NCBI GenBank assembly: GCA_947446925.1
Contig: CANFHU010000002.1
Coordinates: forward strand, 1-64,000
Length of the DNA stretch: 64,000 nucleotides
Direction: 5' to 3'
Origin: Flavobacteriia bacterium
Lineage (GTDB): Bacteria; Bacteroidota; Bacteroidia; Flavobacteriales_D; Crocinitomicaceae
The position numbers and the translations under genes are program-made. The first letter of the stretch is position 1. Each line of letters begins with the position of its first letter. Below are positions 1 through 64,000 of this stretch, in pieces. Below the pieces are notes generated by a model. The model was not told the origin of the DNA. It made no database searches and worked only from the letters and a program-made list of their open reading frames with translations.

Positions 1-1737
1 AGTAATTGTTATACCACTCGGATCTACTAATGTTTGCGTTTCATCGTTGGAAGTACAACCCGCATTTGTCACATTGATTTTGGTATACGCACCATTTCCA
101 AGATTTGAAATATCGTATGTTGTCCCAGAGGCAGTAAAAGTGGAAGTGATTGGAGTAGCAGCAGCATCCTTCACGTAACTTAGTGCGTAAATTTTACCAT
201 TGGTTAATCCTGAAATAGTAATTTTTCCATCTGTACCGTTACAGGTTGTTGGATTTGATTTAATAGTTGTAATAGATGGAGTGATACAACTACAAGATTT
301 ATTTAAATTGATTGCGGTTAAATCTGCTGCAATACATCCATCCTTATCTTTAACTTTAATATTATACGTACCATTACCTAATGTTGAAATTGGAGAACTA
401 CTGTATGGATATGAAGTTCCATTATCTAAACTAAAAGTATAAGGTGTAACTCCACCTGTTGCTGTAAGGGTAATTACACCATCTGAATTTACTGTGTTTG
501 CAAGTGTACAAGTTGGATCCGAGGTTTTGGCCGCTGTAATTTTTAATTCGTCTTTTATGGTAATTGTAGTTGCAGTACCTGCAGTATTACATGCACCTGA
601 TAAATTGATGATGATTGTTTCACCATCATCACTTGTATTATCTTTTGTAGGAGTAATTTTAATTGAAGTGGAAGTTTGATTTGCTAAAATAACTGCACTA
701 GAAGGGATTGTGTAATCAGTGTTTTTTGTAGCACTACCAGTCAAGGTATAATTGACGATATAATCACTTGTTGGAGCAGGTGTAGCATTGAATGTAATAA
801 CAGCCTCCGAACAACCTTCTGTAATGTAATTATTTGTTAATACATTCCCATTTAAATCTTTGATAGTTGAAGTATTTTTTACACCTGGACTAACAAAACT
901 TTTTGCTTCTAAAAAAACATAACTATCGTACCCATTATCACTATATCCTACATCTGCAATTGCTAGTTTTATATGATACGTTTCTCCACATACTACTTTT
1001 GCTCCAGCTGTAAAAACAGAGGTATAACCATCTGCTTTAATTTTTATAGTACTTGAATTTTTTGGATTATCATGATAATAATTTGAGTAATTTCTCCAAT
1101 TTACATCAAATACATCACAATTAGCAGCATTACCTTGACTGCCAAAAACACCTGCATTTACGGTGTTTACACTAACAGGTGTGTTTGTATTAGGTATTAA
1201 TGCAATGTTTTTTTTATTATAAGCTACTCCTGAAGGACTAGGTCCAGTTAAAAAGAATGCAAATACATCATTAAAACCTCCACAAGCAAACTCTGGGTAT
1301 TCTTCGGAAGCAAATACATATCTAAAACCAATTGTATCTGAAGTCGCAACGAAATCAAACTCAATCGCTCCAACATCTGTTGTTTTATTACTTTGATCTT
1401 GAATTATAGCTTGTAAATCAGCATCTGAAACACCTCCTGCTGCTGTAGAAGTGGCACCTGAAGTATTGTTTCCTGGTAAATCAGTGATAGAACCACTTGT
1501 TAGAATGATACCTTGGTCTAAAAGAAATGGAATTCCGGGAGATAGCGAAAAACCGCCAGAAAACGAACCTATCTGATTGGCACCTCCTTTAGAAGTAATA
1601 TTTGTTGCAGTCAATCCATTTCCTAGTAATACATTGTTTATTAGGTTAGTAGCGTTTTGGGGAGTAACTACTAGATTTTGACTTAATATTTTAAAACTTA
1701 AGAATAGAAAGCAAATAACGATAAACTTATTTTTCAT
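1..1737 (-). CDS. Choice-of-anchor L domain secreted protein, C-terminus cut by window edge
   Basis: I translated this from the ATG at 1737; the frame stays open to the window edge, giving about 579 codons. Residues 1-21 form a signal peptide ending near FKILSQ. Residues ~22-300 look like a choice-of-anchor L domain: LINNVLLGNGL near the start, GIILTSGSI, then the family hallmark YVFASEEYPEF near residue 145. A Calx-beta-like stretch follows (SATKNTDYTIP, ~335). After it come SprB-like repeats with SDGVITLTATGG and CIAADLTAINL. Such proteins in Bacteroidetes are usually exported by T9SS, but the sorting tail would lie outside the window. The gene heads a minus-strand run of giant secreted proteins. 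The domain call is firm; the function (adhesin or surface-layer protein) is inference. Confidence 0.85.
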   Translation of the reverse strand, partial: MKNKFIVICFLFLSFKILSQNLVVTPQNATNLINNVLLGNGLTATNITSKGGANQIGSFSGGFSLSPGIPFLLDQGIILTSGSITDLPGNNTSGATSTAAGGVSDADLQAIIQDQSNKTTDVGAIEFDFVATSDTIGFRYVFASEEYPEFACGGFNDVFAFFLTGPSPSGVAYNKKNIALIPNTNTPVSVNTVNAGVFGSQGNAANCDVFDVNWRNYSNYYHDNPKNSSTIKIKADGYTSVFTAGAKVVCGETYHIKLAIADVGYSDNGYDSYVFLEAKSFVSPGVKNTSTIKDLNGNVLTNNYITEGCSEAVITFNATPAPTSDYIVNYTLTGSATKNTDYTIPSSAVILANQTSTSIKITPTKDNTSDDGETIIINLSGACNTAGTATTITIKDELKITAAKTSDPTCTLANTVNSDGVITLTATGGVTPYTFSLDNGTSYPYSSSPISTLGNGTYNIKVKDKDGCIAADLTAINLNKSCSCITPSITTIKSNPTTCNGTDGKITISGLTNGKIYALSYVKDAAATPITSTFTASGTTYDISNLGNGAYTKINVTNAGCTSNDETQTLVDPSGITIT

Positions 1738-1897
1738 ATGCAATTTTTAATTCGTGCAGATTAGGTATAAATTATTTACAAATAATCATTTTTGTGTTAT
1801 TTTTTTGGAAAAATAAATTGTAGTATTTCCAGTATAAATATCATTTCTTGTAGTTGATTCCGCTCAGATAACGATTAACTATAAGACTTTCATGAAC

Positions 1898-1931
1898 AAA
1901 AAAAGTTGCCTAGATTTCTAAACAACTTTTT
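1898..1931 (-). terminator. Terminator of the lamin-tail T9SS gene
   Basis: Hairpin with stem AAAAAGTTG (1900-1908) and CAACTTTTT (1923-1931). On the minus strand it is followed by a U-tract. It lies just past the stop of the minus-strand gene ending at 1978. The rest of 1738-1977 is AT-rich leader of the next minus-strand gene, with no other feature that I can support. Confidence 0.6.
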
Positions 1932-1977
1932 AATTTATCACAGCAAATATAATAATTTAACAGCGGAAATTTAGGAT

Positions 1978-4900
1978 TTACTTCACCAAATTCACATGAC
2001 CTGTTTTGTAGTATTCTTTTTCTGTTTGTTTTGATTTAAATTGTAATTTCCAGATATAGGTATTATTTTCCGCTATTTTATTTACATAAGTTCCATCCCA
2101 TCCAATATTTGCATTGTGTGTTTCGAAAATTAATTCTCCTAAACGATTGTAAATCCAAAAAGAGAAGTTTTGCGGATCGTAACCACTCGTGAAAATTGGT
2201 TGAAAAGTATTATTTAATTCATCCTCATTGGGTGTAAATGTATTTGGAATAAAAAAGATTGGTGGGTCAATAGACACAATTTCTTGTGTTACGCTTACAG
2301 GACAAACCCCAGTAGCAGAATTACTACCTTTTAAAGTTACTTTGTAATACTCTCCTGGTGTATTTGGGAAAGTATGACTTGGGCTTGTGTTGTTAATTAT
2401 TGGACTATAATCCCCAAAGTTCCAGGTGTAAAACTTAGCATTTGAATAGTTTATGAATTGTATTTCAGGATTGTATATATCTATTGAATCTGGAGTGAAA
2501 CTGAATTTGATTGTTGGAACTTCAATAGGTGTTATGTATTTTTCTTTTGTCAACTTTCCAACACAGCCACTTGGCGAAATTGAAGTCAAAGTTACTGTAA
2601 ACGAATCAACCGCATGATACGTGTAGGAAGGTTCAATTTCATTACTTTGCATCCCATCCCCAAAATCCCAAATGATATTTGTGTTTTTATTGATGGATTT
2701 ATCGGTGAATTTAACATCATTTCCTATACAAACACTTGTTGAATCAACCGTAAATGCAACTACCGGTAAATTTTCTATAAGGATTAATTGATTATCAACA
2801 CACCCATTAATATCTGTATATTTAACCGTTGCTGTACCTCCTAATTCACCAATTGCAATTCCTGTTATCGGATCAATAGTAAGGTTAGTAGGATTTAAAC
2901 TCGACCATGAGGTTGTATTTCCTGTAGTATTTGCTACTAAATTTATTGTTTTATCAACACATACAAAAGTATCTCCTGCTATTATTGGATTTGGATACAT
3001 CGTAACGTGTATAGACTTAGAGTTTACACAGTTAAAGGCATCCGTTATTTGTAAATTGTATTGACCTGTATCCGATGCAGTAATTTTTGTTAATAGGACA
3101 TTTTGTGTAGATTTAGAAAGTGCTTTTGGTCCAGTCCATGCGTATTGAGCATTAGGAATTGTATTTGCATTTAATTGTACATCTAATCCTTCACAAGGTT
3201 TGTTACAGGAAGGTTGAACAATAGGATTGCTTTTTACGGTTATTGTATAAATATCTGAAGCAGGTATTCCTCCACACCCTGCTGGAGGATTTACGGTTAA
3301 AGTCAGTTTTACAGGTGTAAGTGTATCATTTGCTTTTGAAATATAAGTTGGTGTAAGTGTAGTTTCATTTGTAAGCATACCGTTACCTGAAGTTACAGTC
3401 CATTTTACAGTACCATTACTTGAAGAAGCACCTGAAATTGTTACTTGTTTTTCCATACAAATAGTGGAACTACCATTATTAGTAGATGCAGTAGGTACTA
3501 CTGCTCCAATTACATTTAACATGTAATTAGCTGTTGCTTTTGTTGTATTACCACAACTATTATTACTTGTAACAGTTAACGTTAATGTTACCGTTTTACC
3601 TTCATCATTTACGGTTGGTGTGTAGGTTGGAGATAACGTTGATCCATTCGTTATTGTTCCAGTTCCATCTGAAGTCCATGCAATATCTCCATATGCAGAT
3701 TTTGCGGTAGTAATTGTTGCTGAATTACTCGAACATATTGTTTTACTACCAGTAATTTTTGCTAATGGTAAGGAGTCAACGGTCACTTTGAATGTTACAA
3801 CAGTTGGATCCGGACAAGTGTTTGTACTTGTTACGTGCATACTTAAAGTAACAGTTTTACCTGCATCTGATGCGTTTGGTGTATAGGTAGGGCTATCAGT
3901 TGTTTGGTTGGTAATTGTTCCATTTCCAGTACCACTGATTGACCATAGCACATTTCCATAACTATGACTAGCACCAGATACCGTTGCAGTAGCGTTAGAA
4001 CAAATGGTAGTAGTCCCAGTAGAAACAGCAGTTGGTAATGGGTCAACATTTATTGTGAATGTAACATCTGCTGGATTAGGACATGTATTTCCACTTACAG
4101 TTGCCATGGTTAAAGTTACGGGATTACCAATGTCTGCATTTGAAGGTGTGTAGGTAGGTGTTAATGTATTTGCACCAACTGTAATGGTTCCATTTCCATT
4201 CTCTGTCCAACTATAGGTAGTTCCAGAAGATGCTGTTGCTCCACTAACTGTTGCTGTAGAAGTAGAACAAATTGTTTTTGAACCTCCAGCGCTTGATACA
4301 GGCGTTGGATCTACTGTTAAAGTTACATCTTGAGAATTTATAGGACACTTCCCTGTGGTTTCTAAAATAGTACAATGATATTGATTGTTATTCATAGAAT
4401 TAGTTACATTATTCAAACTTAATGTAGCAGTTGTTTGACCATTAATATTTACCCAAGCAGTACCATTTTTTACTTGCCATTGATATCCAGTTGCAGTAGC
4501 ATTTGCAACCACTGTAAAAGTAGCATTTGTGTTTTCACATACTTTAGACGCTACAGGTTGATTAGTTATAATTGGAGACACACAAGGGTCTGCAGGACAA
4601 GTTACAGATAGTGTTATAACAGGACTTACTGTAGCGATACATCCATTTGCATCTTTTGCTTTAACTGTATAGGAATTTGAAGCAAGTCCAGAAGCAGAAT
4701 TTGAATTTGTAAAATTAGCACCATTATCCGTGCTATATGTATAAGGTGCTAAACCGTTTGATGATGTAATTGTGATTGTACCATCTGAATTAGGTATAGA
4801 ACCATTACAAGTTGGATTTGTACTAGTTGCTGTTGCAGAAATATTGTCTACAGTTAAAGTAACAACGTTAGTTGTTACAGGACAATTACCCGTAGTTTCT

Positions 4901-6354
4901 TTAACAATACATTGATACTGATATGCATTCATACTTGCAGTTACAGTTGTTAAAGTAAGTGTTGCTGATGTTTGATTAACAAGATTATTCCAACCGCTTC
5001 CAGTATTAACTTGCCATTGATAACTGGTTGCAGTTGCATTTGCAGTAACAGAGAAATTTGCATTCGAATTAACACAAACAGTAGTTGAACTAGGTTGAGT
5101 AGTTATTATTGGTGCTGTACAATTACATACTACAGCTAATGTTATGTTCGGACTCACTGAAGCAATACAACCATTATTATCCTTTGCTTTCAGGGTATAT
5201 GTATTGGAAGCCAAACCAGTGAATGTAGCAGAAGATCCGTAGGATGTTCCTCCATCTTTACTGTATGAATAAGGAGAAGTACCTCCAGTTGCAGTTATCG
5301 TTATTGTTCCATCTGAATTAGCTGTAACACCAGTACATGTCGGGTCTGTTTTTGAAGCCGTTGCTGTAGGATTTACAATTGTTACATTGGTTGAGTCGTA
5401 GCCTGGACAAGCCAAACCTGCCAAAGTATATTTAATTTTATAGGTACCAGGTGTACTTGATGATGGAGTTATGTTTCCATTTGTTGCATCTATCGTTAAT
5501 CCAGTAGTAGATGAATATTTTCCACCGCTAGTTCCAACTAATGTTGGGGACTGTATCGCTGAAGATTTACAGATAGGGGAGGAGTATGTAATTTTAGCGG
5601 TAATAGGTTTATTACTTTTACCATACGAAAAAGTTTCTGTTGAAGTTGTAGTAGAAAAAGTTCCTCCGTCTGGAATTCTTACTATCGTTTGTCCTTTATC
5701 AATTGAAGAAGAAGTTATTGTGAAAGTAGTTCCACTACCATACCCAGTAAAAGATTGAAGCGATGTAACCGATGAGCCACTGGGAACACATGGACTACCA
5801 TCTAGACTGAAAGAATTTGGAGTAACTCCAAATGTTGGGTCGTTGGAAGACCATTGAATCATATCAATTACATTTCCATTTTTATCATATAATCCTACCC
5901 AAGAACCTGAATTTTGAAACCACATTCTATTATTTTTGGTATTATCTTCTAAGCAAAAATTAGATGAAGAAACATTATCGGCAATAATATCTATGGTGGT
6001 ACTCGGAGGTGCTGTTGCATTTTTACCTCTTATTACAGCAAATCCCATGGCAGGTATGATTTTACCAGAAGGAACCATGAAACTTGCACCAAGTCCATCT
6101 ATATCGTTATAGGTACCAAGAAAATATCCAGATATATCAACTGGAACACAACTTTTATTATATAATTCTATCCATTCACCACATCCAGGTTGTGGTGGTT
6201 GTCCAGGACTAATTGCTGGACCATAACCAACAAATGAACCATCCCCATTGGCTGGTGCAACATTTAATTCATTAATAACAACTTGAGAATGAGAAAAATT
6301 TAAAATTGTTGTCAGAAGAATAAAAACAAGTGAGAAATTGAAATTTGACTTCAT
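1978..6354 (-). CDS. T9SS type B secreted protein with lamin-tail domain, SprB and Ig-like repeats
   Basis: 1458 aa. A signal peptide (residues 1-23, ending NFSHSQ) is followed by a lamin-tail domain (~24-215: VVINELNVAP, GEWIELYN, VDISGYFL). Two SprB-type repeats carry SDGTITIT and GLASNTYTLKAKD. Two Ig-like domains contain SYQWQV and GYQWQV. Four tandem ~85-residue repeats (~690-1050) share the pattern TICS..ATVSGA...PTYTP. PKD-like modules follow (NIIWDFGDG, FYTWNFGD). The last ~90 residues (FIPNTFTPNEDELNNTF, YNRLGELIFET, WDGTY) are the gliding-motility-associated C-terminal domain that marks T9SS type B cargo. No catalytic motif is visible. Role as a surface adhesin or matrix protein is inferred from architecture. 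Confidence 0.9.
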   Translation of the reverse strand: MKSNFNFSLVFILLTTILNFSHSQVVINELNVAPANGDGSFVGYGPAISPGQPPQPGCGEWIELYNKSCVPVDISGYFLGTYNDIDGLGASFMVPSGKIIPAMGFAVIRGKNATAPPSTTIDIIADNVSSSNFCLEDNTKNNRMWFQNSGSWVGLYDKNGNVIDMIQWSSNDPTFGVTPNSFSLDGSPCVPSGSSVTSLQSFTGYGSGTTFTITSSSIDKGQTIVRIPDGGTFSTTTSTETFSYGKSNKPITAKITYSSPICKSSAIQSPTLVGTSGGKYSSTTGLTIDATNGNITPSSSTPGTYKIKYTLAGLACPGYDSTNVTIVNPTATASKTDPTCTGVTANSDGTITITATGGTSPYSYSKDGGTSYGSSATFTGLASNTYTLKAKDNNGCIASVSPNITLAVVCNCTAPIITTQPSSTTVCVNSNANFSVTANATATSYQWQVNTGSGWNNLVNQTSATLTLTTVTASMNAYQYQCIVKETTGNCPVTTNVVTLTVDNISATATSTNPTCNGSIPNSDGTITITSSNGLAPYTYSTDNGANFTNSNSASGLASNSYTVKAKDANGCIATVSPVITLSVTCPADPCVSPIITNQPVASKVCENTNATFTVVANATATGYQWQVKNGTAWVNINGQTTATLSLNNVTNSMNNNQYHCTILETTGKCPINSQDVTLTVDPTPVSSAGGSKTICSTSTATVSGATASSGTTYSWTENGNGTITVGANTLTPTYTPSNADIGNPVTLTMATVSGNTCPNPADVTFTINVDPLPTAVSTGTTTICSNATATVSGASHSYGNVLWSISGTGNGTITNQTTDSPTYTPNASDAGKTVTLSMHVTSTNTCPDPTVVTFKVTVDSLPLAKITGSKTICSSNSATITTAKSAYGDIAWTSDGTGTITNGSTLSPTYTPTVNDEGKTVTLTLTVTSNNSCGNTTKATANYMLNVIGAVVPTASTNNGSSTICMEKQVTISGASSSNGTVKWTVTSGNGMLTNETTLTPTYISKANDTLTPVKLTLTVNPPAGCGGIPASDIYTITVKSNPIVQPSCNKPCEGLDVQLNANTIPNAQYAWTGPKALSKSTQNVLLTKITASDTGQYNLQITDAFNCVNSKSIHVTMYPNPIIAGDTFVCVDKTINLVANTTGNTTSWSSLNPTNLTIDPITGIAIGELGGTATVKYTDINGCVDNQLILIENLPVVAFTVDSTSVCIGNDVKFTDKSINKNTNIIWDFGDGMQSNEIEPSYTYHAVDSFTVTLTSISPSGCVGKLTKEKYITPIEVPTIKFSFTPDSIDIYNPEIQFINYSNAKFYTWNFGDYSPIINNTSPSHTFPNTPGEYYKVTLKGSNSATGVCPVSVTQEIVSIDPPIFFIPNTFTPNEDELNNTFQPIFTSGYDPQNFSFWIYNRLGELIFETHNANIGWDGTYVNKIAENNTYIWKLQFKSKQTEKEYYKTGHVNLVK

Positions 6355-6486
6355 AATTTAATTAATAATATACACTTTTTTGTAAAGGTATTAATAAAAC
6401 GTAAAAAAGTTTAAAACGTTGCTAAGTAATAGCAAGTTGTTTGTTTTAATTATCCGATGAAAAACGGTGTGTTTTAAATACGTATT

Positions 6487-9400
6487 TTACCTTATCACAT
6501 TCACATGACCTGTCTGGCTATGTTGTTTGTCCACTAATTTTTCTTTGAACTCTAATTTCCAAATGTATGTTGCAGATTCTACGATTTGATTTCCATAGGT
6601 ACCATCCCAGCCAATTTCGGAATTATTAGATTCGAAAATAAGTTCCCCCCAACGATTATAGATACTTAAATGATAATTATAAAAATCTAAACCACTGTAA
6701 AATATCGGTTTAAAAGTATTATTTAATTCATCCCCATTTGGCGTAAATGTATTTGGAATGTAGTAAATCAGTGGTTCTTTGGATACAATTTCTTGTTTAT
6801 AAGTTGTTGAACAACCATTATCTGTGTTGTAACCAGTTAATGTCACCATATAATGCTGCCCAGTTGTAGCGGGGAAAATGTGCGTTGGGTTGGTTGACAC
6901 AGAAATTGGTTTTTCATCCCCAAACATCCATTTGTAATGTTTTGCATTGGAGTGGTTTGTGAAAGAAATTTCAGGATTAAAAATATCGATGGAGTCAGGT
7001 GTAAATGTAAAACTAACAGAAGGTTTAGGTACAACTTCTACATAGTTAATTTTAGTAATTGAATCTTGACAACCATTAGTAGTAATAGAGAGTAAAGAAA
7101 TAGAAAAGAGTCCGCTTTTTTGATATTTATGACGCATTAATTTAGTTCTAATCCCATCTCCGTAATTCCAAATTGCAGTTGCACTTGTAGGAGAACTCAA
7201 ATCCTTCATATAGATACTATCATCAATACAAATTAACTTTTCCGCTTTAAAATCTACAACAGGTAGTGGATATACAGTCAGATTTTTTACCGTTTGACAC
7301 CCTTTATTATCCGTAAATGTAATCGCAGAATTACCAGCGTTTATACCAGTTATGTCTCCTGTTAACGAATTTAGAAGTATGTTGTTATTGGAAGAATTCC
7401 AAGGATTAATTGCTGTAGGAATATGATTTGATTTCATCGAAATTTTACTTTTAACACAAAGTGAAAGAGGATCATTCAAAATCGTAGGAGTAGGGTTTAC
7501 GGTCACCGTTTTAGAATCTTTACATCCATAATTGTCGGTAAAAGTAATAATGCTTTGACCACTTTTTATACCACTCACTTTTCCATCCGAAGTTATCGTT
7601 GCAATAGTGGTTTCGGATGAAGCCCAAGGAGAGGAAGTTGCAGGAGTATGATTTACAGTTAGATTTACTTCACGTGTTTCACACACTTCTTTCATGTTTA
7701 TTATTGGTAATGCGTTAACAGTAATATACATAGAATCCTTATTAATACAACCATGAATATCTGTACCGATAACCATATACTGTTCTGAAATTGAAGGTAT
7801 GAATGATTGACTATTGACTACGGAGTGGTTCCATTGATAACTAACACCGCCTTTTCCTATAAGTTGAATGGAAGAACCACTACAAATTGCAGTATCATTC
7901 CCCGCTAGAATTGTTGGTAATAAATTAATATTTACAAATAAAGAGTCTTTGTTGCTACAACCATTCTCATCTACTCCAACTACTAGATATTGTTTTGTTG
8001 TTAACGGGATAAATGGTGTTTTATCATACACACCATTATCCCATGTGTATGTTTTAGCACCAGTTGCTTTTAAAACAGCGGACTTGCCAAAACAAATAGA
8101 AGTATCGTTTCCTGCTTTTACAATCGGTAAATTGTTAACAATTATTATTACAGTATCGGTTGCGGTACAGTGAATAGCGTCCTCACCGGTTAATATATAT
8201 TTTTTTGTCGTTGTTGGAGAAAACCCAACTCCATCCGAAACGCTTTGATTCCAAGAATAAGAGAATGCATTCCCTTTTGCAAGCAGTGTTATCGGTTGCC
8301 CATAACAGATGGCGGTATCTTTTCCCGCCTGCACATTTGGTGCTTTATTAACTTGAAGTAAAAGGGAATCTTTGTTTACACATCCATGTAAATCCGTTCC
8401 GATAACAATGTATTTATTTGCAGTCAAAGCTTTGAAGTTAGTTCTGTCAAAGATGCCATTATCCCACTTGTAACTAATTGCGCCTAGACCTTTCAGTTGC
8501 ACGTTACTTCCTTCACAAACTAATGTATCATTACCAGCAATTACATTTGGTAGTTGATTAATAGTTACCATCAAGGAATCTTTATTCACACAACCAAAAT
8601 TGTCCGTACCTACGACACGATACACATTACTTAGTGCTGGCGTAAATTTGGTTAAATTAATTACGCCATTATCCCAAGAATAAGTTTGTCCTCCGCTTGC
8701 AGATAGTGAAAGTGATTGACCAATACAAATCGAAGTGTCATTCCCCGCATTTATTTTTGGTAGATCATGAATAGTTACTAAAATAGTATCTGTATTGGTA
8801 CAATTAATTGCATCTTTTCCAGTTAGAACATATTTAGTCGTTACATTAGGTTGAAAAGAGGTATTATCCTGTATACCTTGATCCCAAGAAAAACTTACCG
8901 CATTTCCTTTTGCATGTAGAGTGATTGATTTTCCAAAACAGATTGTAGTATCATTCCCTGCCAAAACGGTTGGAGCATTATTCACAGAAACAAGCATCGA
9001 ATCTTTATTAACGCAACCATTACTATCTGTACCGACAACTAGATATTGTTGATTTGCGTTAGCTTTAAAATTCACTCTGTCTGAAATTCCATTATTCCAA
9101 GAATACCTTAGTGCACCTTGACCTTTCACTTGAATTTCATACCCTTGACAAACCGTAGTGTCGTTTCCAGCCAAAACTTTGGGTAAATTATTTACAGTGA
9201 CTAAAACTGTATCTGTGTTTTTGCATCCAAATACATCTATCCCTGTAACTACATAACTTTGTTTTATGCTTGGAGTGAAATTTACACCGTCTACGACACC
9301 ATTGTTCCAACTAAAGGTTAATGCGCCACTTGCTTTTAATAAAGTACTTTTTCCAATACAAATGGATTGATCATCACCACCATTTACATTTGGAAGAGAA

Positions 9401-12400
9401 TAAATGGAAACATCTACTGCATCCGTGTTTGCACATCCTTTTGCGTCTGTACCAATAACAGTATAGGTCAATTTTTTAGTTGGTGAGAATGCAACATTGT
9501 CTGTTATTCCATTATCCCAAACATACGTATTTGCTCCAGTTGCTTTTAAATTAATTTTTTCACCGCTACAAATAGAAGTATCTTTACCAGCATTTACTTT
9601 AGGTAATTCGTTAATGGTTATGATTAAACTATCTTTATTCATACATCCATTAGCATCCGTTCCAATCACTAAGTATTTTGATGTTTCGGTTGGTGTGAAA
9701 ACTTGATTGTCTGTAATTCCATGATCCCATTGATAAGTTACACCACCAGTTGCTTTGATTTTGAGTGTTTTTTGTTTACAAATAGAGGTGTCATTACCAG
9801 CCTGGATATTTGGTAATGGATTAACGGTAATTGTGAAAGATTTGGAAGGTCCATCACAGGTAATACCTGCATTCGTAAAATGTGGTGTTACTTCAATCGT
9901 TGCAATGATTGGAGAACTAGTCGTGTTTGAAGTTTTAAAACCTATAATATCTCCATTTCCGGTAGTCGGTAAGCCAATTGTTGATTTATCATTTTTCCAA
10001 GTGTATGTAGTTGTTCCTCCTGTGTTATTTGTAGAGAAATGAATGTCATTTGTTTTATCACCTGAACATATACTTACATCGGTTGGTGCTATAACATGTG
10101 CATCTGGATTGATGGTAATGTAATGTTCTGTTGCTGGACCAGTACACGAAATATCTGTAGCCGTAATGTAAATGGTATCTAGTATTGGAGCATATGACTT
10201 ATTTATTGCAGTAAAAGAAGGGAAAATGCCAGTCGCACTATCTTTTTGTCCAATTTTTGTAGTTGGAATTAAACCATTTGTCCATTTTATTTTTCCACCT
10301 ATTGGAGTTGAAGTATATGTAATTGCGTTGATTGTCGTGTTGTTGCATTGGATGATAGGTGTTTTACTATCAACTATTGGTGAATTACAATTTAAAGAAG
10401 TACAACTACCTGTAAAAACTTTTCCACAAGGATCACCAACGGGAGTGATTTGTATATCTACTTTTTCGTTTAAAGTTAATCCAGTTATAATAGTTTGTAA
10501 TGCGCCAGTTGTTAAATTTCCAGAACCAGATTGTCCTTTGCTAGTGATATACGTATAGGTATAACTTGCTGCTGCAGGATTATCATTCCATTTAAATTGA
10601 ACAGAATTTGTTGTTTTTGTACCGCAGGTGATGGTCTGGGTTATTATATCATTTATTTTAGCAGTAGATGTCCCAGATTGATCTTGTGAACAACCATTTG
10701 CATCTTTTACTTTCAATAGATTATATTTAAAAATTCCTGCGGTGAGTGTAGGAACTGAAAGTTTGATTGAATTTCCGCTGGTGGTTTGTATTGTTTTATT
10801 GCTTGTACCATCTACATCGTAGGTGAATGTATATGGCGCTTTTCCTTTTGAACCAGTAAAAGTTAATTCCGGGGATGTCGCATTTTTACATACCTCCGTA
10901 ATATTAGAAATTACTGCCTCAGGTAACGGTTTAAATGTGACTTTTATTTCCTTTTTATCTAAACAACTTACACTTTTTTCACCTATAATATAATAGGTTC
11001 CTGGCATGGAAATTTTTGTAGGGTCATTGATTTTATTTAAATATTTATCGTCTGAATAAAACGTGTATTTTAAGTTTGCAGTGGAACCTGCTACTATTTT
11101 TACATTGGTTAAATCGATTGTACTATCTGGGCAAACTGCAATAGGATCCGTAATTATTAGAGTAGGAGTACTTGCAATTTCCAATTGGATTGGAATACTT
11201 GCAGGACATAAAGAAGTACCAAACATGGTAACATCGCAATTGAATTTTGGATTTCCTCCAACAATCGTTTTGTATACTAAACTATCCGTATTTGAAACTT
11301 CTACATTTGCTTCGTTTTTCCAGGAATAGGAAAGTGCCCCTTTAGGTGCATATAATCGAACAGTATCCCCTACACAATATCGAGAGGGTTTTATCTGAAT
11401 ATCTCTATCAGCACTTATTTCAAATGGTTTGCATTCACAATCCAGATATACATAACCATAATGTTGTAAATGTGAACATCCACCAACAGTATATCTGACA
11501 TGGATGTTTTTACCTATGTATGGGGTTAAATTAATATTGATAGTCGACCAAGGTTTGTAAATAACGAGAGGGTCTTTAGGAGACTTTAAAAAACCGATAT
11601 TATCCCCAACACCCGTTTTTGGTGCTGCCACTAGATAATCTCCACATCCAATTTGCTGCCCATCGTCATCAAAAAGTTCTACTTTAAAAAATGGTTGTTC
11701 TTGTGTTGGATGTCCACCACTTTGAAGTACAGCAGCGTAATTATAGGTATAACTTGCATTATCTTTCGTAACCGGGAAATATTGCTCTATCGTATAACCT
11801 GTCCCTCCTTTTGCATTACTACCTAATCGAATAGATTTTGCACCTTTATATACTGTTTTAAATCCTCCAACTGGATCAATCCCTCCTGTCATAATTTGAA
11901 AACAACTCGTTGGTGCAGTTGTATTGAATAAAGTGGGTGAATATAGTGGGGCAGGTGCACCAGTAGCTCCAGCTAATAAAACACCTGTTGTACCAAACCA
12001 ACTGTTTAAATCGCTTTCAAAATCTTGATTAGAACAACTAGAAACTAAAGGAGCTTCTGCAGGTTTTGTGATGCATAAACCAAAAGTTCCGTTGTTATCA
12101 TTGCCATATTCCCAAATTCGTACCCAAATATATGTACCAGGAACTAAACCTTTTTGATTTATACTTGGCATTGCCGCATTTCCACCTGCACACGTGATTA
12201 ATTTGAAATTTGCGCACGAACCCGAATACAATGCCATTCCAGCACCTTTAATCACTAGTTCTTTCGTAGAAAAAGTTAACTCACCACTAAACGGAACTTT
12301 TACTTTAAACCATACATCTGATCCAAGGAAAGAAGCACATCCTGGTGCTGGAATACCAGTTCCACTAGTGGTTGTTGCTGCTTCTGTAGTATACGTTGAA

Positions 12401-15400
12401 TAAGTACAGGTGTTTGACGGTTTAACTTCGATTGCATTACATGGTTCATCGTTTATAGGTGGTGTTGGAGGACTAGTTACACAGGTGGTAAACGTCATTG
12501 GTGATGGGGTAGTGCTATTGAAATCATAAACACGATAATAGTAGATTTGAGAAGTATTTAACCCAGATATGCTATAGGATCCTAATCCACCTTTAGGGAA
12601 ACGTACATCATTACAATTTCCTGCAACCTCTATTGGAGTAGATGGAGTAGTACCACAACCTGAAAAAAGTTGAATTACAGGGTCAAAATCTTTAGATCCT
12701 TCAATATATATTACTTGAGTACTTGCGGAAGGTGTAAATTTAAACCATACATCATCGTTTGCATTTCCTTTACATCCAGGTAAAGATTCCGATGCATAGG
12801 TACCATCTCCCGTAATCGAATTACAGGTGGTACCAGCGGTAATTTGTTTTGCATTTTTACATTCATCATTTATCACTGGATCTACAACTCCTGTGGCAAA
12901 AGTCATTTTACCTGAATTTGTGGTTCCTACATCAAAAACGCGGTAATAATAATAGACATCTTTTGTTAAACCGGTAATAAGACTAGTTCCAAAACTACCT
13001 TTGGGATAGGTGGAGATACAATTCCCAGGTGTCAATGGTGTAGGGAGTGTAGGAGTAGTTGGACAATCTTTAAAAACTTGAACTATAGGAGTATAATTAG
13101 GATTACTTGGAATTACCGTAATAAATTCATTTGTACCATTTGCTTTAAATCGAAACCAAACATCATCATTCGCCGCAGTTTTTGTACTTCCACATGCATC
13201 CATACTTAAGGTTGCATAGGTACCGTCGCCATTCGTTGGGGTAAAAGTGCTAGCAGCAATAACATCCATGGCACCTTTACATTCATCATTCGCAACATTT
13301 TCAACGATACAGGTAGTAAAACTCATGGTATCTTTGTTGGTTGCGTCAAAATCATAGACGCAATAATAATAGGTTGTACCTACTTGGAGATTAGTTAATT
13401 TCATTGAGCCAAACCCTCCTTTAGGAAAACTCGCGTCTTCTGTTTTTATTGCAGTACTATATGCGGTAGGACAATTAGTAGCGAATACTTGAACTACTGG
13501 ATTATATTTTTTTCCATTTGGTTCAATAGAAAGCGAAAGATCGGTTTTTGTTGCAACAAATGAAAACCAAACTTCATCGTTTGGGGTACCATTTGTTGTA
13601 TTGTTTGGTAAAGTAAATGCGGGAGTAGCGTAAGTCCCATCTCCACTTACAGAGGTACACGTTTTGTTAACAGAAACAGGAAATGCACCAGTACAGTCGT
13701 CATTAGCCACTGGGTTTACAACGCATGTTTCAAAGCGCATTGTATCTGGATTGATAGCTGTATGATCATACACCCGATACATATATTCGGTATTCTTTTG
13801 TAAACCAGTAAAAGCGACAATATTATCGGACGATTTGGTTATGTATGATTTATCATTACAAAAATTATTCCCTAAGGAGACACAGTTTTTTGAAAACAAT
13901 TGTACTACAGGATCGTATTGATAATCATAGGCTTTAACGTTGATGAATTGGGTAGGTCCCTGAGCGGTAAATGTAAACCAGAGATCATCTCCAGCATCTC
14001 CACTTGCTTCACATGCAGTAAAACTAGAAGCGGTAGCATAAGTTGCATCCCCAACAATAGAATTACATTTGTCATCAGGATATACAACTTTAGCATTCGT
14101 TCCACAATTATCATTGATAGGTGCTAGCGTAACGCACGTGGAAAAAGTAAAGGTTGCGGGTTTGGTTATATCTGTGTTTTTGTTGTCGTAAATATTGTAA
14201 ATACGATAATAATACGTTGTATTTGGTGTTAATCCATTCAACTTGATGATGCCTGCATTGTCTTGACAACCTTGTGTTAATGTATTAATGGTTTTAATTG
14301 GAGTTGCATTGTTACAATTTGCAAATATTTCCACAATTGGCGTGTAATTCAAAGAAGCGTTTATCGAAATCGCACAATTGGAACTCAATGCATCAAATTT
14401 GTACCAAACATCATCATTGGCATATGCAGTTGCAGCAAAAGTACTTGGCGAAGCATATGTACCGTCTCCATCTACCATTTTACATGTATAGGAAGACCCC
14501 ATTTTGATAGCTTTACTACAATCATCATTTACCACCGGATTTACAACACAGGTTGAAAAAGAATAATCTGCGTTTGTACTTCCTTTGTCGTATACTCGAT
14601 AATAATAAGTTGCTCCTTTTATTAGTCCACTAATTACTGCATTCCCAAATTGATTTACAATGTAATTAGCATCGTTGACAAAAATGGAATTTGTAGGTTT
14701 TGCTACAGCAGTAGCAGTTGCTGCATCACATCCTTTGAATACTTCTACAACTGCGTCGTATGTTGCTGAACCACTTACTGAAATAAATGCTAATGTCGTG
14801 TCGGCTTTAAACTTAAACCATACATCATCGTTGGGATCTCCAAATAAATTGGTATTTGGAATCAACGATTTAGATGCATATGTACCATCAGAAAATGTAC
14901 CGTCACAGGTCAATCCAGGTTTAAGTTCAATTGCTCCATCACATTCATCGTTACTTGGCGGTGTTGTTACACAAATATTAAAGTAGGGTGTAGTAGTGGT
15001 AGTTGGACTGTAAACTCGAACATAATACCATTTGTCTTTTACTAAGTTAGCAGGTGAAATCATTTCGGATGTACCCTTGGAATTATTCTTGTTTTCACAG
15101 GCTAAAGGAGTACTGCTACAATCACCTGGATAAAATTGTATAATTGGATTGAAGTCAGTAGACCCAGTAACAGTAATGAAATGTTTGGATTCGGTAGCTT
15201 TAAATTTAAACCAAACATCGTTAGTGTAAGAGGATACGCAAGCGGAAGTTGAAAGCGTTGCTCCCTGTATTCTACCTTCGATGGAAGAACATGTTTCACC
15301 AGGCTTGCCGACATCAAGGGTATCCGCATTTTGACATTCATTATTTGTAATATAGTTTTCCACACAAGTTGAAAATGTCATCGTATCAATGGCTGTCGAA

Positions 15401-15861
15401 CCATTATGAAATACTCGGTAATAATAAGTTTGAGATGGAGTTAAACCATAAACAGTTGCACTCATGCTATTGGTGGTACTTGTAAAACTACTAGAAATTA
15501 CAGGTGTCACACCGGAGCCGAGAAGTGTAAAGGTGCCCGTACCACAATTACCTTTATAAACTTCAATTCCTGCTTGAAAACTTATATCATCCCCTATAAT
15601 ATTTAAATAATGAATAGGCGTATTCGCAACAAAGGAATACCAAACATCATTTTTATTAAAATTAGCAGGAGTTGGTTTCGTTAAAGTTGCCCCTGTCAAA
15701 TCTCCAAGATTTGAAACACAATATTTTGTAGGAATGAGTGATTTTGCTCCAGTACATTCATCATTAATAGGTTGAGCAAATGATGAAAAACGTATACAAA
15801 GAAAGAATAACAGATTTATTAAAAAATAGAATATAGATTTTTTAGAATTGTTAGTAGGCAT
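6487..15861 (-). CDS. Giant T9SS type B surface protein with two tandem-repeat arrays
   Basis: 3124 aa from the ATG at 15861. An in-frame ATG at 15906 would add 15 residues, but it sits almost on a TAnnTTTG promoter motif and ahead of the signal peptide (FYFLINLLFFL..SSFAQ), so the shorter start is preferred. Residues ~30-1267 hold nine ~115-residue modules, each opening with ND(E/D/N)C and containing NDDVWFKF, YYYRVYD and (S/T)TCVV; they resemble all-beta PPC-like domains. Residues ~1270-1490 look like a jelly-roll or MAM-like domain (NQDFESDLNSW). Residues ~2014-2717 are ten ~70-residue repeats opening LPxVxAGNDTSIC. Two BIG2-like domains (ATITSDGKVSGI), PKD modules and the T9SS type B tail (YIPNTFTPNGDELNNTF, YNRWGELIFES) follow. 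No enzyme motif is seen; adhesin or fibre function is inferred. Confidence 0.9.
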   Translation of the reverse strand: MPTNNSKKSIFYFLINLLFFLCIRFSSFAQPINDECTGAKSLIPTKYCVSNLGDLTGATLTKPTPANFNKNDVWYSFVANTPIHYLNIIGDDISFQAGIEVYKGNCGTGTFTLLGSGVTPVISSSFTSTTNSMSATVYGLTPSQTYYYRVFHNGSTAIDTMTFSTCVENYITNNECQNADTLDVGKPGETCSSIEGRIQGATLSTSACVSSYTNDVWFKFKATESKHFITVTGSTDFNPIIQFYPGDCSSTPLACENKNNSKGTSEMISPANLVKDKWYYVRVYSPTTTTTPYFNICVTTPPSNDECDGAIELKPGLTCDGTFSDGTYASKSLIPNTNLFGDPNDDVWFKFKADTTLAFISVSGSATYDAVVEVFKGCDAATATAVAKPTNSIFVNDANYIVNQFGNAVISGLIKGATYYYRVYDKGSTNADYSFSTCVVNPVVNDDCSKAIKMGSSYTCKMVDGDGTYASPSTFAATAYANDDVWYKFDALSSNCAISINASLNYTPIVEIFANCNNATPIKTINTLTQGCQDNAGIIKLNGLTPNTTYYYRIYNIYDNKNTDITKPATFTFSTCVTLAPINDNCGTNAKVVYPDDKCNSIVGDATYATASSFTACEASGDAGDDLWFTFTAQGPTQFINVKAYDYQYDPVVQLFSKNCVSLGNNFCNDKSYITKSSDNIVAFTGLQKNTEYMYRVYDHTAINPDTMRFETCVVNPVANDDCTGAFPVSVNKTCTSVSGDGTYATPAFTLPNNTTNGTPNDEVWFSFVATKTDLSLSIEPNGKKYNPVVQVFATNCPTAYSTAIKTEDASFPKGGFGSMKLTNLQVGTTYYYCVYDFDATNKDTMSFTTCIVENVANDECKGAMDVIAASTFTPTNGDGTYATLSMDACGSTKTAANDDVWFRFKANGTNEFITVIPSNPNYTPIVQVFKDCPTTPTLPTPLTPGNCISTYPKGSFGTSLITGLTKDVYYYYRVFDVGTTNSGKMTFATGVVDPVINDECKNAKQITAGTTCNSITGDGTYASESLPGCKGNANDDVWFKFTPSASTQVIYIEGSKDFDPVIQLFSGCGTTPSTPIEVAGNCNDVRFPKGGLGSYSISGLNTSQIYYYRVYDFNSTTPSPMTFTTCVTSPPTPPINDEPCNAIEVKPSNTCTYSTYTTEAATTTSGTGIPAPGCASFLGSDVWFKVKVPFSGELTFSTKELVIKGAGMALYSGSCANFKLITCAGGNAAMPSINQKGLVPGTYIWVRIWEYGNDNNGTFGLCITKPAEAPLVSSCSNQDFESDLNSWFGTTGVLLAGATGAPAPLYSPTLFNTTAPTSCFQIMTGGIDPVGGFKTVYKGAKSIRLGSNAKGGTGYTIEQYFPVTKDNASYTYNYAAVLQSGGHPTQEQPFFKVELFDDDGQQIGCGDYLVAAPKTGVGDNIGFLKSPKDPLVIYKPWSTININLTPYIGKNIHVRYTVGGCSHLQHYGYVYLDCECKPFEISADRDIQIKPSRYCVGDTVRLYAPKGALSYSWKNEANVEVSNTDSLVYKTIVGGNPKFNCDVTMFGTSLCPASIPIQLEIASTPTLIITDPIAVCPDSTIDLTNVKIVAGSTANLKYTFYSDDKYLNKINDPTKISMPGTYYIIGEKSVSCLDKKEIKVTFKPLPEAVISNITEVCKNATSPELTFTGSKGKAPYTFTYDVDGTSNKTIQTTSGNSIKLSVPTLTAGIFKYNLLKVKDANGCSQDQSGTSTAKINDIITQTITCGTKTTNSVQFKWNDNPAAASYTYTYITSKGQSGSGNLTTGALQTIITGLTLNEKVDIQITPVGDPCGKVFTGSCTSLNCNSPIVDSKTPIIQCNNTTINAITYTSTPIGGKIKWTNGLIPTTKIGQKDSATGIFPSFTAINKSYAPILDTIYITATDISCTGPATEHYITINPDAHVIAPTDVSICSGDKTNDIHFSTNNTGGTTTYTWKNDKSTIGLPTTGNGDIIGFKTSNTTSSPIIATIEVTPHFTNAGITCDGPSKSFTITVNPLPNIQAGNDTSICKQKTLKIKATGGVTYQWDHGITDNQVFTPTETSKYLVIGTDANGCMNKDSLIITINELPKVNAGKDTSICSGEKINLKATGANTYVWDNGITDNVAFSPTKKLTYTVIGTDAKGCANTDAVDVSIYSLPNVNGGDDQSICIGKSTLLKASGALTFSWNNGVVDGVNFTPSIKQSYVVTGIDVFGCKNTDTVLVTVNNLPKVLAGNDTTVCQGYEIQVKGQGALRYSWNNGISDRVNFKANANQQYLVVGTDSNGCVNKDSMLVSVNNAPTVLAGNDTTICFGKSITLHAKGNAVSFSWDQGIQDNTSFQPNVTTKYVLTGKDAINCTNTDTILVTIHDLPKINAGNDTSICIGQSLSLSASGGQTYSWDNGVINLTKFTPALSNVYRVVGTDNFGCVNKDSLMVTINQLPNVIAGNDTLVCEGSNVQLKGLGAISYKWDNGIFDRTNFKALTANKYIVIGTDLHGCVNKDSLLLQVNKAPNVQAGKDTAICYGQPITLLAKGNAFSYSWNQSVSDGVGFSPTTTKKYILTGEDAIHCTATDTVIIIVNNLPIVKAGNDTSICFGKSAVLKATGAKTYTWDNGVYDKTPFIPLTTKQYLVVGVDENGCSNKDSLFVNINLLPTILAGNDTAICSGSSIQLIGKGGVSYQWNHSVVNSQSFIPSISEQYMVIGTDIHGCINKDSMYITVNALPIINMKEVCETREVNLTVNHTPATSSPWASSETTIATITSDGKVSGIKSGQSIITFTDNYGCKDSKTVTVNPTPTILNDPLSLCVKSKISMKSNHIPTAINPWNSSNNNILLNSLTGDITGINAGNSAITFTDNKGCQTVKNLTVYPLPVVDFKAEKLICIDDSIYMKDLSSPTSATAIWNYGDGIRTKLMRHKYQKSGLFSISLLSITTNGCQDSITKINYVEVVPKPSVSFTFTPDSIDIFNPEISFTNHSNAKHYKWMFGDEKPISVSTNPTHIFPATTGQHYMVTLTGYNTDNGCSTTYKQEIVSKEPLIYYIPNTFTPNGDELNNTFKPIFYSGLDFYNYHLSIYNRWGELIFESNNSEIGWDGTYGNQIVESATYIWKLEFKEKLVDKQHSQTGHVNVIR
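7710..9820 (-). repeat. Ten tandem AGNDTSIC repeats (coding)
   Basis: Within the 3124-aa gene, ten ~210-bp units each encode a ~70-aa module with LPxVxAGNDTxxC near the start, SWDNG in the middle and VVGTDxxGCxNKDS near the end. Units 4-6 (about 8560-9190) and 7-9 (about 7925-8560) match in the same order, so part of the array grew by duplicating a three-unit block. Confidence 0.85.
12060..15790 (-). repeat. Nine tandem NDEC/VWFKF modules (coding)
   Basis: Nine ~115-aa units in the same gene. Each has an N-terminal NDEC-like cysteine, GDGTYA, NDDVWFKF, QVF/VF, and ends YYYRVYD...MTFxTCV. Cysteine positions recur in every unit, which suggests a conserved disulfide per module. Confidence 0.85.
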
Positions 15862-15908
15862 AATCACGTAATGTTTAATTTCTTTCCTAAGTAGAAAGTA
15901 ATTCAAAT

Positions 15909-15916
15909 CAAATTTA
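15909..15916 (-). promoter_or_regulatory. TAnnTTTG promoter element of the giant repeat gene
   Basis: TAAATTTG on the minus strand fits the Bacteroidetes -7 consensus. A start of transcription a few bases downstream would fall near 15902 and agrees with translation from 15861, not 15906. No good -33 TTG was identified. Confidence 0.4.
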
Positions 15917-15981
15917 AATAATTAACGTGATTTTTCTATTTCGGTTGCTTGTATCTTATTAACAAAACAAGTGATTTAAAC

Positions 15982-16020
15982 AAAAAAAAGCGGCTTTATC
16001 TGATTGATAAAGCCGCTTTT
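15982..16020 (-). terminator. Strong terminator downstream of the 1713-aa gene
   Basis: Perfect 15-bp stem (AAAAGCGGCTTTATC at 15986-16000 with its complement at 16006-16020) and a 5-nt loop TGATT. A-runs and T-runs flank both sides, so it could act in either direction. It sits 16 bp past the stop of the minus-strand gene at 16036. Confidence 0.85.
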
Positions 16021-16035
16021 GTATTCATTAAAACA

Positions 16036-19000
16036 TCATTTAATTAAATTTAAATGTCCAGTTTTGACATGTTCTATCTCCGTTTGTTTTTCTTTAAATT
16101 GAACCTTCCAAACATAGGTGCCAGTTGCAACTATTTTATTATTATATGTTCCATCCCAACCATAGGCAGAATTAAAGGACTCAAATACAATTTCTCCCCA
16201 ACGATTATAAATCACAAAATAATAATTTTGAGGATCAAATCCGCTATAAAAAATTGGTTGGAATGTATTGTTTAATTCATCTCCATTTGGAGTAAATGTA
16301 TTTGGTATGTAATAAATGACATCGTCAAGTATCGTTATTTTTTGTTTGTACGTATCCACACAAGTAGTATCTGAAAAACTATTTATTGAAGAGGCATATA
16401 GCGTAATAATATACTCTCCTGGTACTGCATCAAATTCATGATTTGGATTTTTTGACGTAATAACGGATGAATTATCATCAAAGGTCCATTTGTATATTAC
16501 AGAGTTTGCAGAAGATAAATTCGTAAGTTGAACCTTAGAATCTAGTAATGGTAAAGTTGTTTTATCTGAAACAAATTTAGCAACTGCTGGAGATACTACA
16601 TTTACTTTTTGGGTTATAGTATCCAAACAACCATTTCTATTTACGATTAATGAAATATTAAAACTATCTGCTAATTGAAACGTGTGCGTTTCGGTTAAAT
16701 CAGTGTCAACTTTTTTGGTTAAACTTGTTCCATCTCCAAAATCCCATGTAATAGTTGCGTCATTATAGCCAGAATTATCCGTAAATGTTACATTTAAAGG
16801 TGCACAACCTGTTGTTTTATCCATCATGAAATGTGCAGTTGGTATCGGATAAACTGTTAGTTCCACGATATCGGTATAAATTTCACATGCATTTAATGTT
16901 CCAAGTATACTTGCTCTATATTTATAACCATTTAGTCCGTTTAGATTACTAATGCTGAGTGTTGAAGTGGTACTTCCTGAGTAAGGCGCAGAATTAGCAA
17001 TGTTACTCCAATTTACTCCGTCTTTACTTCCTTGCCATTGAATACCTGAAATACTTTCATTTCCTTTTGCAACGAATGAAAAAGATGCTGTACCTGTAAT
17101 ACAATTACCAGTAGATACAGGTTGGGTGGTTATTGTTGCTTTTCGACATGTATCAGTCATCGCTGTTAAAGAAGCGGGGAGAAAACAAGTCCCTACAGCA
17201 CCTTTTGGTACGATATTCAAAGTAACTTTATCTCGCATGTTTAGTCCATTTTTGGTATAGGTGGTTGCTAGCGCAGAAGCTAAAACAACTGGTGAAAATG
17301 GATTGTTAGTTGCTCCAGAGTTAACCGCTTCCGTTACATCAAAACTTGTCGCGCTGGAAACTGGATCCCATTTAAAACTAATGGATGACATGGTGGAGTC
17401 TGTTGCAGTAATTTTTGTAGTGTTAATCGGGTTAATCGTTAAACGAAATGTTATTGGTGAACCAATGCAATTTGCTAATGTTGGCGTAGCGGTAATTGTA
17501 CTTGTTATTGGTGTAGATGTTGTGTTGTGCACTTCAAATGCGGCTATATTTCCATTGCCAGTATTTGCTAAATTTATTGAATTATCTATGTTTTTCCAAT
17601 TGAAAGTAGCGCCAGAAGGTGTACTTTCAAATAAAATAGCTGCTTTTTTTGCTTTGTGACATAATGTAGAATCCGAAATTGCAGTCGCAACTGGAATAGG
17701 ATTAACGGTTATAATTGCGTTTCCACTGAATGTTCCTGTACAATTTGCATCTGTTACAGATACTAATGTATACGTTGTAAGGAGTGTTGGTGAAATTGTA
17801 ATGGTATAAGGACTAGATGAAATATTGGTTAAAGGAGTAGAATTTGTACCGTCTGAATACGAATAATTCCAAGGGCCAGTTCCTGTCAACACAACATTTA
17901 AGTCGGTAGATTTACCTGCGCAAATAGCGGTCGTACCAGAAATAGTTGCGGTAGGTAAAACGTTGACAGTTAATGTTGCAGGATTGGAGATAACAAAGCA
18001 TGTTCCTCCTGCTTCGGTAACTTTCGCTTTGTATACATTACCAGTAAGACCTGAAACATCTGAAATGGTTAAAGCAATTGTTTTTTCACCACTATAAATA
18101 CTAGAGGCAACCACATCACTGAAAGTACTTCCTCCATTAGTACTGACTTGCCATTGAATTGTTGCTCCACCTGTTTGTGCTATGGTAAATGTCGTGTTTT
18201 CTTTTGCACATTTTGTAACAGAGGTTGGTTGTGAATCTATGGTTGGCGAAGGACAGTTTTTTGCGATACATGTTAAGGTGTCTGCTGTATAGCAACCTGT
18301 TCCATTTGGAGTAACCGTAATTTTAGCACTTGATCCTGAAGTAACTCCAGTTAAAGTGAAACTTAATCCCGTTTGATTAGCCGCAGGTTTTACACCTGTA
18401 CCATCATTGGTAGAGATGCTATAGTCAGTTACACCAGTACATGCAGTCCAATTGTATGTAATACTCGAAGTTGTTGAATTTCCGCATGTTATAGTAGGTT
18501 TTTCAATTGCTTTAATCGTTACTTTGTTAGATTGACCTGTAATATTTTTAGTACAACCATTATTGTCTGTAATTTTTGTTATTTCGTAAGTATTCGAAGA
18601 AGCAGGTGTTGCTGGTATGGATATATTTGCCGTATTTCCAGAGGTTGTTACAAGTGTAATACCTCCTGTTCCATTTTTTGAATAAGTAAATGTGTATGGT
18701 GCTGAACCATTACTACCTGTAAATGTCACAGTTGGACTGGAAACTTTATCACATTGCGAAACGTCACTAGATAGAGTAGCAGTAGGTAGGGTATTTACGG
18801 TAAGCAATGCAGGTGTAGAAGTTAGAGAACAAGTTCCTGTAGCAGGGTAAATAATAACTTGGTATTTGTATCCTGTCAAACCAGTCACATTTGAAATGGA
18901 TAATGTCGTTGTTGTTTCTCCTGAATAAATAGAACTTGCGACCACGTCAGTGTAGGTGCTACCACCATTAGTGCTAACTTGCCATTTGAAAGTACTACCT

Positions 19001-21177
19001 AGTGCTTGAACTACCGAAAAGGAAGTGGATAAACCCTCACAAATTGTCACATTGCCAGGTTGGGTAGTTATTGTAGGTGAAATACAATTATTTGCAGTAC
19101 AGGAAAATGTTGCAGGTGAATAACAACTACTACCTACAGGTGTTACTGTAAGCGCTATTGTTTGTCCCATGCTCAAACCTTGTACTTTTTTTGTAGTGCT
19201 TGTTTCACTGCTTGTTATGATTCCACTACCACCACCAGGATTGTAAGATACAGTGTAACTTGTAGCACCTGTTGCTGCCCCCCAATTAAATTCAACAGAA
19301 CTAGTTGTAGAGGAACCACAAGTTATACTTGGAGTTTCATTTGTTTTAAGTGTAATATCTACTTTTGTTCGTGGACTTTCACAGCCACCAATTGTTTGAG
19401 TTACCCAATAAGAAGTAGCAGTATTAATAGCAGGTGTTGTAAATGAAGCTGTAGAAACTAAAACCGTTCCGTTGGTTGCAACATCATACCACTTAAAAGT
19501 TGCCCCAGGATTTCCTGTTGCTGTAACTGTTGCTGTAGCTCCTTTACATACGGAAGTACCTGTACAAGTAGGTGCGGTTGGGCCAGTGACATTTAGAGTA
19601 GCTGTTGCTACAGTAGTACATCCAGTTTGATCAGTTATAGATAGTTTTACAGTTCCGGTTTCAGAAGATGCTGTTGTAGTTGTTGTTCCTGTTTGACCAA
19701 ATGGAGTTGATGGTAATACCGTATTAGTTAGGGTTATATTTGGACCTGTAGAAGGTATCCATGTAATCGTTTTAATTGTATTTGGTGATTCAACTCCTGC
19801 AGTTGCATTAGTACCATAGGTTGTTATTGATCCTGTAAGGTTAACTGTAGTGTTTGGACAAAGATTTGAAGTTGTAGGAGTGAGGTCTACTTTAGGTAAC
19901 TTATTGACATATATTTTTTGAGTAATAGAGTCTTTACATCCAATATTATTTGTTCCCACTAATTTTTCGGTGAAAATCCCTGACGTATTATAGGTTTGGG
20001 AAGCAGTTGTACCCGATACTATTTGAGGTGATCCAGTATTTGTAAATGTCCAATTTAAAGAATTAAATCCTTTAGTAGTTGATCCAGAAAAATCTATTTT
20101 ATCTCCAACACAAATATTTGTTTTGTTTGGATTTAATGTTATTACAGGAGCAGGACTAAATGTAGCATCTCCACCCCAAGTTAAATCGAATCCATTTTTA
20201 CCATCTGCATTATCAATTACTAATACATAAGTTTGGTTTTCAATAAGATCAACATATTTACAAAAAGCATCTTTAGTGCTGCTACAACCACTAGATTCAA
20301 ATAAGTCTGTACTAGTAAGGTTTAAACCGGTGGAACCATCACCTTTAATACAGGATGTGGTATTAATACGTATTGCTGTCAATGCTCCACATGGATTAGA
20401 ACTTGGTACTGTATATAGACCATAATCAATATCATTTGAGATATCTTTAGGTTTTATATTAAAGGTTAATTTACCAGGTGTTCCACAAGTGAAATAATAC
20501 CAAATTGTAGCATGTTCTTTCATAACGTTGCCACTTAAAGCTGCATTATTTGTTTCACTCGTTTTAACTCCATTAGATGTAATAGATCCGGCAGATATCA
20601 CGTCATTTCTATTACAAACTTTTATTGCACCATCACAATCCGCTGACCCAACTGGTGCTGGGTCATAATTGTTTAAGCAAAGTCTAAAAGAACCCTTATC
20701 ACCACTTGCAGAGGAAACTCTAATAAAATATTGGTTACCTTTAGTTAGATTATTGACAACGGTATTTATTGTTGAACCGTAAGGTGAACCTTCCTTGCAA
20801 CCTACTACAGATGTGAAATTTGAAGTATATCCTGTTCCTGTGCTAGAACAAGTACCTTCATACAGAACTACACCTGGACCATATATATATGGGAAACTTG
20901 TAGCCTTCATTCCATCGATTGTAATGTCTGCTGTAGTACCAGTTGCAATAAAAACAAACCACACATCATAGTCATTATCAGCAGACCAACAAGAAGCGGG
21001 TGCCATTGTACCAGAAGAACTTGGCATTTGCGTAGCATTTTTATTCGTAAAATCTACAGTATTACAAAAACTAGAAGGGTTTGTGATTTGATAAGCATCA
21101 TAACAATTATCTCCCTGAGAATAACTATAAAGTGATATTAATAATAATCCTATTACTAAATAAAGTGTTTTTTTCAT
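16036..21177 (-). CDS. T9SS type B secreted protein with PPC-like, Ig-like and PKD domains
   Basis: 1713 aa. A signal peptide (1-20, ending YSYSQ) is followed by two PPC-like beta domains (CYDAYQI, DYDVWFVF, YFIRVSSASG; then DCDGAIKVC, TIWYYFTCG). A PKD-like module (DKIDFSGSTT) and a series of Ig/FN3-like repeats come next, recognisable by FKWQVSTNGGSTY, IQWQVSTNGG and ITCGxSTTSS. A second PKD (ITWDFGDGTS) and the gliding-motility-type tail (YIPNTFTPNGDELNNTF, YNRWGEIVFES, WDGTYNNK) close the protein. Its tail is nearly the same as that of the 3124-aa neighbour, so both should use the same type B T9SS route. It is the most upstream of the minus-strand surface-protein run. Function beyond a secreted surface protein is unknown. 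Confidence 0.9.
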   Translation of the reverse strand: MKKTLYLVIGLLLISLYSYSQGDNCYDAYQITNPSSFCNTVDFTNKNATQMPSSSGTMAPASCWSADNDYDVWFVFIATGTTADITIDGMKATSFPYIYGPGVVLYEGTCSSTGTGYTSNFTSVVGCKEGSPYGSTINTVVNNLTKGNQYFIRVSSASGDKGSFRLCLNNYDPAPVGSADCDGAIKVCNRNDVISAGSITSNGVKTSETNNAALSGNVMKEHATIWYYFTCGTPGKLTFNIKPKDISNDIDYGLYTVPSSNPCGALTAIRINTTSCIKGDGSTGLNLTSTDLFESSGCSSTKDAFCKYVDLIENQTYVLVIDNADGKNGFDLTWGGDATFSPAPVITLNPNKTNICVGDKIDFSGSTTKGFNSLNWTFTNTGSPQIVSGTTASQTYNTSGIFTEKLVGTNNIGCKDSITQKIYVNKLPKVDLTPTTSNLCPNTTVNLTGSITTYGTNATAGVESPNTIKTITWIPSTGPNITLTNTVLPSTPFGQTGTTTTTASSETGTVKLSITDQTGCTTVATATLNVTGPTAPTCTGTSVCKGATATVTATGNPGATFKWYDVATNGTVLVSTASFTTPAINTATSYWVTQTIGGCESPRTKVDITLKTNETPSITCGSSTTSSVEFNWGAATGATSYTVSYNPGGGSGIITSSETSTTKKVQGLSMGQTIALTVTPVGSSCYSPATFSCTANNCISPTITTQPGNVTICEGLSTSFSVVQALGSTFKWQVSTNGGSTYTDVVASSIYSGETTTTLSISNVTGLTGYKYQVIIYPATGTCSLTSTPALLTVNTLPTATLSSDVSQCDKVSSPTVTFTGSNGSAPYTFTYSKNGTGGITLVTTSGNTANISIPATPASSNTYEITKITDNNGCTKNITGQSNKVTIKAIEKPTITCGNSTTSSITYNWTACTGVTDYSISTNDGTGVKPAANQTGLSFTLTGVTSGSSAKITVTPNGTGCYTADTLTCIAKNCPSPTIDSQPTSVTKCAKENTTFTIAQTGGATIQWQVSTNGGSTFSDVVASSIYSGEKTIALTISDVSGLTGNVYKAKVTEAGGTCFVISNPATLTVNVLPTATISGTTAICAGKSTDLNVVLTGTGPWNYSYSDGTNSTPLTNISSSPYTITISPTLLTTYTLVSVTDANCTGTFSGNAIITVNPIPVATAISDSTLCHKAKKAAILFESTPSGATFNWKNIDNSINLANTGNGNIAAFEVHNTTSTPITSTITATPTLANCIGSPITFRLTINPINTTKITATDSTMSSISFKWDPVSSATSFDVTEAVNSGATNNPFSPVVLASALATTYTKNGLNMRDKVTLNIVPKGAVGTCFLPASLTAMTDTCRKATITTQPVSTGNCITGTASFSFVAKGNESISGIQWQGSKDGVNWSNIANSAPYSGSTTSTLSISNLNGLNGYKYRASILGTLNACEIYTDIVELTVYPIPTAHFMMDKTTGCAPLNVTFTDNSGYNDATITWDFGDGTSLTKKVDTDLTETHTFQLADSFNISLIVNRNGCLDTITQKVNVVSPAVAKFVSDKTTLPLLDSKVQLTNLSSANSVIYKWTFDDNSSVITSKNPNHEFDAVPGEYIITLYASSINSFSDTTCVDTYKQKITILDDVIYYIPNTFTPNGDELNNTFQPIFYSGFDPQNYYFVIYNRWGEIVFESFNSAYGWDGTYNNKIVATGTYVWKVQFKEKQTEIEHVKTGHLNLIK

Positions 21178-21224
21178 TTTAATGTTGTTTTATAGTCTAG
21201 ACTCTTAATACTGGTTTACGTTGC

Positions 21225-22823
21225 CTACAAATTCTCGGTCAACTTAAACTCAGAAGTAGTATGGAAAGTTAAATCTGGATAATCTTTCTCCGCCATTTGA
21301 AGTAAGAAAGGTGTTTCAGCTAAAAACACGTAATTAGCATCTTTGTCTTTTGCAATATTCCCAGATTTCGTGTTTATAAAACGTTTTAATTCAACTTCAT
21401 TATCTGTTGTAATCCAACATGCTTTTACATAGTTTCTCGGAGTAAATCGACAAGAAGCGCCATATTCATGTAATAATCGATGTGCAATTACCTCGAATTG
21501 AAGTTGTCCAACGGTACCAATTATTTTTCTATTACCTGGTTGTTGAATGAATAACTGAGCGACACCTTCGTCTGTCAACTGGCTAATTCCTTTTTCGAGT
21601 TGTTTCGATTTTAAAGGATCTAAATTTTCTAACTCTTGGAATAACTCTGGAGAAAAACTTGGGATTCCTTTAAACATGAATTTTTCGCCTTCGTTTAAAG
21701 TGTCACCAATCTTGAAATTACCAGTATCGTATAAACCGATTACGTCTCCAGGATATGCTTCATCAATCACACTTTTGTCTTGTGCCATGAAGGAGGTAGG
21801 GTTAGGGAATTTAAATTTCTTTCCTAAACGAACATGATTATAAAAAGTATTACGTTCAAATTTACCAGAAACAATACGTAAAAAGGCAATTCGATCTCGG
21901 TGTTTTGGATCTAAATTGGCATGTATTTTAAAAACAAAACCGGAGAATTTTTCGTCATATGGATTAATCGTTTTTAAATCTGTTTCTCTAGATCTCGGAG
22001 TAGGGGATATCTCAATAAAAGCATCTAATAATTCTTGTACGCCAAAATTATTTACTGCAGAACCGAAAAATACGGGTGCGTATTCACCAGACAAGTATGT
22101 TTCTTGATCAAAAGGGTTATATACACCTGCAATCATTTCTAAATCATCTCTTAATTCTTTCGCAAAAGCTTCTCCAACTAATATATCTATTTCTTCACTA
22201 TTTACATCGGAAATAGAAACCACTTCTTTTGCAATTTTAGTCTTACTAGCTTGGAATAAATTAACGTTTTTCTCGTAAATATTGTAAACTCCCTTGAATC
22301 GGTCTCCCATACCAATCGGCCATGCTAAAGGACAAACTTTGATATTTAATTTGGATTCAATTTCGTCTAATAAAGTGAACGGGTCTTGTCCTTCACGATC
22401 CATTTTATTGATAAAAACAATCACAGGCGTATTACGCATTCTACAAACTTCCATTAATTTTTCGGTTTGTTGCTCCACACCATTCGCACAGTCAATTACC
22501 AATATAACACTATCCACAGCAGTAAGTGTTCGGTAAGTATCCTCCGCGAAATCTTTATGTCCAGGGGTATCTAATATGTTTACTTGTTTTCCTTTATACT
22601 CAAAAGCCATTACCGAAGTTGCAACCGATATCCCACGTTGTTTTTCGATTTCCATGAAATCCGAAGTAGCTGTTTTTTTTATTTTGTTATTTTTTACAGC
22701 ACCCGCTGTTTGAATGGCTCCACCGAATAATAATAATTTTTCCGTTAGTGTTGTCTTTCCAGCATCTGGGTGGGAAATAATTCCAAACGTTCTACGTTTA
22801 TCGATTGCTTCTTTGTTTTTCAT
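21225..22823 (-). CDS. prfC: Peptide chain release factor 3
   Basis: 532 aa, full length for RF3. The protein is a translational GTPase that removes RF1/RF2 from the ribosome after termination. G1 (HPDAGKTT), G3 (DTPGHKDF) and G4 (NKMD) motifs are all visible in the first 150 residues. The switch-I stretch [14 protein letters not shown] is the RF3 version rather than the EF-G version. The C-terminal half carries RF3-like segments such as [10 protein letters not shown] and HRLLHEYGA. The gene follows tRNA-His on the same strand. The ~50 bp downstream has only a short AGTCTAGACT palindrome and no T-tract, so no terminator is called. Confidence 0.97.
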
Positions 22824-22835
22824 AGTAGTAGTAAC

Positions 22836-22865
22836 AAAAAAAGTCGCCTAAAATAAGACGACTTT
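22836..22865 (-). terminator. Terminator after tRNA-His
   Basis: Stem AAAGTCG (22840-22846) with CGACTTT (22859-22865), followed on the minus strand by a U-run. It separates the tRNA from prfC, which starts at 22823. Confidence 0.65.
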
Positions 22866-22873
22866 AAATTAAG

Positions 22874-22948
22874 GGAGGAAGATGGGTCTCGAACCCACGA
22901 CCTTCGGAACCACAAACCGACGCTCTAACCTACTGAGCTACATCCTCC
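22874..22948 (-). tRNA. tRNA-His (anticodon GTG)
   Basis: The minus strand folds as a cloverleaf: acceptor GAGGATG/CTTCCTC, D stem GCTC/GAGC, anticodon loop TTGTGGT (GTG, histidine) and T arm GTGGG-TTCGAGA-CCCAT. The extra 5' G (22948) opposite the C discriminator is the G-1:C73 identity pair of tRNA-His and confirms the isotype. CCA is not encoded. Two U-U oppositions are present: 6-67 in the acceptor stem and 31-39 closing the anticodon stem. Confidence 0.93.
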
Positions 22949-22961
22949 GTGTTTTGGTGTG

Positions 22962-22969
22962 CAAATATA
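22962..22969 (-). promoter_or_regulatory. TAnnTTTG promoter element of tRNA-His
   Basis: TATATTTG on the minus strand, ending 14 bp before the tRNA 5' end, fits the Bacteroidetes -7 element. It places the transcription start a few bases ahead of the mature tRNA. Confidence 0.5.
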
Positions 22970-23007
22970 AACAAAAAAAATATAGTTTATATATTCTTTT
23001 GAAAAAA

Positions 23008-23619
23008 TTATTTTATTTGAAGTTTATACATTTCTTCTTCACCAATAAAACCTTGTAATGTATCCCCAATTTGAACAGGACCAACACCTGCTGGCGTACC
23101 AGTAAAAATCAAATCACCAATTTTTAAAGTCATATATTGAGAAACATATGAAATGATCGTATCAATGGAAAAAATAAAGTCTTTGGTGTTACCTTGCTGA
23201 ACAATTTCATCATTTTTAAGTAGATGAAAATCTAATTTTTCTAGATTTAATTCTTGTTTAGAAATAAATCGTTCACTGATAACTGCAGAGCCATCAAATG
23301 CTTTAGCGCGTTCCCAAGGTAAACCTTTTGCTTTACATTCCTCTTGTAAATCACGTGCAGTAAAATCGATTCCTAGACCAATTTCAGTGTAATAAGTGGA
23401 AGCAAATTTTGGTGAAATATTTTTCCCAAGTTTGTTAATACGAACAACTATTTCACATTCGTAATGAAGATTTTGTGTAAACTCAGGGTAGTAAAAAGGT
23501 GTTTTTTTTGGCAATAATGATGAATCAGGTTTTAAGAAAAACAAAGGGCTTTTTGGTAATGGTGCATGCATCTCTTTTGCATGATCTGCATAATTTCGAC
23601 CGATACAAATGATTTTCAT
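23008..23619 (-). CDS. Fumarylacetoacetate hydrolase family protein (FAHD1-like)
   Basis: 203 aa. The start MKIICIGRNYADHAKEM and the core HYECEIVVRI, GLGIDFTARDLQ, KGLPWERAKAFDGSA and LIFTGTPAGVGPV are typical of the short FAH family, which includes FAHD1 and bacterial YcgM-like acylpyruvases and oxaloacetate decarboxylases. The E-x-E of the metal site is visible in HYECEI, with a downstream D in GIDF. The substrate cannot be told from sequence. The ATG follows directly on the stop of the exonuclease gene, so the two are co-transcribed and probably translationally coupled. Confidence 0.9.
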   Translation of the reverse strand: MKIICIGRNYADHAKEMHAPLPKSPLFFLKPDSSLLPKKTPFYYPEFTQNLHYECEIVVRINKLGKNISPKFASTYYTEIGLGIDFTARDLQEECKAKGLPWERAKAFDGSAVISERFISKQELNLEKLDFHLLKNDEIVQQGNTKDFIFSIDTIISYVSQYMTLKIGDLIFTGTPAGVGPVQIGDTLQGFIGEEEMYKLQIK

Positions 23620-24471
23620 TTATCTGTTGAATTTTGATTTTAATGCTTCTAATTGACTATTTAAGTCATTAGAACTAACTTTTTCTTCCTTATTTTGATT
23701 TTTGATTTTATCCATTTCTTGACGTAATTTTTGTTTTGTATATAATGGAAAATCGGTATTCGGGGATATGAACCAACTATAATAGCCAGGTTCGATGATA
23801 TGCACTTCTTGAATAGTTTTACCCTTATGTTTTCCGAAATTATACACACCATCACCATTCTCATTTACAACTAATCTTCCAGCAAAATCTAAGGTTTTAT
23901 GGTTTCCTGCTAATGAAAATTGCGCTAAAAATGGAATGTTCTGTTCTAAATTTTCGTATTTTTCGAGTTGAGACTTTAGTACTTCCCACGTTGCATTTGT
24001 GTCATTCATTGCATCATGTGCATCAATTAACTCTTTTTGACAGTAAAATTGATAAGCAGCACTTAAAGTACGCTGTTCCATTTTGTGAAATATGTTTTGT
24101 ACATCTACAAAATGTCTGTTTGCTAAATCAAAATCACTTCCTACGCGAATCAATTCCTCTGCTAATAAAGGGATGTCAAATTTATTGGAATTGTAACCCG
24201 CTAAATCTGCATCCCCAATAAATTCGATAACACGTGAAGCTAAATCTTTAAAAGTCGGAGCATCTTTCACTGTTTCATTAGAGATACCATGAATTTTAAC
24301 AACTTCTTCCGAAATATTCATTTCAGGATTAACCAAGGATTTGAAGCGTTCCTCACTTCCGTCTGGATTAATTTTAAGAATTGCAATTTCAACGATGCGT
24401 TCTTTGGATATATTCAAACCAGTAGCCTCTAAATCAAAGATTGCTAATGGTCTAGTAAGTTTTAATTTCAT
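23620..24471 (-). CDS. DnaQ-like 3'-5' exonuclease
   Basis: 283 aa. The exonuclease fold shows ExoI FDLEATG (catalytic D and E, residues ~13-19), ExoII GYNSNKFDIPLL (~100) and ExoIII HDAMNDTNAT (~155). Together these give the complete DEDDh active site. A C-terminal piece (~205-235: NFGKHKGKTIQEV, YYSWFI) resembles the small DUF3820-like domain appended to some exonucleases. The last ~30 residues are Lys/Glu-rich. It could be a proofreading-type or repair/RNA-trimming enzyme; the gene is not next to polymerase genes. It lies 21 bp after the TPR/PD40 gene and abuts the FAH-family gene, so the three probably form one operon. Confidence 0.92.
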   Translation of the reverse strand: MKLKLTRPLAIFDLEATGLNISKERIVEIAILKINPDGSEERFKSLVNPEMNISEEVVKIHGISNETVKDAPTFKDLASRVIEFIGDADLAGYNSNKFDIPLLAEELIRVGSDFDLANRHFVDVQNIFHKMEQRTLSAAYQFYCQKELIDAHDAMNDTNATWEVLKSQLEKYENLEQNIPFLAQFSLAGNHKTLDFAGRLVVNENGDGVYNFGKHKGKTIQEVHIIEPGYYSWFISPNTDFPLYTKQKLRQEMDKIKNQNKEEKVSSNDLNSQLEALKSKFNR

Positions 24472-24492
24472 GTTGTTTTTTTGAATCCCTGC

Positions 24493-26163
24493 TTATTTTT
24501 TAATATTCAATGCAGGTTCATTGATGGTTAGTTCTCTTTCGATTTTTTCGACATTTAAATCACACGAAGTGCTAATGTTTTCTGTATATAAGACTTCTCT
24601 GTTAGGTCCAAGTACTTCTACTAAATAATCCCTACAAGGTTCGAGAGCAGTGATGAAATAACCATCACGCAAACGAGGTCTTAGAATTTTTTTCTTGTTC
24701 GAATCGCAGTTTTGGCAAGATACCTCAACGTCTGTTAATTTATTTAATTGTTTTTTGTCTGTACGCTGAATGTGACCAGTAAGTAAAAAGTTAGTTTTGA
24801 TGTCTAATGGTACATAATTAATTTCATAGATATCTACTTGTCCAATACCATTTAATCTATTGGACGAAAAGTATCCTTTTAAACCGTCCGCTGTAGTAGA
24901 ATAGTAAATGTCATCTCGTTCTGAATTTATTGGGTAACCTAGATTTACAGGAGTACTCCATAAATTATCGTCGATTTTTACGCAGGTGTATATATCAAAA
25001 CCTCCCATACTTTTTTCACAATTACTGGAAAAATATAGGTTTTTGTTGTCAATGGATAAGAATGGTGCGTCCTCATCGAATTGTGTGTTAATGGAAGGTC
25101 CCATGTTTTGTGGTTTACTCCAATTTCCATCCGGTAATTTTACGATTCGATACAAATCTCGACCTCCGTAACCACCTGGTCTATCCGAAGAAAATATAGC
25201 AAAATTATTATCTTCATTAAAGTAAATATGACTTTCCCAAGCCTTTGTATTAACTTCCGGAATCGTAATTAATGTTAATGAATCTGTATTTCTAGAAGTT
25301 GCTAATAAGTCAATTTGAAATAAGTCTCCATTTTGTTTGGTGTCACGATATACATAAAGCATTCGCTCATCAGGAGTTATAGACACTGTAGCTTCATTTA
25401 ATTCTAGCTTACAAAACTTCATTTTCTTGGGTTTGGTCCAAGTTGTTTCTGTTTTTTTATAACTAACAAATATGTCTTCAGGAGAAAGATTTGTAAAATC
25501 TTCTACGTATTCTTTCAATGAATCCTCTAACCAAGTTTGTCGAGATGTGAAATAAATCGTGGTACCATCTGGAGAGATGATCGGTGCATATTCAGGATTT
25601 ATTGTATTGACAGAATCTCCAATTAATCGAATATCTACTTTTTTTGGTGTAGCCTTATATTTTGCAGCAATAGCTGTGTTTGAAACTTTAAGTCCTGCAA
25701 TTTTTGTTAATCGAGTTGTTTTACCTACTTGAGTTTCAAGAAATTTTTTGTAGAATTTTTCTGCTTCTGTATAATCACCTGTATTTTCTAAACAAAATGC
25801 GTAATAATAATAGGCTTCAAGTGGTGCTTTCGTTTCCATTCCTGACTCTGGATCATGTTTAGGAGATACATTTGTCACAGCCTTTTTCATGTATCCCATG
25901 GCAAGTTTAAAATCTTTTTTATAATAAAAAGTAGATAAACCTTTGCGGTATATAAAGTTTTTGTTGTTTGGATTCTTTTTTAATAAAGCGTCACTTATCA
26001 AGTCGGCTGCTTGATATTCTGTTTCTTCAATACAGCCATTCCAAGTGTAAACAAGTTCTTCAGCAGTTGCTCCTTTAATCAACGTTTTAATGTCATCGAT
26101 TGCAAATTGACTGTACGCAATGGAAGTGAATAAAAAGCAGACAATAAATAAAAAAAACTTCAT
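24493..26163 (-). CDS. TPR and PD40 (TolB-like) repeat exported protein, PorE-like but without OmpA domain
   Basis: 556 aa. A signal peptide (1-18, ending SIAYS) is followed by a TPR region (~50-150: KNFIYRKGLSTFYYKKDF, YYYAFCLENTGDY, AEKFYKKFLE). A PD40 beta-propeller follows (~185-450), with PIISPDGTTIYFTSR, SITPDERMLYVYRD, NLYFSSN and GYFSSNRLNG. The last ~90 residues look like a carboxypeptidase-regulatory-type fold (LTGHIQRTD, YFITALEPCRDYLVEV). This is the order seen in the T9SS component PorE and its relatives, but the C-terminal OmpA peptidoglycan-binding domain is missing. It may be a periplasmic or surface scaffold; a T9SS role is only inference. Confidence 0.85.
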   Translation of the reverse strand: MKFFLFIVCFLFTSIAYSQFAIDDIKTLIKGATAEELVYTWNGCIEETEYQAADLISDALLKKNPNNKNFIYRKGLSTFYYKKDFKLAMGYMKKAVTNVSPKHDPESGMETKAPLEAYYYYAFCLENTGDYTEAEKFYKKFLETQVGKTTRLTKIAGLKVSNTAIAAKYKATPKKVDIRLIGDSVNTINPEYAPIISPDGTTIYFTSRQTWLEDSLKEYVEDFTNLSPEDIFVSYKKTETTWTKPKKMKFCKLELNEATVSITPDERMLYVYRDTKQNGDLFQIDLLATSRNTDSLTLITIPEVNTKAWESHIYFNEDNNFAIFSSDRPGGYGGRDLYRIVKLPDGNWSKPQNMGPSINTQFDEDAPFLSIDNKNLYFSSNCEKSMGGFDIYTCVKIDDNLWSTPVNLGYPINSERDDIYYSTTADGLKGYFSSNRLNGIGQVDIYEINYVPLDIKTNFLLTGHIQRTDKKQLNKLTDVEVSCQNCDSNKKKILRPRLRDGYFITALEPCRDYLVEVLGPNREVLYTENISTSCDLNVEKIERELTINEPALNIKK

Positions 26164-26291
26164 ATATAATTTATTGAATTGATTTAAAGTTGATTAAGCA
26201 CAGTAAGACTACTTTAAATTAAATTAACCTTAATGAGTTCAATTTCAAAATAGTAAATATAATCTATATTTTTTTATTTTTCTTTATTTAC

Positions 26292-26320
26292 ATAAAAAAA
26301 GCCCGATAAATCGAGCTTTT
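26292..26320 (-). terminator. Terminator of the E2 gene
   Basis: Stem AAAAGCCCGA (26297-26306) with TCGAGCTTTT (26311-26320), one C-A mismatch, loop TAAA, with A/T runs on both sides. It lies just past the stop of the minus-strand gene at 26343. The rest of 26164-26342 is AT-rich leader of the next gene. Confidence 0.7.
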
Positions 26321-26342
26321 AATTTTAGGTTAATATTTGAGA

Positions 26343-27665
26343 TTAAATTTCTCTATTGATATCAAAACTTTCTAAGTAATCGGCAACTCTACGAACAAAT
26401 TGACCACCTAAAGATCCGTCTACTACTCGGTGGTCATACGAATGTGATAAAAACATTTTATGACGAATACCGATAAAATCTCCCTCAGGTGTTTCAATTA
26501 CAGCGGGCATTTTACGTACTGCACCAAGCGCTAAGATTGCTACTTGTGGTTGGTTGATGATAGGTGTTCCCATCACATTTCCGAATGAGCCTACATTTGT
26601 TACAGTGTAAGTACCACCTTGAATATCTTCTGGTTTTAATTTGTTATCACGAGCATTACGCGCTAACTGATTTACAGCCTTTGTTAATCCAGTTAAGTTT
26701 AAACGGTCCGCATTTTTAATAACCGGAACAATTAAATTCCCACTTGGTAATGCTGTAGCCATTCCTAAGTTAATATCTTTCTTTTTAATGATTTGAGTTC
26801 CATTTACAGAAACATTAATCATAGGGAAATCTTTTATTGCTTTTGCAATCGCTTCCATGAAAATAGGTGTGAAAGTAATGTTTTCACCTTCTCTTCGTTT
26901 GAAGGAATCTTTGATTTTTTCTCTCCACTTAACAATGTTTGTTACATCTGCTTCTACAAAAGAGGTAACGTGTGGTGAAGTGTGTTTGGACATAACCATG
27001 TGGTCTGCGATTAATTTTCGCATTCTGTCCATTTCTATAATTTCATCATTGCCACTTGGTATTGCAACCACTTCTTTTATAGTTGTTGTTGGTGCTTGGG
27101 CTTGAACTTGTACAACAGGAACTGAAGGTGTAACTGGAGTGGAAGGGGTAGAAACTTGTGATTGATTACCACGATTAGCAACAAAATCTAAGATATCTTT
27201 TTTCGTTACTCTGCCTTCTTGTCCTGTCCCAGAAATAGCATCCAATTCGTTGTTTGAAATCCCCTCTTTTTCAGCAATGCTTCTTACTAATGGGGAGTAA
27301 AATTTAGTGCTATTTGAATCCGATACCGCCTGAATTACAGATGGTGTTGTATTATTTACAACAGGAGCTATCTCTTTAATTATTTCTTCTACTTTAGGTG
27401 AACTTGTTTCTGCTTCTAAAGCTCCGTCTGTAGAGATTATTGCGATAACGTCACCAACTTGAGCCACTTGGTCTTTTTCGAAAAATATTTTAACCAAAAT
27501 TCCTTCCGCTTCAGATGGAAGTTCGTTGTCCACTTTGTCTGTAGCTACTTCAACCAAAGGTTCATCCATTGCAACAGCGTCACCAATGTTTTTTAACCAA
27601 TTTGTAATTGTAGCTTCTGTTACACTTTCTCCCATTTTAGGAAGTCTAATTTCCATTTGTGCCAT
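26343..27665 (-). CDS. 2-oxoacid dehydrogenase complex E2 (dihydrolipoyl acyltransferase)
   Basis: 440 aa from the ATG at 27665 (MAQMEIRLPKMGESV). The ATG at 27695 would lie at the predicted transcription start and adds a non-conserved extension. An N-terminal lipoyl domain has the lipoylated lysine in ATDKVDNEL. The peripheral subunit-binding domain (~110-150) shows SPLVRSIAEKEG and GTGQEGRVTKKDI. The acyltransferase domain ends with SYDHRVVDGSLGG, which holds the catalytic His and Asp. The likely partner is the fused E1 alpha/beta gene 5 kb away; together they would form a branched-chain or related 2-oxoacid dehydrogenase. E3 is not in the window. Substrate specificity cannot be fixed here. 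Confidence 0.95.
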   Translation of the reverse strand: MAQMEIRLPKMGESVTEATITNWLKNIGDAVAMDEPLVEVATDKVDNELPSEAEGILVKIFFEKDQVAQVGDVIAIISTDGALEAETSSPKVEEIIKEIAPVVNNTTPSVIQAVSDSNSTKFYSPLVRSIAEKEGISNNELDAISGTGQEGRVTKKDILDFVANRGNQSQVSTPSTPVTPSVPVVQVQAQAPTTTIKEVVAIPSGNDEIIEMDRMRKLIADHMVMSKHTSPHVTSFVEADVTNIVKWREKIKDSFKRREGENITFTPIFMEAIAKAIKDFPMINVSVNGTQIIKKKDINLGMATALPSGNLIVPVIKNADRLNLTGLTKAVNQLARNARDNKLKPEDIQGGTYTVTNVGSFGNVMGTPIINQPQVAILALGAVRKMPAVIETPEGDFIGIRHKMFLSHSYDHRVVDGSLGGQFVRRVADYLESFDINREI

Positions 27666-27697
27666 GTTATAGTGGATTTTAAATGTTAATTCCAAGG

Positions 27698-27727
27698 CAA
27701 AAATAAGTCATTTTTCCAAACGAACAA
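27698..27727 (-). promoter_or_regulatory. Promoter of the E2 gene
   Basis: TATTTTTG at 27698-27705 (-7 element) and TTG at 27725-27727 (-33 element), separated by 19 bp, fit the Bacteroidetes sigma-A promoter. The implied start near 27691 supports translation from 27665. Confidence 0.6.
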
Positions 27728-27849
27728 CGAATCAATGTCCTAAGTTGTCAAATTTACTAGAACTTTTTTGGAATCTAAATTTTCAATTTAAATTATAATA
27801 AACAGTTTGTATATGAAAAAGTTATTCAAGGAGAATGAATTTCAGATTT

Positions 27850-29796
27850 TTAGACTGTTTTATCTATGTTTTTCCAATTACTTTTCAAAATTTCCCAATC
27901 CTTGAAAAATGAATAATCTCTCGCATAGATAAGATTTAGTTTTTCCATGCGTAATTCATCATCGGAATGTATTTTATAGGTAGGGCTAAATATACCGTTA
28001 GAAATTTTAGGAAGGTTATGTAGTTGCTGTTTTTGATGTAGCGATAAACCTACCCAAGTTTTTTTACCAATCAAACATGCAAGTAGATTTTTGAAAAGTT
28101 GTTTTTTGTTTTGGTATGACCAAATTATGCATGGTGTTAAAGTAAGTATTCCTAAAGCGGTCAAAAAATCAAAAGTTCTTTTATTTCGTTTGTTTTTTGG
28201 TGTATTAATGTTGTATAAATCTAAAGTATATAATTCACCATTCGTGTTTGTGGAGTTACTACCAATTAAGAAAAGGGAATCTGGATGAGCAATTTTAAAA
28301 TCGATAGGGTATTTGTTTAATTCTACCATCCAACTTATTATTTGATTAGATGTTATATCCTTTGCGCAAAATATAATTTCATCTATCGGGTTTAGGTGGA
28401 CGATTTGATCTAGTTGTGAAATTGTACCAACTTGATTATCATTTTTTTTATCTGTTGCAGAAATTGCAACTATTTTAGAAGTGACGGTAGCACTTTGTTT
28501 TAATAATTGTTCTACTCGGTTTATTTCTAAAGGAGAGCCAATGATAGCAAAAGTCTTTTGGGATGATTTAGTTAAAGCGTACTTTCCTCCAATGCTTAGC
28601 GCTAATAATATCCTAGAAAGTATAAAATAACTACCGGTGATGACAGCTCCAACTAGGATAAATAGGCGTGAAAATTGATACGATTTTGGTAATAATGCAT
28701 AGATAGATAAAATTACTACTGTTCCTATAAATGTACCTAGGTAAGAAGATTTTAGTTTGAAAGGTTTATCATATCCACCTTGGTAATAAATATTTAGTAA
28801 CCAAATTAGTGCATAGGTTGGTAATGCAATTCGTAATATGGAAGTTTCAAAAATGATGTTTTTGTATATTTTCCAGTAGTTTGTAATGCTAAAAAGTCCA
28901 AAGATAATAAAAATGAAATCAATAAAAGGTAAAAATGCTTTTTTAGTGAATCTGACTAGTAGTGCGCTAGCAGCTCTTAGATAGATTGCTACATTTATTA
29001 GGAAAGAAAATAGGTTTGCGTTATTCTCTGAGAAATGTTTTTTTGCAAATATGATCATTGCATTGTAGAACACAAACACATAGTTTACAGAACTTTTTTT
29101 AGTACTTTCTCCTTTGTAGTGAATTATTTTTGTCTCTGGAAAATAATAATTATCGTATCCTCCGAGTTGAATACGGTAGGATAAATCAATATCTTCACCA
29201 TACATAAAAAAAGCTTCGTCTAATAATCCAACTTTATCTAAAGCTTCTTTTCGCATGAGCATAAATGCGCCACTTAAAATATCTACTTTGTGAATTTCAT
29301 TTTCAGGTAAAAATCCTAGGTGATATCGACCTGCTTTTTTGGATTTTGGAAAAAGTGTGGATAGTCCGAAAATTTTATAAAATGCAACGGTTGGGGTGGG
29401 TAAACCTCTTTTCGATTCAGGAAGAAAATTTCCTTTTCCATCTATCATGCGTACCCCTAAACCACCTGCATTCGGGTGTTCATTTAAAAAAGTAATCGTT
29501 TTAGAAAATGTATCTTCGCTAACAACGGTATCCGGGTTTAATAATAATACATATTTACCTTTGGATAGTTTTATCGCTTGATTGTTAGCTGTAGAAAAAC
29601 CAACATTTTGTTTATTGGCAATTAAATGAACATTTGGGAATTTTTGTTCCACCATTTCTACGGATCCATCGATGGAATTGTTATCCACGACAAATATTTC
29701 TCCAGATATATTTTCCAAAGCACGATACACAGAAACTAAACATTGCTCCAAAAAATAGGAGACATTGTAGTTAACAATGATTACAGATATGTCAAT
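27850..29796 (-). CDS. Family 2 glycosyltransferase fused to a sugar-transferase-like membrane tail; no ATG start
   Basis: About 648 aa if started at the ATT at 29796. The first strand of the GT-A fold (DISVIIVNYN) lies upstream of the first conventional start codon, TTG 29751, so the gene must begin earlier. The open frame has no ATG; CTG 29808 and ATT 29796 are possible starts, or an indel separates it from the ATG at 29843 (see findings). Residues ~1-235 are a GT2 domain with VVDNNSIDGS, NPDTVVSE and MYGEDIDLSYR. Several membrane segments (~255-400) follow, then a Rossmann-like part (TFAIIGSPLEINRV). A last part (KRTFDFLTALGILTL, KTWVGL) resembles polyprenyl-phosphate sugar transferases but lacks most of their catalytic core. 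Likely role: cell-surface polysaccharide synthesis at the inner membrane. It lies downstream of ridA on the same strand. Confidence 0.85.
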   Translation of the reverse strand: MDISVIIVNYNVSYFLEQCLVSVYRALENISGEIFVVDNNSIDGSVEMVEQKFPNVHLIANKQNVGFSTANNQAIKLSKGKYVLLLNPDTVVSEDTFSKTITFLNEHPNAGGLGVRMIDGKGNFLPESKRGLPTPTVAFYKIFGLSTLFPKSKKAGRYHLGFLPENEIHKVDILSGAFMLMRKEALDKVGLLDEAFFMYGEDIDLSYRIQLGGYDNYYFPETKIIHYKGESTKKSSVNYVFVFYNAMIIFAKKHFSENNANLFSFLINVAIYLRAASALLVRFTKKAFLPFIDFIFIIFGLFSITNYWKIYKNIIFETSILRIALPTYALIWLLNIYYQGGYDKPFKLKSSYLGTFIGTVVILSIYALLPKSYQFSRLFILVGAVITGSYFILSRILLALSIGGKYALTKSSQKTFAIIGSPLEINRVEQLLKQSATVTSKIVAISATDKKNDNQVGTISQLDQIVHLNPIDEIIFCAKDITSNQIISWMVELNKYPIDFKIAHPDSLFLIGSNSTNTNGELYTLDLYNINTPKNKRNKRTFDFLTALGILTLTPCIIWSYQNKKQLFKNLLACLIGKKTWVGLSLHQKQQLHNLPKISNGIFSPTYKIHSDDELRMEKLNLIYARDYSFFKDWEILKSNWKNIDKTV

Positions 29797-29867
29797 TTCT
29801 TGATTCAGTGTTTTGTTTTTAGGGATTTGTAGATAATAGACATGTCTTATTTAATGTCTCATGTCTT

Positions 29868-30245
29868 TTATCTAATAGCAATACATGATATTTCAATTGG
29901 AACATCTAAAGGCAGTCGACTAACTTGGACAGTTTCTCTTGCTGGAGGCATTGCTGTAAAATAAGAACCATATACACCATTAACTTTTGCAAAATCATTT
30001 AAGTCCGTCACAAAAATGGTGCATTTTACAATGTTTGTATAATCCATATCTGCTTCCTTTAGTAATAAACCTATGTTATCCATGATTTGTTTTGTAGAAG
30101 CTTCAATATTTTCTAGGGTTAAATTACCTGTGTTTGGATTTGTTGGGATTTGACCACTAATATATAAGGTGTCGTTTTTTAAAACTGCTGGACTATATGG
30201 TCCAATTGGAGCTGGTGCACCAGGAATACTAAAAGTTTGTTTCAT
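29868..30245 (-). CDS. ridA: RidA family reactive intermediate deaminase
   Basis: 125 aa, the usual length. RidA hydrolyses reactive enamine/imine intermediates made by PLP enzymes. The family signatures GPYSPAV, LYISGQIP and MPPARETVQVSRLP are present, including the arginine of the PAR motif that binds the carboxylate of the substrate, and the glutamate near the C-terminal IEISCIAI strand. The gene is divergent from the amidotransferase gene. It lies just upstream of the glycosyltransferase and may share its transcript. Confidence 0.95.
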   Translation of the reverse strand: MKQTFSIPGAPAPIGPYSPAVLKNDTLYISGQIPTNPNTGNLTLENIEASTKQIMDNIGLLLKEADMDYTNIVKCTIFVTDLNDFAKVNGVYGSYFTAMPPARETVQVSRLPLDVPIEISCIAIR

Positions 30246-30311
30246 GACTGTGTTTTTTTAACAGGCTAAAGATAAACTTTTCTGAATTATGGAACTTTGT
30301 TCGTTAAATAT

Positions 30312-30319
30312 TAATTTTG
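30312..30319 (+). promoter_or_regulatory. TAnnTTTG element before the amidotransferase gene
   Basis: TAATTTTG ends 5 bp before the preferred ATG (30325). It would give a leaderless or nearly leaderless mRNA. It also argues against the ATG at 30289, which lies upstream of it. Confidence 0.4.
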
Positions 30320-30324
30320 TCTTT

Positions 30325-30891
30325 ATGCGTATTTTACTGATTGACAATTACGATTCGTTCACATATAATCTTCTACATTATTTAGAAGAATTGGAATGTG
30401 ATGTAGAAGTAGTTCGGAATGACAAGGTGAATAAGCAGGATGTGGATGCTTATGACGCGGTGGTTTTGTCTCCAGGCCCAGGTCTTCCTAAAGATGCAGG
30501 TCTTTTAATGGACGTTATTGCATATGCTTTTGAAAAAAAACCAATGCTTGGAGTTTGTTTAGGGATGCAAGCCTTAGCAGCGTATAAAGGGGCATTTTTA
30601 TATAATCAAAAAGAGGTGAAGCATGGTGTCTCAGAGTATTGTACTCAAGTAAATAGGAATAAATTATTTGAGGAAATACCAAATACATTCAAAGTTGGTT
30701 TATATCATAGTTGGGGAATTGAGTTACAAAACGAACTTGAATTTCGAAAAACCGCAGTTTCCGAAAATGAGGTGCTAATGGCGTTTGAACATATTGTTTT
30801 TCCTGTTGTTGGAGTTCAATTTCATCCGGAATCTATTTTAACAGAATATGGCAAAAAAATGATATTGAATTTTATCACAAAATTTTGTTAA
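30325..30891 (+). CDS. Anthranilate / aminodeoxychorismate synthase component II (glutamine amidotransferase)
   Basis: 188 aa from the ATG at 30325, where the conserved MRILLIDNYDSFTYNL begins. An ATG at 30289 would add 12 unconserved residues and lies before the promoter motif. This class I amidotransferase shows SPGPGLP, the nucleophile Cys in GVCLGMQ, and the His-Glu pair in QFHPESIL. It feeds ammonia to TrpE or PabB. No trp or pab gene is next to it, so sequence alone cannot separate TrpG from PabA; a stand-alone copy favours PabA or an amphibolic enzyme. Confidence 0.92.
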   Translation: MRILLIDNYDSFTYNLLHYLEELECDVEVVRNDKVNKQDVDAYDAVVLSPGPGLPKDAGLLMDVIAYAFEKKPMLGVCLGMQALAAYKGAFLYNQKEVKHGVSEYCTQVNRNKLFEEIPNTFKVGLYHSWGIELQNELEFRKTAVSENEVLMAFEHIVFPVVGVQFHPESILTEYGKKMILNFITKFC

Positions 30892-30943
30892 TAATCCGTT
30901 TATTTTTTTCAAAATGTTTTAATAAGCGTATATTAAAATTATA

Positions 30944-30951
30944 TACATTTG
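30944..30951 (+). promoter_or_regulatory. TAnnTTTG promoter element of gdhA
   Basis: TACATTTG, 27 bp before the gdhA start codon, fits the -7 consensus. The leader after it is AT-rich with no clear Shine-Dalgarno. Confidence 0.5.
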
Positions 30952-30963
30952 CCTCGTAAATAA

Positions 30964-32334
<1,371 letters not shown>

Positions 32335-32358
32335 TCGAATCCAAAATATAAAAGTTAG

Positions 32359-32390
32359 AAACCGGTTCCGTAAAGGGGCCGGTTTTTTTT
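32359..32390 (+). terminator. Terminator of gdhA
   Basis: Stem AACCGGTTCC (32360-32369) with GGGGCCGGTT (32375-32384), including G-U pairs, loop GTAAA, followed by a run of eight T. Confidence 0.85.
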
Positions 32391-32418
32391 ATTAAATTTA
32401 CCTACCAAAATTTTTTAC

Positions 32419-34422
32419 ATGGAAACACTGGAAAAACGTACAATTACTTTTGATCGTTCAGGCTTTGAAGACGCTGAATTAAAATCGATTTATAAAGCAC
32501 TAGTTAAACCAAGAATGATCGAGGAAAAAATGTTGATTTTACTTCGTCAGGGAAAAATATCTAAATGGTTTTCTGGTTGGGGACAAGAAGCAATATCTGT
32601 AGGTACAACCTTAGGAATGGATAAAAATGAATTCATGTTTCCAATGCATCGTAATCTTGGTGTATTTACGTCTCGTGATATTCCATTAAATCGATTGTTT
32701 GCGCAATTTCAGGGTAAAATGTCTGGTTTTACAAAAGGTAGAGATCGTTCATTTCATTTTGGTTCTAAAGAACATAAAGTGGTTGGGATGATTTCACATT
32801 TGGGACCACAACTTGCTTTGGCAGATGGGGTAGCACTTGCGTCTAACTTGAGAAATGAAAATAAAGCAACGATAGTATATACAGGAGATGGAGGAGCGAG
32901 CGAGGGAGATTTTCATGAAGCTTTGAATGTTGCTTCTGTTTGGGGTTTACCAGTGATTTTTGTGGTAGAAAATAATGCTTGGGGTTTATCTACTCCAAGT
33001 GCAGAACAATTTAAATGTAAACAATTTATTGATAAGGGTATTGGTTATGGCATGGATGCGTTCCAAGTAGATGGAAATAATATTTTGGAAGTCGTATCGA
33101 CTGTAAGAAAAATTGCTGCATCTATTCGTAAAAAACCAAGACCATTTTTGTTGGAATGTATGACCTTCCGTATGCGTGGGCATGAAGAATCTTCCGGTAC
33201 CAAATATTACCCAGAAGGTATACAGGATAAATGGGCCAAAAAATGTCCAGTAGCAAATTATGAGTTGTTCTTACGAGAAGAAGGAATATTATCTGAGTCC
33301 GATATAGCTACTGTACGTGAAGAAATCAAACAAGAAATTCAATCTGGTTTAGATTTAGCTTTTGCAGAAGAAAAAATCTTACCAAACACGCAAGCGGAAT
33401 ATGATGATTTATTTGCCCCTTTTGAAACCAAAAATACACTTTCTCCGAATGCAGTAAAATCAGAAAAGCGTTTTATCGATGCTATTTCAGATGGTTTACG
33501 TCAATCGTTACATAAATATCCAGAATTGGTTATTATGGGACAAGATATTGCAGAATACGGAGGTGCTTTTAAAATTACAGAAGGATTTGTGGATGAATTT
33601 GGTAAAGATCGAATTAGAAACACACCGATTTGCGAGTCTGCAATTGTAGGAGCAGGATTGGGCATGTCTATTGCAGGGATGAAGTCCATTGTAGAGATGC
33701 AATTTGCGGATTTTGTTACCTGTGGATTTAATCAAATCGTGAATAATTTAGCAAAATCTCATTGGAGATGGGGCCAAAATGCGGATGTGGTTGTACGAAT
33801 GCCTACAGGAGCAGGTTCTGCTGCAGGGCCATTTCATAGCCAATCCAATGAAGCTTGGTTTTTTCATACCCCAGGATTAAAAATTGTTTATCCTGCTTTC
33901 CCAGAAGATGCAAAAGGTTTATTAACTGCTGCTATTGAAGATCCTAATCCAGTTTTATATTTCGAACATAAAAACTTGTACCGAAGTATTAAAGGGGATG
34001 TAGCAGACGAATACTTTACATTTGAGATAGGTAAAGCTAGAACTGTTCGTTCAGGAGAAAATATTTCTGTAATTACTTATGGTATGGGGGTTCACTGGGC
34101 ATTAGAAGTAGCAGAAGCACATCCAGAATTAGATTTTGATATTATTGATTTACGCTCGTTAGCACCTTTGGATACAGAAGCTATTTACGCATCGGTATGT
34201 AAAACTGGAAAAGTGATTGTTTTACATGAAGATTGTATGACAGGAGGAATTGGAGGTGAACTGGTAGCTCTAATTAATGAAAATTGTTTCCGTAATTTAG
34301 ATGCTCCTGTGAAGCGAATTGCATCTTTAGATACACCAATACCGTTTGCTGCAGATTTAGAGCATAATTTCTTACCTAAAAAACGTTTCTTAGAAGCGGC
34401 ATTAGAATTAGATAAGTTTTAA
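32419..34422 (+). CDS. Fused 2-oxoacid dehydrogenase E1 alpha/beta subunit
   Basis: 667 aa, equal to an alpha and a beta subunit joined. The alpha part (~1-325) has the thiamine-diphosphate motif GDGGASEGDFHEALNVAS...NNAWG and RGHEESS. The beta part (~350-667) begins KRFIDAISDGL and carries MGQDIAEYGGAFK, ESAIVGAGLGMSIAG, MQFADF, PTGAGSAAGPFHSQ and HEDCMTGGIGGE. Fused E1 is common in Bacteroidetes and is usually annotated as branched-chain 2-oxoacid (2-oxoisovalerate) dehydrogenase. The E2 gene lies at 26343-27665 on the other strand and no E3 is nearby, so the complex is dispersed. The substrate is not proven. Confidence 0.94.
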   Translation: METLEKRTITFDRSGFEDAELKSIYKALVKPRMIEEKMLILLRQGKISKWFSGWGQEAISVGTTLGMDKNEFMFPMHRNLGVFTSRDIPLNRLFAQFQGKMSGFTKGRDRSFHFGSKEHKVVGMISHLGPQLALADGVALASNLRNENKATIVYTGDGGASEGDFHEALNVASVWGLPVIFVVENNAWGLSTPSAEQFKCKQFIDKGIGYGMDAFQVDGNNILEVVSTVRKIAASIRKKPRPFLLECMTFRMRGHEESSGTKYYPEGIQDKWAKKCPVANYELFLREEGILSESDIATVREEIKQEIQSGLDLAFAEEKILPNTQAEYDDLFAPFETKNTLSPNAVKSEKRFIDAISDGLRQSLHKYPELVIMGQDIAEYGGAFKITEGFVDEFGKDRIRNTPICESAIVGAGLGMSIAGMKSIVEMQFADFVTCGFNQIVNNLAKSHWRWGQNADVVVRMPTGAGSAAGPFHSQSNEAWFFHTPGLKIVYPAFPEDAKGLLTAAIEDPNPVLYFEHKNLYRSIKGDVADEYFTFEIGKARTVRSGENISVITYGMGVHWALEVAEAHPELDFDIIDLRSLAPLDTEAIYASVCKTGKVIVLHEDCMTGGIGGELVALINENCFRNLDAPVKRIASLDTPIPFAADLEHNFLPKKRFLEAALELDKF

Positions 34423-34435
34423 TTTATATCAAAAT

Positions 34436-34479
34436 AAAACTAAAAAGGCTGAATCAATCGATTCAGCCTTTTTAGTTTT
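34436..34479. terminator. Bidirectional terminator between E1 and lolA
   Basis: Perfect 20-bp stem (34436-34455 with 34460-34479) and loop AATC, rich in A on the left arm and T on the right arm. It lies between two convergent genes and should stop transcription from both. Confidence 0.9.
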
Positions 34480-34521
34480 ATACATATTACATCAACAAGG
34501 ATGCTATGTATTGTTTTATTT

Positions 34522-35169
34522 TTAATCTTTAACCACTTTGTATCCTGGGTATTTCTTTAAGTCTATCACGAATTTCCCATCGTCTACAGATGCATTTTCA
34601 ACAAAATTGGTCAGTGTGTAAGTCATCACTGTTCCATCTTTTGTCTTCATAATTGCTTTTTTTAAGTCTAATCCAACTTTGCTAATGTATAAAATCACCG
34701 TGTGATAATCGACTTTTTTAGGGTCTTTTGGATATAAATAAATAACATGAACTTTATCGCCTTCGATTAAATCTTCTTTTTCGTATTTATTCTTAAAACC
34801 AGTTTCCCAAATGGTCATTAGTTTTTTTGGATTTATTCCATCCGAATCCCCGCCGTTTGCATCCGATTGATAAATAGCTTTATCTTCCTTAACAATCGTC
34901 CATGTTTTAATACCATTACAAATGATCGTATTATCGCCATAAGATGCACAGAATTTTTCTCCTTTCACCCAACCTTTTCCAATTTCACTTTGGTTACTTC
35001 CAGTTGTTGCATTTTTAATCGATGCATTGAATTCAATTTGAAATGATTTTAAAGCCTTCATTTTAGTAGAAAGTTTATCTAAAATCCCTTGCGCTTTTGG
35101 ATCAGATTCTTTTGTTTGAGCGATAGCTTGAATGCTAAATAATAAACAAAGTATAAAAAAGTATTTCAT
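34522..35169 (-). CDS. lolA: Outer membrane lipoprotein carrier protein LolA-like
   Basis: 215 aa from the ATG at 35169, which opens a clean signal peptide (MKYFFILCLLFSIQAIAQ); the ATG at 35208 adds a non-signal extension. The mature part has the LolA pattern: ILDKLSTKMKALKSFQIEF, GKGWVKGEKFCASYGDN, KTWTIVKEDKAIYQS and the conserved tail FVIDLKKYPGYKVVKD. LolA shuttles lipoproteins through the periplasm to the outer membrane. In Bacteroidetes it commonly neighbours ftsK; here a 7-kb plus-strand gene separates them. Confidence in the family is high. Confidence 0.9.
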   Translation of the reverse strand: MKYFFILCLLFSIQAIAQTKESDPKAQGILDKLSTKMKALKSFQIEFNASIKNATTGSNQSEIGKGWVKGEKFCASYGDNTIICNGIKTWTIVKEDKAIYQSDANGGDSDGINPKKLMTIWETGFKNKYEKEDLIEGDKVHVIYLYPKDPKKVDYHTVILYISKVGLDLKKAIMKTKDGTVMTYTLTNFVENASVDDGKFVIDLKKYPGYKVVKD

Positions 35170-35530
35170 AATGTTGAATTTAGGTGCAAATATCACAAAT
35201 TGTGCCAAATATTTAGTAAAAGCAGTAGATTTTTTTAGTAGTATCTAAAATCGAGGGGTTATAAATGTTTGTGGATATAAAAAAGAGTCTAATTAGGGTA
35301 GAAATTATGTTTTTTTTACAAGTGATTTATAGCATGTTTTAAGTTACAAAAAGATGTGTTATTTGTATTTATTAGTTAACTGATCTTTGGGTGAATACAG
35401 TTTTTTTTTAAATACTAATAGTTAGTATAAATACGTTAATATATTAATATTCAGTTTGTAGTATTTATACGCGATTTCATTATCAATAGAAAATCCAATA
35501 GGATTACAATCTAATTTTGTACGTGTTAGA
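35170..35530. promoter_or_regulatory. Palindrome-rich intergenic control region
   Basis: About 360 bp without a gene between the divergent lolA and the giant beta-helix gene. It is very AT-rich. It contains a perfect 10-bp inverted repeat GTATAAATAC (35425-35434) / GTATTTATAC (35461-35470), a nearby ACTAA-TAG-TTAGT hairpin (35414-35426) and an AATATATTAATATT-like stretch between them. The -7 element TAATTTTG (35512-35519) lies 42 bp after the inverted repeat. This spacing suits an upstream operator, which is inference. Confidence 0.4.
35512..35519 (+). promoter_or_regulatory. TAnnTTTG promoter element of the beta-helix gene
   Basis: TAATTTTG fits the -7 consensus. The predicted transcription start lies near 35525, just before the first ATG (35531), so the second in-frame ATG (35543) may be the real start. 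Confidence 0.45.
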
Positions 35531-38500
35531 ATGATCAATCCTATGCAAAAAGCAAATTTTAAAAAGTACAAATATACATTTGTAATTTCCTGTTTATTCA
35601 TTTTTATTTTTCACTCGCCAATATTTGGAACAACCTGGTATTCAGATGCTCTCGGTGGAAATCCAAATGATTTGACAAAATGGTGGTCAAAATCGAATGG
35701 ATCAGGTATACATCCTTCTAATTTTAATGACTCGAAAGATCTATTTTATCTTAAGTCTGGTCACTCATTTGTCACGATAAATCCTTGGAATATCGCTGGT
35801 ACTCTTCAAGTATATGGGGAATTAACCATTCAGACTTCAAATTCGATAAAAGCCTTAGTAATTTATAACGAAGGGTTAGTAATTGGTAATGCCCAGACGA
35901 CCATTTTAACTGAAAATGAAGGAGGTATGTTAATTATCTACGATGGTGGAAAATATGTATTTAACCATTCAATTCCTAATAATGCTATTGCTCTTTTTGC
36001 TGGTAAAGAAACATTTGGTGTTTCGAGTGTAATTGAATTTCAGGATTTCGAAAAAACAATAGGTGCTTTTTCGATGTGTCTCGCTAATTCTTCGTGTAAA
36101 TTCGGAACAGTATATTGGAATATACAAGCAGGTAATACCGCTTATACTTTAAATTTTAATTCTACTACAAACAGAGTTATTGCAGGGGATTTTAAAGTTG
36201 TTAAAACAGGTGCCTTTGGTAGTTTAACTTGGTGTAATAATAAAGAAACAGCAATATTTACAATAGAAGGTAATTATATACAATCGGGAGGAAGATTTTT
36301 CATTCAAAGACATGCTATAGGTAGTGATAGTTGTGCTTTAGTAGTTAAAAAAGATTTTATTTTAAATGCAGGCATTTTTGATGTAGGCTCTTCTGTAAAT
36401 TATAGTGCAAGTCTATACTTGTCTGGAAACCTCACGATGAACAATGGTAAATTCTATCAAAGTAATTTGAATCCAAAAAAGAAAGGAGCGGTAAATTTTA
36501 TAGGGGTAAAAGAACAAATATACAACTATGTTTCTGGTGAATTAGATACTAAAAACCTGGTGTTTAACATTGTTAAAGGTGCAAGTGTAGTTTTGAATAG
36601 TGATTTAAATGTAGAAAATTCTTTAATGGTGCATACTGGAGGAACATTAAATATTTCAAATCCTTTTGAAGTGTTTGGAACTGGAACCTGTGAAATTTTA
36701 AGTGGAGGGATTTTAATCATAGGTCATTTAGAAGGCGTCAATTCAATTGAATATAAGGGTGCTATACAAACTGCAAAAAGAGTATTTCATTCGGCAATAA
36801 CCCTCGAATATAATGGTGTATCTTTTCAAAAAACAGGAGATGCTTGTAAGTTTGTTTCACATTTGATCTTGAATAATAGTTTAGGACTTGAGTTTACACA
36901 AGACATGACCATTCTTAATGATGGCACGTTGACTTTACAGAAGGGGTTTCATGATTTAAATGGAAAAATCTTAACGCTTGGTACCTCTCCAACAGCCAAT
37001 AATTTAAACTATGTACAAGGAGGATTATATTCAAAAAATAATCTTGGTGTTTTTAGGAGATGGTTACCAACCGGTATTTTAAGTGAAAATACTAGTAATA
37101 ATTATGGATTTTTTCCATTTGCGAAATCTGCTGGGCAACTAGGGTTTATAAAATTTACTTCTACAGATACGATAACTGGTGGTATTTTATCTATTTCACC
37201 AATTTTTGAAAAGGATTCTGAAATTAGTTGTAAAGTAAAGGATAGTTTAAAAAATATTTATAAAATTCAAAAAGCATTTTCATATAAGATAATTGAAAAC
37301 ACACTAACTTCTGGAAACCGAATTACAATGGAGTTTCAATGTGGAAATTTAAAGTCTTCTCAATCAAATATTTCATCTTTTTGTTTGGCTTCATACAATC
37401 TCTCAGGAGTTTTGAGTATTGGACAATATAATTTGACGGTTGGGGATCCACAACAACCAAAAATTAGTAGATCTTTCAATACATGTAAAGAAATTATTCC
37501 GGAGTATATATTTGTATTAGGTTGCTACGATTCACTTGTTTCCTTAAAAATGCAATGTAATTTGAGTGGTATAAAATCAGTAGGACCTACAGGGGATTTC
37601 GTAAGATTAACAGATGCTTTAAGTGCCATTTCTGAAAACGGATTGAATGCTAACTTAATACTTGAATTACAAAGTACGTATACTTCGAATTATGAAGTGT
37701 ACCCTTTAAAAATCAATTCGTTTTCCTGTTTAGGACCTTCCAATTCCATATTGATTAGGCCAGCGAAGGATGCTGAAAATCTAGTAATTGGAAAGTCGAT
37801 AGAAAATACAATTATACATTTTAATCAAGCGGATTTTGTTACAATTGATGGTCGGTCTGTTAGTTCTGGAGAAAACTCTCAATTAACCATTCAAAATTCA
37901 AATCCACTAGGGAGTACTTTTCTTTTTTCTTCGGGTGCAACATATAATTCCCTAAAATATTTGACTATTGAGGGGGCTCAAACAAATATCTCTCGAGGAG
38001 TAGTTGAATTTACTTCATTTTTAGGGACGTCTAATGGTTATGACTCGATCTCAAATTGTACGATTCAAAATTATTTTGGAAAAACGATCACGAATGCTAT
38101 ATATTCCAAGGGGGATGGATTGCTAAAAAAAAATGAAATCAATTATATTTCCAAAAATAAAATGGTGAATTGTAATTCAGCAGGTATTTTTTTAGATGTG
38201 TATAATCATGCATGGGTTATAAGGGAGAATCATTTTTATCAAACAAGTTCTTTTAAGCCTACTTCGACGGTGTATGGGATTCACATCGTTAATGAAGGAA
38301 GTGGTTATTTAATTGATGGTAATTTTATAGGTGGTCAATCATCCAATTGTAGCGGGTCCGCCTTTAGTTTAATTGCAAGTCCGAATCATTTTATTCCAAT
38401 CTACTTATCAGTGACGGGAATCACTAAAGCAAACATCATTCAGAATAATAAAATAGGTAACATTCTTTTAAACAATACCGATGGAAGTTCTATAAATCCG

Positions 38501-41500
38501 GGTGTTTTCACAGGAATATATGTATCTGGTATTCCAATATCGAATGCGAGTATTATTCGAGGCAATCGAATAGGTGACACAACATCACTTACTTTAAATG
38601 CGATTAAAATAATATCCACAACTACTGGAGCACTAATCCAGGGTGTTTTAGTGAATAGTAATGGTTCAATACTTATAGATCAGAATTTAATTGGTAACAT
38701 TTCAACTATAAATAGTATAACTAAAGGCTCTGTTTTTTATGGAATCCGTACCCTCGGAAATGGAGATTGTTTTATCAAAAACAATAAAATTGGTAGTTGG
38801 ATCTATTCAAGTTCGATTCAAATTGGAGGTGCTGAAACCGGAAATGCTAGTTGTGTTTTTTATGGTATAAACAATGCAAATTTAGGAGAACAAATCATTA
38901 TCGATAACGAAATATTAAATTGTACTGTTTATGGTTTCGGAACTTCTCAAATATATGGAATTTATAATATATCCAAAACTTCTAATCTTTCCATATCACG
39001 GAATGCGATAGCATTTTTAGGAAACATGGCTCAAAATGGTGAGAATTTGGGTGCTCTAAGCGTAGGTATCTATCAAGATGCTGGTAGTAATAACTGTATT
39101 GATTCTAATAGGATACTTGCATTCCAGATTAATAATGGTTATTTTAAAGGTATTTACTTAAATAATACTACTGGAAAATCAGTAATATCTTCAAATTTAA
39201 TCGGATGTCAGAATACAAACTCGATTCTTATTTTATCAAGGTCTAAATGTAATTCGTTCAATGCGAATGTGATAAATAATCATGGTGGAATTGTAATTAG
39301 TTCTAGTTGTTCCAATTGTCATCTTGAAAATAATAATATATCAACTATAAATTGCAAAGAAGGTATTGACTATGTAGTTAGCGGAATAGTTATTGGCGGT
39401 GGTTTAAAATCTACTATTAATTTAACAGAAAACTTAATAGATAAAATAGGTTGTTCAAATTCGGGATTTTTTTCGAGTGAAATTTTCGGGATTTTTTTTG
39501 CTAATCATTCTTTGTCTACTAGTGTAATCAAGAAAAATAAGATTCGAAATCTATTTAATTTAAATTCGGATGCTTCTACAATTTATGGATTATATGTGTT
39601 TGCAGCCTTTCAAAGAATTATAAATAATTTTATTTCCATTAATAACTCAGATGGGGATAGTACTTTTTATAATCCCATTACGTTATATGGTTTACATTTT
39701 ACCAATAGTAATAATACAAATACTGTTAGTGTTTTTTATAACTCAGTAACAATTGGAGGCACTCTCCGTCTAGGTAACCAAAATTCAATTGTCTTAAATC
39801 AAAACATATCTATTCCAACCGCAAATTTTGTGTTTCTTAATAATATTTTTCAAAATGCACGTATTGGCGGTAGTGGAGGTCATTATGCTTATTTTACTAA
39901 TTCAAACAGTTTACCCAAGCAAATTTTTAGAAATAATTATTTTATAGCGCCATCTTCTGAAAAGTTTATATTTATGCATACAGATATAACTTTAAGCAAT
40001 TGTTTTTCGATTATGAATTCGAATGATAATCAATACTGTAAGGTGTCTTTATTGCCTTTTTTATTTACTTCGGATGGAGCTTCAAAAGATGTTTTAAAAT
40101 TTATTCCTGCTGTAGATTTACGACAAGAATCAGATTGTATGGAAGATATAAATGGTGTCAAAAGAGGAACTTTAGGCAATTCTATGGGCTGTTACGAAGG
40201 TCCAATAAATGTGTTTTATTCTATAAGTGAAGTGGATAATCTTGTTGCTGATGATTTGAAAAATTGGAATACGAAAAAAGATGCTTCAGGTATTTTTCCT
40301 TTAGATTTTAAGCAAGAAGAAAGTACATATATTATACAAACAGGACATAGGTACCAACTTTATTCAAACTGGATAGGTAATAAAAAAAGTTCGGTTAGCA
40401 TCGATTCAGGTGGGGTGTTAGATTTAAATGGACAAACTATATTGGATTGGAAAAATATTCAAGTAAAAGGAGATGGAATTGCTAATTCTGGTGTGATACT
40501 CAATACTTCGGAAAAAACGACAAATTGTGCTATCCCGATAGTTTTAAATGCGGATGCAACGTTAAATACTTCTGGAAATGGAAACATAGTTTTTTTTGGA
40601 GGTTTTTCAATTGGAGAATTTCATCTTACGTTGGATGGGGACACTTCCATATATATTCAAGAGGTTCCGATTGTCGGTTCAGGAGGTATATGTAAAAAAG
40701 GAAAGGGCACCCTTTTTCTTAAAAATAAAAATTTATTTTCTGGTAAAACAATTATTAATGAAGGAGTTATAAATGTGCAACATTCAGGTGGATTTGGTTT
40801 AAAAGAGGGTGGAGTTGAAATTAAATCAGGAGCAACAATAGTATTGCAGGATGGAGTTTTTATTCAAGATTCATTGTGGATTCAAGAAAATTTAAATTCA
40901 GAAATAGATGTAATACTAAACCTAGGAGGAGAAAACTCTTGGAATGGTAGTATAATTTTGAATTCTAAAAATGCTCGAATTAAAGTTTCAGAAGGGAGTG
41001 TAAATCTTTCAAATTGTGTATTACAAAATGCGTCTAACTTAATTTTAGATGTACATGGAACTGTAAAATGTGGTTTAATCTCTGGGGCTGGGAATGTCAT
41101 AAAAGATGGTGTTGGGGATTTAATTTTAACGAAAACAAACACATATGTTGGTTGGATGAAATTATTAAAAGGTAAAATTCAATTAGCGGCACCGCTTGAA
41201 GTCTTAAATGGTGATATAGAATTAATTGGAGGTGTATTGGATGCAAAGGGTTATACTATTAAAACGAATGGTAATTGGAAAAATAGTGGAGCGGAATTTA
41301 TTGCTAGTCAAAATACTGTGATAATGACTGGTGAAAACACTTCCATGTTTTGTTCAACGAAGAATGATTTTTACAATTTAACGATTGATGCAATTGTGCA
41401 TTTAGCGGGTAATATCAACGTGAAGAATAAGTTGGTGTTAGATGCATATTTGATCTTAGAAAAGTTTGATTTAGAAATCGATACAACTGCTACCATCGAA

Positions 41501-42544
41501 GGGTATAAGAATACTAGTTTTGTAGTTACGAATGATGTAGGAAAATTAACTCGAAAACAGATTGGAGTAGATTCCGATTTGGAAGTTCAAACATTTCCAG
41601 TAGGCTTTTCTCCGAACAAATTTGATTTTACTCCCTGTAGAATTGTCAATAAAGGTCTCACGAATGATTTTAGTGTGCGTATGGGGAAAGAAAGATTAGC
41701 TTATGGGTATAGTGGAAATCCAAAATTAGATCACGGTGTGGATAGAACTTGGTTTCTTTCTGCAAGTAGGGAAGGTTATTTAGCAGATATAACGTTACAG
41801 TGGACAAGTGCACGTGAACAAACGAATTTTTCGCGTTTAAATTGTAATATTGGTCATTTCAATGGTGTTTCTTGGGATTACAATGCGGAAGAAATTACCG
41901 CAAAAACGCAAGATGAAAATACTTTTAGTCAATCTAGATTAAACCTTACATCCTTTTCTCCTTTTGTTGTGGAGGATGTTAATGCATTACCCATTCGCTT
42001 AGTGTATTTTAACGCTATTCCTGAATTACATAGAGTTAGATTGGAATGGCAAACTGCTTCGGAATACAATAATGATTTTTTTACAGTGGAACGCTCAAAG
42101 GATGGACAAATATTTGAACTACTTTGCACAAAAAAAGGAAGTAAGGAAAGTAAATCTAATACAAGGTATACTGTTTTTGATTACAATCCAATCGATGGTA
42201 TCAGTTACTATCGATTAAAACAAACCGATTTCGATGGTAACTATGCTTATTCAGATATGGTTTCTGTTAAGTATATTCAGGAAGAATATAATAAACTTCA
42301 AGTTTCACCAAATCCAATTTCTTACAATTTTCTTCAGTTCAATTATGTATCGGAAATAAATGATTTGGTTCAATTAACCATTTTCAATCCTGCTGGTGAA
42401 GTAATTTATAAAGATAATATTCAAGTCGAAAAAGGAGAAAATTCCATTAAAAATGAATTTTCGTTGATGCCTTCTGGAATTTATATTCTAAAGATTGGAA
42501 ATGAGTATATTGGGTATGAAACACGTATGTTCTCGAAGTGTTAA
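35531..42544 (+). CDS. 2337-aa T9SS type A secreted beta-helix protein with autotransporter-like repeats
   Basis: A signal peptide (~residues 5-33: YTFVISCLFIFIFHSPIFG) starts from Met1 or Met5. A module WYSDALGGNPNDLTKWW near residue 36 recurs in diverged form near 1565 (DNLVADDLKNWNTKK). Residues ~690-1500 form a right-handed parallel beta-helix, seen as many N-ladder turns such as NIIQNNKIGNI, IIRGNRIGDT, CFIKNNKIGS and VIKKNKIRNL. Residues ~1690-1900 carry autotransporter passenger-type repeats (CKKGKGTLFLKNKNLFSGKT, KDGVGDLILTKTNTYVG). The last ~80 residues (LQVSPNPI, FNPAGEVIYK, PSGIYILKIG) are a T9SS type A sorting domain. It differs in tail class from the three complete proteins at 2-21 kb. 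Polysaccharide binding or lyase activity is possible for a beta-helix, but no active site is recognisable. Confidence 0.88.
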   Translation: MINPMQKANFKKYKYTFVISCLFIFIFHSPIFGTTWYSDALGGNPNDLTKWWSKSNGSGIHPSNFNDSKDLFYLKSGHSFVTINPWNIAGTLQVYGELTIQTSNSIKALVIYNEGLVIGNAQTTILTENEGGMLIIYDGGKYVFNHSIPNNAIALFAGKETFGVSSVIEFQDFEKTIGAFSMCLANSSCKFGTVYWNIQAGNTAYTLNFNSTTNRVIAGDFKVVKTGAFGSLTWCNNKETAIFTIEGNYIQSGGRFFIQRHAIGSDSCALVVKKDFILNAGIFDVGSSVNYSASLYLSGNLTMNNGKFYQSNLNPKKKGAVNFIGVKEQIYNYVSGELDTKNLVFNIVKGASVVLNSDLNVENSLMVHTGGTLNISNPFEVFGTGTCEILSGGILIIGHLEGVNSIEYKGAIQTAKRVFHSAITLEYNGVSFQKTGDACKFVSHLILNNSLGLEFTQDMTILNDGTLTLQKGFHDLNGKILTLGTSPTANNLNYVQGGLYSKNNLGVFRRWLPTGILSENTSNNYGFFPFAKSAGQLGFIKFTSTDTITGGILSISPIFEKDSEISCKVKDSLKNIYKIQKAFSYKIIENTLTSGNRITMEFQCGNLKSSQSNISSFCLASYNLSGVLSIGQYNLTVGDPQQPKISRSFNTCKEIIPEYIFVLGCYDSLVSLKMQCNLSGIKSVGPTGDFVRLTDALSAISENGLNANLILELQSTYTSNYEVYPLKINSFSCLGPSNSILIRPAKDAENLVIGKSIENTIIHFNQADFVTIDGRSVSSGENSQLTIQNSNPLGSTFLFSSGATYNSLKYLTIEGAQTNISRGVVEFTSFLGTSNGYDSISNCTIQNYFGKTITNAIYSKGDGLLKKNEINYISKNKMVNCNSAGIFLDVYNHAWVIRENHFYQTSSFKPTSTVYGIHIVNEGSGYLIDGNFIGGQSSNCSGSAFSLIASPNHFIPIYLSVTGITKANIIQNNKIGNILLNNTDGSSINPGVFTGIYVSGIPISNASIIRGNRIGDTTSLTLNAIKIISTTTGALIQGVLVNSNGSILIDQNLIGNISTINSITKGSVFYGIRTLGNGDCFIKNNKIGSWIYSSSIQIGGAETGNASCVFYGINNANLGEQIIIDNEILNCTVYGFGTSQIYGIYNISKTSNLSISRNAIAFLGNMAQNGENLGALSVGIYQDAGSNNCIDSNRILAFQINNGYFKGIYLNNTTGKSVISSNLIGCQNTNSILILSRSKCNSFNANVINNHGGIVISSSCSNCHLENNNISTINCKEGIDYVVSGIVIGGGLKSTINLTENLIDKIGCSNSGFFSSEIFGIFFANHSLSTSVIKKNKIRNLFNLNSDASTIYGLYVFAAFQRIINNFISINNSDGDSTFYNPITLYGLHFTNSNNTNTVSVFYNSVTIGGTLRLGNQNSIVLNQNISIPTANFVFLNNIFQNARIGGSGGHYAYFTNSNSLPKQIFRNNYFIAPSSEKFIFMHTDITLSNCFSIMNSNDNQYCKVSLLPFLFTSDGASKDVLKFIPAVDLRQESDCMEDINGVKRGTLGNSMGCYEGPINVFYSISEVDNLVADDLKNWNTKKDASGIFPLDFKQEESTYIIQTGHRYQLYSNWIGNKKSSVSIDSGGVLDLNGQTILDWKNIQVKGDGIANSGVILNTSEKTTNCAIPIVLNADATLNTSGNGNIVFFGGFSIGEFHLTLDGDTSIYIQEVPIVGSGGICKKGKGTLFLKNKNLFSGKTIINEGVINVQHSGGFGLKEGGVEIKSGATIVLQDGVFIQDSLWIQENLNSEIDVILNLGGENSWNGSIILNSKNARIKVSEGSVNLSNCVLQNASNLILDVHGTVKCGLISGAGNVIKDGVGDLILTKTNTYVGWMKLLKGKIQLAAPLEVLNGDIELIGGVLDAKGYTIKTNGNWKNSGAEFIASQNTVIMTGENTSMFCSTKNDFYNLTIDAIVHLAGNINVKNKLVLDAYLILEKFDLEIDTTATIEGYKNTSFVVTNDVGKLTRKQIGVDSDLEVQTFPVGFSPNKFDFTPCRIVNKGLTNDFSVRMGKERLAYGYSGNPKLDHGVDRTWFLSASREGYLADITLQWTSAREQTNFSRLNCNIGHFNGVSWDYNAEEITAKTQDENTFSQSRLNLTSFSPFVVEDVNALPIRLVYFNAIPELHRVRLEWQTASEYNNDFFTVERSKDGQIFELLCTKKGSKESKSNTRYTVFDYNPIDGISYYRLKQTDFDGNYAYSDMVSVKYIQEEYNKLQVSPNPISYNFLQFNYVSEINDLVQLTIFNPAGEVIYKDNIQVEKGENSIKNEFSLMPSGIYILKIGNEYIGYETRMFSKC

Positions 42545-42608
42545 AATATTAATTATATACTTTAAATAAAGTAACTCAACATTTTCATTAAAAAATGATT
42601 AAACCTAC

Positions 42609-45260
42609 TTAGAATAACCCTTTAACTTTCAAGAACTCTTCAAGTGATTCTATATCAGAAAATAAAACTTCTCTTGCTTTACTTCCTTGAAATGCTCCAA
42701 TTATATTGAATGCTTCCAATTGATCTACAATTCTACCAGCACGATTATAACCTAATTTTAATTTACGCTGCAATAAACTTGCTGAACCTTGCTGATGCAT
42801 CACTACAATTCGAGCTGCATCCGCAAACATTGGGTCTATATCTCCTAAATCAAATTCTTTAGATTCTGCACCCTCACCAACATATTCCGGTAACAATAAT
42901 GCGTCTGGATAAGCGCGTTGATTTCCGATGAACGCACAGATTTCTTCTACTTCAGGTGTATCTACGAATCCACATTGCAAACGAATCATGTCTTGACCTG
43001 TAGAAATTAACATATCTCCACGACCGATTAATTGATCGGCACCAGAAGAATCTAAAATAGTACGAGAATCTATTTTTGAAAGTACACGGAAAGCAATACG
43101 AGCAGGGAAATTCGCTTTAATCATACCTGTAATAACGTTTACAGATGGTCTTTGCGTAGCAACAATTAAATGTATACCAATTGCTCTTGCTAACTGAGCG
43201 ATACGTGCAATTGGATGTTCGACTTCTTTACCTGCGGTCATAATTAAATCTGCAAACTCATCAATTAGTACCACAATATATGGTAAGTATCTATGCCCTT
43301 TTTCAGGGTTTAATCTTCGTGCAATAAATTTAGTGTTGTATTCTTTTATCGTACGAACTCCTGCATCTTTCAATAATTCGTAACGTTCATCCATTTCAAT
43401 ACATAAGGAGTTTAACGTTGCAACTACTTTGGAAGTATCTGTAATTATCGCATCTTCTTCTCCTGGTAATTTTGCTAAAAAGTGACGCTCTATTTTATTG
43501 TAAAGTGTTAATTCCACTTTCTTTGGATCTATCAATACAAATTTAACTTGTGCAGGATGCTTTTTATATAATATCGAAATTAGTATCGCATTTAATCCTA
43601 CCGATTTACCTTGACCTGTAGAACCTGCAACTAATAAGTGAGGCATTTTTGTTAAATCAAACGTATACGTTTCATTGGTAATAGTTTTTCCTAATACAAC
43701 GGGTAATTCAAAGTCTGAATTTTGAAATTTCTCCGACGCAATTAATGAACGCATCGAAACCATTTGAGGATTACTATTTGGTACTTCGATACCAATCGTT
43801 CCTTTTCCAGGAATTGGTGCAATAATACGAATTCCTAATGCAGATAAACTTAATGCAATATCGTCTTCTAGATTTTTAATTTTAGATATACGTACACCTG
43901 GCGCAGGAATAATCTCGTAAAGCGTTACAGTTGGACCAACAGTTGCTTTAATTTTAGCAATATCTATTTTATAATGAGATAATGTTTCTACAATACGGTT
44001 TTTGTTATCTTCTAATTCTTGTTTATTGATACTTACTTCTGTATTTCCCCAATCACGCAACAAATCGATGGATGGAAGCATGTATCCGGACAGTTCGAGT
44101 GTAGGATCGTAATCACCATATTCTTTTCGTAAATCATCTGTTTCTTCTTCCGACAATACTTCCTCACTTTGAGGAATATCTACTTGAAAATCATCTGCAA
44201 TTTCAAGCGTGGATGGATGTTCAGTTGTTACAGGTGTAAAAGTGTTTTCAGGTATTTCTATGATGAAATCATCGTTCTCAATGGCTGAAATTGGTGCGAT
44301 TGGTTGCGAAAGTGTCTCAAAATCATCTTCAATTTCCTGGATGATATTGTTCGGAATATCTTGTTTTACATTAATTGGAGTAACCGTTTCGAATGCTTCA
44401 TCCTCATCAAAAAGTACCGGTTTACTAATAAATTCATTTTGAATATCTTCATCTTTAATGGGGTTAATTATGTGAAGATCATCTGGTGTTACTGTATGTT
44501 TGATACGTAATTTATTCTCGTATTCTTCTTCTTCCTGTGTTTCTTCTTCATCAGTATCCTCTTTGGTGAAATGTGTAATTAAATTAGCAAACATTTCTTG
44601 AAAATTTGGATTGTGTAGGATGACTAAAACAATATATAAAAGCACTAAAATAAATACAAACGTACCTATTTCTCCAATCGTGTAACGTAACCAATGATTG
44701 ATGTAATAACCAAATGAACCACCTACAAAATTGATGTAATTCGCAAAATAACCTAAAAAAATGGAGGACCAAACCATCCAAACGATCGATTTAGAAGTGG
44801 TTTTTTTAATTGGTAAAAACTGAATGTTTGCTAATAATTTTAAGCCATAAAGGAAAATTAAAAAAGGAATTACAAATGATGCAATACCGAATCCGTTAAA
44901 AATGAGTGTGTGAGAGATCCATGCTCCTAATTTACCATTCCAGTTAGCAACTTGTTGTACGTTAGATTCAAAAATAAAAGAGATAAAACCTTTGCCTATA
45001 ATTCTGTTCTGATCCACTTGCCAAGTGAATAGGTAAGAAACACAAGCAAGAAGACAATAAAATGAAAGACAAATTAATAATGCACCAGTAATGGTAGAAG
45101 CACGTTTTTTATCCCAACGTTGTGAAAATTTTTCAATAACGGAAGTCTTTTCGGAAGTAGTTTGATTTTCTACTTTGGAACTGTTTTTCTTTGTTTTTTT
45201 TGGTGTTTCAGGAATTGTTTCTTCCTGACCTCTTTGTATATATTGATTTTCTAATGACAT
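42609..45260 (-). CDS. ftsK: DNA translocase FtsK
   Basis: 883 aa. The N-terminal ~230 residues hold four membrane segments (STITGALLICLSFYCLLACVS first), and an acidic linker follows (~235-375, EDTDEEETQEEEEYE). The motor domain has Walker A VAGSTGQGKSVGLN, Walker B VVLIDEFADLIM and TQRPSVNVITGMIKANFPAR. The C-terminal winged-helix gamma domain (QGSASLLQRKLKLGYNRAGRI) reads chromosome orientation sequences. FtsK works at the septum in chromosome dimer resolution and division. A 9-bp inverted repeat sits directly on the start codon (see the separate entry). It converges with the 2337-aa gene, with only 64 bp between them. Confidence 0.97.
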   Translation of the reverse strand: MSLENQYIQRGQEETIPETPKKTKKNSSKVENQTTSEKTSVIEKFSQRWDKKRASTITGALLICLSFYCLLACVSYLFTWQVDQNRIIGKGFISFIFESNVQQVANWNGKLGAWISHTLIFNGFGIASFVIPFLIFLYGLKLLANIQFLPIKKTTSKSIVWMVWSSIFLGYFANYINFVGGSFGYYINHWLRYTIGEIGTFVFILVLLYIVLVILHNPNFQEMFANLITHFTKEDTDEEETQEEEEYENKLRIKHTVTPDDLHIINPIKDEDIQNEFISKPVLFDEDEAFETVTPINVKQDIPNNIIQEIEDDFETLSQPIAPISAIENDDFIIEIPENTFTPVTTEHPSTLEIADDFQVDIPQSEEVLSEEETDDLRKEYGDYDPTLELSGYMLPSIDLLRDWGNTEVSINKQELEDNKNRIVETLSHYKIDIAKIKATVGPTVTLYEIIPAPGVRISKIKNLEDDIALSLSALGIRIIAPIPGKGTIGIEVPNSNPQMVSMRSLIASEKFQNSDFELPVVLGKTITNETYTFDLTKMPHLLVAGSTGQGKSVGLNAILISILYKKHPAQVKFVLIDPKKVELTLYNKIERHFLAKLPGEEDAIITDTSKVVATLNSLCIEMDERYELLKDAGVRTIKEYNTKFIARRLNPEKGHRYLPYIVVLIDEFADLIMTAGKEVEHPIARIAQLARAIGIHLIVATQRPSVNVITGMIKANFPARIAFRVLSKIDSRTILDSSGADQLIGRGDMLISTGQDMIRLQCGFVDTPEVEEICAFIGNQRAYPDALLLPEYVGEGAESKEFDLGDIDPMFADAARIVVMHQQGSASLLQRKLKLGYNRAGRIVDQLEAFNIIGAFQGSKAREVLFSDIESLEEFLKVKGLF

Positions 45261-45289
45261 ATCTTCGTGTAAACTATCCTACGAAGATA
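45260..45289 (-). promoter_or_regulatory. Inverted repeat abutting the ftsK start codon
   Basis: On the minus strand TATCTTCGT (45281-45289) and ACGAAGATA (45260-45268) form a perfect 9-bp stem with a 12-nt loop. The last A of the stem is the A of the ftsK ATG. It could be a protein-binding site or an mRNA hairpin that limits initiation. Confidence 0.5.
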
Positions 45290-45360
45290 CTATCTGGATA
45301 TGCTTAAAATAGGAGATTCTATAAGAAGTATAAACACCGAAATGTTAGTTTGTAACATGC

Positions 45361-45987
45361 TTATTTACTAATACGTTCGAGAAAGTCTGGAAAGGAAATT
45401 TTTTCATACGCTTTACTTACGTTAAAAAGTCCATTAGGAATTGCTTTTTCTTTAAATGACCTAAGGGTATAACAAAGCAAGCCGTCTTCTGTTTGTATGT
45501 AATATTTTAAAGGTAATCCCTCGATTCCAGGAAGTACACCAAGATATTTTGGGCTAATTGTTTTTGCATAATACATCGCTATCGGAACTTTAAAATTAGG
45601 ATGGTTTACCATGATTTTTTTTGCCTTAATTCCGCAAAATCGCTTATATCCTCGACATGTTGTAAATACGTATTTAGATGTTGATGTGTCTTTTGTTATC
45701 GTTTGTTGAATAGCGTATTTTTTATCTTGATACTCTAGTAATACATATTGTTTGGAAAGGATTAAATGACGAATTAATGTTTGTTTACCTAATGCTAAGT
45801 TCTCACTTTCGGTTCTGACTAATGTGTCATTCGTGAAGATGGTAGTGAATGAAATAAGTTTAGGTTTTTTGGATTCAGGGTGAATTAATTCGACGCTGTA
45901 TGTCATTTCTCCTACAAACGGTTTAAATGTTTGAGCGTTTGTCGGTAGGAAGCAGAGTAGGGCTGAAAATAATAAGATGAATTTCAT
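45361..45987 (-). CDS. Exported DUF4412/GLPGLI-like protein
   Basis: 208 aa with a signal peptide (1-18, FILLFSALLCFLPTNAQ). The mature protein begins with a strand pattern VGEMTYSVEL and contains CGIKAKKIMV followed by PKYLGVLPGIEGLPLKY. The last motif is a GLPGLI-like hallmark of small Bacteroidetes exported proteins of unknown function (DUF4412 and GLPGLI families). Residues MYYAKTISP fit the W/Y-Y-T step before that motif. It is divergent from the arginase gene, with 58 bp between the two start codons. No function can be assigned. Confidence 0.7.
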   Translation of the reverse strand: MKFILLFSALLCFLPTNAQTFKPFVGEMTYSVELIHPESKKPKLISFTTIFTNDTLVRTESENLALGKQTLIRHLILSKQYVLLEYQDKKYAIQQTITKDTSTSKYVFTTCRGYKRFCGIKAKKIMVNHPNFKVPIAMYYAKTISPKYLGVLPGIEGLPLKYYIQTEDGLLCYTLRSFKEKAIPNGLFNVSKAYEKISFPDFLERISK

Positions 45988-46015
45988 AAAGTGTGAGGTA
46001 TTCAGGGATATGTAT

Positions 46016-46023
46016 TATTTTTG
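46016..46023 (+). promoter_or_regulatory. TAnnTTTG promoter of the arginase-argS operon
   Basis: TATTTTTG lies 22 bp before the preferred arginase ATG (46046). It lies downstream of the alternative ATG at 45977, which therefore cannot be the start of this transcript. Confidence 0.55.
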
Positions 46024-46045
46024 TGAATATAGTATTCTTGAATTT

Positions 46046-46999
46046 ATGTATAAAGATATAACTTTTCTCCTAAATCCATCCGAAATTACAGCAGGTACAC
46101 GTGGTGCTTCTTTGGGTCCATTTGCTTTAATTACTGCTGCTCGTAAAAATAGAAGTACGCTTTTTGGTCAATCTCCTGTTGTTTGCATGGAAGATTGTAA
46201 CAACTTATTAGATAAAGATGCTACTTTTCAATATGCCAAAAACATCGATGGATTATTAACTGTTTTTAAAGGCTTGGATAAACACCTTTCCGAGATATAC
46301 AGAAGTAATAATTTCCCTTTTTTATTGTCTGGTGATCACGGTTCTGCGGGTGGCACAATCGCTGCAATTCGTCATGCTTTTCCAGATAAAAAACTAGGGG
46401 TGGTTTGGATCGACGCACATGGGGATATTCATTCTCCGTATACAACACCATCCGGAAATATGCATGGTATGCCACTTTCCACTTCGCTAAATGAAGATAA
46501 TTTACCTTGCAAAGTAAATGACATCTCAGAGGAAGAAAAAACATTGTGGGAGGAACTAAAGAATTTACATGGAATTGTTCCAAAAATTGCTCCGGAAGAT
46601 TTGGTGTTTGTTTCGGTGCGCGATACAGAAGCACAGGAAGATGCAATCATTGAACGATTAGGAATTAAAAATTATTCTGTTGCTGAAGTTAGAACAAAAA
46701 CTTCCAAAGTAATTGCCGATGAAATCTTAAAAAGACTAGCGCATTGTGATTTAATTTATATTTCATTCGATGTAGATTCAATGGATCCTATAGTAACTTC
46801 ACATGGTACCGGTACGCCAGTAAAAGATGGCTTATTCCCAGAAGAAGCAGATGCCATTATGCAAGGCTTATTACAAAGTAAAAAAGTATGTTGTGTCGAA
46901 TTTGTGGAAATTAATCCATGTTTAGACGACAAGAAAAACGAAATGGCGGAGGTCGCTTTTGGGTTGGTTGAAAAATTGGTAGCTACCATTACAAAATAA
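46046..46999 (+). CDS. Arginase family protein
   Basis: 317 aa from the ATG at 46046. Ureohydrolase fold with the manganese-binding motifs GDHGSAGG, IDAHGDIH and SFDVDSMDP all present, followed by GTGTPVKDGL and VEINPCLDD. The acidic, His and Asp metal ligands are intact, so it should be active. The SFDVD-type and NPCLD-type motifs fit arginase better than formimidoylglutamase or agmatinase, but the substrate is not proven. The stop is 2 bp from the argS start, so the two are one operon. The pairing of an arginine-consuming enzyme with arginyl-tRNA synthetase is notable. Confidence 0.9.
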   Translation: MYKDITFLLNPSEITAGTRGASLGPFALITAARKNRSTLFGQSPVVCMEDCNNLLDKDATFQYAKNIDGLLTVFKGLDKHLSEIYRSNNFPFLLSGDHGSAGGTIAAIRHAFPDKKLGVVWIDAHGDIHSPYTTPSGNMHGMPLSTSLNEDNLPCKVNDISEEEKTLWEELKNLHGIVPKIAPEDLVFVSVRDTEAQEDAIIERLGIKNYSVAEVRTKTSKVIADEILKRLAHCDLIYISFDVDSMDPIVTSHGTGTPVKDGLFPEEADAIMQGLLQSKKVCCVEFVEINPCLDDKKNEMAEVAFGLVEKLVATITK

Positions 47000-47001
47000 T
47001 T

Positions 47002-48897
47002 ATGGAAAACAAAATAAAACAATTGTTACTTGAAAAATCTGAATTTTTATTCGGGACACACATCGAAGAGAAATCTGTACAGTTTCAATTGACTCGAAAA
47101 GAGTTTGAAGGGGATTTAACCTTGGTGGTTTTTCCTTTTGCAAAGCTTTTAAAATCGTCACCTATTGATGCTGCAACTAAAATTGGTGAGTTTATACAAT
47201 CAAATATTTCAGAAATACAAAGTTATAATGTAGTTCAAGGGTTCTTAAATTTAAGTTTGGATGCGGAGTATTGGAAAAATAAATTGCACTCAATGGATGC
47301 TGAAGAAACTTTTGGTCGCGCTACAGTTGATTCTAAAGGAACTATTTTAGTCGAATATTCTTCTCCTAACACCAACAAACCACTGCATTTAGGGCATTTA
47401 CGAAATAATTTTTTAGGATATTCTGTTGCTGAAATCTTAAAAGCAAACGGACATAAAGTAATCAAAACACAAATTATAAACGATCGCGGAATTCATATTT
47501 GTAAAAGTATGTTGGCTTGGGAGCGTTTTTCTCCGATAAATGCGAATGGAGATCGAGAAACTCCTGAAAACACAGGGTTAAAAGGGGATAAGTTAGTTGG
47601 GAAATACTATGTAGTTTTTGATCAAGAATTTAATAAAGAAGCAAAAGAAATCATTGCAAAATGGGAATCTCAAAATTTTGATGGATTTTCATCACATACT
47701 ATAGATCAATACCAAAAATTTGTAGAAGCGAAAGTTGGAAAAGAGGAAAAAGCTCAATTGGATATAGATGCTAAAATAAAGGATTTAGCAAAAAATGAAA
47801 CTTCTTTATTACGTGATGCGAAAGAGATGCTTGTGAAATGGGAAGCACGTGATCCACAAACCTATTTACTTTGGTCAACGATGAATGGTTGGGTGTACGA
47901 TGGTTTTAAATCAACCTACGAAGCAATGGGGGTTAATTTTGATCGTTTGTACTATGAATCCGAAACCTATTTACTCGGGAAAGATTTAGTAAGTGAAGGA
48001 TTATCCAAAGGTGTATTTTATAAAAAAGACGATGGTTCTGTTTGGGTAGATTTGACAGCTGAAGGGATGGATGAAAAGTTACTTCTTAGAGGGGATGGTA
48101 CAGCAGTATATATGACACAAGATCTAGGTACAGCTTTAGATCGTAAAAAAGATTATCCAGATTTGGAAGGGGTAGTGTATACGGTTGGAAATGAGCAGGA
48201 TTATCACTTTAAGGTGCTGTTTTTAGTGTTGAAAAAATTAGGGTATAATTGGGCAGATAAGTGTTTTCACCTTTCCTATGGGATGGTGGATTTACCATCT
48301 GGTAAAATGAAGTCTAGAGAAGGTACCGTAGTAGATGCAGATGAATTAATGGCAGAAGTTGTTCAAAGCGCCAAAGAAATGACTTCGGAACGTGGTCACC
48401 TAGAAGGAATGTCTACTGAGCAAAAGGAAATACTTTTTAAACAAATTGGAATGGGAGGCTTAAAGTATTATTTACTTAAAGTGGATCCAAAAAAACGCAT
48501 GATGTTTAATCCAGAGGAATCAATTGAGTTAACTGGAAATACTGGACCTTTTATTCAATATGCGCATGCGCGAATTAATTCCTTATTAACTAAAGCAGGA
48601 GAAATAGAAAAATACGATACTGCGTTGTTAGGAAATGAAGAGAAAGAATTAATCAAAGTTTTAGCTCAATATCCATCTGTTGTTCAAGAAGCAGGGAATT
48701 CGTACTCACCTGCTTTAATTGCTAACTATTGCTATGAATTAGTAAAATCGTTTAATCATTTTTACCAATCCGTACCTATGTTGATTGAAGAAGATAAAAG
48801 TGTGCGCGACTTACGATTAGTAATAAGTAGAAACGTATCTAAAGTAATTGTGGATTCACTATCCCTTTTAGGAATTGAATCTCCACAAAAAATGTAA
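47002..48897 (+). CDS. argS: Arginine-tRNA ligase
   Basis: 631 aa, a slightly long class I synthetase that charges tRNA-Arg. An N-terminal Add-1-like domain is followed by the signature EYSSPNTNKPLHLGHLRNN, where HLGH is the HIGH motif. A KMSKS-like GKMKSREGTVVDAD appears near residue 434. The C-terminal helical anticodon-binding domain has NTGPFIQYAHARI and a DALR-type SFNHFYQSVPM. The alpha/beta insert (~180-300) includes extra residues common in Bacteroidetes. It is downstream of and nearly joined to the arginase gene. A long perfect hairpin ends the operon. Confidence 0.97.
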   Translation: MENKIKQLLLEKSEFLFGTHIEEKSVQFQLTRKEFEGDLTLVVFPFAKLLKSSPIDAATKIGEFIQSNISEIQSYNVVQGFLNLSLDAEYWKNKLHSMDAEETFGRATVDSKGTILVEYSSPNTNKPLHLGHLRNNFLGYSVAEILKANGHKVIKTQIINDRGIHICKSMLAWERFSPINANGDRETPENTGLKGDKLVGKYYVVFDQEFNKEAKEIIAKWESQNFDGFSSHTIDQYQKFVEAKVGKEEKAQLDIDAKIKDLAKNETSLLRDAKEMLVKWEARDPQTYLLWSTMNGWVYDGFKSTYEAMGVNFDRLYYESETYLLGKDLVSEGLSKGVFYKKDDGSVWVDLTAEGMDEKLLLRGDGTAVYMTQDLGTALDRKKDYPDLEGVVYTVGNEQDYHFKVLFLVLKKLGYNWADKCFHLSYGMVDLPSGKMKSREGTVVDADELMAEVVQSAKEMTSERGHLEGMSTEQKEILFKQIGMGGLKYYLLKVDPKKRMMFNPEESIELTGNTGPFIQYAHARINSLLTKAGEIEKYDTALLGNEEKELIKVLAQYPSVVQEAGNSYSPALIANYCYELVKSFNHFYQSVPMLIEEDKSVRDLRLVISRNVSKVIVDSLSLLGIESPQKM

Positions 48898-48908
48898 TCA
48901 GTATTTAT

Positions 48909-48968
48909 ACTATTGTACCAAACAAAAAAAGACGCTTTATAGCGTCTTTTTTTGTTTGGTACAATAGT
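48909..48968. terminator. Bidirectional terminator with a 28-bp perfect stem
   Basis: The arm at 48909-48936 is exactly complementary to 48941-48968, with loop TTAT; core AAAAAAAGACGCT/AGCGTCTTTTTTT. It ends 2 bp from the stop codon of the convergent DUF1573 gene and serves both argS and that gene. Confidence 0.9.
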
Positions 48969-48970
48969 TA

Positions 48971-49450
48971 TTATTCAGCACTTTTAGTGGAAGGGGCAAC
49001 CTTATTTTCTTCGGCAGCTTTAACAGTTCCTTTGATAGTTAAAATAATTGGTTCAGTTACGTTTGTAGTTACAGTAATTGTTTTTGTAAATGGACCAACA
49101 CGTTTAGTGTCATATTTTACTGCAATTTCAGCTGATTTTTTAGGCGCAACAGGTGCCTCAGGAGATTTTGCTTTAGTACAACCACAACTTGTTTGTACGT
49201 TACTAACAATAATTGGCTCTTTACCCGTGTTTTTAAATTCAAAAGAAAAAGTTTCATCCGATCCATAAGGAATATCATTTCTTTCGATAGTTAATGTTTT
49301 GAAAGAAATAGGGTCTTTTTTCTTTTTCGCTTTTTTATCTTTCGTTGCTTCCGTGTGTTTATGGTTTGGATCATTGTGATCATGATCTTGAGCACCTACG
49401 AAAGAAACACTTCCGATAAATAATAGTAAAGAGGAGAATAAAATTTTCAT
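48971..49450 (-). CDS. DUF1573 exported protein
   Basis: 159 aa with a signal peptide (1-20, LLLFIGSVSFVGAQ) and a His/Lys-rich linker (DHDHNDPNHKH, KDKKAKKKKD). The DUF1573 domain (~50-145) follows: GSDETFSFEFKNTGKEPIIV, SNVQTSCGCTKAKSPEAPV and VKYDTKRVGPFTKTI. The SCGCT motif is the family hallmark and belongs to an ASH/Ig-like fold. Such proteins are common in Bacteroidetes, with no settled function. The histidine-rich stretch after the signal peptide could bind metal, which is inference. Confidence 0.92.
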   Translation of the reverse strand: MKILFSSLLLFIGSVSFVGAQDHDHNDPNHKHTEATKDKKAKKKKDPISFKTLTIERNDIPYGSDETFSFEFKNTGKEPIIVSNVQTSCGCTKAKSPEAPVAPKKSAEIAVKYDTKRVGPFTKTITVTTNVTEPIILTIKGTVKAAEENKVAPSTKSAE

Positions 49451-49530
49451 AGTTTTAATTTTTTTACAAGTTTACAATTTTTATTAATTCAAACAATCGT
49501 TAAATAGACAAAAAAAGTTAATAATGGTTG

Positions 49531-50136
49531 CTAATCAAAATACGAGTAAATCACATCAGCAATTGATGCATACGTGTTTTCTAATATTTTATTTAAATCT
49601 TCTTTCTTTTTCCATGCAATTTTAGTTATTCCTTCTTCGGTTTGCGGTATTCCTTTTTTTGGACCATCGTATTCAAATCCATACCAATAGGTTTTTTTTA
49701 GTGTTGGAATTCCTTTATACGCATAGGTGTGGTAGGTAGTTATTATATGCTCTGTTAATTGAAAGTTTGTAATTCCACATTCTTCTTCAATTTCACGTAA
49801 TGCTCCTATCTCAGGAGTCTCATCTGATTCCAGTTTACCTTTTGGGATATCCCAAAGTCCATTGCGTTTGATAAATAGGTATTTCTCTTTTCGCTTAACA
49901 ATACCACCAGCTGCTTCAATTTTTTGGTAATTTTCAAAGAAAAGAGATAGTGTTACCTCTGGATTTTCACAGATAATATGTAAAAAAAGATGCGTAGGTA
50001 AATTTGTTAATAATTCTGTAAGTTCCACTTTATCAGTGATTGCGAACTTCTCTTTTACGAAAATTCCGTCATATTTTTCAATTTCCTTAGCAGAAATAAA
50101 AAAGATTGGTCGATTTTGAATAAAAACTTTATACAT
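49531..50136 (-). CDS. NUDIX hydrolase
   Basis: 201 aa. The complete Nudix box GKLESDETPEIGALREIEEECGI (residues ~100-122) is preceded by GGIVKRKEKYLFIKRNGLWDIP. A ~70-residue N-terminal extension, typical of the Bacteroidetes nudix protein found beside pyrE, comes first. The substrate (a nucleoside diphosphate derivative) is unknown. The gene is divergent from pyrE and its start codon overlaps the pyrE -7 element. Confidence 0.92.
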   Translation of the reverse strand: MYKVFIQNRPIFFISAKEIEKYDGIFVKEKFAITDKVELTELLTNLPTHLFLHIICENPEVTLSLFFENYQKIEAAGGIVKRKEKYLFIKRNGLWDIPKGKLESDETPEIGALREIEEECGITNFQLTEHIITTYHTYAYKGIPTLKKTYWYGFEYDGPKKGIPQTEEGITKIAWKKKEDLNKILENTYASIADVIYSYFD

Positions 50137-50139
50137 TTG
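50132..50139 (+). promoter_or_regulatory. TAnnTTTG promoter element of pyrE
   Basis: TACATTTG ends only 5 bp before the pyrE ATG (50145) and overlaps the start codon of the divergent nudix gene. If used, it would give a leaderless pyrE mRNA. Confidence 0.5.
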
Positions 50140-50144
50140 CGGTT

Positions 50145-50786
50145 ATGATTTTAAATAACGACAGGGCACTAAAAGTTGCCGAATTTTTACTGCAAATTAA
50201 AGCAATTAAATTACAGCCTGCAAATCCATTCACTTGGGCTTCTGGTTGGAAGTCGCCTATTTATTGTGATAATAGAAAAACATTATCCTATCCTACAATT
50301 CGTACATTCATACGTCAATCGTATGCGGAAGTTATTTTGGATAAGTTTGGTAAACCAGATGCAATCGCAGGTGTAGCAACAGGTGGGATTGCGCAAGGTG
50401 CATTAGTAGCACAAGAATTAGGTGTACCATTTATTTATGTTCGTACTTCTCCAAAAGCACATGGTTTAGGAAACCAAATTGAAGGAGATTTTGAAGCAGG
50501 CCAAAAAATTGTAGTGATAGAGGATTTGATTTCTACTGGCGGAAGTAGTTTGCAAGCAGTAGAAGCTTTACGTGCTGGAGGCTGTGAAGTCAAAGGATTA
50601 GTTGCGATTTTTAGTTATGGTTTTGATGTAGCAATTCAAAATTTTAAAAATGCGAAATGTCCTTTTGAAACTTTGACAAATTATGATTTCTTGATGGAAG
50701 AGGCTTTGAAACATGATTTTATTACGAAAGATGATCTTGAATCACTGAAAAATTGGAGAGAAGATCCAAGTAATTGGTCTAATTAA
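50145..50786 (+). CDS. pyrE: Orotate phosphoribosyltransferase
   Basis: 213 aa. It makes orotidine 5'-phosphate in pyrimidine synthesis. The PRPP-binding loop IVVIEDLISTGGSS and the upstream GVATGGIAQGALVA match the family, as do NPFTWASGWKSPIYCDNR and FIYVRTSPKAHGLGNQIEG (flexible catalytic loop with Lys). The stop overlaps the next start by one base (TAATG), which suggests translational coupling with the SRPBCC gene. Confidence 0.97.
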   Translation: MILNNDRALKVAEFLLQIKAIKLQPANPFTWASGWKSPIYCDNRKTLSYPTIRTFIRQSYAEVILDKFGKPDAIAGVATGGIAQGALVAQELGVPFIYVRTSPKAHGLGNQIEGDFEAGQKIVVIEDLISTGGSSLQAVEALRAGGCEVKGLVAIFSYGFDVAIQNFKNAKCPFETLTNYDFLMEEALKHDFITKDDLESLKNWREDPSNWSN

Positions 50787-51187
50787 TGATTATAGAAAGT
50801 ATACCTGCGTCTGTTCATCAACCAATCTCTGTGGTTTTCGACTTTTTGAAAAACATCGAAAATCTGAATTATTTATTGCCACAAGATAAAATTTCTGCTT
50901 GGACAGCGACATCTACAGACTGTTCCTTTAAAATTCAAGGTGGAATAATTATTCCATTAGTGTTGGATAATACGGTCGAAAATAAAGAAATAAATCTTGT
51001 TTCTGGACCAAAGTCACCATTTCCTTTTACCTTGTCTGTAAGGTTGTCAGAAACCTCTGAAGGGACTAAGGGACAATTGTTTTTTGATGGGAAAATGAGT
51101 AAAACAATTCAGTTTTTAGCAGAAAAACCATTAAAGAATTTATTTAACACAATGACAGAAAATATTAAAGTTCATTTCGAAGGGTAA
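50786..51187 (+). CDS. SRPBCC superfamily (START-like) protein
   Basis: 133 aa. The pattern SIPASVHQPISVVFDFLKNIENLNYLLPQ at the N-terminus and the long C-terminal helix EKPLKNLFNTMTENIKVHF fit the helix-grip SRPBCC fold. It has no recognisable catalytic residue; such proteins bind hydrophobic ligands in a central cavity. It is translationally coupled to pyrE. Its last 23 bp overlap the end of birA on the other strand. Confidence 0.75.
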   Translation: MIIESIPASVHQPISVVFDFLKNIENLNYLLPQDKISAWTATSTDCSFKIQGGIIIPLVLDNTVENKEINLVSGPKSPFPFTLSVRLSETSEGTKGQLFFDGKMSKTIQFLAEKPLKNLFNTMTENIKVHFEG

Positions 51188-51905
51188 ATTTTATCTCCTT
51201 GAGGTCGTATGTTTCAATTTCACCTGCTACTTCGACTTCTAATCTTCCAAATGCATCTGTTCCACGAATAATTCCTTGTAGTAATGTGTTGTCACGTTCA
51301 AAAGTAGTTTCTACACCAAGCAACCAAAGGTTTTTTAGATAATTTTCTTTTAGTTGTGCAAATTCTTTATTCACCAATTGGTTATAAGTATTGTTTAGTT
51401 CGATTAGAAGTAATTTCAATACTGTTTCTTTGTTTATTGGTGCATTTAAAATAGAAAAAACACTTGTACTTCCAGAGAATTCAAATTCAGTTTGTAATAC
51501 ATTCAATCCAATACCAATAATGGAACTAGTTATTTTGCTCCCACGTAATTGATTTTCAATCAAGATTCCAGCAATTTTTTTAGAGGAAACCAAGAGGTCG
51601 TTTGGCCATTTTATGTCACTGTTAATACCAAGTTTCAATAAACAGGTTTGTATCGCTAGACTTGTAAAATGCGTTAATGCTTCTTGTTGGTGAATTTGTA
51701 AGTCGGCATGTTCCAGGTAAAAGGATAATATTAAATTTTTGGAGGATTCTGACTGCCAAACCGCACCGCGTTGACCTCTGCCATTCGTTTGGTTTTCTGC
51801 CAAAATTACCATTCCATGTCGTGCTTTACCTTCAGAAATGAGTGTGGCAACATAATTGCTTGTAGAATCCACACGATTTAAGTGGATTATTTGATTTCCG
51901 ATCAT
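51165..51905 (-). CDS. birA: Biotin--[acetyl-CoA-carboxylase] ligase
   Basis: 246 aa, so a catalytic-only enzyme without the N-terminal DNA-binding domain of E. coli BirA. It attaches biotin to the biotin carboxyl carrier protein. NGRGQRGAVWQSE (biotin-AMP binding GRGRxG-type loop) and IKWPNDLLVSSKKIAGILIE are diagnostic. A short C-terminal SH3-like part ends with EIETYDLKEIKF. Without the helix-turn-helix it should not act as a repressor. Confidence 0.95.
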   Translation of the reverse strand: MIGNQIIHLNRVDSTSNYVATLISEGKARHGMVILAENQTNGRGQRGAVWQSESSKNLILSFYLEHADLQIHQQEALTHFTSLAIQTCLLKLGINSDIKWPNDLLVSSKKIAGILIENQLRGSKITSSIIGIGLNVLQTEFEFSGSTSVFSILNAPINKETVLKLLLIELNNTYNQLVNKEFAQLKENYLKNLWLLGVETTFERDNTLLQGIIRGTDAFGRLEVEVAGEIETYDLKEIKFTLRNEL

Positions 51906-51947
51906 TGGTAATTATAATTTAATAGTGTCGTAAAATTAAAATTTAAT

Positions 51948-51955
51948 TAGTTTTG
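51948..51955 (+). promoter_or_regulatory. TAnnTTTG promoter element of rsfS-ftsH
   Basis: TAGTTTTG fits the -7 consensus and lies 20 bp before the rsfS ATG (51976), in the gap between divergent birA and rsfS. Confidence 0.5.
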
Positions 51956-51975
51956 TAAGTTCATAAAAAGAAAGA

Positions 51976-52353
51976 ATGTATAAAGTAGCAAAAGATATAG
52001 ATACAAAGGTGTTGTGTGACACAATTGTGGAGGGAATGCAAGAAAATAAAGCAAAAGATATTACAGTACTTGATTTAAGAGGTATTGTAAGTAGAGTTGC
52101 TGATTTCTTTGTGATTTGTTCAGGGGATTCAACAGTTCATGTAGATGGTATTCAAAGTACAACTATGCGCCACGTTCGTAAAGAATTGGAGGAAAGACCA
52201 TGGGGTACAGAAGGTAAAGGAGGTTCTGAATGGGTATTACTGGATTATGTCAGTGTGGTTGCACATATTTTCTACAAAGACGCTCGTTCTTTTTACGATT
52301 TAGAAGATTTATGGGCGGATGCCGTTCGTACAGATATTCCTAATATAGACTAA
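51976..52353 (+). CDS. rsfS: Ribosome silencing factor RsfS
   Basis: 125 aa. It binds ribosomal protein uL14 and blocks subunit joining in starvation. The family motifs DITVLDLRGIVSRVADFFVICSG, GTEGKGGSEWVLLDYVSVVAHIF and FYDLEDLWADA are all clear. It is followed after 15 bp by ftsH, a conserved pairing in Flavobacteriia, and they are probably co-transcribed. Confidence 0.96.
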   Translation: MYKVAKDIDTKVLCDTIVEGMQENKAKDITVLDLRGIVSRVADFFVICSGDSTVHVDGIQSTTMRHVRKELEERPWGTEGKGGSEWVLLDYVSVVAHIFYKDARSFYDLEDLWADAVRTDIPNID

Positions 52354-52368
52354 TTACGCATATTTATT

Positions 52369-54465
52369 ATGACAACACCAAATAACGATTCTAAAAAGAA
52401 GCCGGGCTTTAATATTTATTGGATATACTCTATTATTGCTGTGTCTTTAATCGCACTTCAGATGTGGATGAGCGGAAAAAAAGATGTTTCGTACGATGTA
52501 CGTGCAGCTTTTAATCAATTAGCAGATTCAGGATATGTAGCGAATGTTCACATTGTAAATAGAGACCATATTGATTTTTCAATTACCTCTAAAGGAAAAG
52601 AGTTTTTGGCTACTGCGCCAAATGCTAATTTAAAAAAAATGCAAGAGACAACTGCTCGTCCGAGTAATTCAATCGTTGCAGAAAAGAAACAAATTTTTTC
52701 ATTTTCTATTTCGGACGCAGGTGTTTTTGAACAACAATTAATTAACAAAAACAAAGATTTACAGACAAGGCATAAATCTCCAATCAACTATCAGTCTGTT
52801 ACCGAGACGGATTATTTTGGAAGTATTGTAGGGTTCTTGTTGCCAATTATTGTTTTAATCGCAATATGGATGTTTGTAATGCGTCGTATGGGCGGTGGCG
52901 CTGGAGGCGGTGGTCAAATTTTCAATATCGGAAAATCACGTGCACAATTGTATGATAAAGGAAAATCTACGAATACTACTTTTGAAGATGTTGCTGGACT
53001 TACCGGTGCGAAAGAAGAAATTCAAGAAATTGTAGAATTCTTAAAAAACCCTAAAAGATATACCGATTTAGGTGCTAAAATTCCAAAAGGTGCTTTATTA
53101 GTAGGACCTCCAGGAACAGGTAAAACTTTGTTAGCAAAAGCGGTAGCGGGAGAAGCGAAAGTTCCTTTCTTTTCTTTGTCTGGTTCTGATTTCGTGGAAA
53201 TGTTTGTTGGAGTAGGAGCTTCACGTGTTCGTGATTTATTTAAACAAGCAAAAGAAAAAGCGCCAGCAATTATATTTATTGATGAAATTGATGCAATTGG
53301 TCGCGCGCGAGGAAAAAGTAATGGTTTTAGTTCGAATGACGAACGAGAAAATACGTTAAACCAACTCTTGACAGAAATGGATGGTTTTGGAACAAATTCA
53401 GGCGTTATTATTCTTGCTGCAACCAACCGTGCAGATGTATTAGATAGTGCATTGATGCGTGCTGGTCGCTTTGATCGTCAGATTTATGTGGACATGCCAG
53501 ATATCAACGAACGTAAAGCGATTTTCAATGTGCATTTAAAACCATTGAAATTACACGAAGCATTGGATATCGAATTTTTAGCGAAACAAACACCAGGTTT
53601 CTCTGGTGCAGATATCGCAAACTTGTGTAATGAAGCAGCATTGATTGCCGCAAGAAATGGAAAAACAAGCGTAGAGAAACAAGATTTCTTGGATGCTGTG
53701 GATCGTATTGTTGGTGGTTTAGAAAAGAAAAATAAAATCATTACAAAAACAGAAAAACGTTCTATTGCATTCCATGAAGCTGGACATGCTACTACCTCTT
53801 GGTTGTTAGAATATGCTTCGCCTTTGGTTAAAGTGACAATTGTACCACGTGGAAGATCTTTAGGTGCGGCATGGTATTTACCAGAAGAACGCAGTATAAC
53901 TACTACCGAACAAATTACAGACGAAATCTGTACTGCGTTAGGAGGTAGAGCTGCAGAAGAGTTAATCTTCGGAAAAATATCTACTGGTGCGTTAAGTGAT
54001 CTAGAGAAAGTTACAAAACAAGCATATGCAATGGTAACCATTTATGGCTTGAATAAAAAAGTTGGAAATATTTCCTATTACGATTCGCAAGGGCGTGACT
54101 CATTCACAAAACCATATTCGGAAGATACCGCAAAAACGATTGATGAAGAGGTGAGTATCATTATTGAAACACAATACCAACGTGCTTTACAAATTTTACG
54201 TGAAAATCAAGATAAACTAACTGCTTTAGCGGATAAATTATTAGAACACGAAGTGATTTTCAAAGAAGATTTAGAGGAAATTTTCGGAAAACGTCAATGG
54301 GAAAAAGAAGAAGAGGTAGAGATAAAAACGGAACAAGTTGTTATTGAGCCTGCGAAAGAAGAGGCACAAGCTCAAACAGAAGAAAGTTCAAATACATTAG
54401 AAGAAGAAGTAATTGTTTCTGAATCTGAGGAAAACAATACAACTGAAACTGCAAGCGCAGAATAA
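52369..54465 (+). CDS. ftsH: ATP-dependent zinc metalloprotease FtsH
   Basis: 698 aa. Two membrane segments (NIYWIYSIIAVSLIALQMW, IVGFLLPIIVLIAIWMFVM) flank a periplasmic domain (~35-135). The AAA+ domain carries Walker A GPPGTGKT, Walker B IIFIDEID and the SRH region NRADVLDSALMRAGRFDR. The pore loop is FVEMFVGVGASRVRDLF. The protease zinc motif is HEAGH, with the third ligand Asp in SDLEKVT. The C-terminal ~55 residues are an acidic, Glu-rich tail. FtsH degrades membrane and regulatory proteins. A hairpin terminator follows directly. Confidence 0.97.
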   Translation: MTTPNNDSKKKPGFNIYWIYSIIAVSLIALQMWMSGKKDVSYDVRAAFNQLADSGYVANVHIVNRDHIDFSITSKGKEFLATAPNANLKKMQETTARPSNSIVAEKKQIFSFSISDAGVFEQQLINKNKDLQTRHKSPINYQSVTETDYFGSIVGFLLPIIVLIAIWMFVMRRMGGGAGGGGQIFNIGKSRAQLYDKGKSTNTTFEDVAGLTGAKEEIQEIVEFLKNPKRYTDLGAKIPKGALLVGPPGTGKTLLAKAVAGEAKVPFFSLSGSDFVEMFVGVGASRVRDLFKQAKEKAPAIIFIDEIDAIGRARGKSNGFSSNDERENTLNQLLTEMDGFGTNSGVIILAATNRADVLDSALMRAGRFDRQIYVDMPDINERKAIFNVHLKPLKLHEALDIEFLAKQTPGFSGADIANLCNEAALIAARNGKTSVEKQDFLDAVDRIVGGLEKKNKIITKTEKRSIAFHEAGHATTSWLLEYASPLVKVTIVPRGRSLGAAWYLPEERSITTTEQITDEICTALGGRAAEELIFGKISTGALSDLEKVTKQAYAMVTIYGLNKKVGNISYYDSQGRDSFTKPYSEDTAKTIDEEVSIIIETQYQRALQILRENQDKLTALADKLLEHEVIFKEDLEEIFGKRQWEKEEEVEIKTEQVVIEPAKEEAQAQTEESSNTLEEEVIVSESEENNTTETASAE

Positions 54466-54484
54466 TTAGTAATTTTTGACATCC

Positions 54485-54516
54485 AACCATACTTGTAAAT
54501 CAAGTATGGTTTTTTA
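54485..54516 (+). terminator. Terminator of ftsH
   Basis: Perfect 11-bp stem AACCATACTTG (54485-54495) with CAAGTATGGTT (54501-54511), loop TAAAT, then a T-run. It lies between ftsH and cdsA. It also shows that the open frame upstream of the cdsA ATG is not coding. Confidence 0.85.
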
Positions 54517-54526
54517 TTTTTTATAC

Positions 54527-55351
54527 ATGAGTAATATTTTACAAAGAGCAATCACAGGAGCATTATTTGTCGCTTTAATAATTGCTTCGATTATATTTGG
54601 AAGTTATACAACGGTAGGTGTTTTTTCTGCTTTTTTGATGCTCGGCCTTATTGAATATTTCAAACTATTCAAAGAAAATAAAATTGTTCAACTAAAATGG
54701 GGGGTACCGGTTCTCGTTTCCATTGTAATATATGGCTTATTACTTTCTAGTTTGTTTTTTAAAATAGATACTAAATTAGTTGGTGCTTTAATTATCCCAA
54801 TTTTATTATTGTTAATGATGACCGAATTATGGCGTAAAAAAACGAATCCTTTGGTCAATTTGGGTATTCAATTATTTGGTTTTTTCTATTTGGTGATTCC
54901 TTTTTTCTTAACAGTATATATTCGTTCAAAGGATAATGAATTTGGTGGTTACACACTTGTAGGGATGTATGTGTTGATTTGGTCAAACGATACTTTCGCA
55001 TATTTATCCGGTAGATTTTTTGGAAAAACAAAATTGTTTGAACGAATTTCCCCTAAAAAAACCTGGGAGGGTACCATTGGTGGAGTGATACTTACATTAG
55101 CTATTGGATTGTTAATTGGTTATTATGATGTTGAAAGAGGAGCGTACTTTTGGTTGCCTGCAGCAATGATTGTGGTACCAGGTGCTATTTTTGGTGATTT
55201 GTTAGAATCGTTGTTCAAACGAAGTTTAAATATCAAAGATTCGGGCAATATACTTCCTGGGCATGGAGGTATTCTAGATAGATTTGATGCAGCATTATTT
55301 ACGATTCCTTTTTTCTTCTGCTGGTGGACAATTTGGAGTTTATATTTCTAA
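54527..55351 (+). CDS. cdsA: Phosphatidate cytidylyltransferase
   Basis: 274 aa from the ATG at 54527 (MSNILQRAITGALFV). It makes CDP-diacylglycerol for phospholipid synthesis. About eight membrane segments are seen. The CDS signature appears as SPKKTWEGTIGGVILTLAIG followed by GDLLESLFKRSLNIKDSGNILPGHGGILDRFD, which contains the conserved metal-binding Asp residues. The next gene, psd, acts two steps later in phosphatidylethanolamine synthesis, so the pair forms a lipid module. In related genomes a LUD-domain gene often lies between ftsH and cdsA; it is absent here. Confidence 0.95.
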   Translation: MSNILQRAITGALFVALIIASIIFGSYTTVGVFSAFLMLGLIEYFKLFKENKIVQLKWGVPVLVSIVIYGLLLSSLFFKIDTKLVGALIIPILLLLMMTELWRKKTNPLVNLGIQLFGFFYLVIPFFLTVYIRSKDNEFGGYTLVGMYVLIWSNDTFAYLSGRFFGKTKLFERISPKKTWEGTIGGVILTLAIGLLIGYYDVERGAYFWLPAAMIVVPGAIFGDLLESLFKRSLNIKDSGNILPGHGGILDRFDAALFTIPFFFCWWTIWSLYF

Positions 55352-55387
55352 CAAATACAGGAAGTTCGCTTATTCCTTAATTCTTAT

Positions 55388-55395
55388 TATTTTTG
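55388..55395 (+). promoter_or_regulatory. TAnnTTTG promoter element of psd
   Basis: TATTTTTG lies 15 bp before the ATG at 55411 and fits the -7 consensus. It indicates that psd can be transcribed apart from cdsA. Confidence 0.5.
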
Positions 55396-55410
55396 CACAA
55401 AATTTATACA

Positions 55411-56082
55411 ATGAAATTACACAGAGAAGGTTATTTAATTATGGCAATTGCATTTTTGTTATTGTCAGGTGTTCACGTAGGAAATTATTTTTTATACCAA
55501 TCTTTAGGTTGGTCATGGTTGTATGCTTTGTTAACCATTGCGGAACTTGTGATGATGTATTTAGTGGTACAATTTTTTAGAGTGCCTAACATTACACCTG
55601 TTTTTGGAGAAAATGATATTCTTTGTCCTGCAGATGGCAAAGTAGTTGTAATTGAAGAAACAGAAGAAAATGAATATTTTAAAGATCGACGTATTCAAGT
55701 TTCTATTTTTATGTCGCCTTTGAACGTTCACGCAAACTTTAATCCTATTTCAGGGATTATTAAATATGTAAAGTACCATAAAGGTTTGTTTTTAGTAGCA
55801 TGGCATCCGAAAAGTTCTACCGACAATGAACGTTCTACGGTTGTAACGCAACATGCCTCAGGTAAAGAAGTACTTTTCCGTCAAATTGCGGGTGCTGTAG
55901 CTCGTCGTATTTGTTATTATGTAGAAGAAGGACAACAAGTAACTACGGGGTCAGAGTATGGCTTTATTAAATTTGGTTCCCGTATCGATTTATTTTTACC
56001 TTTAGGAACTCCAATTAATGTTAAAATTGGGGATGTTGTCAAAGGACGAATAACTAAAATTGGAGAATTAACAAAAGATTAA
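55411..56082 (+). CDS. psd: Phosphatidylserine decarboxylase family protein
   Basis: 223 aa from the ATG at 55411; the frame upstream begins only with a TTG inside the promoter motif. Two N-terminal membrane segments are followed by the catalytic core ENDILCPADGKVVVIEE, FMSPLNVHANFNPISG and YHKGLF. The short-form self-cleavage site appears as KFGSRIDLFLP, where the Gly-Ser bond would yield the pyruvoyl group. It converts phosphatidylserine to phosphatidylethanolamine. It follows cdsA, which supplies the pathway. Confidence 0.95.
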   Translation: MKLHREGYLIMAIAFLLLSGVHVGNYFLYQSLGWSWLYALLTIAELVMMYLVVQFFRVPNITPVFGENDILCPADGKVVVIEETEENEYFKDRRIQVSIFMSPLNVHANFNPISGIIKYVKYHKGLFLVAWHPKSSTDNERSTVVTQHASGKEVLFRQIAGAVARRICYYVEEGQQVTTGSEYGFIKFGSRIDLFLPLGTPINVKIGDVVKGRITKIGELTKD

Positions 56083-56112
56083 TTACCTTTAATATAACCA
56101 AAAACCATTCGT

Positions 56113-56376
56113 ATGAAAAAATTAATTTTAAGTTTATCTGTAGTAGCAATGATGGGCGTAGTGTCTTTGCCTGTATTTGCTTCCACTTCGGTTGATCAAC
56201 AAGAAACAAGAAAAGAAGACGATAAGAAATGCGAAAAAGATTGCAAAAAGAAATGTTGCGCTTCTGACGAAAAGAAGTGTGATAAAGATTCTAAAAAATG
56301 CGATAAAGACGCAAAAAAATGTGACAAGAAAGATAAAAAATCTTCATGTTGTTCAAAAGGAAAAAAAGCAGAATAA
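56113..56376 (+). CDS. Small exported Cys/Lys-rich protein, possible metal binder
   Basis: 87 aa. A signal peptide (1-23, VAMMGVVSLPVFA) is followed by a highly charged mature part with nine cysteines. Most sit in repeated K-K-C-D-K-D units, plus two CC pairs (KKKCCAS, SSCCSK). The composition resembles a metallothionein or a heavy-metal-binding periplasmic peptide, but no known motif such as HMA or CxxCH is present. It follows psd by 30 bp with no obvious own promoter and ends in a strong terminator, so it may be the last gene of the lipid operon. The function is unknown. Confidence 0.75.
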   Translation: MKKLILSLSVVAMMGVVSLPVFASTSVDQQETRKEDDKKCEKDCKKKCCASDEKKCDKDSKKCDKDAKKCDKKDKKSSCCSKGKKAE

Positions 56377-56379
56377 TTT

Positions 56380-56405
56380 AAAGCCACCTTCAGGTGGCTT
56401 TTTTG
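56380..56405 (+). terminator. Terminator after the Cys/Lys-rich gene
   Basis: Stem AAAGCCACC (56380-56388) with GGTGGCTTT (56393-56401), loop TTCA, then a run of T. Confidence 0.85.
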
Positions 56406-56472
56406 TTTAACATACTCAATGAATTTTAATCTATACGCTACGAAAGAATTGCCTTAATGTCTATAGGATGAA

Positions 56473-56928
56473 TCACATCTCACTATACGTTGGCAATCCT
56501 TCTAGTTCTACTAATTTGTGCTGGGATCTATCTAGAAAATAAAATTTATGGTGTATCCCATTGCTCAACCATAAATAATCTGCCTGTATTTTAGAATTAT
56601 ATTGCGCAATTTGATGTAATACTTTCTCGTTAATTGCAATTTCAGGTGCCTTACATTCCACTAATACTTTTATTTTTTTGTCGTTGCCATACACCAAGAT
56701 ATCACAACGTCGATCTAATGTGTTCACCTTAATCCCTGCTTCGGAAGAGATAAGTCCTACTGGTGTCGCTAATTGATGAATGAGGTAATGGATGATGTGT
56801 TGACGTACCCATTCCTCAGGGGTCAGTACTAAATTCTTTTTACGAACCACACAAAATACCGAAATCACTTCGTTTTTACGCGAAAGTCGTAAAGGAGCAC
56901 GAGGAAGGTTTAAGGCGGTGAGGTTCAT
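56473..56928 (-). CDS. HsdR N-terminal-like PD-(D/E)XK nuclease fold protein
   Basis: 151 aa. EWVRQHIIHYL, then RRCDILVYGND and KVLVECKAPEIAI match the type I restriction HsdR N-terminal family (HSDR_N_2); the Asp and the ExK (ECK) of the PD-(D/E)XK active site are visible. It is a stand-alone domain with no motor or methylase gene nearby. Stand-alone copies are common in Bacteroidetes chromosomes, so it is more likely housekeeping or orphan than part of a restriction system. It lies between conserved core genes and the accessory island. Confidence 0.88.
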   Translation of the reverse strand: MNLTALNLPRAPLRLSRKNEVISVFCVVRKKNLVLTPEEWVRQHIIHYLIHQLATPVGLISSEAGIKVNTLDRRCDILVYGNDKKIKVLVECKAPEIAINEKVLHQIAQYNSKIQADYLWLSNGIHHKFYFLDRSQHKLVELEGLPTYSEM

Positions 56929-57177
56929 GGTGCTAAAATTAGTGAATTTTTGGGTTTGCTAATTCTTTGATTTGTTGAAGCTGAAAAATATAATTGATAC
57001 TTCGGATACTCATTTTATAGATCATTGTTTTAGCAAAACCTTTTCAAATACGAGTATATCTGAATTGAAAGTTTGAAAAAGCTCCATCACTTTCCTCTTT
57101 TCATTTTCTTCTCAACTAACATACTAAATCTTATTTATTTACGTATTTTTAGTAAAATAGAATTTTTATTGAGAATA

Positions 57178-58590
57178 ATGCGCTTTAAATTATATTCATA
57201 TCGTCCATTTTTTGTAGTTATCAGTTGTTTGATATTAAATAAGATGTGTATCGGTCAAAGCGATACCGTTCATTTTGATAGTTTAAATTTCAAAACATCT
57301 TGTGATAAGGTATTATTCTTAAGTAACTCTAAAGTTTATCTTCATAATCCTTATTTTTTAAGCCGTTTGGTAAATTATCATCGAAGATGTGTTTTAACTG
57401 TTTCCGAATATTATTATCACAGTAAAGATATTTTTGATTATTCAATAGATTTAAAATGTGAATTTCCTGAAAGTGAAGTGTTAAAATATGATAAATACAA
57501 AAATTTAATTGATACTACTTTTGGAGAAATTACTTACTACAAGCAAAAAGATACCTATAAACAAATTAAAAATATTGAAAACTTATTCTTATCTGAAAAA
57601 TTTGGATACGGTTGTCAGTCAAATAGTACACTAAAAATAAATTCATTTAAAAAACTGAATATTAATGATTTTAAAATTAATGAATTAATTTTTAATGATG
57701 CTTCCAAAATTTACAGTAAAGTCTATGAAGAATTACTAAAAAATCAATCATTAAACGTAGAAAGAGTTTATATAAGAGACCCTTTCGATAGTCTTCCTAA
57801 TTACCTTTCATCGTTTAAAAACTTAAAAAGTTTGGAGTTGGAAATATTTCAAGGCGATGGGTTGGGTGTTTTAAGTTTATGGAATAATTATTCTACGATT
57901 TATTTAACTACAGTACTTTCAAATTTATCAGATGAATTAAGATTTTTTAAAGTTGATTTTGTAGGAGGGAATTTATTCATACCAGAAAGTAGTATTCAGC
58001 GATTTAAAAATTTAGAAGCTTTACATCTTAATCTTCAATCTAATAGTGCTTCTCCATTTGCAAGTATCCCTGTTTCGTTTCTTTTAAGTCAAAAATTTAA
58101 ATTTTTTAATGCTTCGATAGAATATTTTAAAAGTATAGATTATAAATATCCAACACCTATTTACGACAAAGATTATTGTAACCTCTGTTATGAACGAACT
58201 TGTCAGCGTTTAGACTATGCAAACAAGTTAGACACGATCATTTTTAGAGATTTAGAGCAAAAAATCTATGCAACAGGTAAAGTAAATGACGATAATCTCG
58301 CAGAAGGAAAATGGTTGTTTTACCATAAAAATGGAACCATTGCAGAAGAACGTCACTACAAACAAGGAGTAGAAGTTGGAGAATGGTTGATGTATGATGA
58401 GCAAGACAATCGAGTAGGTCATTACGAATTTAAAAAAGATACTACCATTTGCACTTATTATAAATCAACCGGAGGGTTGGGGTATCAATATATTTTATTT
58501 AACAATTATACCGATGGAATCTATAAGCGTTGGAATGATGTGGGAGTCTTGGTCACAGAAAAAAGGTATAAAAGCTCAAGGTATGAATAG
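57178..58590 (+). CDS. Secreted LRR/MORN (YwqK-like) protein, copy 1
   Basis: 470 aa from the ATG at 57178; the open frame upstream starts only with a TTG. A signal peptide (residues ~1-27, FFVVISCLILNKMCIGQ) leads. A middle part (~200-320) has leucine-rich-repeat-like strands (FKNLKSLELEIF, FKNLEALHLNLQ). A cysteine cluster YCNLCYERTCQR (~340) follows. The C-terminus has YwqK/MORN-type repeats (EGKWLFYHKNGTIAEERHYK, GEWLMYDEQDN, DGIYKRWNDVGVLVTEKRY). It has a diverged second copy at 59821-61228. YwqK domains are often labelled antitoxin, but here the protein is exported, so that label is not supported. The function is unknown. Confidence 0.85.
   Translation: MRFKLYSYRPFFVVISCLILNKMCIGQSDTVHFDSLNFKTSCDKVLFLSNSKVYLHNPYFLSRLVNYHRRCVLTVSEYYYHSKDIFDYSIDLKCEFPESEVLKYDKYKNLIDTTFGEITYYKQKDTYKQIKNIENLFLSEKFGYGCQSNSTLKINSFKKLNINDFKINELIFNDASKIYSKVYEELLKNQSLNVERVYIRDPFDSLPNYLSSFKNLKSLELEIFQGDGLGVLSLWNNYSTIYLTTVLSNLSDELRFFKVDFVGGNLFIPESSIQRFKNLEALHLNLQSNSASPFASIPVSFLLSQKFKFFNASIEYFKSIDYKYPTPIYDKDYCNLCYERTCQRLDYANKLDTIIFRDLEQKIYATGKVNDDNLAEGKWLFYHKNGTIAEERHYKQGVEVGEWLMYDEQDNRVGHYEFKKDTTICTYYKSTGGLGYQYILFNNYTDGIYKRWNDVGVLVTEKRYKSSRYE
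57745..57845 (+). repeat. Gene-conversion tract, copy 1
   Basis: 101 bp that match 60374-60474 with only two mismatches, while the sequence on either side is much more diverged. See the finding. Confidence 0.8.
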
Positions 58591-58596
58591 TAGATT

Positions 58597-58641
58597 ATGA
58601 AAATTAACAAGTTTGAACCTTCTCAATTAATTGGAGTATAA
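58597..58641 (+). pseudogene. Truncated start of a gene downstream of LRR/MORN copy 1
   Basis: An ATG 6 bp after the copy-1 stop (same spacer TAGATT as after copy 2) opens MKINKFEPSQLIGV and stops. Its first codons resemble the leader of the gene that follows copy 2 (MIINNFT). It looks like the stump of a gene lost when an IS element inserted. Confidence 0.5.
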
Positions 58642-58675
58642 GTTAAGCTATATGATAGGATTAAAACTTAGAAGT

Positions 58676-58804
58676 ATGGTAACAGAAAGAAAAAAGTATG
58701 ACAAGTCTTTTAAAACAAAGGCTGTAGAATTAAGTTTCGCTAGAAACAATGTGAATGAGGTAGCAGAAGAGTTGGGAATCAAATTTCAATCAATTTTTAA
58801 TTAA
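58676..58804 (+). pseudogene. IS3-family transposase OrfA remnant
   Basis: 42 codons encode MVTERKKYDKSFKTKAVELS followed by NEVAEELGIKFQSIFN and a stop. This is the N-terminal helix-turn-helix of IS3-type OrfA proteins (KYDxSFKxKAVELS...VAEELGI). The rest of the element and the terminal repeats are missing. Confidence 0.8.
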
Positions 58805-58810
58805 GTAATC

Positions 58811-59437
58811 ATGAATAGATTTTTTTCACTATTTTTTTTATTATCCCTTGTTCTATCATGTACAAATTATAGAATAAGACGTTTATGTAATTTAGATAAA
58901 AATATGATAATTAAGTCTGTTAAAACAAAAACATCTCATTCATTAATGATTAATTTTCAACTTAATGACAGTTCAATTGTTAATTTTCTTGATTATTATC
59001 AACTTAAATATTATTTTATTACAATAAATAAAATTAACAGTCAAATTAGATCGGTTAAAGAAATTGACAAAAACACTAATAAATGCACTTTTCAAAGAAG
59101 ATACATTTACAATACTCCTATTGACACTACTTTTATATTTAATAGTAATGGTAAAATTACTGAAGTTATATACGAAGATAAAGACTATACATTTTCAATT
59201 CAAAATGTAATAAATCTCTGTGATAGCATTCTACATAAAGATCTCTCTGCTACAGGTTGGTGTAGTTATCTAAGAAGAGAAAATGGTTTCTATATTCTAA
59301 GCTATTCCACTAACCAAGATGGGACGATAAAAAAAGATCGATGTTCTGAAGACGGTCCAATTAGTTATCAAATTAAAATAAGTGGTAAATCTGGTGATTT
59401 TGTAATAGAAAGAGCTTATTATATTTTTTCAGATTAA
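58811..59437 (+). CDS. Unrecognised lipoprotein
   Basis: 208 aa. The N-terminus has a lipoprotein signal with lipobox LVLSC (Cys at ~17). The mature part is rich in Asn, Ile, Lys and aromatic residues, with no domain that I recognise. A segment YIYNTPIDTTFIFNSNGKITEVIYED looks like one beta-hairpin of a MORN or lipoprotein repeat. It starts 7 bp after the transposase remnant and is preceded by no other promoter that I can see. It may be membrane-anchored in the outer membrane or periplasm. Confidence 0.7.
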   Translation: MNRFFSLFFLLSLVLSCTNYRIRRLCNLDKNMIIKSVKTKTSHSLMINFQLNDSSIVNFLDYYQLKYYFITINKINSQIRSVKEIDKNTNKCTFQRRYIYNTPIDTTFIFNSNGKITEVIYEDKDYTFSIQNVINLCDSILHKDLSATGWCSYLRRENGFYILSYSTNQDGTIKKDRCSEDGPISYQIKISGKSGDFVIERAYYIFSD

Positions 59438-59561
59438 GACATTTTTAAAAAAACTGTAAATATCACTCAATATTTTATTAAAAAATCATTATGCCTACAA
59501 CAGAAAAATACTATCCAGCACTTTCAGACCTCATTAGTATCAACGAAGTGCCTCCCCGCTG

Positions 59562-59582
59562 AGCTGGATTTTTAATCCTGCT
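59562..59582. repeat. REP-like palindrome, unit 1
   Basis: AGC-t-GGATT and AATCC-t-GCT around a 3-nt centre: an imperfect palindrome with one T-T opposition. It shares its GC-x-GGATT core with unit 2, 176 bp away. Confidence 0.5.
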
Positions 59583-59758
59583 CCAAAAAATAAGTAAATA
59601 CGCTTTACTGGATTTTATATCTTACAGCAGTAATGAAGATATTTCTTCTTTAAATCAATCAAAATATATTCATACATAAATACTAAACCAACGAAAATTG
59701 CGTTTACAATTAGCAAGTTAGGTGTAGATTGATTAATTTTAGTTTGATGGAAATTAAT

Positions 59759-59780
59759 CGCAGGATTTACAAATCCAGCG
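59759..59780. repeat. REP-like palindrome, unit 2
   Basis: CGC-a-GGATTT and AAATCC-a-GCG around AC: the same design as unit 1, with an A-A opposition at the matching place. Confidence 0.5.
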
Positions 59781-59820
59781 AAACTGGGATAAAAATCGTT
59801 TTGAACATACAAATTAATAC

Positions 59821-61228
59821 ATGGTTTTAAATAAGTTTACATATCATCTATTTTTAGTTTTATTCATATGTTTGATGAATACCATAGGTCATTCTCAAGA
59901 AAATATTGAAGATAAGGATACCACATTTATACTTACTCCATGTGAAAAATTGAAATCATCTTCGCTTTATTACATCAATCTTGTATATTACCCTTTTGTA
60001 TCAATTCCTAAAGAGAGTTGTAATCTGTATTTTAGAGGTAGTTTTGAAAACTGGCATGAATACTTTTCATTTTTTGAAGAATTCAGATTTAATTTTTCTG
60101 AAAGCGAAGCTCCTTATTACGATAAGTACAAAAATAAATTCGATACAGCGTTTTTTGAACAAGAAGAAATTACCAATAAAAAAGTTGGAAAAATTAAACA
60201 TCTAGCTATAGATGAAGATACTTATTCTGGTTATCTAAAAACAAAATCATTTGATGATATTAAAATAAACATATTTAAAAAAATCAATATTAATGATTTT
60301 AAAATAAAAGAAATCAGTCTTTCTGATGCATTCTATTTTTATTCCAAATTGTACGATGAAATACTAAAAAAAACAATCATTAAACGTAGAAAGAGTTTAT
60401 ATAAGAGACCCTTTCGATAGTCTTCCTAATTACCTTTCAGCGTTTAATAACTTAAAAAGTTTGGAGTTGGAAATCATGCAACAAGATGGAGTTGGAGTAA
60501 GCAGTTTAGTTTATAGTTATGCAACTATTTATCTTTCTAATTTATTAAATAATTTATCAGACCAATTAAGGTTTCTTAAAATCGAAAAAATTGGAGGTAA
60601 TTTATTTATTCCTGAAATTAGTATTCAACGATTCAAAAATTTAGAAGCTTTACATTTAACTCTTGATGCCAAAACTAACACTCCAGTTGCTAATATCCCT
60701 GTTTCGTTGTTGTTAAGCCAAAAATTTAAATTTTTTGACGCATCTATTGAATACTTTAAAATTAAAAAAGATTATTGGCGTGGTTATGATGAATTTAATT
60801 ATGACAAAGACTACTGCAACATTTGCTATGAACGAGCTTGCCAACGCGTAGATTATGAAAACAAGTTAGACACGATCGTTTTTAGAGATTTAGAGCAAAA
60901 AATCTATGCAACAGGCAAGGTAAATGACGATAACCTAGCAGAAGGTAAATGGATATTTTACCATAAAAATGGATCCATTGCAGAAGAACGGTACTACAAG
61001 CAAGGAGTTGAAGTTGGAGAATGGATGATGTATGACGAGGAAGGCAACCGAGTTGGGCATTACGAATTCAAAAAAGACACCACCATTTGTACCTATTATA
61101 AATCAAACGGAGGGTTAGGGTATCAATACATTTTATTTAACAATTATACCGATGGAATCTATAAACGTTGGAATGATGTTGGAGTGCTGGTGACCGAAAA
61201 AAGGTATAAAAGTTCAAGGTATGAATAA
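59821..61228 (+). pseudogene. Secreted LRR/MORN (YwqK-like) protein, copy 2, frameshifted
   Basis: Two frames together encode one protein like copy 1. The first (59821-60420) has the signal peptide FLVLFICLMNTIGHSQ and ends abruptly in KRRKSLYKRPFR. The second frame, from 60374, continues QSLNVERVYIRDPFDSLPNY through the LRR-like part, the cysteine cluster YCNICYERACQR and the MORN repeats to the stop at 61228. The break is at an eight-A run (60366-60373); dropping one A restores a full protein of about 468 aa. It may be a pseudogene, a phase-variable gene, a slippage-expressed gene or a sequencing error. The next gene starts 6 bp after its stop. Confidence 0.8.
60374..60474 (+). repeat. Gene-conversion tract, copy 2
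   Basis: The 101-bp partner of 57745-57845 (two mismatches). Its left edge coincides with the poly-A frameshift. Confidence 0.8.
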
Positions 61229-61234
61229 TAGATT

Positions 61235-62131
61235 ATGATAATAAACAACTTTACATATCTTACTTATTTAGTTTTCCTTTTTAGTTTAACCGCATTAGGA
61301 CAACCGATTAAGAATGATCATTCTTTAGATACTTTAAATTTTAAGCGTTGTTGTCATAATTGTAACGAAATAGATTACTGTGTTTTAGATTCTGTTTTTA
61401 AAAATCGAGATTTGCATTTTTCATATAGTCAGGAGCAAGATGAAGACAATTATATAAAAACTCGAAAATTCAGTTGGGTTTTACGAAAAGGATGGAAAAA
61501 GAAATTTTCACTTTATGATTATGTCAACACTCATTATTATCATCGAGTAATGAATCAAAAAATTCAAGAACTTCATACTAAAAAAGCATCTTTAGATACT
61601 TTAATCGTTTGGAATGGCATTTCTGACGAATATTGTTTTTTGGATTCAACCAAACATCATTGTTTAATTGATTATCAACTAAATTATCTTCATTCAAACA
61701 AAATGAGTTATAAATCTCAAATGAATGCGTACCACAAAAAAATGTTTGAGAAAAAATTTCAAGAAGTAAAAGTTCTCATCTTTAATAATCCTGTTGGATG
61801 TTGTAGTGATACAATCTATGATACCACAAACCTTTTTTTATACCATTTTCCTTTTAATAAATTTACCGCTTTAGAAACTATTGTCCTTACGGGGAATGAT
61901 GCTGATATTATTATCGATTTACCTTACACAAATTATCCATCTTCACTAAAATCAATAAAAGGATATAGTCTTCACAATAAAATACTTTTTGAAAAAAACG
62001 TAAATAAACATTTACCTAATCTAAAATTATTTTTTGGTTACCTGAACGATTTTAGTGAAAACGAAATGTATTATTATCCTGATGGAGAAAATCTAAATTA
62101 TTTTATTTACAAATTTAAATTGCATAAATGA
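61235..62131 (+). CDS. Unrecognised secreted protein with LRR-like segment
   Basis: 298 aa. A signal peptide (1-22, LTYLVFLFSLTALGQ) resembles that of copy 2 (59821). Cysteines cluster near residue 38 (FKRCCHNCNEIDYC) and at VGCCSD (~190). A C-terminal stretch FTALETIVLTGNDADIIIDLP and LPNLKLFFGYL looks like a few leucine-rich repeats. No family is recognised. It starts 6 bp after LRR/MORN copy 2 and its stop overlaps the next start (ATGA), so the three are one transcriptional unit. Confidence 0.75.
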   Translation: MIINNFTYLTYLVFLFSLTALGQPIKNDHSLDTLNFKRCCHNCNEIDYCVLDSVFKNRDLHFSYSQEQDEDNYIKTRKFSWVLRKGWKKKFSLYDYVNTHYYHRVMNQKIQELHTKKASLDTLIVWNGISDEYCFLDSTKHHCLIDYQLNYLHSNKMSYKSQMNAYHKKMFEKKFQEVKVLIFNNPVGCCSDTIYDTTNLFLYHFPFNKFTALETIVLTGNDADIIIDLPYTNYPSSLKSIKGYSLHNKILFEKNVNKHLPNLKLFFGYLNDFSENEMYYYPDGENLNYFIYKFKLHK

Positions 62132-63060
62132 GACATATTTTATTCATTTTATTGACCTTATCATCAGGGATATCAATCTCCCAAACCCATTTGATTTTCC
62201 ATAAAAGTCATAGTGGGAGTTTGAAATCGTTTGATTATTTGATGCATTCAGGTTTGTTAGATAACAATTCATGCGGAGAGGGACTTGTATACGACGAAGA
62301 AGCTCGTATTGTCAAATTTGATACGGTGAAAGTGATTGGGAAAAATCAAGTGGTTGTTTTGGGATTCGATGAATTCAAGCAACGAATTATTGATACCAAT
62401 TATATCGAAAATATTCAAATGCATGCGTCTGAAAATAAGCTTAAAAAAATAATAAAAAACAATTATGGTGCATCTGTAAACGATAAAACTAAATTTATAA
62501 AAGGGGAGAATAATCCAATTCCTTCTATAAATGAAAAATACATTCCTACCTATTTGGGAGGTAGACCTTTGTCTCAACTGCAAACCTTACTTTCAGAGGA
62601 TAATACTCGATTTTTATCATTCACGAATACGACTGATATTCCGATTGAATTTCATCTGTATTTGAATAGTAAAATTATTGATTATCATATTCGTTTAGTT
62701 CCTTCTGAGACTAAAAACATCAAAATAAACTTGTTTAAAGGGATAGAAAACAGATTGAGTTTTTATTTATTAAGTGATGATCAAACCTATTCAAAAATGA
62801 TTTATGCTTCGTTAAATGTAACAGATACTAAAACAACAAAATCGGTGGGTGTAGATTTTAGTTTAGGATCATTTTCGTCTGTACAATTGTCAACATCTAA
62901 AACTAAAAATGGCTCGGCTGTACCTACGAACATACCTACAGCAAATCCACCAAACAACAAAGGATGGTGGTTTTTGGGGCTTGCATTGATTTCGTTGATT
63001 CTTTCCGGTGTTTCAGTTTTGCGTACTCGATATAAATTGGCTTTCAAATCAGTAGGTTGA
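62128..63060 (+). CDS. Unrecognised exported protein with C-terminal membrane anchor
   Basis: 310 aa. An N-terminal signal peptide (LFILLTLSSGISISQ), a ~240-residue beta-rich extracytoplasmic part and a single C-terminal membrane segment (GWWFLGLALISLILSGVSVL) with an RTRYK tail make a type I-like topology. A Ser/Thr/Pro/Asn-rich linker (~260-280) precedes the anchor. No known domain was found. The 4-bp ATGA overlap with the preceding gene suggests coupled translation. Confidence 0.75.
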   Translation: MRHILFILLTLSSGISISQTHLIFHKSHSGSLKSFDYLMHSGLLDNNSCGEGLVYDEEARIVKFDTVKVIGKNQVVVLGFDEFKQRIIDTNYIENIQMHASENKLKKIIKNNYGASVNDKTKFIKGENNPIPSINEKYIPTYLGGRPLSQLQTLLSEDNTRFLSFTNTTDIPIEFHLYLNSKIIDYHIRLVPSETKNIKINLFKGIENRLSFYLLSDDQTYSKMIYASLNVTDTKTTKSVGVDFSLGSFSSVQLSTSKTKNGSAVPTNIPTANPPNNKGWWFLGLALISLILSGVSVLRTRYKLAFKSVG

Positions 63061-63061
63061 T

Positions 63062-64000
63062 ATGCAGTTGAGTACCTCTATCAAAGACATTTTACTCTGG
63101 TTTGCATTTTTGGGAATCCTATTTATTCCGGTAGATTATACTTTGATTCCGTTCCAAAATAAAATAGGATTATTTTTTGGCGCTTCCTCGGATACGCCTG
63201 AAATGTTTTATTTCATTGCTGCCTTGCTATTGTTTTCTTGTGTGTTTGCAGTTTTCATACCTAAAATTAGCAAAGTGCAATTTAAATCCATGGTTTTTAG
63301 TCTTTTATATTGGTATTTATCTTTGCAGTTAATGCGTTACGGAGCGAATAAACTGTTTAAACATCAGTTTTATTTGCCAGAACCGAATACCTTATTTACG
63401 CGGGTTGGTAATTTAGATCGAGACATTTTGTATTGGACTTCCATGGGAACTTCCTACGAATACAATGTGTTTATGGGGATTATTGAAATTCTGCCTGCAG
63501 TATTATTACTAATTCCACGTTTTCGCTTTGTTGGATTGTTAGTGTCGGTTGGGGTATTTACTAATGTGTTAGCCGTAAATATTGGTTTTGATATCACCGT
63601 AAAATGTTTCTCTGGATTTTTATTGTTTTTGAGTGTGTTCGGGTTGTTGCCTTATAAAGATAAAATCATGTTTCTTTTTGGATTTCAAGCGAAAGAAATG
63701 GAGCTCCAGCAACTTAAAACTACAAAACACACCGCTTCCTTTCTAAAACGTTTCATCTCTATTTTTGCTGTGTTTTTCATTTTTGCAGAAACACTTTATC
63801 CTTATATTCAGACAAGTAATTTCAACGATGATAAAGCCCCACGACCATTTTTACACGGTGCTTATAAATCAATAGAACCAATTACGCATCCAAAGCAACT
63901 AGCATACGTTTTTATACACCGAAGAGGGTATCTCATTTTTCAAAACGCCTCTGAAAAACAAAGCGACTATCTCTTGCAAGTGGTTCCTAAACAGCATCTT
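63062..64000 (+). CDS. Multi-pass membrane protein, C-terminus cut by window edge
   Basis: The ATG at 63062 follows the previous stop by 1 bp and the frame stays open for 313 codons to the window end. About five to six membrane segments are visible (ILLWFAFLGILFIPV, FYFIAALLLFSCVFAVF, IIEILPAVLLLIP, FSGFLLFLSVFGLLPY, FISIFAVFFIFAETLYPYI). A hydrophilic part with GAYKSIEPIT and HRRGYLIFQ follows. The membrane part faintly resembles DoxX-like proteins, but I would not name a family. It probably belongs to the same operon as the three genes before it. Confidence 0.75.
   Translation, partial: MQLSTSIKDILLWFAFLGILFIPVDYTLIPFQNKIGLFFGASSDTPEMFYFIAALLLFSCVFAVFIPKISKVQFKSMVFSLLYWYLSLQLMRYGANKLFKHQFYLPEPNTLFTRVGNLDRDILYWTSMGTSYEYNVFMGIIEILPAVLLLIPRFRFVGLLVSVGVFTNVLAVNIGFDITVKCFSGFLLFLSVFGLLPYKDKIMFLFGFQAKEMELQQLKTTKHTASFLKRFISIFAVFFIFAETLYPYIQTSNFNDDKAPRPFLHGAYKSIEPITHPKQLAYVFIHRRGYLIFQNASEKQSDYLLQVVPKQHL

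Follow-up and report, generated by a model that had tools for sequence, protein, structure and literature searches.

Probable gene conversion between two tandem paralogues in a mosaic array of predicted exported proteins

Two tandem paralogues of predicted exported proteins, here called copy 1 and copy 2, appear to have recently recombined with each other within a short block; the recombination is well supported, and gene conversion would be its simplest form. They lie in the window (the whole stretch of 64,000 nucleotides that was analysed, from genome G000), where copy 1 is an intact gene of 470 residues with a MORN_2-like C-terminal part (57178-58590, + strand). Copy 2, on the same strand, is broken into a 5' part of 199 residues, the last of which are out of frame (59821-60420), and a 3' part of 255 residues listed from a TTG codon (60461-61228), with no further stop before the gene end. 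The account that we consider likely to hold for the locus as a whole combines tandem paralogues in a variable island, conversion of the block, a later and separate slip in a run of adenines, and uptake of DNA from other species. Under it, homologous recombination, most simply a non-reciprocal conversion that started where the copies were already alike, would have made a short stretch identical; copy 2 would afterwards have gained two amino acid changes within the block and, in a separate event, lost its frame when slippage altered the length of the adjacent A run by one base.

The near-identical block and its limits

The block spans 57745-57845 in copy 1 and 60374-60474 in copy 2 (both + strand), which share 99 of 101 bases, exactly as the earlier note had described, with mismatches at 57811/60440 and 57819/60448. 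Two runs within it are exact, one of 66 bp (57745-57810, corresponding to 60374-60439 in copy 2) and another of 26 bp (57820-57845). The flanks are strongly diverged, as the same note had also claimed, with 77/105 identical bases just 5' of the block (57640-57744) and 95/145 just 3' of it (57846-57990). Since 231 of 410 aligned bases agree over 57178-57640 versus 224 of 252 over 58276-58527, identity along the copies is very uneven, and homogenisation of silent sites is restricted to the block. Both mismatches in the block alter the amino acid; the same residue is encoded by 31 of its 33 codons and silent differences occur in none of these 31, against 64 of 218 same-residue codons outside the block (Fisher p 9e-5) and 38 of 104 when only the nearer flanks are taken (p 8e-6). 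The shared 3' ends (58219-58587), for which many synonymous differences had been noted, indeed show silent differences in 26 of their 114 same-residue codons.

The block is not common to the homologue of another species. Among 99 related genomes (labelled G0xx hereafter), the close homologue besides the two copies is an intact gene of 467 residues in G012, another species of the genus (L026:756-2159), which is also the one gene close enough to align as an outgroup for polarising the copies. Over the block it matches copy 1 at 80/101 and copy 2 at 78/101 bases, so that the conservation across species which could have accounted for the block is not found in this homologue. Chance does not reproduce the pattern either: when matches were shuffled over 57640-58216 a 66-base run arose in 0/5000 trials, and over 57640-58592 in 1/5000, while shuffling only the variable sites among copy 1, copy 2 and the G012 gene (190 or 244 sites) gave the 20-site run at 57748-57804 in 0/20000 trials each, with the provisos that these shuffles assume independent sites and that the mosaic tests are based upon three sequences.

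The extent of the tract needs to be qualified, for the full 101 bp ascribed to it in the earlier note does not hold. Judging from the three-way alignment, the secure core is 57748-57804; the tract would cover at least this segment and at most about 57735-57845. At 57811 and 57819 copy 1 agrees with G012, whereas at 57834 the copies agree with each other and G012 differs; because these sites conflict, the right edge may fall anywhere in 57804-57845. By parsimony with G012, both mismatches are changes in copy 2, but the match of copy 1 with G012 at both sites would also fit a tract ending at 57810. Past this position copy 2 becomes G012-like, and from about 57811 to 57963 it is nearer to G012. 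The left edge lies near 57745, where the alignment includes the A run and one substitution.

The picture would be the same here for conversion, for a double crossover and for sequence brought in from a third source. The likeness with ectopic, i.e. intragenomic, gene conversion between tandem paralogues is nevertheless close, comprising a short, sharp-edged, near-identical tract, diverged neighbours and homogenised silent sites; we see no essential difference, the non-reciprocity and the direction being putative here. Copy 2, the one with the broken frame and the one to which both later changes belong, is slightly favoured as the recipient; G012 does not polarise the block. A tandem pair of paralogues in G010 has no comparable block (best 60-base window 0.68), hence conversion is not shown as general.

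A mosaic array in a variable island

The exchange between paralogues proposed in the earlier note is thus retained, but not its restriction to these two genes: from comparison with G012 and G010, the array is a mosaic in which the block is one tract among several, and exchange involves other species too, a result that is new relative to the first reading of this DNA. Directly right of the block, copy 2 carries a tract (60475-60619, + strand) with 138/145 bases identical to the G012 gene versus 95/145 to copy 1; in copy 1 coordinates this corresponds to 57846-57990, with copy 2 equal to G012 at 57846-57963. Copy 2 and G012 form a concordant run of 26 sites (57870-57942), and copy 1 and G012 one of 13 sites (58173-58220), each obtained in 0/20000 shuffles. 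The longest tract in common with G012 extends over 968 bp (58525-59492, + strand; L026:2094-3062) and includes the end of copy 1, an insertion sequence (IS) remnant and a gene for 208 residues; it is 99.6% alike, differing by 3 substitutions and one indel of a single base, none of them within 58525-58936. In contrast, ftsH and valS (named, as is holA below, from domain matches) are 78% and 79% identical between G000 and G012, a divergence of 21-22%. The G012 contig with the array also carries the valS gene that is 79% like that of G000, so this contig does not simply belong to the species of the window. We read the 968-bp and 145-bp tracts as DNA acquired from other species, and likewise two segments in common with G010, namely a leader and a gene for 298 residues.

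The leader (57029-57242, + strand), which consists of upstream DNA and the signal-peptide start of copy 1, is 94% identical in G010, where it precedes an unrelated body of 568 residues, the protein match being confined to the first 36 residues. The gene for 298 residues (61235-62131, + strand) is 97% identical at the amino acid level, with eight consecutive identical 60-base windows from 61680; the G010 background itself varies, from about 80% in the region of ftsH to about 92% at both island borders. The IS remnant (58612-58789, + strand) is the start of an HTH_Tnp_1 transposase gene, 94-95% identical to copies in G004, G008 and G012, of which the G004 copy continues into HTH_Tnp_1 and rve domains. 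The gene for 208 residues (58811-59437, + strand) has no confident family, and its N terminus resembles a lipoprotein signal. An intergenic repeat follows (59553-59814, + strand), pieces of which recur in contig C2 of G000 and around the arrays of G012 and G010.

The two copies are in a variable island between two conserved genes. Its left border is an HSDR_N_2 gene, assigned by domain match (56473-56928, - strand), and its right border is holA, for the delta subunit of DNA polymerase III, which begins beyond the window, at contig position 71248. Among 13 genomes of the genus, the HSDR_N_2 match is absent in G002 and G006, and holA adjoins this gene in the other 11/11. The two genes are separated by 70-95 bp in 7 of these 11 genomes (G004, G005, G007, G008, G009, G011 and G012), by 0.45 kb in G003, where the HSDR_N_2 match is incomplete, by 2.1 kb with one ORF of 479 residues in G001, by 14.3 kb in G000 and by 18.1 kb in G010. 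It follows from the short spacing in G012 that its array sits elsewhere, on the contig with valS. The site resembles a hypervariable island at a fixed position, the neighbours being nearly contiguous in most genomes and, in two, having 14-18 kb of other genes between them, but we noted no gene for an integrase, a tRNA or conjugation among the ORFs listed in the G000 and G010 islands. Carriage by a mobile plasmid or a phage was considered and set aside: the plasmid collection gave no match and the collection of viral contigs no confirmed relative (5 candidate stretches). In its tract of 99.6% identity against 78-79% for ftsH and valS, the array is also like the mosaic genes produced by homologous recombination between species, with the difference that the G012 array is not at the HSDR_N_2/holA site and, consequently, the sites of donor and recipient are non-allelic.

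What do these features mean together? One may speculate, and we would give this the standing of an unlikely idea, that the HSDR_N_2-holA site is an exchange locus in which a fixed leader, made up of the promoter region and the signal peptide, is joined to changing bodies of exported proteins through intragenomic and interspecies recombination, with repeats and IS remnants as crossover sites, thereby diversifying proteins in the manner of surface antigens or kin-recognition proteins. The process itself is well known and the locus is a clear example of it, which by itself contributes one more case and no new principle; among the paper titles listed we noticed nothing on this locus. Its value lies in well-marked intragenomic and interspecies recombination in a single small array of predicted exported proteins that are uncharacterised, with related species showing the site unoccupied. 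If more strains carry the same leader with other bodies, the site would offer a handle on protein diversification in the group.

Alternative explanations and the reading frame of copy 2

A crossover in place of conversion deserves the most attention, even if we consider it rather unlikely: a G012-type unit, made of the end of one gene, the IS remnant, the gene for 208 residues, the repeat and the start of the next gene, could have been inserted by recombination within a single native gene to give two hybrid copies, with the near-identical block being the crossover region. The leader of copy 1 is indeed of G010 type, while the start of copy 2 and the DNA preceding it resemble the G012 gene (59682-59875, 77.5%); G012-type DNA makes up the end of copy 1 and continues beyond it, and just 3' of copy 1 there is an ATG with the residues MKINKF that is truncated by the IS remnant, the same residues starting the G010 gene for 298 residues. 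Simple hybrids, however, predict G012-like DNA on one side of each copy, whereas right of the block it is copy 2 that resembles G012 (138/145) and not copy 1, and copy 1 is G012-like at its far 3' end; additional exchanges would thus be required.

The segments around the block that show interspecies exchange could also suggest that an unseen third donor supplied the block to each of the two copies; this would require two events, and the window's own genome has no third copy beyond copies 1 and 2, so that we judge it improbable. We consider equally small the chance that the pattern arises from assembly or binning, be it as a chimeric join, as a mixture of strains or as an indel error within the A run. 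The assembly comprises 50 contigs and its estimated contamination is 1.64, G012 is labelled a MAG and homopolymer indels are a common error, but the G012 contig with the array has a valS only 79% like that of G000, and the copies differ at two bases in the block and everywhere around it, which means that the block is not a single read pile placed twice.

The preferred reading, with conversion of the block followed by a separate slip, bears upon the frame of copy 2. As the earlier note had observed, the left edge of the block in copy 2 meets the site of the frame break, a run of eight adenines (A8; 60366-60373, + strand) directly left of it. Since this run itself terminates the match, the coincidence arises partly by construction. 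Slippage in a homopolymer of this length is ordinary; the + strand of the window contains seven runs of A and thirteen of T that reach 8 or more bases, A8 being next to the longest class of A runs. Hence A8 slippage, or an assembly error, suffices for the frame break, and a recombination junction is not needed: recombination between the copies stands, but not the further proposal that one event produced both tract and frameshift. The break is probably a slip in the A run, separate from the tract, or an assembly error. That copy 2 is not dead, with A8 acting as a phase-variation switch or being read through by slippage of RNA polymerase, would agree with a single lesion and an otherwise open frame up to the gene end; we give it little credence, as the run is shorter in both copy 1 and G012, so that a conserved poly-A switch was rejected, and copy 2 already has two amino acid changes in its block. 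Lastly, constraint on the protein, to which one might appeal given that the region can be aligned even with a 32%-identical paralogue, is so improbable as to need little discussion, because G012 differs from both copies in the block at silent sites as well (7/24 same-residue codons with copy 1 and 7/22 with copy 2, for the same codons that show 0/31 between the copies).

The proteins and their relatives

Both proteins are probably exported, as predicted from the N terminus, which in copy 1 resembles, by eye, that of a signal peptide. The earlier note had labelled them LRR/MORN proteins, and neither label is borne out at the usual thresholds: no Pfam LRR model was reported in copy 1 with E values of up to 1 admitted, and MORN_2 scored 22.0 bits in copy 1 and 23.2 bits in the 3' part of copy 2, below the Pfam cut-off of 29.6. 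NCBIfam and PADLOC gave no match for copy 1. Its structure model is of low confidence (mean pLDDT 49.7) and shows alternating strands and helices; the order of elements in the model, strand-helix units and then strands only, would fit an LRR-like part followed by a MORN-like part. Foldseek returned nothing for this model at E 0.001 or less, and its weak top matches, which include the single-layer sheets of OspA, SET7/9 and Morn1, are not usable as family evidence given the weakness of the model.

Matches to copy 1 were obtained in 51 of the 99 relatives. Outside G000, G010 and G012, the matches listed cover query residues 299-470, i.e. the MORN-like end, with the exception, among those listed, of one weak match in G084 (query 243-430). 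The LRR-like part was found in 2 of 240 genomes of the family, G000 and G012. The named genome collection yielded 1 locus from 161 candidate stretches, in a search that may omit records close to the genome of the window. Weaker homologues occur in G012 and G010, and it is in the distant G010 paralogues that both LRR and MORN_2 models score better than in copy 1: two of them have sub-threshold LRR matches, and one exceeds the MORN_2 cut-off with 30.0 bits.

The interval between HSDR_N_2 and holA

On contig C2, the HSDR_N_2 gene and holA flank an island extending from 56928 to 71248, which measures 14.3 kb in this genome (G000), 18.1 kb in G010, a different species of the genus, and 70-95 bp in seven of the 11 genus genomes in which the site was located. 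A leader with the start of a signal peptide is common to 57029-57242 and G010 (L027:3458-3671), the protein bodies behind it being unrelated.

Sequences around the 3' end of copy 1

The 968 bp at 58525-59492 are nearly identical to L026:2094-3062 of G012, another species, with core genes 78-79% alike between the two, and occupy a different chromosomal site in each genome. Within this tract, an insertion sequence remnant (58612-58789) adjoins an ATG with the residues MKINKF, which also begin the 298-aa gene in G010.

Intergenic repeat

An intergenic repeat with imperfect inverted ends (59553-59814) lies near arrays of exported-protein genes, and pieces of it recur within G000:C2:154177-159437 and 67586-67652.
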